This document shows, piece by piece, positions 1-32,753 of a stretch of 32,753 nt of DNA. The stretch's first letter is position 1; the number at the start of each line of letters is the position of its first letter. Source of the DNA: Bacteroidia bacterium (GTDB lineage: Bacteria; Bacteroidota; Bacteroidia; JADZBD01); assembly GCA_020054095.1 (NCBI GenBank), contig JAGVMA010000087.1, positions 1 through 32,753 of the forward strand, given 5' to 3'. The notes below the pieces were generated by a model. That model worked only from the letters and a program-made list of their open reading frames with translations, was not told the origin of the DNA and did not search any database. The translations under genes and the position numbers were made by a program.

Positions 1-1
1 C

Positions 2-240
2 GATAGCGAAGACAGACCTAAGAAAAGATTTGGCGGTGGCGATAAACCGTTCGAGCGCAAGCCGTTCAGAAAATTTGATGGCGATAGCGAAGACAGACCC
101 AAGAAAAGATTTGGCGATAAACCGTTCGAGCGCAAGCCGTTCAGAAAATTTGATGGTGATAGCGAAGACAGGCCTAAGAAAAGATTTGAAGGAAAACCAT
201 TTGAACGTAAACCTTTTCACCGAAAAGGTAAAGGCAAAGG
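2..240 (+). repeat. Coding tandem repeat (periods 81 and 75 bp) in the pseudouridine synthase N-terminus
   Basis: The word gatagcgaagacag recurs at 2, 83 and 158, giving near-identical units of 81 and 75 bp and a third, decayed unit ending near 240. The 6-bp difference is an extra Gly-Gly in the first unit, so all units stay in frame. Each encodes roughly GDSEDRPKKRFGDKPFERK plus PFRKFD. The array continues off the left edge, so the copy number is unknown. Confidence 0.9.
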
Positions 241-985
241 ATTTGATGAAGTAAAAGTTGCCGATGGATTAGTGCGACTTAATAAATACATTGCCAATGC
301 CGGCATTTGCTCACGCAGAGAAGCCGATGATTTAATTACTTCGGGTGTTATAAAAGTGAATGGCGAGGTTGTAACCGAACTTGGTTACAAAGTGAAGATG
401 GATGATGTGGTGCGCTATGGTGACCAAACTTTAAAACTTGAAAAGCTGCAATACGTTTTACTCAATAAGCCGAAAGATTACATTACCACCATGGACGACC
501 CGCAAGAGCGCAGAAACGTGATGCAACTTTTGCATGGTGCTTGTCGTGAACGTGTTTACCCAGTAGGTAGATTAGACAGAAATACAACCGGGCTTTTGCT
601 ATTTACAAACGATGGCGAACTTACTAAGCGATTAACCCATCCGCGCTACGGCATAAAAAAAATATATCACGTGGTGCTCGATAAAAACGTAAAGCACGAT
701 GATTTTATGCAAATTAAAGATGGTGTTGAATTAGAAGATGGTCCTATAAAACCAGATGCGCTAGATTATGTGGGCGATGCTAAAAATGAAATAGGAATTG
801 AAATACACTCGGGCAAAAACCGAATAGTGCGCAGAATTTTTGAACACTTGGGCTATGATGTAATAAAATTAGACCGAGTTTATTTTGCCGGACTAACAAA
901 AAAAGACTTACCCCGTGGCGAATGGCGACACCTTTCTATCAAAGAAATAGGCATTTTAAAAATGATTCCGGCAGCCGCATTGTAA
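2..985 (+). CDS. rRNA pseudouridine synthase (RsuA/RluB family), 5' end outside window
   Basis: The enzyme isomerises a uridine in rRNA. The catalytic part begins about codon 90 with an S4-like RNA-binding domain (VRLNKYIANAGICSRREAD), followed by the synthase core with the signature GRLDRNTTGLLLFTNDG, whose Asp is the family nucleophile, and a late KNRIVRRIFEHLGY motif. A GTG at 272 could serve as a start, but the same frame stays open without a stop from base 2 and encodes a basic/acidic repeat (SEDRPKKRF, KPFERKPFRKFDG). I therefore read a longer protein whose true start lies upstream of the window. Such low-complexity basic tails are common on Bacteroidota members of this family and probably help bind RNA. 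Family assignment is secure; the exact rRNA site is unknown. The AsmA-like gene follows 79 bp downstream on the same strand. Confidence 0.9.
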   Translation, partial: DSEDRPKKRFGGGDKPFERKPFRKFDGDSEDRPKKRFGDKPFERKPFRKFDGDSEDRPKKRFEGKPFERKPFHRKGKGKGFDEVKVADGLVRLNKYIANAGICSRREADDLITSGVIKVNGEVVTELGYKVKMDDVVRYGDQTLKLEKLQYVLLNKPKDYITTMDDPQERRNVMQLLHGACRERVYPVGRLDRNTTGLLLFTNDGELTKRLTHPRYGIKKIYHVVLDKNVKHDDFMQIKDGVELEDGPIKPDALDYVGDAKNEIGIEIHSGKNRIVRRIFEHLGYDVIKLDRVYFAGLTKKDLPRGEWRHLSIKEIGILKMIPAAAL

Positions 986-1064
986 CCTTTATTCAACAGT
1001 TTGCGTTTAATAATTCAATTTTAAACACACGCAACATGTAAAATCATTACGCATTTTTGATGTA

Positions 1065-3761
1065 ATGGAAAATTTGCCCGAAACGCAAACCAATAACGAG
1101 AAACCCAAAAGCAGTTTTAATAAAACATTTCGCATTTTATGGCGTGTGTTAAAATACTGCTTTGTGGTTTTTATTATTTTGTTTCTGTGTGTAATCACAC
1201 TCGGCTGGATATATGGCGATAAAATAAAACAATATGCCATAGATGAACTGAATAAAAACTTAAATACACAGGTATTTATTAACCCCGATGATATTGATTT
1301 TACAATTATTAAAAATTTCCCGTTAGCTGCCGTTGAGTTTAGGAACATAAAGGCGCTCGAAGCAGTTAATTACAGGAAAAAAGACACACTGCTTAATGCC
1401 AAGTTGGTTTCGTTTCAGTTTAATGTGTGGGATATTTTTAATGAAAACTACACCATAAAAAAATTGCAGATACAAGAGGCTGCCGTTAATCTTAAAATAT
1501 TCAAGTCGGGGAAAAATAATTATGAATTTCTGAAAGCTGATACTGCAACAAGTAATGATTCGGCCAAGTTTGCTTTCGCGCTCGATGAAATAAATATATT
1601 TAATACCTCTGTTTTGTTTAATGATTATAAAAACGATGTGAGCATTGGCGGCAACTTAATAGAATCAAATTTATCGCTGCTGATAAATGGCAATAGTTAT
1701 GATGCCGATATTGAATCGGGTGTTTTTGTAAATATGATAAAAGCAGATAGCATTAACTATTTATCTGAAAAGAAACTGACTGCGAGTTTTAAATTAAATG
1801 TGGATGATGAAAACGATGTTTATACTTTTAAAAACATTTACGCAAGCATTGAAAAACTAAACTTACATACAAGCGGAAAAATTGTACAAAGTGAAAAAGG
1901 AACTGATTTTGATTTGGCTATTGAAGGAAAAGATTTATCCATACAATCGGTTTTATCATTGCTGCCTGCAAAATATAAAACCGATATAGCTGACTATTAC
2001 AGCGAAGGAAATTTTTACCTCAAATCAGAAATAAAAGGATTGCTATCAGAGAAAGCAGAACCTATTTTTAGCTGTGTATTTGGCGTAAACAATGGCAGCA
2101 TCAGCCACCCCAAAACAGCTGTTAGCGTAAGTAATTTAAACTTAACAGGTAGTTACAGCACTAAATCTTTAAAAGAAAAATTACCAGAACTGGTTGTAAA
2201 AGACATTTCGGCAACTCTTGGGAAAGGGAAAATTAATGGTGCGTTTTCGCTAACCGGAAATAATAATCCTTATTTAACTGCAAAAGCTAAAGGCGAAATT
2301 AGTTTAACAGACCTAAAGCAGCTACTGCAAATTGACACCATTGAAACTATAACCGGAGATTTAAAAGTAGATGCCATTTATAACGGTAATATAAAAGCAC
2401 TAAAAAAATACGTTGAATCTGATTTGAGCAATAATCAAACTTCGGGCGAAATGAGTTTAAATAATGTGGCAATAAAATGGAAAAAAAATCCAATTGAGTG
2501 GACTAATATAAATGGTGATTTCTATTTTAAAAACAACGACATAGGCATAAATAGTTTTACCGGCAGTATTTCTAACAGCGATTTTGAACTAAAAGGAACA
2601 TTTAAAAATGCGTTGGCTTACGCGCTCACGAGCAATTCTGCATTACTTGTAAATGCCGAGTTAAATTCTAAAAAAATTGATCTGAATGAGTTGCTTGCCG
2701 ATAAAACTAATTCCGGCACAAGCGCATATACCTTAGTTCTGCCCGAGAATATAGACTTTAATCTTAACTGCAATATAACTGAAATGGTTTTCAGAAAATT
2801 CAAAGCAACAGCTATTTCAGGTGCTTTTAAAATGAAAGACAAAAAAATAATTGCCGACCCATTACAATTCAGAACAATGCAAGGTGGGATAAAAACATCA
2901 CTAATGATAGATGCAACTAATGCCGAAAAAATATTAATTACATGCGATGCCTCAATTGATAATTTAAACGTGAATAAAATTTTTTACTCGTTTGAAAATT
3001 TTGGGCAAACGTACTTGGAAGACAAACATATCAAAGGCGTTGCAACCGCAAACATTCAATTTGCATCGGTGTGGAGTAACCGATTAGAAATTGACATGGA
3101 TAAGATATACGCCTTGTGCGATGTTACCATTGAGCAAGGGGAGCTTGTCAGTTTTTCGCCATTTGTTGAAATTGCCGATGACATAAAAAAAGATATTTTG
3201 ATGCGGCAGTTTATTGAAGTGGATGAGTTCAGCAAAAAAATGCAACACATAAAATTTTCTTCTTTAAAAAATCAAATAGAAATTAAGAAACAGAAAATTA
3301 CATTTTCACCCATGCTTATTAAATCATCGGCAATGAATATTGACTTTAGCGGCTGGCACAGTTTTAAAAACGAGATTGATTACCATTTTAGCTTTCTGCT
3401 TTCAGAGGTATTTACAAAAGGTGAAAAAAAACGTAAGGAGCAAAACAAAGAGTTTGGCGAAGAGGAAAATGATGGCATCGGGAAAGTATTGTATTATACA
3501 ATGACCGGAACGGTTGATAACCCTATTTTCAAAAAAGATTATAAAACACAAAAAGAGAAACGTAAAGAAGAAGTTAAAAAGGAGAAGCAAAACTTAAAGC
3601 AAATACTAAAAGATGAGTTTGGCTGGTTTAAAAAAGATACTACATTAAAAAACTCAAACAACCAAAATAACGATAAGCAAGACAGCAAAAGCCCTAATGG
3701 CAACAAGTTTATAATTAATTGGGACGATAAAAAAGAAGATAAGCAAGAAGATGATTTTTAA
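1065..3761 (+). CDS. AsmA-like inner-membrane-anchored protein
   Basis: The 898-aa protein has a short cytoplasmic N-terminus and one membrane helix at about residues 27-48 (FVVFIILFLCVITLGWIYG). After it comes the AsmA-type opening (IKQYAIDELNKNLNTQVFI, then FPLAAVEFRNIKA), and a long beta-rich periplasmic region. The last about 100 residues are a Lys/Glu/Asp/Asn-rich tail. AsmA-like proteins are linked to outer-membrane biogenesis and bridge-like lipid transport; that role is known for the family and only inferred here. The start ATG at 1065 directly precedes the hydrophilic leader and helix, which supports it. The gene points toward the OmpA-family gene (convergent, 173 bp between them). 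No lipoprotein cysteine is seen. Confidence 0.82.
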   Translation: MENLPETQTNNEKPKSSFNKTFRILWRVLKYCFVVFIILFLCVITLGWIYGDKIKQYAIDELNKNLNTQVFINPDDIDFTIIKNFPLAAVEFRNIKALEAVNYRKKDTLLNAKLVSFQFNVWDIFNENYTIKKLQIQEAAVNLKIFKSGKNNYEFLKADTATSNDSAKFAFALDEINIFNTSVLFNDYKNDVSIGGNLIESNLSLLINGNSYDADIESGVFVNMIKADSINYLSEKKLTASFKLNVDDENDVYTFKNIYASIEKLNLHTSGKIVQSEKGTDFDLAIEGKDLSIQSVLSLLPAKYKTDIADYYSEGNFYLKSEIKGLLSEKAEPIFSCVFGVNNGSISHPKTAVSVSNLNLTGSYSTKSLKEKLPELVVKDISATLGKGKINGAFSLTGNNNPYLTAKAKGEISLTDLKQLLQIDTIETITGDLKVDAIYNGNIKALKKYVESDLSNNQTSGEMSLNNVAIKWKKNPIEWTNINGDFYFKNNDIGINSFTGSISNSDFELKGTFKNALAYALTSNSALLVNAELNSKKIDLNELLADKTNSGTSAYTLVLPENIDFNLNCNITEMVFRKFKATAISGAFKMKDKKIIADPLQFRTMQGGIKTSLMIDATNAEKILITCDASIDNLNVNKIFYSFENFGQTYLEDKHIKGVATANIQFASVWSNRLEIDMDKIYALCDVTIEQGELVSFSPFVEIADDIKKDILMRQFIEVDEFSKKMQHIKFSSLKNQIEIKKQKITFSPMLIKSSAMNIDFSGWHSFKNEIDYHFSFLLSEVFTKGEKKRKEQNKEFGEEENDGIGKVLYYTMTGTVDNPIFKKDYKTQKEKRKEEVKKEKQNLKQILKDEFGWFKKDTTLKNSNNQNNDKQDSKSPNGNKFIINWDDKKEDKQEDDF

Positions 3762-3851
3762 TTTTCAGTGATTTTTATACTTCCCGAATGATAAGATTGA
3801 CTAATTTTTGATTTGCCAAAAACAATTACCATAACATACATTTGGACATTA

Positions 3852-3930
3852 CTTGCAATCGCAAGAGTTTTGGGGTAAGGGTGTACCAGTGGAATCAGAT
3901 GGGGAGATTTGTTTCATTGGTCCCCAAAAC
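3852..3930. other. Structured convergent intergenic region (possible bidirectional 3' end)
   Basis: Between the converging AsmA-like and OmpA-family genes lies an exact 9-bp inverted repeat, gttttgggg (3867-3875) and ccccaaaac (3922-3930). Directly inside the right arm a second helix pairs accagtggaa (3885-3894) with tttcattggt (3912-3921), including two G-U pairs. A small hairpin cttgc-aatc-gcaag sits at 3852-3865. On the plus strand a T5 follows at about 3932. The element may stabilise or terminate transcripts from both sides; the long loop is not typical of an intrinsic terminator. Confidence 0.45.
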
Positions 3931-3934
3931 ATTT

Positions 3935-6127
3935 TTACTCTGGCTTTTTCTTGTTTTTCGGATTTTTAATATCGTCCTCTTTCACCACGATAAATGCTGT
4001 GCGCCTGTTTTTCTGATGGGCTGCTTCCTGCTCTTCTTTCGTTTTTAGTGCAGTTATGTACTTTTCTGTGAGCGTGGCTATTATATTTCCATTAGCATCT
4101 TTCAACTCTATTGGCTGTTTTTCACCATATCCTTCCGACATTAATCGGGCTGGGTCAATGCCTTTTTCAATCAAATAATCAACACACGACTTAGCGCGCT
4201 CTTTCGACAGGCGCTCGTTGTAGTCATCGCTACCCCTAAAATCTGTATGTGAGTTAATTTGAATATATATTTGATTATTAAGTGTTAAATAGTTTGCCAA
4301 ATCATCCAATATTTTTTTCGACTCTGGGCGAAGTGTCGCTTTATCGAAATCGTACTCAATACCAGGAATAACAATTTCACCTGCCGGAATTTTAGATAAG
4401 AAAAAGTCTTGCGTAAAGTTTTCCGATTCGGTTTTTCCTTTTGTTGAAACAGAAGCTGCATCACCAAAATATTTATTTTTTTGCGCTTTTATGTATAATT
4501 CTAATTCATCGCGCAATGGAGTAAAGTAATACCCTTTATCATCAGTAGTGATGAAAAACGGTTGCAAATCGCCCGAAACATCTTTAAATGTTAAAAGTGC
4601 ATTTGGAATTGGTTTATTGGTTTCTCGGTCATACACATATCCGCTAAGTGAAAAATTAAGCGGCTCTTTATCTACAGAATATACTTTGTAGCAATACATT
4701 GGCGTTTCACCACAATCTTTGCACGGCTCTCTGTCTGAGCTGTAATATGCCAAGCGCTGATCGTTTTGTATTACAAAATATGCATCGTCTTTACTGGAAT
4801 TGATGGGCGATTTAATATTTAACGGAGTTGACCAAATGGTGTCAGCATCTACTTCGTTGTACTCATCATCGTTGTATGATTTGTAAATATCTAATCCGCC
4901 AAAACCAACATGTCCATCTGAGCTGAAATAGATTGTTTTGGTTTTATAATGATAGAATGGTGCAATTTCGTTTTCGGGAGTGTTTACTTTAGGACCTAAA
5001 TTATATACTTGCCCTACGTTTCCAAACTCGTCAATATCGCAATACCAAATATCCATTTTGCCCTTTCCACCCGGACGATTGGAAGAAAAATAAAGTTTTG
5101 TTCCATCAAACGATAAGTTAGGATGCATTGATTTATATCCATCAATATTCACACCCTGCAGCATCATTGGAATAAGCCATTTACCATTTAAATACTTACT
5201 CACATATATTTTGCAGTCTGATGGATTTTGTGAATTGTATCGGGTAAAAAAGAACAAATCTTTATTTAACGATAAACAGCCGGCTACTTCGTTAAAAGGG
5301 GTATTAAGCGGGTCGCCAAAATTTTTAACATTCGTAAAAGTTTCGCCTGTTTTATTTCCGGTATAAATATCTATTACGCTAAGCGGATTATCTATTTTGG
5401 AATCGGTTACTTTGTTGCCTTTGCGGGCAGACGAGAACATCACATCTAAATTATCGCCAAAAAAATTAAGTCCAAAACTTGAAACTCCGGCATTTACGGT
5501 TGAATCTAAGATATGAACGGTTTGACCTTTTTTCACACTATTCGAATCAACAGCGTAATAGCAACTTAAAGCACCTTTTAGCGCAAGTTTATATAAAGGT
5601 GTTTCTGATTTTGTTGAGTCTTTAGTATATGTTTCAAATAATTTTTTTGCGTCATCGTATTTTTTGTTTTGCATCAGACACACACCATAATAGTAAGGGT
5701 CGAAAGGAAATTCTTTGGTTATGCTCAATGCTGCTTTTGCATACCACATTTCTGCGTTATTATAATCTCGAGATAAACGATACGATTCTGCTATTTGATG
5801 AACCACATAGTTATAACGAATTGCAGATAAAAGGTTTTTACTGTTTTCAACCGAATCGAGTTTAATTTTTTTGTCATCAGTAGTTTTAGCACTATCTGCC
5901 GATGCTGAATCCATCATTGCGATAGATTTTGGCACATAAGGCAATGTATATTCTTTTGAGTTTGCTGTTTTGGGGTCAATTACACGTTGGTAATAATATG
6001 CTGCCGATGCATAATCTTCGTTCTTGAAGGCTTCATCAGCCCAATCTAACCATTCTTTGCGGCTTTGTGCAAAAACAGAAACAGCTAATAAAAATAAAAC
6101 GGCTACAGCTTGTAGTTTCTTCATCAT
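3935..6127 (-). CDS. OmpA-family protein with TPR, PD40-like propeller and carboxypeptidase-regulatory domain
   Basis: The 730-aa exported protein has a signal peptide ending near VFAQ. It continues with N-terminal TPR-like helices (WADEAFKNEDYASAAYYYQR and AEMWYAKAALS), then PD40/WD40-like blades (HPNLSFDGTKLYFSSNRPGG, KTIYFSSDGHVGFGGLDIY). A CarboxypepD_reg-like domain follows (LSGYVYDRETNKPIPNALL). The C-terminal OmpA domain, from about residue 583, has YDFDKATLRPESKKILDDLA, SHTDFRGSDDYNERLSKERA and the late NRR. This domain order matches T9SS PorE-type proteins, but there is no lipobox cysteine after the signal peptide, so it looks periplasmic rather than a lipoprotein. It overlaps the PorP/SprF gene by 4 bp, so the two are probably translationally coupled. 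Likely role: anchoring the outer-membrane partner to peptidoglycan. Confidence 0.88.
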   Translation of the reverse strand: MMKKLQAVAVLFLLAVSVFAQSRKEWLDWADEAFKNEDYASAAYYYQRVIDPKTANSKEYTLPYVPKSIAMMDSASADSAKTTDDKKIKLDSVENSKNLLSAIRYNYVVHQIAESYRLSRDYNNAEMWYAKAALSITKEFPFDPYYYGVCLMQNKKYDDAKKLFETYTKDSTKSETPLYKLALKGALSCYYAVDSNSVKKGQTVHILDSTVNAGVSSFGLNFFGDNLDVMFSSARKGNKVTDSKIDNPLSVIDIYTGNKTGETFTNVKNFGDPLNTPFNEVAGCLSLNKDLFFFTRYNSQNPSDCKIYVSKYLNGKWLIPMMLQGVNIDGYKSMHPNLSFDGTKLYFSSNRPGGKGKMDIWYCDIDEFGNVGQVYNLGPKVNTPENEIAPFYHYKTKTIYFSSDGHVGFGGLDIYKSYNDDEYNEVDADTIWSTPLNIKSPINSSKDDAYFVIQNDQRLAYYSSDREPCKDCGETPMYCYKVYSVDKEPLNFSLSGYVYDRETNKPIPNALLTFKDVSGDLQPFFITTDDKGYYFTPLRDELELYIKAQKNKYFGDAASVSTKGKTESENFTQDFFLSKIPAGEIVIPGIEYDFDKATLRPESKKILDDLANYLTLNNQIYIQINSHTDFRGSDDYNERLSKERAKSCVDYLIEKGIDPARLMSEGYGEKQPIELKDANGNIIATLTEKYITALKTKEEQEAAHQKNRRTAFIVVKEDDIKNPKNKKKPE

Positions 6128-7173
6128 AGTCTTGGGCAGTTAATAATTGGTGCTGGTTTCTTTCTTCTTGCAATATATGTTACTGATAGTTCAAAAGCGC
6201 CTCTACCACTGCTGTATGGCCGTAAAGTTGATGTGTTAATGTCATAACTGATGCGGTATTCAAATTTGCCGTATTTCAAGCCGGCTTCTATTAAAGCAGC
6301 GTCTTTCTCAAGCGTACCCGGTTTTGATTTTGCCAATGGACCCGATAAACGGAAGGTAGGCCCGAATATTAAATAAGCGTCAGATTCTTTCAAGTAATAA
6401 TGTGCTATTAAACCCATAGAGGTTTCTTTGGCGTTTCTTTGGCGCATTATTAAAATTTTAGGTAATAGCTGTATGGTTTTATTTATATAAATCTTGCATC
6501 CTAAATTAACGGTATGCTTTAATGGCAAGCGATTATTTTGCGAGTAGAAACTTTCTTTCGGGTAGTTTAAGTGCTGGATTGTGTATCCGATAAACGGATT
6601 AACTCGCGATTGTTCTTTACCATAATAGTATGTAAACCCAATATTTACATCGGGCATAAGAATACTATTGGTCCCAAAAACTTCACCAGAAGGTAATGTG
6701 TTATCAAAACCTCCACCGTTATTGTTAGAGTATTGAGTACCCCAAGTTAATTTATTTACGTTAACTGATTTTTGGATGATACCCAATTGTGCGCCCACTG
6801 AAAAGTGGTGATTATCTTGTTTGTCAACCGAAAAATCGTAAGCAGCTGATGCCAAAAAGCCAAATACGTTATAGTTTCCGGTTCCGGCACGATAATCCAT
6901 TATTTGACCACCAATGGAAAAATTTTTCAATGCCACATCACCCGAAACCAAAAAGGTTTGGAATGGATTGTTTACCAAAGACGACCATTGGGTGCGGTAT
7001 TGCCCGTGAATACGGTACCAGCCATCAAACAGGCCTGTGTTAGATGGGTTTAAGTTTAGTGCGGCAGCATCGTATTGCGAAAAGTGAAAATCTTGCGATT
7101 GTACTAATAATGCCGATATACTTAAAGAGGTAGTGAAAATTAACTTCTTTCCCTTAGCGTAAATTTTTTTCAT
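6124..7173 (-). CDS. PorP/SprF family T9SS-associated outer-membrane protein
   Basis: The 349-aa protein has an N-terminal signal sequence and then QDFHFSQYDAAALNLNPSNTGLFDG, the hallmark opening of PorP/SprF proteins (HFSQ near the N-terminus, then LNPSNTG). The rest is a beta-strand-rich barrel (WYRIHGQYRTQWSS, NFSIGGQIMDYRAG) ending with a conserved barrel strand (FELSVTYIARRK). In Flavobacterium, SprF is needed to secrete the type B cargo SprB, and homologues often sit beside type B cargo. That fits here, since the gene lies 22 bp downstream of such a cargo gene and overlaps the OmpA-family gene. The start ATG (7171-7173) directly precedes a basic, then hydrophobic, signal sequence. Confidence 0.9.
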   Translation of the reverse strand: MKKIYAKGKKLIFTTSLSISALLVQSQDFHFSQYDAAALNLNPSNTGLFDGWYRIHGQYRTQWSSLVNNPFQTFLVSGDVALKNFSIGGQIMDYRAGTGNYNVFGFLASAAYDFSVDKQDNHHFSVGAQLGIIQKSVNVNKLTWGTQYSNNNGGGFDNTLPSGEVFGTNSILMPDVNIGFTYYYGKEQSRVNPFIGYTIQHLNYPKESFYSQNNRLPLKHTVNLGCKIYINKTIQLLPKILIMRQRNAKETSMGLIAHYYLKESDAYLIFGPTFRLSGPLAKSKPGTLEKDAALIEAGLKYGKFEYRISYDINTSTLRPYSSGRGAFELSVTYIARRKKPAPIINCPRL

Positions 7174-7195
7174 AGTGTTTTTCTTCTCTCTTTCT

Positions 7196-10100
7196 TTATC
7201 TCATTAATGTTACATCGCCACTTAACTCGTGTGCCACATCATCTTCTGTGGTGGCTTGCAAGGTCCAAACATAAACGCCTATTGGCTGTAGTTTCCCGTC
7301 ACGGGTTCCGTCCCAGCCCAGATTTTGGCGAGTTGATGTAAATATTAATTCGCCCCAGTTGTTATAAATCCTAAACTCTAATTTTTTGTACGGCCCCCCG
7401 TAAACAAAAACTATATCGTTCACGCCATCACCATTAGGTGAAAATCCCGAAGGAACATCGGGCGGCATAGACACTACCACTTCTTTGTAAATGGTATCTA
7501 CACAGCCGTTGCTATCTGTTACAACTAGAATTACTGTATAAATTCCGCCAGCACCATAAGTATGTGTCGGGTTTTGAACAAATGAGGAGTCGCCATCGCC
7601 AAAATACCATTGCCATGATACTACGGGCGATGATAAATCTGTAAACGATATATTTTGACCTATTACAGCCGTATAGTCATCGGCATTAAAATTAGCCAGC
7701 GGTGTAGCAAAAATAGTTACCGGCAACGTAGCTGTTCCTACGCAACCTTGGTTTGAAATTACTGTTAATGTTACGCCATAGTTACCTCCACTTGCATAGC
7801 TATGCGATGGATTCTGAGTCGTGTTTCCGGTAGAGTTATCGCCAAAATTCCAGCTCCAGCTAACGGGTGTGCCGCCATTAACAAATGTAGAATCATAGAA
7901 CATCACTGCTTCGTTTTGGCAACCACCTATGTAACCGAAATCAACCACGGGAGGATAATAAACATTAACGGTATCAACTATTGTATCTCGGCAGCCATTG
8001 GTAGATGTAACCACAAGTGTTACTACATAAGGGCCAGGAGCTGTATAAACGTGTGATGGGTTTTGCAGTGTACTTATGTTGCTATCTCCAAAATTCCAGT
8101 TCCATGTTGTAATACTTCCCACGTTTGGGACTGATGTATCAGTAAATTGAACTGTATCATTAGGACAGGCGCTAACAGACGTAAACTGAGCAGTAGGTGA
8201 TGGAATTAAACGAATAAGGAATGTGTCTCTTTGTATTTGGCAGCCACCATTATTTCCTGAACTAAAGATTAACTGCACAAATCCCAAGTTAGCATCGTTT
8301 GTACCTGGTATATAGGTTGGATTAAGAATTGTGTTGCTTGGGTTAAATGTTCCATCTCCTAAAGTTGTCCACACTCCGGCACCTGTAGATGTGTTCACAT
8401 TTAATTGTATCCAATCACCGGAACATGCTGTATCAGACGCTAAAATGCTAACCGTAGGTGGGGCTGTAAAATAAATGGTGAGCGTATCTGATGATAACAA
8501 GCAATTCCCATTACCCGTTGTTGTTAGCACAATAGTAACAAAGCCCTGTGCTGTATCGGCATTACTTGGAATATAGCTCGTATTTAACGAGGTGTTATTA
8601 GGGTTAAACGTACCCGTTCCATTAATAGCATTCCACTGTCCGCCTGTAGCTACGGTTACCACGCCATTTAAGTTGATATAACCGGTGTCGCGGCAAACAT
8701 AAATTGTATCCGGACCCGCATCGGCTGTAGGGCCTGGGTAGAAAGTAATAACTATCGTGTCTGTATCGGCTGCACATAAACCATTACCTGTACTTATTAA
8801 AAGTAAAGTTGCCGACCCATTTGTTACTTCTTGTGGTGTAGGTGTATAAGTAGCATTAAGCGTGGTATTGTTAGGGTTAAATACACCTGCTCCTATCCAC
8901 ATACCGCCAGTAGCATTAAGCACGGTGCCGCCAAGTGGTACAGTTGGGTTATTTAAGCACGCTATTGTATCGAGCCCTGCATTTGAAATTGGACGTGGTT
9001 GTATATAAATTGTTTGAACCGAAGTATCTGTACATCCTGCTGAAGAAAAAGTATAGAGTGTTACCGTATAATTACCTCCTCCGGAATAAGGATGAGTTGG
9101 GTTTTGTAATGTGCTGCTTGTTAGATCACCAAAAGTCCAGCTCCAACCGGTTACGTTGTTGTTTAACGATACAGTAGAATTGTCTGTAAACTGAACCGAT
9201 GTGCCCGCACACACAGGAGCATTGTGTGTAAAAGAGGCATTTGTCCATGCGATAGCAATGGTATCCATTATTGTATCGGCACAAGGTGTACCGTAGTTAA
9301 CAATTAATGTTACGTAATATGGTCCCAACCCGGAATAAGTCCAAGCAGGTGGGTTAACCTGAGTAGAAGTATCATTTACGGACATCGGGTCTCCAAAATC
9401 CCATGAATAAGAAGTTGCAGGCGGGCTTGTAGTATTTGTAAATTGAACAGTTGATCCTGAACAATTTCCTAATGCCGTGAAACCCGGCTGTGCCAAAGGC
9501 GGACAGTATACTACGTTAAATTGGAAATCTCTTAATATCTCACCTATTTTTTGTCCATTTCTCCACTCTTCACATCTTATACCAACCACAAACTGACCTA
9601 TCTGCGGAGGATTATCATTTAAAAGACCTGTATTTGATATTGTGAGTGAGTTTGGAGGACCGCCCAACGCATTAGTAGGACCATAACCACCCACCCAAGT
9701 AATTGGTGTAAATGTACACACGTTACCAGGGAAAGTAGGTGCATTATTATTATGTGGCGTGTAAAGTGAATATACCAACGAATCGCCATCTATATCAGTA
9801 GCTGAATGATCAAAATTTAATGGATTGCCTTGGCAAACGAAAACCGGAGGGAAATTAGTCCACACAGGGCTGCTATTGGTTAACCAAATACTATTATCAG
9901 GAATATAAGTGTACCATGATTCGCCTGTGCTTAGCGGAGCAACCACGTTTTGCAAACTCGCATTGCGACAGCAATACTGGTAATATACGTGGTAACCTCC
10001 CGGGTTAGGAGGAAGATTATTAACTACGGCAGAGTATATTGCTTCTTGCAAACATATTCCCGGGTCAACTGCACAAGAGTCAATCTGCGGTTGCACATTA

Positions 10101-10345
10101 GTAGCTCCCGGAAATGGTATTGTAACTGTTTGTATTAAAGTACCATTAGGTTGGGTGATTCTTATACCCACGTTTCCGGGGAAAGCGGCATTACCAACAG
10201 CGCAATCGCGGTATAGTTTTAAAACAATTCTATAAGTTGATCCGCCTAAGTGTTCGTATGTAAGTGAGCCGCCTACAATGTGGGTGGCGAGCGCAAACAA
10301 TGGAAATAAGGTAACGAATAAAAGCGAGCGTAATTTTTTACTCAT
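7196..10345 (-). CDS. Giant PKD-repeat surface adhesin with T9SS type B sorting domain
   Basis: The 1049-aa protein has a signal peptide (FVTLFPLFALA). The N-terminal domain begins THIVGGSLTYEHLGGSTYRI and continues with Cys-containing segments to about residue 285. Two PKD domains follow (YSWDFGD, WSWTFGD), then three related units of about 85 residues marked by NAGLDT/DAGPDT/LASDT and FNPNNTTLN-like words. Three more PKD domains follow (WNWNFGD, WSWNFGD, WQWYFGD). The last about 88 residues are the CHU_C/gliding-type C-terminal domain (GFSPNGDGVNDI, FRIYNNWGELIF, GWDGTRDG, PIGVYVWTL), the type B signal for T9SS export. It is first in an operon with PorP/SprF and OmpA-family genes. Probable role: adhesion or gliding, inferred from architecture. 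Confidence 0.9.
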   Translation of the reverse strand: MSKKLRSLLFVTLFPLFALATHIVGGSLTYEHLGGSTYRIVLKLYRDCAVGNAAFPGNVGIRITQPNGTLIQTVTIPFPGATNVQPQIDSCAVDPGICLQEAIYSAVVNNLPPNPGGYHVYYQYCCRNASLQNVVAPLSTGESWYTYIPDNSIWLTNSSPVWTNFPPVFVCQGNPLNFDHSATDIDGDSLVYSLYTPHNNNAPTFPGNVCTFTPITWVGGYGPTNALGGPPNSLTISNTGLLNDNPPQIGQFVVGIRCEEWRNGQKIGEILRDFQFNVVYCPPLAQPGFTALGNCSGSTVQFTNTTSPPATSYSWDFGDPMSVNDTSTQVNPPAWTYSGLGPYYVTLIVNYGTPCADTIMDTIAIAWTNASFTHNAPVCAGTSVQFTDNSTVSLNNNVTGWSWTFGDLTSSTLQNPTHPYSGGGNYTVTLYTFSSAGCTDTSVQTIYIQPRPISNAGLDTIACLNNPTVPLGGTVLNATGGMWIGAGVFNPNNTTLNATYTPTPQEVTNGSATLLLISTGNGLCAADTDTIVITFYPGPTADAGPDTIYVCRDTGYINLNGVVTVATGGQWNAINGTGTFNPNNTSLNTSYIPSNADTAQGFVTIVLTTTGNGNCLLSSDTLTIYFTAPPTVSILASDTACSGDWIQLNVNTSTGAGVWTTLGDGTFNPSNTILNPTYIPGTNDANLGFVQLIFSSGNNGGCQIQRDTFLIRLIPSPTAQFTSVSACPNDTVQFTDTSVPNVGSITTWNWNFGDSNISTLQNPSHVYTAPGPYVVTLVVTSTNGCRDTIVDTVNVYYPPVVDFGYIGGCQNEAVMFYDSTFVNGGTPVSWSWNFGDNSTGNTTQNPSHSYASGGNYGVTLTVISNQGCVGTATLPVTIFATPLANFNADDYTAVIGQNISFTDLSSPVVSWQWYFGDGDSSFVQNPTHTYGAGGIYTVILVVTDSNGCVDTIYKEVVVSMPPDVPSGFSPNGDGVNDIVFVYGGPYKKLEFRIYNNWGELIFTSTRQNLGWDGTRDGKLQPIGVYVWTLQATTEDDVAHELSGDVTLMR

Positions 10346-10584
10346 GGGGGTTTTCTTTTATTAAGAGGCAAATATATAATAAAATCCTAAAAAACAAAGC
10401 ATTAGTTATGGTTTTATACCGATGATTTTGTAGCAAAAAGACGTGCCTTGGCAACGATGGTTGCTTATGTAAAACGTGTTTGTGAAATCATTTTTTAGAG
10501 TGCGACTGTAACATTTAAAAATTGATAAACGTCATATACCAAAATCGCAGCGAAAACAAAAAACAAACTAAAAAAAACATAAAA
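10346..10584. other. Divergent intergenic region upstream of the adhesin and TonB-C-like genes
   Basis: This 239-bp AT-rich stretch must hold promoters for both directions. I find no convincing TAnnTTTG box with proper spacing on either strand. The only local structure is a short inverted repeat gcaac-gatg-gttgc near 10450. It contains in-frame TTG-type extensions of the downstream gene that I do not use as the start. Confidence 0.4.
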
Positions 10585-10905
10585 ATGAAAAAACTAATTA
10601 TCCCCGTTCTTATTTTGTTTGCAACCATCTCTTTTGGAAATAATAACGATGCATTACGCAAGCAAATCTCAAAAAACATTGCTTACCCTCAGTTTTTAAA
10701 GAAACCCGATGCTGATGAAAAAGTAACTGTAAGATTTACTGTTACTGCACAAGGCAAAGTAGAGGTGGTTTCGATAACTGCAAAAATAAATGAACTTAAG
10801 CAATACGTTACCAATGAATTAAAATCAATGAAAATAAAAGAAAATTACAGCGAACCCGGAGTTGTTTACTCAGTTGAATTATCGTTCAAAATGAAAAAAA
10901 GCTAA
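10585..10905 (+). CDS. Small exported protein with TonB C-terminal-like fold
   Basis: The 106-aa protein has a signal peptide (KKLIIPVLILFATISFG). Its single domain resembles a TonB C-terminal domain: IAYPQFLKK, then VTVRFTVTAQGKVEVVSI, a helix (LKQYVTNELKSMKI) and a last strand VYSVELSFKMKKS. The frame extends upstream to 10522, but ATG 10585 is followed at once by the signal peptide, so I start there. There is no membrane anchor or proline-rich spacer, so it cannot be a normal TonB energy transducer; such single-domain periplasmic proteins are frequent in Bacteroidota and their function is unclear. It sits 55 bp upstream of the DUF2807 gene and may be cotranscribed with it. Confidence 0.7.
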   Translation: MKKLIIPVLILFATISFGNNNDALRKQISKNIAYPQFLKKPDADEKVTVRFTVTAQGKVEVVSITAKINELKQYVTNELKSMKIKENYSEPGVVYSVELSFKMKKS

Positions 10906-10960
10906 GCGAACTGTAACAAATTAAATCACCTAATCGTCATAACCTAAAACCAGCTAAAAA

Positions 10961-12382
10961 ATGAAAAACATATTTTTAACCATAACAATTTTAATTGGCG
11001 TTTTATCGGGCGCTAATGCACAAAACGAAGAAACCAGAACGGTAAGCGATTTTTCGGGATTAAAAACCAGCGGAGGAGTAAAATTAATTTTATTACAAGG
11101 TGAATCTGTGAGCGTAAAAGTAAAATGCGAATCGAGCGAAGACTTGAAAAAAATAACCACCGAAGTAACCAATGGCACACTTGTGATAGGCGGTGATGCC
11201 GATGATGCAAAAGTTTACGTTACCGTAAAAACACTCACCGATATTGAAACAATGGGTGCATCATCTGTGAAATCAGAAGAGAATTTTAATGCCGATGTGA
11301 TAAAAATACTTGCTTCGGGAGCATCATCAGTAAAGCTAAAAATTACGGCTAACGAAATTACGGCAAATTTAAGTGGCTCAAGCATAGTTTCGCTCGTGGG
11401 CACTTCTAAAAAACTAACTGCCGATGTATCGGGCGCAGCTTCATTAAAAGCACTTAACCTTATAACCGAATACACCTTAGTATCAGCCACAGGCGCATCA
11501 AGCGCACGTGTATCGGCCACTAACGATTTAATAATTAATGCCAGCGGAGCAAGCACTGTAACTTATCGCGATGGTGCTAAAAATGTGGTGGCCGATAAAA
11601 CAGGCGCCAGCAACATAAAAAAATCGGAAGCCGATGATGTGAAAACCGAAAGCAATGGCGATACCACAAAAATAAAATTTGGCGACCGCAAATTTGTGAT
11701 GATAAAAGATGAAGACAACGATAAAAAGAAAAAAAATAATGACGATGATGATGACTTTGTACACTGGGCCGGGCTTGATTTAGGTGTAAACGGATTTTTA
11801 AACGCTAACAACAAATTGCAAATGCCTAATGGCTATAACTTTCTGGATTTGAATTATGCACGCTCATTAAATTTTAATGCCAACTTTTTTGAACACGGAT
11901 TTAAAATTTACCGCCACAATATACAGTTGGTTACAGGACTTGGTTTTGAGTTTAATCACTATTCGTTTAGAAACCCTATCACGCTGTTTGCCGATTCAAA
12001 TTACGCTGGTGCATATTGGGATTCGAGCATGACTTATGAGAAAAACAAGCTCAATACTTCGTTCATCACATTGCCGCTAATGCTTGAATTTAATACCAAT
12101 AATAAAGATGCCGACCGCTCTTTCCACATCAGTGGCGGCATTATTTTATCATACAATATTGCTACAAAAACAAAACAAGAATACAGCATCAATGGCTACG
12201 AGTTTGATGTTAAAAAGAAAGATGATTATAACATTAACCCATTCCGTTACAGCGCAACAGTCCGTGCCGGATTTGGCGATTTTAATTTATTCGCCTCGTA
12301 TGCGCTTAACACATTGTTTGAAACAAACAAAGGACCTAAGTTGTACCCATTCACGGTTGGTTTAACGCTTTGTAATTTTTGA
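10961..12382 (+). CDS. DUF2807 (head-GIN adhesin) domain fused to an outer-membrane beta-barrel
   Basis: The 473-aa protein has a signal peptide ending near ANAQ. Residues about 28-205 form a DUF2807/head-GIN-like beta-helix with repeated Gly-Ala-Ser turns (TMGASSVKS, ASGASSVKL, VSGAASLKA, ATGASSARV, ASGASTVTY, KTGASNIKK). A highly charged linker follows (DEDNDKKKKNNDDDDDF). From about residue 262 alternating strands (HWAGLDLGVNGFL, YRHNIQLVTGLGFEFNHYSF, FRYSATVRAGFGDFNLFASY) end in FTVGLTLCNF, as expected of a PorT-like barrel. The Pfam name of DUF2807 suggests an autotransporter head; here head and barrel are in one chain, with the head N-terminal. Whether the head is displayed outside or kept periplasmic cannot be told. 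An intrinsic terminator follows 38 bp downstream. Confidence 0.82.
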   Translation: MKNIFLTITILIGVLSGANAQNEETRTVSDFSGLKTSGGVKLILLQGESVSVKVKCESSEDLKKITTEVTNGTLVIGGDADDAKVYVTVKTLTDIETMGASSVKSEENFNADVIKILASGASSVKLKITANEITANLSGSSIVSLVGTSKKLTADVSGAASLKALNLITEYTLVSATGASSARVSATNDLIINASGASTVTYRDGAKNVVADKTGASNIKKSEADDVKTESNGDTTKIKFGDRKFVMIKDEDNDKKKKNNDDDDDFVHWAGLDLGVNGFLNANNKLQMPNGYNFLDLNYARSLNFNANFFEHGFKIYRHNIQLVTGLGFEFNHYSFRNPITLFADSNYAGAYWDSSMTYEKNKLNTSFITLPLMLEFNTNNKDADRSFHISGGIILSYNIATKTKQEYSINGYEFDVKKKDDYNINPFRYSATVRAGFGDFNLFASYALNTLFETNKGPKLYPFTVGLTLCNF

Positions 12383-12420
12383 TGATGTAGATTTGGTTAG
12401 TAAAAATCATCAATCTTGTG

Positions 12421-12452
12421 AATCCTCGCCTTAGGGCGGGGATTCTTTTTTT
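12421..12452 (+). terminator. Intrinsic terminator after the DUF2807-barrel gene
   Basis: A 10-bp stem, aatcctcgcc (12421-12430) with ggcggggatt (12435-12444), has one G-U pair and a 4-base loop ttag. It is followed by cTTTTTTT at 12445-12452. Confidence 0.88.
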
Positions 12453-12504
12453 AGCTCCCGATAGCAAAAAAATAAATACTTTAATCGCAAAAATTTAAAA
12501 CATA

Positions 12505-14046
12505 ATGGCAAACAAGTTTAAAATATTAGAAGATAAAATTAAAGAAGCTCATTTGAGTGGTGGCGAAAAACGAATAGAAGCGCAACACAAAAAAGGCAAA
12601 CTAACCGCTCGCGAGCGTATTCATTTTTTGTTGGATGAAGGTAGTTTCGAGGAAATAGGCATGCTGGTTACGCACCGCGCCACTGATTTTGGCATAGACA
12701 AAGAAAAATACTTAGGCGATGGCGTTATCACCGGATATGGCACTATAAATGGCAGATTGGTTTATGTTTTCTCGCAAGATTTCACCGTATTTGGCGGCTC
12801 GCTATCAGAAACACATGCCGAAAAAATTTGCAAAATAATGGACCTCGCCATTAAAAACGGTGCGCCATTGATAGGATTAAACGATAGCGGAGGCGCACGC
12901 ATACAAGAAGGTGTGGTTTCGCTTGGTGGCTATGCCGATATATTTTATCGCAACACATTGGCATCGGGCGTAATTCCGCAATTATCAGCAATTATGGGGC
13001 CTTGCGCTGGTGGTGCAGTTTATTCACCTGCCATTACCGATTTTATTTTAATGGTCGAAAACACATCTTATATGTTTGTTACCGGACCCAATGTGGTGAA
13101 AACCGTAACACATGAAGAAGTAACCAGCGAAGAATTAGGCGGTGCATCCACCCACTCTACTAAATCGGGGGTAACCCATTTCTCGTGTACCAATGAAATT
13201 GAGTGCATCAATAACATAAAACAACTACTTAGTTACATGCCTCAAAATTGCGAGGACGATGCTCCAATTATAGCTTATGAAGCTGCCAACGAAAAACGAC
13301 CTGAACTAAATACCATCATTCCCGCAAACCCAAATCAACCCTACGATATACGCGATGTTATAAACCATGTAGCCGATGCTGATTCGTTTCTGGAAGTACA
13401 TAAAAATTTTGCCGAAAACATTGTAGTAGGTTTTGCCCGATTAGGTGGCCGCAGCATTGGTATTGTAGCAAACCAACCTGCATTTTTAGCAGGCGTATTG
13501 GATATTAACTCATCAACCAAAGCAGCGCGTTTTGTTCGTTTTTGCGATTGTTTTAATATACCACTGCTTGTATTTGAAGATGTACCCGGCTTTTTACCCG
13601 GCACCGACCAAGAGTGGCACGGCATTATAACACACGGAGCAAAACTGTTATATGCCTTCTGCGAAGCAACAGTGCCTCGTATTACAGTTATAACACGCAA
13701 AGCTTATGGCGGAGCTTATGATGTAATGAACAGCAAACACATAGGAGCTGACATGAACTACGCCTGGCCAACTGCCGAAATTGCAGTTATGGGCGCCAAA
13801 GGCGCTGCTGAAATCATTTTCAAAAAAGAAATTACCGAGGCAAAAGATGCCGCTGCCAAGCTAAAAGAAAAGGAAAAAGAGTACAATGAATTATTCGCAA
13901 ACCCTTACCGTGCTGCCGAGCGTGGCTTTATTGATGAAGTAATAAAACCGGAAGACACGCGCGAAAAACTGATACGCGCATTTGAGATGCTAAAAAACAA
14001 AGCAGCAAAATTGCCGCGCAAAAAACATGGAAATATTCCATTATAA
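12505..14046 (+). CDS. Acyl-CoA carboxylase carboxyltransferase (beta) subunit, PccB/MmdA-like
   Basis: The 513-aa protein is a biotin-dependent carboxyltransferase that moves a carboxyl group between biotin and an acyl-CoA, probably propionyl-/methylmalonyl-CoA. It opens with the family start ([20 protein letters not shown]) and contains both crotonase-like halves. The first has [20 protein letters not shown] and [18 protein letters not shown], with the CoA-side oxyanion glycines. The second has [38 protein letters not shown] and [14 protein letters not shown]. Length is normal for PccB/MmdA. No biotin carboxylase or biotin carrier gene lies nearby, so the holoenzyme partners are elsewhere, and carboxylase versus decarboxylase use cannot be decided here. 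The gene sits just after a terminator, so it probably has its own promoter. Confidence 0.93.
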
Positions 14047-14066
14047 AAGCAACCATTAAACTATAA

Positions 14067-14318
14067 TCCCTAAGCCTGTATAAGATTCTTGCTAACTGCT
14101 TTTTTAAGTTTGCAAATCCGCAAGCTATTAGCATAAAACAGCTTCTGGGTTATACATCTGTAAGCGAAACGTGTATCTATTACAATTCGGTAATCTTTTA
14201 CGATACCAATAACATACTCTATCCTTCCGCAGATTTTTGGTACCCACCAGGTAAACGCTTTTTTGCCCTTACTCATAACTTATTCGGATATTGTATATTG
14301 AAACGGAAGATAGTCTAA
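14067..14318 (+). pseudogene. Possible decayed C-terminal fragment of a tyrosine recombinase
   Basis: In this 499-bp gene-poor stretch, the plus frame is open from 14067 to 14318 without a usable start. Its reading includes ANPQAISIKQLLGYTSVSET followed by CIYYNS. This resembles the end of phage-type integrases, where a LLGH-S-S-x-x-T-x-x-Y motif carries the catalytic tyrosine. The preceding stretch LYKILANCFF could be a worn L-R-H-S-F-A motif with Arg and His lost. The remainder to the stop is unlike an integrase. The match is weak and could be chance. Nothing else is seen between 14319 and 14520. Confidence 0.28.
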
Positions 14319-14520
14319 ATCCCACCAATATGGATTTAACACTTCGATTTAATTAGTACCACTTTTCATTATTTTTTAGATATGCTTTTCAATTATTGGC
14401 GGCTTTTACCAATTACAAGCCTCTGCTCATACGCTCATAAAAAAATCAGGTAAACTAATTTCTATTTATAATTGGTTTAACTGTTAATTTCTTTTAAAAG
14501 CCATCGCTTTTATTATTATT

Positions 14521-14527
14521 TACTTTG
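14521..14527 (+). promoter_or_regulatory. Possible -7 box for purD
   Basis: TACTTTG lies 18 bp before the purD ATG and resembles the Bacteroidota -7 element TAnnTTTG with one base fewer. No clear -33 TTTG is found at the right distance, so the call is tentative. Confidence 0.3.
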
Positions 14528-14545
14528 CTGCAAAATTGTGGCACT

Positions 14546-15843
14546 ATGAATGTTTTATTATTAGGATCAGGCGGCAGAGAACATGCCTTTGCGTGGAAAA
14601 TTAAACAAAGTGAGCTACTCACAAAACTATACATAGCACCCGGCAATGCCGGCACCGCACTTTGTGGCGAAAACCTAAACATAAGCGAAACTGATTTTGA
14701 TGCTATAAAAAAAATAGTTATCGAAAAGAAGATAGAAATGGTAGTGGTAGGCCCCGAAGCTCCTCTTGTAAAAGGCATTTACGATTTTTTTTAGGAGATG
14801 ATTTACTGAAAAACATACCCGTTATAGGCCCATCAAAAGAAGGAGCTGCATTGGAAGGCAGCAAAGATTTTTCAAAAAAATTTATGCAGCGACATAATAT
14901 TCCCACTGCCAAGTATAAAACATTTACAAAAGAGCAATTAGCTGATGGCTTGGCATTTTTAGAAACACTAAAACCGCCCTTTGTACTAAAAGCCGATGGC
15001 TTAGCAGCAGGTAAAGGTGTGGTAATTCCCACTGAATTGAGTGAAGCAAAAAAAGAATTAACTGAAATGCTTGCCAATGAAAAATTTGGTAATGCTTCGG
15101 CTAAGGTGGTAGTTGAAGAGTTTTTAAATGGTATTGAACTTTCGGTATTTGTTTTAACCGATGGAAAAAATTATAAAATATTACCCGCAGCCAAAGATTA
15201 CAAACGAATTGGCGATGGAGATACAGGACTTAATACCGGAGGCATGGGTGCCGTTTCTCCGGTACCGTTTGCCGATGATGAGTTCCTGAAAAAAGTAGAA
15301 ACGCAAGTGATAATTCCTACCATTAATGGACTGCAAAAAGAAAACATCACCTACAAAGGATTTATTTTTATTGGCCTGATGAATGTGAATAACGAACCTT
15401 ATGTTATTGAATACAACGTACGAATGGGCGACCCGGAAACGGAAGTGGTTATACCTCGTGTGCAAAACGATATTTTAGAACTCTTTAATGCGGTTGTAAC
15501 CGAAGAACTAAACACCATTCAATTCAAGATTGATGAGCAATATGCCGCAACTGTAATGCTTGTATCGGGTGGCTACCCGGGCGATTATGAAAAGGGAAAA
15601 AAAATTACAGGATTTGAAGCTGTGAGCGATAGTTTAGTTTTTCACGCAGGCACATCATTAAAAAACGGAGAAGTGTGTACAAATGGCGGAAGAGTAATGG
15701 CAATTACATCTTACGTAAAAACCATGTACGAGGCGGTGCAAAAATCATACAGAAGTGCCGAAAAAGTAAAATACGACAACATGTATTACAGAAAAGACAT
15801 AGGTAAAGACTTGGAAAAATACTTTAAGAAAGAAAACGCCTAA
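14546..15843 (+). CDS. purD: Phosphoribosylamine-glycine ligase, interrupted by a -1 frameshift at a T8 tract
   Basis: PurD joins glycine to phosphoribosylamine in purine synthesis. The first part (14546-14794) starts MNVLLLGSGGREHAFAWK and reaches VVGPEAPLVKGIYDFF before a TAG. The second part continues in the -1 frame from the same T tract (LGDDLLKNIPVIGPSKEGAA) through the ATP-grasp motifs VLKADGLAAGKGVVI, NTGGMGAVSPVPF and IEYNVRMGDPETEVV to the stop at 15843. With one extra T the product is 432 aa, the normal PurD length, and there is no other lesion. Thus this is a lost base, a sequencing or assembly error in a homopolymer, or true recoding. ATG 14546 is chosen because the family's nucleotide-binding GSGGREHA follows at residue 7. 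purQ lies nearby on the same strand. Confidence 0.9.
14784..14794 (+). other. Frameshift site in purD: T8 tract directly before a TAG stop
   Basis: The zero frame reads gat-ttt-ttt-tag. T-TTT-TTT is a perfect X-XXY-YYZ slippery heptamer, and a -1 slip gives ttt-ttt-tta-gga, restoring PurD. The tract is 14785-14792 and the stop TAG is 14792-14794. No strong downstream pseudoknot or hairpin is apparent. Transcript slippage adding one U would have the same result. Confidence 0.85.
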
Positions 15844-15846
15844 TAC

Positions 15847-16035
15847 TTATTTATAAGTACCATTTTCGGCAGCCTCTTTATTGTATTTAGCCATTTGCCA
15901 CATCCAAATTAAAAAAGTTACAGTGCCAATAGCTATAAAAACTAAATTAGGCATGTTTTTTAGATTTTCTATCACATTAATGAAAAACCACTCAGATGCG
16001 CGACCGATAAATTCAAAACAACTTGTTAAATTCAT
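15847..16035 (-). CDS. Small single-pass membrane protein (DUF6341-like)
   Basis: The 62-aa protein reads MNLTSCFEFIGRASEWFF, then one membrane helix at about residues 30-48 (LVFIAIGTVTFLIWMWQMA), then a short charged tail (KYNKEAAENGTYK). Bacteroidota often keep a small membrane protein of this shape beside DUF6427 and purine or pyrimidine genes, which matches the neighbours here; family membership is from memory and unverified. Its stop lies 4 bp from the purD stop (convergent), and its start diverges from the DUF6427-like gene with 59 bp between. Function is unknown. Confidence 0.65.
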   Translation of the reverse strand: MNLTSCFEFIGRASEWFFINVIENLKNMPNLVFIAIGTVTFLIWMWQMAKYNKEAAENGTYK

Positions 16036-16094
16036 ACGAAGTATATTTACGCTTCAAAAATAACAAAATATTCATACCTGCAATACCAAAAACA

Positions 16095-17090
16095 TTGATA
16101 ATAAATTACTTTAAAAATAACCGCACCAAATCAATGTTTCTGTTGCCTGCATATGCCTTAATTTTCTGGGCACCATCCCTTTATTGGCCTCAAACCGAAA
16201 ACTACAAGCACGTAATGCCCTTTTTCGAGCTCACGTTTTCCATAACATCGGTGTGGATATACTTCCAGCATTTACTCAGCTTAGGCATTATATGTTTAAC
16301 AGCATATTTAATTAACCACCTCATCACCGAGTTAGAAATATTAGACACAAAAACATTTTTTCCGGCATTTATTTATATTGTAATCATGAGCGGGTTTTAC
16401 TCCATACAAAACATACACCCCATTATTTTCAGTAATTTGTTTTTAGTATTAGCGCTAATAAAAGTAATGAGTACACACCGCAAAGATTATGCTTTAGCCG
16501 ATTTTTTTGCTGCCGGAATTTTAATTTCCATCGCCACACTGTTTTATGTGCCCTCGTTTATATTTTTTCCGTTTATATGGGTATCGCTCATTATTATCAG
16601 GCCATTTATTTGGCGCGAATGGATAGTTTCGCTCATCGGCTTTGTAATTCCGTATCTGTATGTATTTATGGCTTACTATTGGCAAGGCACTACTGATTAT
16701 TTATGGTACGATAAAATATTTTATCCCATCAGCATCAAAACCACCATTAGCGAATTTAATTATTTACAGCTTTTTATTTTAGCCATTTTCGTTTTGCTTG
16801 TCATACTATCGGGCTTTCGCACACTTGGTGGAATTGTGCAAAGTAACACACGCGCTAAAAATAATATTTGGCTCATACATTGGTTTTTTTTACTGGGCGC
16901 GCTATCAATCGTGGTAAGCCCTAATTTATCCGTAAAATATTTTACTGTCCTTGCCATTCCACTAACTGTTTATTTTGCCAATTATTTTCTATCAGCAAAA
17001 CGCAAAAATGCAACCGAAACATTTTTTACATTTTTCTTGCTCCTTTTGTTAGTTAATTACCTTTCCGATTTAAATATAATTACGCTATAA
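16095..17090 (+). CDS. Polytopic membrane protein, DUF6427-like
   Basis: The protein is about 331 aa with many hydrophobic helices, beginning IINYFKNNRTKSMFLLPAYA and ending FTFFLLLLLVNYLSDLNII. The opening (aromatic and Lys-rich, then a helix) is typical of DUF6427 proteins, so I choose the TTG at 16095. The frame extends back to 16023, but those residues (YEVYLRFKNNKIFIPAIPK) look non-native and would overlap the divergent small gene. About nine or ten helices are visible. No catalytic motif is recognised and the function is unknown. purQ follows 34 bp downstream in the same direction and is probably cotranscribed. Confidence 0.72.
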   Translation: MIINYFKNNRTKSMFLLPAYALIFWAPSLYWPQTENYKHVMPFFELTFSITSVWIYFQHLLSLGIICLTAYLINHLITELEILDTKTFFPAFIYIVIMSGFYSIQNIHPIIFSNLFLVLALIKVMSTHRKDYALADFFAAGILISIATLFYVPSFIFFPFIWVSLIIIRPFIWREWIVSLIGFVIPYLYVFMAYYWQGTTDYLWYDKIFYPISIKTTISEFNYLQLFILAIFVLLVILSGFRTLGGIVQSNTRAKNNIWLIHWFFLLGALSIVVSPNLSVKYFTVLAIPLTVYFANYFLSAKRKNATETFFTFFLLLLLVNYLSDLNIITL

Positions 17091-17124
17091 ACATTAAATT
17101 TGTAATCATTAAAAAACTGAGAAA

Positions 17125-17820
17125 ATGAAATTTGGAGTTGTAATATTTCCGGGTTCAAACTGCGACCAAGACATGATATATGTGCTGCGCAATGTAATGC
17201 AACAAGAAGTGGTGGAGCTTTGGCACAAAGAGGCCGATTTAAAAAAATGCGACTTTATTGTTTTGCCCGGTGGCTTTTCTTATGGCGATTATTTACGCTC
17301 GGGCGCAATTGCGCGTTTCTCACCAATCATGGATGCGGTAGGGAACTTTGCCGAAAAGGGCGGCTATGTTTTTGGCGTTTGCAACGGGTTTCAAATTTTA
17401 TGCGAAGCCCGATTAGTACCCGGTGCGCTGATGCACAATACGGAGCGAAAATTTATTTGTAAGAATGTTTTTATAAAACCACAAAATTACGATACACTTG
17501 TTACCAACCAAATATCTCGCAGTAAAGTATCACTTAAAATACCCATAGCACATGGCGAAGGAAATTATTTTAATGATGCAGAATCGCTAAAAAAAATGAA
17601 CGATAGCGGACAAATACTTTTCCGCTATTGCGATGAACAAGGCAATATAACACCCGAAAGTAACCCTAACGGAGCAATTGAAAATATTGCAGGTGTGTGT
17701 AACGCTAAAAAAAATGTATTTGGCATGATGCCTCACCCCGAACGAGCCGCAGATACAGAACTAAATAACACAGACGGAAAATTATTGTTTCAGTCAATAG
17801 TAAATTTAGTTACGGCCTAA
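17125..17820 (+). CDS. purQ: Phosphoribosylformylglycinamidine synthase, glutamine amidotransferase subunit
   Basis: The 231-aa protein supplies ammonia from glutamine to PurL in purine synthesis. It shows the class I amidotransferase features: KFGVVIFPGSNCDQDM at the N-terminus, VLPGGFSYGDYLRSGAIA, the nucleophile loop FGVCNGFQIL with catalytic Cys, and GMMPHPERA with the His and Glu of the triad. Length is normal for the small stand-alone PurQ used with separate PurL and PurS; those partners are not in the window. It lies downstream of the DUF6427-like gene and converges on nadD with only 5 bp between, with no obvious terminator. Confidence 0.96.
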   Translation: MKFGVVIFPGSNCDQDMIYVLRNVMQQEVVELWHKEADLKKCDFIVLPGGFSYGDYLRSGAIARFSPIMDAVGNFAEKGGYVFGVCNGFQILCEARLVPGALMHNTERKFICKNVFIKPQNYDTLVTNQISRSKVSLKIPIAHGEGNYFNDAESLKKMNDSGQILFRYCDEQGNITPESNPNGAIENIAGVCNAKKNVFGMMPHPERAADTELNNTDGKLLFQSIVNLVTA

Positions 17821-17825
17821 GAAAA

Positions 17826-18401
17826 CTATTTTTCGTAAAAATGCATTTCTTTTAAATATTGCCAAACTTGTAGCGGCATAAAGCACTGCACATTTTTTTT
17901 ATTCTTAACAGCATCTCTAATTTCGGAAGATGATATTTCTACCAAAGGCGCATTGGTAATTTTCACTTTAGAATGTTTATGGAAAATAGTTTGTACAGAA
18001 TGTGGACGAGGGTAAACATAAATAGTATAAGTATCCAAAATAGTTTCGTGGTTTTTCCATTTGCTAAAATTTTGCAAATTATCTTCGCCCATTATAATTG
18101 AAAACTCGTGTTGCGGGTATTTTTCTGAAACGTAAGCTAAAGTATCTACTGTATAGGAAGGCTGCGGTAAACCAAATTCAATATCGGTTACTTTTAAAAA
18201 CGGAATATCGGCAACGGCTTCGCGCACCAAGCGCAGGCGCTGATTATCGGCAAGCAGTGTTTTTTTTTCTTTATGCGGATTATGCGGAGATACCACCAAC
18301 CACACTTGCTCTAAATCGGTAAACTGTGCCATGTAATTGGCAATTATCATGTGGCCATTATGCACAGGATTAAACGAACCAAAAAATAAACCTATCTTCA
18401 T
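17826..18401 (-). CDS. nadD: Nicotinate-nucleotide adenylyltransferase
   Basis: The 191-aa enzyme adenylates nicotinate mononucleotide in NAD synthesis. It has the nucleotidyltransferase opening KIGLFFGSFNPVHNGHMIIA with the GxFxPxHxGH motif, then LVVSPHNPHKEKK, IMGEDNLQNFSKWKN and the C-terminal ISSSEIRDAVKN (the IS-S/T-x-x-IR motif). The frame extends 23 residues further upstream, but the family starts at the methionine before KIGLFFG, so I start at 18401. The gene diverges from tatD with 35 bp between the two starts. Confidence 0.95.
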   Translation of the reverse strand: MKIGLFFGSFNPVHNGHMIIANYMAQFTDLEQVWLVVSPHNPHKEKKTLLADNQRLRLVREAVADIPFLKVTDIEFGLPQPSYTVDTLAYVSEKYPQHEFSIIMGEDNLQNFSKWKNHETILDTYTIYVYPRPHSVQTIFHKHSKVKITNAPLVEISSSEIRDAVKNKKNVQCFMPLQVWQYLKEMHFYEK

Positions 18402-18422
18402 TTCAACTTTAAAGTTAATAAG

Positions 18423-18430
18423 TATTTTTG
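18423..18430 (+). promoter_or_regulatory. Possible -7 box just before tatD
   Basis: TATTTTTG matches TAnnTTTG exactly and ends 6 bp before the tatD ATG, so a transcript from it would be leaderless or nearly so. No clear -33 TTTG is present, which lowers confidence. Confidence 0.3.
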
Positions 18431-18436
18431 TTTGCA

Positions 18437-19204
18437 ATGTTTGTAGATACACACACCCATTTATTCGCATCTGAATTTGATACCGACAGAGTTGCCGTAA
18501 TTAATTCGGCAATTGCCGTGGGGGTAAAAAAAATGTATCTGCCTAATATAGATAGCAACTCAATCGTCCATTTATTTAAACTCTGTAGCGATTTTCCGGA
18601 TAATTGTTTCCCCACAATTGGTTTGCACCCATGCTCGGTAAACAACATGTACAACAGCGAACTGCAAATTATTGAACACTGGTTAAGTAAACGAAAATTT
18701 TACGCAATAGGTGAAATTGGTATTGATTTATTTTGGGACATTACCTACCGCAGGCAACAAGAGGATGCGTTTTCGCGCCAGATAGAACTTGCTAAAAAAA
18801 ACAATTTGCCCATCATTATTCACACACGCAATTCGTTTGATGTGGCTTACGAAATTGTAAAATCGCATAACGATAAAAATCTAAAAGGAATTTTTCATTG
18901 CTTTACAGGAACTGCTGACGATGCCGAAAAAATAATTTCACTTGGCGGATTTAAAATGGGAATTGGTGGTGTGCTCACATTTAAAAATTCCGGACTCGAC
19001 AAAACGGTTGAAGCCATTGATTTAAAACACCTGGTGTTGGAAACCGATTCGCCCTACCTCGCCCCCATGCCAAACCGTGGAAAGAGAAACGAAAGTGCGT
19101 ACATTAAAATTATTGCCGAAAAATTAGCCGAACTAAAAAAAATACCTGTTGAACAAATTGCGGAAATAACCACACGCAATGCAAACGAAATATTTAATTT
19201 ATAA
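18437..19204 (+). CDS. tatD: TatD-family metal-dependent hydrolase / deoxyribonuclease
   Basis: The 255-aa TIM-barrel hydrolase has the metal-binding start FVDTHTHLFASEFD (HxH), AIGEIGIDLFWD with the metal Glu, LPIIIHTRNSF, GIFHCFTGTADDAEKI and the late VLETDSPYLAPMPNRGKRNE, whose Asp is catalytic. Family members are 3'-5' exonucleases or related phosphoesterases involved in nucleic-acid quality control. The frame allows a TTG start three codons earlier; ATG 18437 sits directly before FVDTHTH and is preferred. Its stop overlaps the asparaginase ATG by one base (TAATG), so the two are translationally coupled. Confidence 0.93.
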   Translation: MFVDTHTHLFASEFDTDRVAVINSAIAVGVKKMYLPNIDSNSIVHLFKLCSDFPDNCFPTIGLHPCSVNNMYNSELQIIEHWLSKRKFYAIGEIGIDLFWDITYRRQQEDAFSRQIELAKKNNLPIIIHTRNSFDVAYEIVKSHNDKNLKGIFHCFTGTADDAEKIISLGGFKMGIGGVLTFKNSGLDKTVEAIDLKHLVLETDSPYLAPMPNRGKRNESAYIKIIAEKLAELKKIPVEQIAEITTRNANEIFNL

Positions 19205-20235
19205 TGAGCAAAAAAAAATCTTCTGTTTTATTAGTTTACACGGGTGGCACAATAGGCATGATGCAAGATGCAAAAACCGGTGAACTAAAACCGTTTAACT
19301 TCAACTATTTAGCAGAGCAAATTCCTGAATTAAAAAAGTCTGATATTTCATTATCGTCAGTGGCATTTAAAAAACCTATTGATTCATCTAATATGCATCC
19401 GCAAATTTGGATTGAATTAGCCGAACTGATAAGAACAGAATACGAAAAATTCGATGGCTTTGTTATTCTTCACGGCTCAGACACCATGTCGTTCACGGCA
19501 TCGGCATTAAGTTTTATGTTAGAAAATTTGAACAAGCCCGTAATTCTCACCGGCTCGCAATTACCTATTGGCATTATACGAACGGATGGAAAAGAAAATT
19601 TAGTAACTGCAATTGAAATAGCCGGGGCAAAACAAAACGGAAAACCTGTTGTAAACGAAGTGTGTATTTATTTTGAGTATAAACTTTATCGCGGCAACCG
19701 AACTCATAAATACAATGCGGAACATTTTAATGCATTTGAATCGCCAAACTATCCGCCACTTGCCGAAGCGGGTGTGCATTTAAAATACAACCATCAGGCA
19801 ATGGCAAAAGCAAGTGCAAAAAAATTAACTGTGTACAATTCACTTAACAGCGATATTGCAATTCTGAAAATGTTTCCGGGCATAAATAAAAATGTAGTGG
19901 AAGCAATATTGTCGGCAAAAAATTTAAAAGCAATTGTATTAGAAACTTTTGGTGCTGGAAATTGTACCACTGAAAAATGGCTTACTGATTTACTGGCTGC
20001 TTCAATTAAAAGTGGTAAAATAATTTTAAATGTAACGCAATGTAATGCCGGTGCAGTGGAGCAAGGCAAATACGAAACAAGTGCTCAGTTGAAAAAAATT
20101 GGTGTAGTGGGCGGAAAAGATATAACATCCGAAGCCGCAGTAACCAAACTAATGTTTTTACTTGCCCAGAAATTAAATAAAAAAGAAATTACACGCCTGC
20201 TCACAAAATCGCTGCGGGGTGAAATAACTGCGTAA
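19204..20235 (+). CDS. ansA: Type I L-asparaginase
   Basis: The 343-aa cytoplasmic enzyme hydrolyses asparagine to aspartate and ammonia. Catalytic motifs are intact: VYTGGTIGMMQDAKTGELKP with the first Thr, and FVILHGSDTMSFTASALSFM with the second Thr-Asp pair; PVILTGSQLPIG and VLETFGAGNC are also family landmarks. There is no signal peptide, which fits the type I cytoplasmic form. It is coupled to tatD by a one-base overlap and followed 4 bp later by the TMTC-like gene, so the three form one operon. Confidence 0.94.
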   Translation: MSKKKSSVLLVYTGGTIGMMQDAKTGELKPFNFNYLAEQIPELKKSDISLSSVAFKKPIDSSNMHPQIWIELAELIRTEYEKFDGFVILHGSDTMSFTASALSFMLENLNKPVILTGSQLPIGIIRTDGKENLVTAIEIAGAKQNGKPVVNEVCIYFEYKLYRGNRTHKYNAEHFNAFESPNYPPLAEAGVHLKYNHQAMAKASAKKLTVYNSLNSDIAILKMFPGINKNVVEAILSAKNLKAIVLETFGAGNCTTEKWLTDLLAASIKSGKIILNVTQCNAGAVEQGKYETSAQLKKIGVVGGKDITSEAAVTKLMFLLAQKLNKKEITRLLTKSLRGEITA

Positions 20236-20239
20236 CCTC

Positions 20240-22138
20240 TTGAGCAAGAAGAAAAAAAATACTGGCGATTTTAATTCAGCGACAGCGAAAACACAAGCTG
20301 CAAAAAAAACGGCTGTAAATTTTCGCAAATATTATTATATTATTTTTTGTTTTGCATTTGCATTGTATGCTAACACCATTGGCAACAAATATGCTTTTGA
20401 TGATTCGGTGGTTATAACCGCTAACCCTTACACACAAAAAGGATTTTCAGGAATTAGCTATTTGGCTACACACGATTTATTTGCCGGCATGAATGGTTCA
20501 TCGCTCGAGTTAACGGGCGGAAGGTTTAGACCTATACCGCTTATATCGCACGCCATTGAGTGGCAGCTTTTTGGCGAAGCACCGGGCATGAGTCATTTTA
20601 TTAATGTCTTATTATTTGCTCTCACTTGTGTTTTACTATTTAAAACATTATTAAAAATTATTCCGGATATGTGGCTGGTAGCGTTTTTATCTACTCTTAT
20701 TTTCGCTGCCCACCCCATCCACAGCGAAGTAGTGGCAAATATTAAAAGTCGTGATGAAATTTTTTCGCTGGTGTTTTTATTGCTATCGCTCAACTATTTA
20801 TTTTCCTTTATTTCCTCGGGCGATAAAAAAGAAAATTTATTCAGCTGGGTTTTTTATTTGCTTGCACTCCTCTCAAAAGAAAACGGGCTTACATTATTAG
20901 CCATTATTCCGCTTACGCTTTACACATTTAAAAACATGGATTTAAAGCAAGCGGTGCTAAAAACAATTCCATACCTCTGCATAGCACTGCTCTACCTGGT
21001 TGCGAGAATGCAGCTTTTGCAAACATCTAAAATAACCGAGAGTACAGATTTAATGGAAAATCCGTTTTACGGAATTTCATTTTTAGAAAAAATTGCAACC
21101 GTTTGTCTCACCATGGGCTACTATATTAAACTACTTGTGCTGCCACACCCACTCAGTAGCGATTATTCCTTGTACCATATTCCTATCGTTTCATTTGCAG
21201 ATGTTTTTGCATTGATTTCATTTGCAGCTTGCGCAGGGTTAATTACATTTGCAATTATTAAAATAAAATCGCGTAATATTTTAGCATACACTATTTTGTT
21301 TTATTTTTTGTCGGTTTCCATTGTAAGCAATTTGCTTGTAAATATTGGCGCTCCAATGGGTGAGCGTTTTTTATTTTTACCATCTGTGGCTTTTTGCTTG
21401 GCTGCTGCCCATTTATTTAATCAGTACTTTAATTCGGGTAGCAATAGCAGCGCTAATGTTCCGCAAAAAATAATGTTGCCGATAGGCGCTGTGTTAATGT
21501 TATTTTCGGTAAAAGCGATTTCGAGAAACACCGCCTGGCACGATAACCTAACGCTTTTTGCTGCCGATATAAAAACAGTACCTAATAGTGCAAAAGCAAA
21601 TTATTATTACGGAAACGAATTGCTGAATAAGGCACTTAATGATAAAACGCCAGTGCAGGAAAAACAACTGTTATTGCAAGAAGCAAAATTTTACAACAAG
21701 CGAGCTGCCGAACTTTTTCCAAAGTTTCATCATTCGTTTTACAATTTGGGGCAAATATATGTTCAGCAAAATAATGCCGACTCGGCAATTTATTTTTTAA
21801 ATAAAGTACTGGCACTTTACCCCACACACGTTAACACGCAAGGGTTGATGGGCAAAGTTTATGGGCAATTAAAAAACCAACCGGCTAAAGCTATTGAATA
21901 TTTGCAAAAAGCAATACTGTATAATCCCGGTGATTTAGCTTCTATTGAGCACTTAGGAATTTGTTACGCCATGATGGGCGATTTTAAAAATGCACTCGAA
22001 ACATTTAATAAATCATTGAGCAAAAATTCTAACAGCGCACGCACACTTAATAACATAGGCGGCACTTACATGAACATGGGTGATACAATAAACGGACGAA
22101 TATTTTTTGAAAAAGCTAAACGCGCTACAGCGCCTTAA
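20240..22138 (+). CDS. TMTC-like membrane protein (DUF1736) with C-terminal TPR repeats
   Basis: The 632-aa protein starts with TTG at 20240, only 4 bp after the asparaginase stop, with a Lys-rich leader. About ten membrane helices fill residues 30-430. Its first loop carries NKYAFDDSVVITANPYTQKG with an acidic pair, then GGRFRPIPLISHAIEWQLFG and the conserved HPIHSEVVANIKSRDEI. These features match DUF1736/TMTC-type GT-C glycosyltransferases. The C-terminal third has about four TPRs (FYNLGQIYVQQNNADSAIYF, GKVYGQLKNQPAKAIEYLQK, LGICYAMMGDFKNALETFNK, NNIGGTYMNMGDTINGRIFF). Eukaryotic TMTC proteins O-mannosylate cadherins; bacterial substrates are not established. A glycosylation role is inferred. 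Confidence 0.85.
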   Translation: MSKKKKNTGDFNSATAKTQAAKKTAVNFRKYYYIIFCFAFALYANTIGNKYAFDDSVVITANPYTQKGFSGISYLATHDLFAGMNGSSLELTGGRFRPIPLISHAIEWQLFGEAPGMSHFINVLLFALTCVLLFKTLLKIIPDMWLVAFLSTLIFAAHPIHSEVVANIKSRDEIFSLVFLLLSLNYLFSFISSGDKKENLFSWVFYLLALLSKENGLTLLAIIPLTLYTFKNMDLKQAVLKTIPYLCIALLYLVARMQLLQTSKITESTDLMENPFYGISFLEKIATVCLTMGYYIKLLVLPHPLSSDYSLYHIPIVSFADVFALISFAACAGLITFAIIKIKSRNILAYTILFYFLSVSIVSNLLVNIGAPMGERFLFLPSVAFCLAAAHLFNQYFNSGSNSSANVPQKIMLPIGAVLMLFSVKAISRNTAWHDNLTLFAADIKTVPNSAKANYYYGNELLNKALNDKTPVQEKQLLLQEAKFYNKRAAELFPKFHHSFYNLGQIYVQQNNADSAIYFLNKVLALYPTHVNTQGLMGKVYGQLKNQPAKAIEYLQKAILYNPGDLASIEHLGICYAMMGDFKNALETFNKSLSKNSNSARTLNNIGGTYMNMGDTINGRIFFEKAKRATAP

Positions 22139-22139
22139 A

Positions 22140-22694
22140 CTAAACAGTCATTATTTCTTTCTCTTTCACTTCCAAGTGCTTATCAACTTTTGCTGAATAT
22201 GAATCGGTAATTTTTTGAATCTCTTCTTCTGTACCTTTCTTCTCATCTTCCGGCAGCTTGGCAAGTTTTTTAACTTCATCTATCGCTTCTTTTCTTGCCG
22301 TGCGGATAGATACTTTAGCATGCTCGCCTTCTCCTTTTGTTTTTTTCACTAAATCTTTTCTTCGCTCTTCGGTTAAAGCCGGTACATTCATAATTATTAG
22401 CGAACCATTATTGGTAGGATTTAATCCTAAATTAGCTGCCTGTATTGCTTTTGTAATAGGATCGAGCATTGATTTTTCCCACGGCTGCACCGAAATTGTA
22501 CGCGCATCGGGCGTGTTCACATTTGCTACCTGATTTAATGGAGTGCGAGTTCCATAGTAATCAACAAAAACACCTTCCAGCATCGAAGTATTTGCCCTGC
22601 CTGCACGTATTTTAGTTAATTCATTTTCCAAATGAACTATTGATGCGTCCATTTGTTCTTTCATACTGTCAATAATAAAATTTACTTCTTCCAT
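22140..22694 (-). CDS. frr: Ribosome recycling factor
   Basis: The 184-aa protein splits post-termination ribosomes with EF-G. It shows ENELTKIRAGRANTSMLEGV, YYGTRTPLNQVANVNTPDAR, ISVQPWEKSMLDPITKAIQ, LNPTNNGSLIIMNVPALTEE and RRKDLVKKTKGEGEHAKVSI, all standard Frr signatures, at normal length. It is last in the rplM-to-frr cluster, 67 bp after pyrH, and meets the TMTC-like gene end-to-end with a single base between the stops. No terminator fits in that gap. Confidence 0.97.
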   Translation of the reverse strand: MEEVNFIIDSMKEQMDASIVHLENELTKIRAGRANTSMLEGVFVDYYGTRTPLNQVANVNTPDARTISVQPWEKSMLDPITKAIQAANLGLNPTNNGSLIIMNVPALTEERRKDLVKKTKGEGEHAKVSIRTARKEAIDEVKKLAKLPEDEKKGTEEEIQKITDSYSAKVDKHLEVKEKEIMTV

Positions 22695-22761
22695 GGTGCT
22701 TTAATTTTTCTGCTAAAATAGTAACTGTGTTTTTATTGAAACAATTTTAAAAAGAAAAAAA

Positions 22762-23478
<717 letters not shown>

Positions 23479-23489
23479 TTAGTTAGTGC

Positions 23490-23516
23490 AAAAAAAACCC
23501 TCGCTAATGGCGAGGG
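23490..23516 (-). terminator. Intrinsic terminator between tsf and pyrH
   Basis: The inverted repeat ccctcgc (23498-23504) and gcgaggg (23510-23516) has a 5-base loop. In the minus direction it is followed by T8 (A-run at 23490-23497 on the plus strand). It ends 20 bp before the pyrH start. Confidence 0.88.
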
Positions 23517-23534
23517 ATTTTTAAATTAATTTTT

Positions 23535-24365
23535 TTACGAAAGCGAGAAGCGCTTAAAGCCCGTAACGGTGAGCTCTTTATCGGCATCTTTTAAATACTG
23601 ATTCACGTTTTTCTTTCCGTCTTTTATAAACTCTTGGTTAAGTAAAGTTGATTCTTTATAGAACTTTTCAATTTTACCTTTTGCAATCATTTCTATTTTG
23701 TCTTCCGGTTTGCCTTCGTTGCGCAATTGTTCTTTAGCAATTTCAACTTCGCGTTCAAGCAATTTAGGATCAACATCGGTTTTATCAACAGCAACAGGTG
23801 CCATTGCTGCTACTTGCATTGCAACATCTTTTGCAACTTCTTCAGTAACATTGGTTTTATTGAAACCTACAACTGTTGCTAATTTATTTCCCGGGTGATT
23901 GTAAGCAATTACTTTCTCGGCATCTACCATTTCGTATTTAGATACGTCAATTTTTTCGCCAATTTTTCCGGTGTATTCCATCACTTTATCAGCAATGGTA
24001 ATTCCATTACCTGCATACGAAAGTGATTTTAACTCATCAATTGATTTTGGTTGTTTTTCTAATGCTACGTTTGCAATAGTATTTGCAAAGTTTGTGAAAT
24101 CTTCATTTTTAGCAACGAAATCGGTTTCGCAGTTTACTACTACCAAAACTCCTTTTTTGCCATCGGCAGTAACTTTAGCAATAACTAATCCTTCTTTGGC
24201 ATCTCTATCAGCACGGTTAGCAGCTACTTTTTGTCCTTTTTTGCGTAAGAAATCTATTGCTTGTTCAAAATCGCCATTAGCTTCTTCCAATGCTTTTTTG
24301 CAGTCCATCATTCCTGCACCGGTCATTTGCCTAAGTTTATTTACATCTGCAGCTGTAATTGCCAT
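23535..24365 (-). CDS. tsf: Translation elongation factor Ts
   Basis: The 276-aa factor regenerates EF-Tu-GTP. It has the N-terminal UBA-like region LRQMTGAGMMDCKKALEEAN, GDFEQAIDFLRKKG, the core VVVNCETDFVAKNEDFTNFA and the C-terminal LRNEGKPEDKIEMIAKGKIE with KFYKESTLLNQEFIKDGK. Length is normal. It follows rpsB by 12 bp and is therefore cotranscribed with it; an intrinsic terminator stands 18 bp after its stop. Confidence 0.97.
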   Translation of the reverse strand: MAITAADVNKLRQMTGAGMMDCKKALEEANGDFEQAIDFLRKKGQKVAANRADRDAKEGLVIAKVTADGKKGVLVVVNCETDFVAKNEDFTNFANTIANVALEKQPKSIDELKSLSYAGNGITIADKVMEYTGKIGEKIDVSKYEMVDAEKVIAYNHPGNKLATVVGFNKTNVTEEVAKDVAMQVAAMAPVAVDKTDVDPKLLEREVEIAKEQLRNEGKPEDKIEMIAKGKIEKFYKESTLLNQEFIKDGKKNVNQYLKDADKELTVTGFKRFSLS

Positions 24366-24377
24366 TGTACTTAAATA

Positions 24378-25262
24378 TTAAATTTTGGGTTTAACGTCAG
24401 TAGTTTTCTTTTTCACACCCATTTTTTGAGTGGCTACAATTTTCTTCTTCTCTTTTTTAGTTCCCGATAATTCATCGTCCACACCCGCTTCAATCAACTC
24501 TAATTTTTTGGTAACTTTTGCTTCATCTCTGTCGCTGCCTTCTTCTGCTGCTTCATCTTCTTTATCTTTTTCCACTTTTCTGTCAGATAGTCCTTCTTGA
24601 ACCGCAGCCATCAAAGTATTAATGATTAGCTCGATAGAAGAAGATGCATCATCGTTAGCCGGAATTGCATAATCAACCGAGTTAGGATCGGCATTGGTAT
24701 CAACAATAGCAAATGTTGGTATGTTTAGTCTTTTTGCTTCGGCAACAGCAATGTGTTCTTTCACAATATCAACTATAAAAATAGCTGCCGGCAAACGGGT
24801 AAGGTCTGCAATGCTGCCAAACTGAACTTCTAATTTAGCGCGTGTACGTGCTATGCTTAATTTTTCTTTTTTAGAAATATTGTTAAAAGTACCATCGGTG
24901 CTCATTTTATCAATGGTGCTCATTTTGCGTATTGATTTACGGATAGTAGCAAAATTGGTAAGCATACCGCCCGGCCATCTTTCAGTAACATAAGGCATGT
25001 TTACTTTTTTCACTGCATTAGCCACTATATCTTTTGCTTGTTTTTTAGTAGCAACAAACAAAACTTTTTTGCCGCTTTTTGCAATTTGCTTTAGCGCTGC
25101 AGCCGATTCGTCAAGTTTTACAACTGTTTTGTTAAGGTCAATGATATGGATTCCGTTTTTCTCGGTAAAAATATACGGAGCCATTGCCGGATTCCATTTG
25201 CGTTTTAAATGACCGAAGTGTGCTCCGGCTTCCAATAATTGATCAAAATTTACTCTTGCCAT
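24378..25262 (-). CDS. rpsB: 30S ribosomal protein S2 with a charged C-terminal extension
   Basis: The 294-aa protein starts MARVNFDQLLEAGAHFGHLK and has RKWNPAMAPYIFTEKNGIHI, TERWPGGMLTNFATIRKSI and FAIVDTNADPNSVDYAIPAN, the usual S2 signatures. The frame could begin 33 residues earlier (25361), but that part has no S2 character and MARVNF is the family start. The last about 70 residues after EGLSDRK are a Lys/Glu/Asp-rich extension absent from E. coli S2 (about 241 aa) and seen in variable form in Bacteroidota. It lies 37 bp after rpsI and 12 bp before tsf. Confidence 0.96.
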   Translation of the reverse strand: MARVNFDQLLEAGAHFGHLKRKWNPAMAPYIFTEKNGIHIIDLNKTVVKLDESAAALKQIAKSGKKVLFVATKKQAKDIVANAVKKVNMPYVTERWPGGMLTNFATIRKSIRKMSTIDKMSTDGTFNNISKKEKLSIARTRAKLEVQFGSIADLTRLPAAIFIVDIVKEHIAVAEAKRLNIPTFAIVDTNADPNSVDYAIPANDDASSSIELIINTLMAAVQEGLSDRKVEKDKEDEAAEEGSDRDEAKVTKKLELIEAGVDDELSGTKKEKKKIVATQKMGVKKKTTDVKPKI

Positions 25263-25299
25263 TATATTATTTATTGTGTTTAATTTTTTAGTGAATAGG

Positions 25300-25686
25300 T
25301 TAACGTTTGCTGAACTGGAAGCGTTTACGGGCTTTTTTATGTCCCGGCTTTTTACGCTCAACCATGCGAGGGTCGCGAGTAACTAAGCCCGCTGCACGCA
25401 ATGTTGGTTTTACCTGTGCATCGTTTTCAACCAATGCTCTTGATATTGCCAAACGCACTGCTTCGGCTTGGCCGTTAACGCCACCGCCATCTACGTTAAC
25501 CGTAATGTCGAATTTATCATTGTTATTGGTGAGTACAAGTGGTTGCGCCACTTTGTATTGCAAGGTGCCTGTTTTGAAATATTCTTTGTAGTCAATTCCG
25601 TTAACAGTAATGCTGCCTTTTCCTTTGTTCACATATATGCGAGCGGTAGAGGTTTTTCTGCGACCGATGGTGTTTATTACTTCCAT
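25300..25686 (-). CDS. rpsI: 30S ribosomal protein S9
   Basis: The 128-aa protein shows NTIGRRKTSTARIYVNKGKG at the start, GGGVNGQAEAVRLAISRAL in the middle and the basic tail KPGHKKARKRFQFSKR, whose last residues reach the P-site tRNA. Its ATG overlaps the rplM stop by one base, so the pair is coupled as in most bacteria. Confidence 0.97.
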   Translation of the reverse strand: MEVINTIGRRKTSTARIYVNKGKGSITVNGIDYKEYFKTGTLQYKVAQPLVLTNNNDKFDITVNVDGGGVNGQAEAVRLAISRALVENDAQVKPTLRAAGLVTRDPRMVERKKPGHKKARKRFQFSKR

Positions 25687-26153
25687 TATTTATTGTGTTC
25701 TAAAATTTCACTTAGTTTAATTGCTTTGGGCTGTTGCGCTTCGTGCGGATGAGCACTACCGGCATAAACATGCAGGTTAGTGATTATACGATTGCTCAAC
25801 TTAGTGGTAGGCAACATTTTTTTTACGGCACGGTGCACCAAAAAAGTAGGTTTTTTAGCCAACATTTCTTTAGGAGTTGCACTACGCTGACCACCCATAA
25901 AACCGGTGTGGCGTATGTAATTTTTCTCGGTCATTTTATTGCCGGTAAGTTTTACTTTTTCGGCATTTATAACTATTACATTATCGCCACAATCCACATG
26001 GGGCGTGTATCCTGCTTTGTTTTTACCGCGAAGGATAAATGCTACTTTAGAGGCAAGGCGGCCTAAAACTTCGTTTTCGGCATCTACCAAAACCCATCCT
26101 TTTTTAACGGTTGCCTTGTTAAGGTATTCCGTTTTAAAACTTACTGCATCCAC
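25686..26153 (-). CDS. rplM: 50S ribosomal protein L13
   Basis: The 155-aa protein has KGWVLVDAENEVLGRLASKV, HVDCGDNVIVINAEKVKLTG, YIRHTGFMGGQRS and AVKKMLPTTKLSNRIITNLH with VYAGSAHPHEAQQPK, matching L13 throughout. It leads the cluster rplM-rpsI-rpsB-tsf. A well-spaced promoter lies about 57 bp upstream, and a short stem (ccctt/aaggg, about 26190-26205) sits near the start of the predicted leader; that it regulates the operon is only a possibility. Confidence 0.97.
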   Translation of the reverse strand: MDAVSFKTEYLNKATVKKGWVLVDAENEVLGRLASKVAFILRGKNKAGYTPHVDCGDNVIVINAEKVKLTGNKMTEKNYIRHTGFMGGQRSATPKEMLAKKPTFLVHRAVKKMLPTTKLSNRIITNLHVYAGSAHPHEAQQPKAIKLSEILEHNK

Positions 26154-26209
26154 TTTATTTTCAATTAGTTAGTTAGTATATTTTAATATCCCTTTTTTAT
26201 AAGGGGGTG

Positions 26210-26240
26210 CGAAGATAATAAGTGTTTTGGAATTAGCAAA
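26210..26240 (-). promoter_or_regulatory. Promoter of the rplM-rpsI-rpsB-tsf operon
   Basis: On the minus strand TTTG (26240-26237) is followed after 19 bases by TATCTTCG (26217-26210). This fits the Bacteroidota consensus TTTG-N17-23-TAnnTTTG with one mismatch. The predicted leader to the rplM ATG is about 50 bases. Confidence 0.65.
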
Positions 26241-26285
26241 ACTTTTTTAACAGCCGTGTGTTGATGAATTTATTAGGCACAAAAG

Positions 26286-27794
26286 TTATTGCACCACCAG
26301 TTTTTGCGAAAAGGTTTTATGGCCCTCGGTTACGGTAACGTAATAAATACCTTTGGCTTGGTTGGTTAAATCTAATGTAGTGAGATTTGAGATGTTAGAT
26401 GTGAGAACTGCGCGCCCTGTAAAATCATACACCACAATTTGCGCTTGCCTGCTGGTTTCTTTTGTGATGGTAAAAATGCCAGTGCTGGGGTTGGGGTAAA
26501 CACTAATTGCTAAACTGTTGTGGTAATAATTTTTTATGCCAAGTGTTCCTGTAAGTGTATCGTTAAAGTATGCAATGTATTTTGCAGTATCGGCTGTGCC
26601 GCCTGTAAAATTGCCGCCTGCATAAATACAGTTTTGAAACGATGCTACAGTATACACTTCGTTATTGCGCCCGCCACCTAAATCAAACCACTGGTTGCCG
26701 TTCCATTTTGCAATGTTACTTGCAGGGCTGCTGCCTGCTTGCGAAAATGCGCCACCCACTATTAAATTATCTTTATGAATACCCAATGCATACACAGCGC
26801 CATTAGTGCCTGTGCCCAGTGCTGTCCATTGTGTGCCATCCCACATGGCAATGTTATTAGCAGGCACATTGCCTGCCATTGTAAAAACACCACCCACATA
26901 AACCTTGCCTTTGTAAACACATATTGCTTTTACTTTACCATTTACACCACCGCCTAAGTTGCTCCAGCTTACGCCATTCCACATGGCAATATTATTTGCA
27001 TATGCAATACCTGCACTATCAAACAAGCCACCTGCATACACATGCGCACTATCAGTAGCTACTATGGCATACACAGGGCCATTAGTGCCGCCTTGCATAT
27101 AGTTAGGCGTAGGGTCAAAATTACATGTAAGAGCTGGGTCATACATTGAAATGTATGCTGTGGTATCACCACTTTGCAAATAAGGACTGCCGGTACACAA
27201 ACTTCTACGAGCACCAACATACATTTTCAACCCTGGTGTATTAATGCATACTGTGTGTGGTTTATTAGAAGACATGGCTATCGCAAATACCGTATCCATT
27301 GCTGTCATTTGATGAAAGTATTGGTAATATGAAGTGAAGTTTGGATCCCACATCTGAATATTTTTCGAGGCGTACATATGTTGATACATATCCCAAGGAG
27401 ACATGCCACAGTCGCTTCGTGTAAATCTGCCCGCAATTGCATAAAGTCCACCAAGTGCAAAAGCTGAATCATATGCAATAGCAGAGCAGTATACTGCTGG
27501 CTTCTCAATAGGGATTGTGTCAACGCCTGGTGTGCAATCCATAAATCCAAAGTCTCCGCTTGCAATCCATTCAATTAAAGATTTATAAGGTGCAATTCCA
27601 TTAAGAAACCGAACACTATCAAATTCGCCTCCTATTAACATGCTACCAGATCCTAATGGCAACAGTGTCCTTACACTGCCACCATCAATATGCGCATTGC
27701 CGCTGTTAACATCTGTTAGCGGTTTCCAAACGGGTTGAGCGAAGGTTGAAAAAAAAGATAAAACAAGCAGCCATAAGGCAAGTAATTTTTTCAT
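26286..27794 (-). CDS. Secreted beta-propeller-like repeat protein with T9SS type A sorting domain
   Basis: The 502-aa protein has a signal peptide (LALWLLVLSFFSTFAQ). The middle, about residues 235-410, holds four tandem units of about 47 residues of the form VYVGGVFTMAGNVPANNIAM followed by WDGTQWTALGTGTNG, as in propeller-like secreted proteins. Degenerate units precede it (SMLIGGEFDSVRFLN). Residues about 428-502 are a type A T9SS signal: ISVYPNPSTGIFTI, VVYDFTGRAVL, LDLTNQAKGIYYVTV and a terminal KLVVQ. It is probably anchored at or released from the cell surface. Ligand is unknown. A terminator of the preceding cargo gene lies just upstream, so it probably has its own promoter, which I could not identify. 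Confidence 0.87.
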   Translation of the reverse strand: MKKLLALWLLVLSFFSTFAQPVWKPLTDVNSGNAHIDGGSVRTLLPLGSGSMLIGGEFDSVRFLNGIAPYKSLIEWIASGDFGFMDCTPGVDTIPIEKPAVYCSAIAYDSAFALGGLYAIAGRFTRSDCGMSPWDMYQHMYASKNIQMWDPNFTSYYQYFHQMTAMDTVFAIAMSSNKPHTVCINTPGLKMYVGARRSLCTGSPYLQSGDTTAYISMYDPALTCNFDPTPNYMQGGTNGPVYAIVATDSAHVYAGGLFDSAGIAYANNIAMWNGVSWSNLGGGVNGKVKAICVYKGKVYVGGVFTMAGNVPANNIAMWDGTQWTALGTGTNGAVYALGIHKDNLIVGGAFSQAGSSPASNIAKWNGNQWFDLGGGRNNEVYTVASFQNCIYAGGNFTGGTADTAKYIAYFNDTLTGTLGIKNYYHNSLAISVYPNPSTGIFTITKETSRQAQIVVYDFTGRAVLTSNISNLTTLDLTNQAKGIYYVTVTEGHKTFSQKLVVQ

Positions 27795-27810
27795 GATATT
27801 AAATTTAGTA

Positions 27811-27842
27811 AAAAAGCGGTGAACTGCAATTCACCGCTTTTT
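27811..27842 (-). terminator. Intrinsic terminator between the two type A cargo genes
   Basis: The stem gcggtgaa (27816-27823) with ttcaccgc (27830-27837) has loop ctgcaa. It is flanked by A5 and T5, which extend the pairing, so it can work in either direction. It lies 7 bp after the stop of the upstream cargo gene. Confidence 0.85.
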
Positions 27843-27848
27843 AGTTGT

Positions 27849-29690
27849 TTATTCTTGAATAATAAATTTTCCTTTTGTAATTAATCCTAGTGCATCAGCT
27901 AATTGGTAAAAATAAATACCCTGGTTTAAATTACCTTTTTCTATTACAATGTTGTTTTGATTAATGTTAGTAATGGTCATCACTTCTTTTCCGTTCATGT
28001 CAAATACTTTCAACTCCGCATTTATGATTTCAACCACATCATCAATCACTAAATTTGCAGTTGTGTTAAAAGGATTAGGATAAAATCCAACATTAAAGCC
28101 GGCAAATCGGCCTTCGGTGGCTGAGTTGGGTGGTGGTCCGCATGGGGCGCATGTTCCGCATGCATATTTTAATGTAGTAACATCGAAACTGTTTACCTGC
28201 GGTAATGTGTGTTGCCTGAACGACTCACCTGTAATAAATACTTCGTCTTTACATAAATAGGTATCGTATCTAATTGCAAGACAATTCTTATAGTCGGCTA
28301 AATCGGCATTAATAATTAAATCTGTACCATAATCATACGAACGCGACCATATTACTGCGCCAGTTGTTCCATTATAGCACCTTGTTGTAATGTTTGTAGA
28401 ATTTTGAGAACTGATAGTTTCAAAAGAAGTGCCTGTTACATACAGCAGACCCGACTGTGGAGAATATTCTATCGCATTAGCAAAATCAACGCCACCCGGC
28501 TCTCCACATGAATTTGATGGGCATGCAGAGCCATCGTAATATTGCGGATTAGTGCCCCAGCAAGTGGCCACTGCACCGGTACTTGCATTTAATGCAGTTA
28601 CCATGTAATCCCAGTTCCAAGGAGTTTGATTTTGCTCAATGTGCCCGCAAGCATAAACAAGTGATATACCACCACCACAATTTCCAACCGAAGTTATATC
28701 AACATATCCTTCATCTTTTCCTGCAAATCCGGTATTATGAACCCACATGAAGTTTCCGTTTGACCCGTTATACTTTACAACTATTCCATTTAATTGTTGT
28801 CCGTTGTTTGATCTTGCTCTACCGGCAATATAAACATCAGCAGCAGGACTAACATTTACAAGTGTAAGTGCATATGACCTGTCTTCCAAGTTATAAGGAT
28901 TATATGTTTGGGTCCACAAAAGTGTGCCTGTTGAACTTAATTTGCCCGTTACAAGTTTACTATCACTTGATGTATCGTATTTCCAACCCGTAAAATACAC
29001 AGCACCACTTGCATCATTTTTTATATCCGTTACCGTGCAAGAGGGATTTGTGCCATTGTACAAACCAGTAAAAGTATAAGTCCACGCCCAACCTGTGCCT
29101 GTTGGGTCGTCTTTTAACACAATACCATGCCATAATGTTGTGCCTTGATCATATGTTCTTCCACCGACATATACATTAGTTGAGTTTACAACACTTAATG
29201 AATATCCTCCCACTTCTAAAATACCTGAGTTATCTGGATATCGCTTGGGGTAGTTTACTGCAATTGTACCAGTGCTTGCATTGTATTTTATTAATGCTAT
29301 GTCGCGGGCAGTTACAGAATTATCAATTGTTCCAGCCACCCATAAATTACCCTGCCCATCAAGCGCAATTGCATTTCCTTTTTCAAAGCTGCTTGAACTT
29401 GAAACCACCCAGCCATTTGTAATTGTTTGCCATTGCAATACCCCAGCTACGTTATATTTTGCTGTGTATATTTTTTTGTCTTGCACAGGTGTAGCATTTG
29501 ATTGATCTATACCCCCTGTTACATATACATCGCCTGTGGCTTGGTCAACGGTTACTGCTCTGCCATAGTCCAATGCATTGGTATAGTTCGGGCTATCGTA
29601 CTGTTTTGCCCAAATTAAATTTTGGGCATTTGTTTTAGTAATTGCGAATGCGGCAATTAATGCTAAATAAATAATTTTTTGTTTTTTCAT
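27849..29690 (-). CDS. Secreted SBBP/delta-60-like repeat protein with T9SS type A sorting domain
   Basis: The 613-aa protein has a signal peptide ending near TNAQ. The body consists of repeated words of the type GDVYVTGGIDQ, GNLWVAGTIDN, TNVYVGGRTYDQG, GAVYFTGWKYD, ADVYIAGRARS and LLYVTGTSFET, each followed by a KYN-containing strand, typical of SBBP/propeller-like surface proteins. A Cys-rich stretch (KYACGTCAPCGPP) precedes the type A domain from about residue 538: VGFYPNPFNTTANLVI, LKVFDMNGKEVMTI, LNQGIYFYQL and a final GKFIIQE. Its upstream region is shared with the divergent XRE regulator and is rich in palindromes. Function beyond surface export is unknown. Confidence 0.87.
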   Translation of the reverse strand: MKKQKIIYLALIAAFAITKTNAQNLIWAKQYDSPNYTNALDYGRAVTVDQATGDVYVTGGIDQSNATPVQDKKIYTAKYNVAGVLQWQTITNGWVVSSSSSFEKGNAIALDGQGNLWVAGTIDNSVTARDIALIKYNASTGTIAVNYPKRYPDNSGILEVGGYSLSVVNSTNVYVGGRTYDQGTTLWHGIVLKDDPTGTGWAWTYTFTGLYNGTNPSCTVTDIKNDASGAVYFTGWKYDTSSDSKLVTGKLSSTGTLLWTQTYNPYNLEDRSYALTLVNVSPAADVYIAGRARSNNGQQLNGIVVKYNGSNGNFMWVHNTGFAGKDEGYVDITSVGNCGGGISLVYACGHIEQNQTPWNWDYMVTALNASTGAVATCWGTNPQYYDGSACPSNSCGEPGGVDFANAIEYSPQSGLLYVTGTSFETISSQNSTNITTRCYNGTTGAVIWSRSYDYGTDLIINADLADYKNCLAIRYDTYLCKDEVFITGESFRQHTLPQVNSFDVTTLKYACGTCAPCGPPPNSATEGRFAGFNVGFYPNPFNTTANLVIDDVVEIINAELKVFDMNGKEVMTITNINQNNIVIEKGNLNQGIYFYQLADALGLITKGKFIIQE

Positions 29691-29713
29691 TTTGTTCGTT
29701 TTTTAGTTTAACC

Positions 29714-29733
29714 TATTTCTGTATACAGAAATA
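29714..29733. promoter_or_regulatory. Perfect 20-bp palindrome in the divergent promoter region
   Basis: TATTTCTGTATACAGAAATA is identical to its reverse complement. It lies 24 bp upstream of the T9SS cargo ATG and is directly followed by a second, shorter inverted repeat, ACCTG-tatttc-CAGGT (29733-29748). Position and symmetry suggest a dimeric repressor site; binding is inferred. Confidence 0.6.
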
Positions 29734-29783
29734 CCTGTATTTCCAGGTGTTTCATGTTAAAACGAATATACTAAAAAATCGAA

Positions 29784-29803
29784 TTGGCTACAATAATAGC
29801 CAA
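29784..29803. promoter_or_regulatory. Inverted repeat upstream of the XRE gene
   Basis: TTGGCTA-caataa-TAGCCAA has perfect 7-bp arms and lies about 31 bp before the regulator start, where a promoter is expected. It is a possible operator. Confidence 0.5.
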
Positions 29804-29816
29804 CAAAATTTAAAAA

Positions 29817-29836
29817 ACATGAGAATTTTCTCATGT
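29817..29836. promoter_or_regulatory. Palindrome overlapping the XRE start codon
   Basis: ACATGAGAA-tt-TTCTCATGT has perfect 9-bp arms. Its right arm contains the first two bases of the GTG start (29835-29837), so a bound dimer would block transcription or translation of the regulator. This is the expected place for an autoregulatory site. Confidence 0.6.
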
Positions 29837-30059
29837 GAAACAAAAGCGAAATTCCCAAGCATTAAAAAAATTCGGTAAACGAGTTCGTGCATTTCGCTTA
29901 CAACAAGATATTTCACAACGCCAATTTGCATTTGATGCTGATATTGAGTTATCGCTTTTAAAGCGTATTGAAAAAGGAGAAGTTAACACCGGAATAACAA
30001 CTGTTTTTTCAATAGCACATGCGCTTGATATTCCCCCCAAAGATTTATTAGATTTTTAA
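29835..30059 (+). CDS. Small XRE-family helix-turn-helix regulator
   Basis: The 74-aa protein is almost entirely one HTH_3/Cro-C1 domain. A basic N-terminus (KQKRNSQALKKFGKRVRAFR) leads to the helix-turn-helix at about residues 27-47 (SQRQFAFDADIELSLLKRIE), then GEVNTGITTVFSIAHALDIP and the terminal PKDLLDF. Size and layout resemble controller (C) proteins of restriction systems, but no restriction or methylase gene is nearby. GTG 29835 is the only usable start; a stop lies five codons upstream. A perfect palindrome covers the start codon, which suggests autorepression. The gene diverges from a T9SS cargo gene and is followed by a repeat array. The target is inferred. Confidence 0.85.
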   Translation: MKQKRNSQALKKFGKRVRAFRLQQDISQRQFAFDADIELSLLKRIEKGEVNTGITTVFSIAHALDIPPKDLLDF

Positions 30060-30107
30060 ATTTCTTTTCTAACTAAAGTAAATTCTCTTGCACCTCCGCA
30101 AGCGGCT

Positions 30108-30119
30108 TATGCATGCATA
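30108..30119. promoter_or_regulatory. 12-bp palindrome ahead of the repeat array
   Basis: TATGCATGCATA is a perfect palindrome 10 bp before the first array unit. Its outer TATG resembles the start of the array unit, so it may be a diverged relative or a separate site. Confidence 0.4.
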
Positions 30120-30128
30120 TAAGTGTTT

Positions 30129-30317
30129 GATATGCGCACACGAGAGTCTTATATGCGCACACGAGAGTCTTATGTGCGCACACGAGAGTCTTATATGCGC
30201 ACACGAGAGTCTTATGTGCGCACACGAGAGTCTTATGTGCGCACACGAGAGTCTTATGTGCGCACACGAGAGTCTTATATGCGCACACGAGGGTTTCATG
30301 TGCGCACATAAAGGGTT
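30129..30317. repeat. Nine-copy 21-bp tandem array with two dyads per unit
   Basis: Units start at 30129 and then every 21 bp to 30297. Consensus is TATRTGCGCACACGAG followed by AGTCT. The fourth base R is A,A,G,A,G,G,G,A,G in order; units 8 and 9 are worn at the end. In G units TGTGCGCACA (bases 3-12) is a perfect palindrome, and AGAGTCT (bases 15-21) is a second dyad. Their centres are 10.5 bp apart, and so is the next unit's dyad, so all dyads face one side of the helix. There are no spacers, so it is not a CRISPR array. It may be a protein-binding array or a minisatellite. Confidence 0.9.
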
Positions 30318-30491
30318 AAAAACGCTAAAAAGCCCTAAAAATGCGTGTTTTGAGCAGTTAAAAAACGGGCTTATCTATCAAACTGGGCTATGTGCCTTTA
30401 AAATTAATGGTTTCAGGCACAAAAAATACTTGTTGGTCCTGTTTTTTTGCAAGTTTCCGTAAAAAATCGTTTGCCTTTTCGTCCCCACCTG
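30318..30491. other. Gene-free stretch after the array
   Basis: No gene is supported here. Two weak inverted repeats occur: aagccc (30330-30335) with gggctt (30367-30372), and tgtgcct (30391-30397) with aggcaca (30415-30421). A frame across the array and this stretch (30088-30462) is open only because the repeat lacks stops. Confidence 0.5.
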
Positions 30492-30535
30492 CCCCTCTCA
30501 ATTAAAGGAGATATTGTCTCTTTAACTGAGAAGGG
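30492..30535. repeat. Long imperfect hairpin (REP-like)
   Basis: cccctctcaattaaaggaga (30492-30511) pairs with tctctttaactgagaaggg (30517-30535) around the loop tattg. The pairing is about 17 base pairs with two mismatches and one bulged G. The following text (aataaaacctcatccggc) has no coding character. It looks like a mobile palindromic intergenic element; other copies cannot be checked within this window. Confidence 0.5.
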
Positions 30536-30619
30536 AATAAAACCTCATCCGGCTTTATGGAATTTTTTGATGGATTTCGTCCTGATGCAAAATCCCCGTA
30601 ATAATTAAAAACTAAGGTT

Positions 30620-31420
30620 ATGAAAAGCAAGTTTTACAAATCAGCCACAGCCGTATTTACTGCGTTAATTTTATCGGCTAACGCATTTGCACAAAATGGC
30701 GAAATAAAAGTAGAGGTTTTAGACCCTGATGGCGACCCGGCAATGGATGCCATTTGCACACTTACCAGTGCCGACCAAGTAATAGGCAAACAAAAACCCG
30801 ATGTAAACGCAACTGTATTTTACAAGCAAGTGGTGCCCGGCTTTTATGAGTTAAAAGTGGAAAAAATGGGTTGCGTTACGCATATACGCCAAAAAATAGA
30901 GGTGGCTGCTAATAAAACCAAATACATTAACATTCAGCTTAAAGCTAAAACAGATACACTTGATGATATTGTTATTGTTCCGGATGTAGAATCGATGGTG
31001 CAAAAAACCATGACCATAGGGATGAATATTGATTACACACAAATAAAAAATGGTGCTGCACCGCGTAACGATGTAATTAACATTATTGTAAACTTTACTC
31101 CGGGTGTTTTACCAACTGACGATGGCAAAGACCTTTATGTGCGTGGTGCACGCAAAGGCAGCAATCAGTATTTTGTGGATGGCGAAAAAACATTTGGCAC
31201 ATTTGATGTTCCGGGGCAAGCAGTGCAGGGTGTGGTGGTTTACACGGGCGGTGTACCTGCCATGTATGGCGATGTAACAGGCGGTGTTATAATGGTTACA
31301 ACCAAAAATTATTTTAGCGGCATGCAGCAAAAACGTAACATGGTACAGCAAATAGAAGAAAACATGCAGCAAGAGCAAAACGGCAACAATAACCAAGATA
31401 TAATTATTGATGGGCAGTAG
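30620..31420 (+). CDS. Plug-only TonB-receptor-like protein with carboxypeptidase-regulatory domain
   Basis: The 266-aa exported protein has a signal peptide ending near AFAQ. Residues about 27-112 form a CarboxypepD_reg-like domain (IKVEVLDPDGDPAMDAICTL, GFYELKVEKMGC). Residues about 140-235 are a TonB-receptor plug: NDVINIIVNFTPGVLPTD, GKDLYVRGARKGSNQYFVDG, VVVYTGGVPAMYGDVTGGVI and MVTTKNYFSG. A normal receptor would then enter a 22-strand barrel; here a Gln/Asn-rich tail of about 30 residues (QQKRNMVQQIEENMQQEQNG) ends the protein. Downstream sequence shows no barrel frame. It is either a truncated receptor or a genuine barrel-less plug protein. Stand-alone plug-like proteins occur in Bacteroidota; their function is not established. 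Confidence 0.82.
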   Translation: MKSKFYKSATAVFTALILSANAFAQNGEIKVEVLDPDGDPAMDAICTLTSADQVIGKQKPDVNATVFYKQVVPGFYELKVEKMGCVTHIRQKIEVAANKTKYINIQLKAKTDTLDDIVIVPDVESMVQKTMTIGMNIDYTQIKNGAAPRNDVINIIVNFTPGVLPTDDGKDLYVRGARKGSNQYFVDGEKTFGTFDVPGQAVQGVVVYTGGVPAMYGDVTGGVIMVTTKNYFSGMQQKRNMVQQIEENMQQEQNGNNNQDIIIDGQ

Positions 31421-31505
31421 TTTTTAAAAACCGCAATGCAGCAGCAGGTTGAGCATAGTAGCCGAAACGTGATAATACTTTAAAAGAAATAATCTAAAAC
31501 ATGGT

Positions 31506-31583
31506 CTTCGACAGGCTCAGACTGACCGCACGCACACTGTCATACTGAGCCTGCCTACCGCAGGCGGGCTTGTCGAAGTATGA
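31506..31583. repeat. Palindromic intergenic repeat of the cttcgacaggctcag type
   Basis: cttcgacaggctcag (31506-31520) is mirrored by ctgagcctg (31545-31553) and gtcgaag (31572-31578). Around the second half, tcatact (31540-31546) pairs with agtatga (31577-31583) and gcctgcc with ggcgggc-like bases. The word is familiar from intergenic repeats scattered across Bacteroidota genomes. It sits between the converging plug gene and the DHS-like gene, where it could act as a 3'-end hairpin. Confidence 0.7.
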
Positions 31584-31598
31584 TGTTCAAAAAGCCGT

Positions 31599-32573
31599 TT
31601 ACCAACCCAATATCCAGGCGAACATAAGCGGTGCTACAATGCTTGCATCGCTTTCTACAATAAATTTAGGTGTGTTTATATCTAATTTGCCCCAAGTAAT
31701 TTTTTCGTTGGGCACGGCACCAGAGTATGAACCATAGCTGGTTGTAGAATCTGAAATCTGGCAAAAATATCCCCAAAAAGGTACATCGTGCCATTCTAAA
31801 TCCTGATACATCATGGGCACTACACAAATAGGAAAATCTCCGGCTATACCGCCACCTATTTGAAAAAAGCCAACACCTTTTCCGCCCGAATTTTTTCGGT
31901 ACCAATCGGCCAGCCACACCATGTATTCTATTCCGCTTTTCATGGTGCTAGCTTTTATTTCGTTTTTAATTACATAGGATGCAAAAATATTTCCCATCGT
32001 GCTATCTTCCCAGCCCGGAACTACGATAGGAATATTTTTTTCGGCTGCTGCCAGCATCCAGCTATTTTTAGGGTCTATTTCGTAATACTGTTTTAAATCG
32101 CCACTCAGCAACATTTTATACATGTATTCGTGCGGGAAATAGCGCTCGCCATTTTTATCGGCATCGGTCCACACTTTATGTATGTGTTTTTGTAACCTGC
32201 GAAAAGCTTCTTCTTCAGGTATGCAAGTATCCGTAACACGGTTATAATGGTTTTCTAATAAATTCCATTCGTCTTGCGGAGTAAGGTCGCGGTAATTAGG
32301 CACACGCTTGTAGCTATTATGCGCCACCAGGTTCATAATGTCTTCTTCTAAATTAGCGCCCGTGCACGATATAATATCCACTTTGCCCTGGCGTATCATT
32401 TCGGCAAGCGATATGCCAAGCTCGGCAGTACTCATAGCACCGGCAAGGGTAACCATCATTTTGCCACCGGCTGTTAAGTGCGCTTCGTAACCTTTAGCAG
32501 CATCTACCAATGCGGCAGCATTAAAATGTAAATAATTTTTTTCTATAAATTGTGAGATGGGTCCTTTGCTCAT
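31599..32573 (-). CDS. Deoxyhypusine synthase-like protein
   Basis: The 324-aa protein belongs to the DHS fold: AGGKMMVTLAGAMSTAELGI, VDIISCTGANLEEDIMNLVA, NIPIVVPGWEDSTMGNIFAS and the late PNEKITWGKLDINTPKFIVE. The WGK lysine (residue 296) aligns with the catalytic lysine of human DHS (K329, from memory), and the Glu and Trp of PNEKITWGK are kept. By contrast, the segment after the triple glycine (GGGIAGDFPICVV) lacks the Lys-His pair of eukaryotic DHS (GGGVVKHH). Bacteria have no eIF5A, so the substrate is not a hypusine precursor; a polyamine-related reaction is possible but unproven. The ATG is supported by a good promoter upstream. No neighbouring polyamine genes are seen. Confidence 0.9.
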   Translation of the reverse strand: MSKGPISQFIEKNYLHFNAAALVDAAKGYEAHLTAGGKMMVTLAGAMSTAELGISLAEMIRQGKVDIISCTGANLEEDIMNLVAHNSYKRVPNYRDLTPQDEWNLLENHYNRVTDTCIPEEEAFRRLQKHIHKVWTDADKNGERYFPHEYMYKMLLSGDLKQYYEIDPKNSWMLAAAEKNIPIVVPGWEDSTMGNIFASYVIKNEIKASTMKSGIEYMVWLADWYRKNSGGKGVGFFQIGGGIAGDFPICVVPMMYQDLEWHDVPFWGYFCQISDSTTSYGSYSGAVPNEKITWGKLDINTPKFIVESDASIVAPLMFAWILGW

Positions 32574-32593
32574 TTTTTATTTTTTTAGTGGGG

Positions 32594-32623
32594 CAAAAGT
32601 AAAAGTTTAAATCAGTTTGCAAA
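32594..32623 (-). promoter_or_regulatory. Promoter of the DHS-like gene
   Basis: On the minus strand TTTG (32623-32620) is followed after 18 bases by TACTTTTG (32601-32594), an exact match to TAnnTTTG. The box ends 20 bp before the start codon, giving a short leader. It is the best promoter match found in the window. Confidence 0.72.
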
Positions 32624-32753
32624 AAGCAATTATTTTCTTAACCGAAACTATGGGATTCCATAATTCGTTTTTGATAATGTGCTGATGCGTTTTCGCACGA
32701 GGTGGCTGTTGTTTTTTCTTTCACACTTTTTTTAGAAAAAAGTGTTGCAAAAA

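Follow-up and report, generated by a model that had tools for sequence, protein, structure and literature searches.

Between a gene for a small XRE-type regulator and a divergent gene for a secreted protein, a contig of a Bacteroidia bacterium (JAGVMA010000087.1) carries four unlike palindromes, which raises the question of what would bind each of them and how the two genes would respond. We addressed it in the window (the whole 32,753-nt stretch of DNA analyzed), in the rest of its genome, and in other genomes of the class. The region is predicted to be the common control region of a module of one regulator and one cargo protein. In the reading that we favor, and consider fairly probable, the regulator controls its own gene and the neighboring surface protein through a single palindrome between two promoters.

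The palindromes and the genes they separate

The features of the region are collected in Table 1. Both genes are what a sequence-only reading had taken them to be. The best solved match of the regulator was C.AhdI, and it matched C.BclI with E 2e-6. In a profile scan of the window proteins, the divergent product matched Por_Secre_tail over residues 537–611 (E 3.3e-10) and TIGR04183 (E 5.4e-12), as befits cargo of the type IX secretion system (T9SS), and its N terminus, MKKQKIIYLALIAAFAITKTNAQ, is signal-peptide-like as judged by eye.

Table 1. Positions of genes, predicted promoter element, and palindromes in the window
Feature	Position	Strand	Remarks
Divergent secreted protein, T9SS type A sorting domain	27849..29690	-	613 aa
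Palindrome 1, 20 bp, perfect, TATTTCTGTATACAGAAATA	29714-29733	.	shared genome-wide site, predicted to lie in the cargo 5′ leader
Palindrome 2, ACCTG-N6-CAGGT	29733-29748	.	absent in the C79 paralog
Predicted cargo -7 box TATATTCG	29763..29770	-	24-31 from operator centre; predicted transcription start near 29758
Palindrome 3, TTGGCTA-N6-TAGCCAA, predicted regulator operator	29784-29803	.	centre 29793.5, 41.5 bp before GTG
Palindrome 4, ACATGAGAA-tt-TTCTCATGT	29817-29836	.	over predicted regulator promoter and first two GTG bases
C-protein-like XRE regulator	29835..30059	+	GTG start, 74 aa; HTH_3 E 1.4e-9; C.AhdI E 1.8e-8

All four palindromes claimed in that reading are present. The fourth, said to cover the regulator's start codon, does overlap it but stops short of its last base. 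None of 2,000 dinucleotide shuffles reached the summed score of the top four palindromes; taken singly, the rank-1 score was matched in 15 of 2,000 shuffles and those of ranks 2, 3, and 4 in none, palindrome 2, which shares one base with palindrome 1, being scored within a larger imperfect palindrome. The region gave no match in Rfam, and a scan for σ70-type promoters was uninformative on it. Just 3′ of the regulator, at 30133–30308 of the window, lies a 21-nt tandem array of 8.4 copies (TGCGCACACGAGAGTCTTATG), with related arrays at C65:5355–5509 and C68:67423.

The four palindromes are three different things and one that is probably incidental. The closest paralog, on contig C79, helps to sort them. 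There, palindrome 4 is identical at 20/20 positions, and the arms of palindrome 3 agree at 13/14 and its spacer at 5/6; the regulator ORF is identical at 170/222 nucleotides and at 41/74 third codon positions. The earlier suggestion that arms be weighed against spacers thus found palindrome 4 and the operator arms kept, but arms and spacers conserved to a similar extent. Palindrome 2 has no counterpart in this paralog, and because it is not conserved we regard it as probably incidental. The one other genome of the same family among those searched yielded neither a regulator match nor a palindrome.

A probable cognate operator at a fixed position

With the regulator as query, the genome of the window (3.17 Mb in 87 contigs) gave 21 hits at E ≤1e-3, a threshold at which hits were obtained in 30 of 59 other genomes searched. 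Tightening the threshold to E ≤1e-7 leaves 14 here, compared with at most 4 in any of 197 other genomes. We compared the upstream sequences of 79 loci, comprising 18 from this genome (C20, a broken hit, and C70 and C15, without upstream sequence, were not counted) and 61 from elsewhere in the class, where hits with a stop or too little upstream sequence were left out. A palindrome centered at −49 to −36 from the regulator start was found in 44 of the 79 (3.2 expected), that is, in 12/18 of the loci in this genome and 32/61 of the others, whereas equally wide intervals further upstream held one in only 2 to 7 loci of 79, even with the shared palindrome included. Under a stricter score, the −50 to −30 bins held 25 palindromes against 0.65 expected. 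The remaining 35 loci showed no palindrome at −41 at the threshold used.

Although its position is constant (center about 42 bp before the start codon), the operator sequence differs from locus to locus, and it varies with the protein. Among 40 distinct operators (42 aligned, less 2 duplicates), half-site similarity correlated with recognition-helix identity (r 0.465; reached in 0/2,000 permutations), and still did so once the remainder of the protein was controlled for (partial r 0.445; 0/2,000). Given the helix, that remainder added little (r 0.085; 207/2,000). Like helices accompany like operators even across genomes, as in C16 of this genome and L100 of G081 (IDISTLSRLERG and IDLSTLSRLERG, with AATATAGG..TAGTCCTAT in both) and in C18 of this genome and L114 of G016 (GGTAATATATTACC in both). 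The only other copy of the window's operator, with one mismatch, stands on C79 beside the paralog, which is 84% identical. Matches at two mismatches were not above control (15 forward in all vs. 24).

Palindrome 3 is, on these grounds, the predicted operator of the regulator itself, and the covariation of helix and operator leads us to infer that the regulator binds it as a dimer. The local autoregulatory operator proposed earlier is thus supported by fixed position as well as by covariation. The arrangement of regulator and operator, with a different palindrome each time, appears to recur in the same genome and in related bacteria.

Promoter geometry and the sign of control

When the 40 operators were aligned on their centers, the cargo side carried TA..TT[TC]G starting at 24–27 in 19 (about 0.2 expected). 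On the regulator side, TTT[CGT]G occurred at 33–34 in 16 of the 40 (about 0.8 expected) and the full TA..TTTG box in none. The −7 box occupies −12 to −5 (PMC9723704; PMC6847099), a position from which cargo transcription would begin about 36 bp from the operator center, with the operator over the cargo −33 region. The regulator promoter shows no −33 motif, an absence that says little because the motif is weak in F. johnsoniae anyway (PMC6847099).

A start codon stands at aligned residue 1 in 27 loci, and in every one of them it fell at +41 to +45 from the operator center, although operators had been picked within −49 to −36 of the aligned start and the codon could have fallen anywhere in that range. 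Fifteen of the 27 have a TTT(n)G box upstream, with its G 3–5 bases before the start codon in 14 of these 15. Since this spacing matches a G at −5 of the transcript (PMC6847099), the regulator mRNA is probably leaderless, with the operator at about −42. Leaderless mRNAs account for only 5.5% in F. psychrophilum (PMC9723704); C-protein operons are commonly leaderless (PMC4824078). The window conforms to the family in operator distance and in the position of its cargo box but, unlike other loci, has no good TTT(n)G box before its GTG, palindrome 4 taking its place.

The proposed mechanism follows this geometry. A dimer of the regulator on palindrome 3 would cover the −33 region of the TAnnTT(T/C)G promoter, about 35.5 bp before the predicted cargo start, and would repress the surface gene. 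Repression of the cargo is the safer inference and we hold it to be likely, because the operator overlaps the cargo promoter. On the other side, the same dimer would sit about 42 bp before a leaderless promoter, a position suited to self-activation in the manner of λ CI. The fixed spacing and the weakness of the regulator's own promoter suggest such activation, which we rate at slightly short of an even chance and as roughly balanced against plain autorepression. True bistability, advanced in the earlier reading, is plausible insofar as the geometry fits a toggle like that of λ CI, but the SQE patch is SQR in the window protein, and we consider bistability doubtful. These three gradings are matters of judgment.

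Plain negative autoregulation, in which the dimer blocks both promoters and holds regulator and cargo steadily low with no bistability, is a serious alternative, if one we hold to be somewhat improbable. It would agree with an operator that overlaps the −33 regions of both predicted promoters, and with the loss of the C-protein SQE contact from the window protein. This patch, which in C proteins contacts σ region 4, matters in C.Csp231I (PMC4824078); its residue 29 is R in the window, E in 31 of the 79 regulators, and E or D in 5 of the 18 of this genome. Repression alone, however, should tolerate shifts in spacing that are not seen in any of the 27 loci, and it would act on a regulator promoter that, lacking a full box in all 40 cases, looks weak already.

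Palindromes 1 and 4 as predicted further sites

Apart from the module proposed for palindrome 3, palindrome 1 would be a separate genome-wide site, through which a DNA-binding factor acts on many secreted genes. The genome of the window has 24 such sites at ≤3 mismatches, 14 of them perfect (control, 0), a number that favors the earlier suggestion of another factor for the unlike palindromes in the case of palindrome 1. No site at ≤1 mismatch was found in 394 other genomes of the class, and none in viral contigs; the GTDB collection, which may leave out the window's own genome, gave a single perfect match, from a Lachnospira MAG. Of the 14 perfect copies, seven are flanked on one side by a regulator of this family and on the other by the leader of a gene whose product is, or once was, secreted (C12, C16, C61, C65, C67, C73, and C79). 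An eighth copy, on C84, has the same promoter and leader with no regulator, and in all eight loci TATATTCG stands 29–41 bp away on the promoter side. A one-mismatch copy (L070, C17:24910) lies 239 bp before a Cas9-like ORF recognized by eye.

An RNA hairpin, serving as leader element or terminator rather than as protein site, would explain why palindrome 1 follows an identical box, within the predicted 5′ leader, in those eight loci. However, the 17 mismatches among the 24 sites all avoid the central six bases (chance 0.002), which would form the loop; 9 of 10 variant sites break a stem pair on the printed strand and the tenth does so on the other; and upstream of the copies on C66, C42, and C68 this box is missing. 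We consider the hairpin improbable and rejected it on account of the invariant center. Palindrome 1 is best read as the predicted site of one genome-wide DNA-binding factor.

Palindrome 4 would be a second local operator, over the regulator promoter. It has no other copy in this genome at ≤3 mismatches beyond that on C79. A second palindrome centered at −22 to 0 occurs in 7 of the 18 loci of this genome and 5 of the 61 others (5.0 expected in all), so that it looks like a habit of this genome. These second palindromes differ from locus to locus, except in the pair C67/C79. In L039 and L010, homologous regulator modules found in two different families, a long imperfect palindrome around TGCAAATTAGCCCTTACACAA is shared before the regulator start.

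A mosaic family of loci and its partner genes

Of 18 copies of the regulator examined in this genome, 14 are divergent from another gene, 1 is on the same strand as its neighbor, and 3 had no neighbor found. The loci on C16 and C79 show how such copies relate. One block of 956 nt, 92% identical, extends as far as the regulator's final codons; a second, of 143 nt and 94% identical, begins at the −7 box, includes palindrome 1, and reaches into the signal peptide. Across the regulator and operator between these conserved flanks, no DNA similarity was detected. Regulator and operator therefore seem to diversify, or to be swapped, together while the flanks are kept, as would be required for paralogous switches to stay insulated from one another.

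Could palindrome 1 itself be the site of a recombination that shuffles regulator and cargo modules, giving phase variation? The cassettes are mosaic and many copies of palindrome 1 lie near contig ends, but the conserved block of C16 and C79 runs straight through it, mosaic boundaries falling elsewhere, and the C12 boundary just past it looks like loss of a signal peptide. As the block boundaries do not fit, we dropped this explanation, which we consider very improbable. The best flanking inverted pair at the locus is only 76% complementary, and the phase-like behavior suggested earlier has no support as far as DNA rearrangement is concerned. In several cassettes the cargo gene looks broken, with split frames, truncation, or a missing signal peptide (L081 on C61, L084 on C79, L092 on C65, and L046 on C12), possibly through assembly error.

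The partner is not always T9SS cargo, an idea that we rejected: outside this genome, the sorting domain is present in 15 of 47 divergent partners, made up of 8/40 complete partners and 7/7 that ran past the locus edge, and so are long genes, and were re-fetched whole (L102 and repeated partners left out). The corresponding figure for downstream neighbors, counting Por_Secre_tail only among the matches listed, is 4 of 50 (Fisher p 0.004). By a crude score, the N terminus is hydrophobic in 45 of 64 divergent partners from this and other genomes, compared with 81 of 194 ORFs taken as background. Four distant partners are SBBP β-propeller cargo proteins. Three partners in this genome are LytTR DNA-binding proteins (L082, L043, and L045, on C82, C44, and C72), one of them just below the cut-off, so the module extends beyond surface proteins.

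A family of ∼164-aa proteins (MPFNKINTTLTGAQ...) has six copies in this genome (L084:151–690, L037:197–715, C73:4687–5112, C17:24284, C45:1169, and C28:71476), three of which adjoin such regulators. It also occurs in 6 of 59 other genomes, and the copy scanned had no Pfam match.

Taken furthest, these observations would make the genome an array of some 15–20 mutually orthogonal CI-like toggles. Each would turn a single surface or secreted protein on or off and be kept from cross-talk by its own diversified regulator/operator pair set between conserved flanks, and part of the array would answer to palindrome 1 as a shared master site. We put this forward as a speculation, more probably wrong than right by a wide measure. 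If true, it would mean that a surface repertoire is diversified by transcriptional switches instead of DNA rearrangement. The findings provide a helix-to-operator code that can be read across a large family of very small regulators in Bacteroidota, and they predict the targets and start sites of these regulators.

Comparison with known systems

In a literature search with subscription journals mostly outside its reach, no description of pairs of such a regulator and T9SS cargo was found. The region offers a testable case of circuitry of the C-protein or CI type outside restriction-modification (R-M) systems and phages, applied to secreted surface proteins, about the local control of which little is known. 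With the C proteins of R-M systems (C.AhdI, C.PvuII, and C.Csp231I) the regulator shares size, sequence similarity, and a predicted palindromic operator in its own promoter; a leaderless gene is predicted from the spacing of box and start codon in the family, the window's own box being poor. It differs from them in having a divergent surface protein in place of R-M genes, in having one operator at −42 and a second palindrome of different sequence where C proteins have paired similar OL and OR, and in not keeping the SQE patch. That it is itself the C protein of an R-M system, leftover or active, is extremely unlikely: its closest solved match is C.AhdI, but no restriction or methylase gene was found among the window proteins scanned, and in two other loci, L131 and L151, where the size and start of the ORFs point to MunI-type genes beside the regulator, the −41 palindrome is missing.

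λ CI, bound at OR2, activates PRM and represses PR, sitting at −42 for its own gene. The proposed module would resemble it in having one dimer site between divergent promoters, at −42 for the regulator's own gene and over the −35/−33 region of the other. It is unlike λ CI in that the protein has 74 aa and no cleavage domain, the promoters are of the Bacteroidota type, and activation is roughly an even chance.

The invertible promoters of Bacteroides capsule and surface genes, as far as the available accounts describe them, offer a likeness of another kind, in that numerous parallel loci for surface proteins could be switched on or off. Unlike those invertible promoters, each of the loci described here would be controlled through a cognate regulator of its own.
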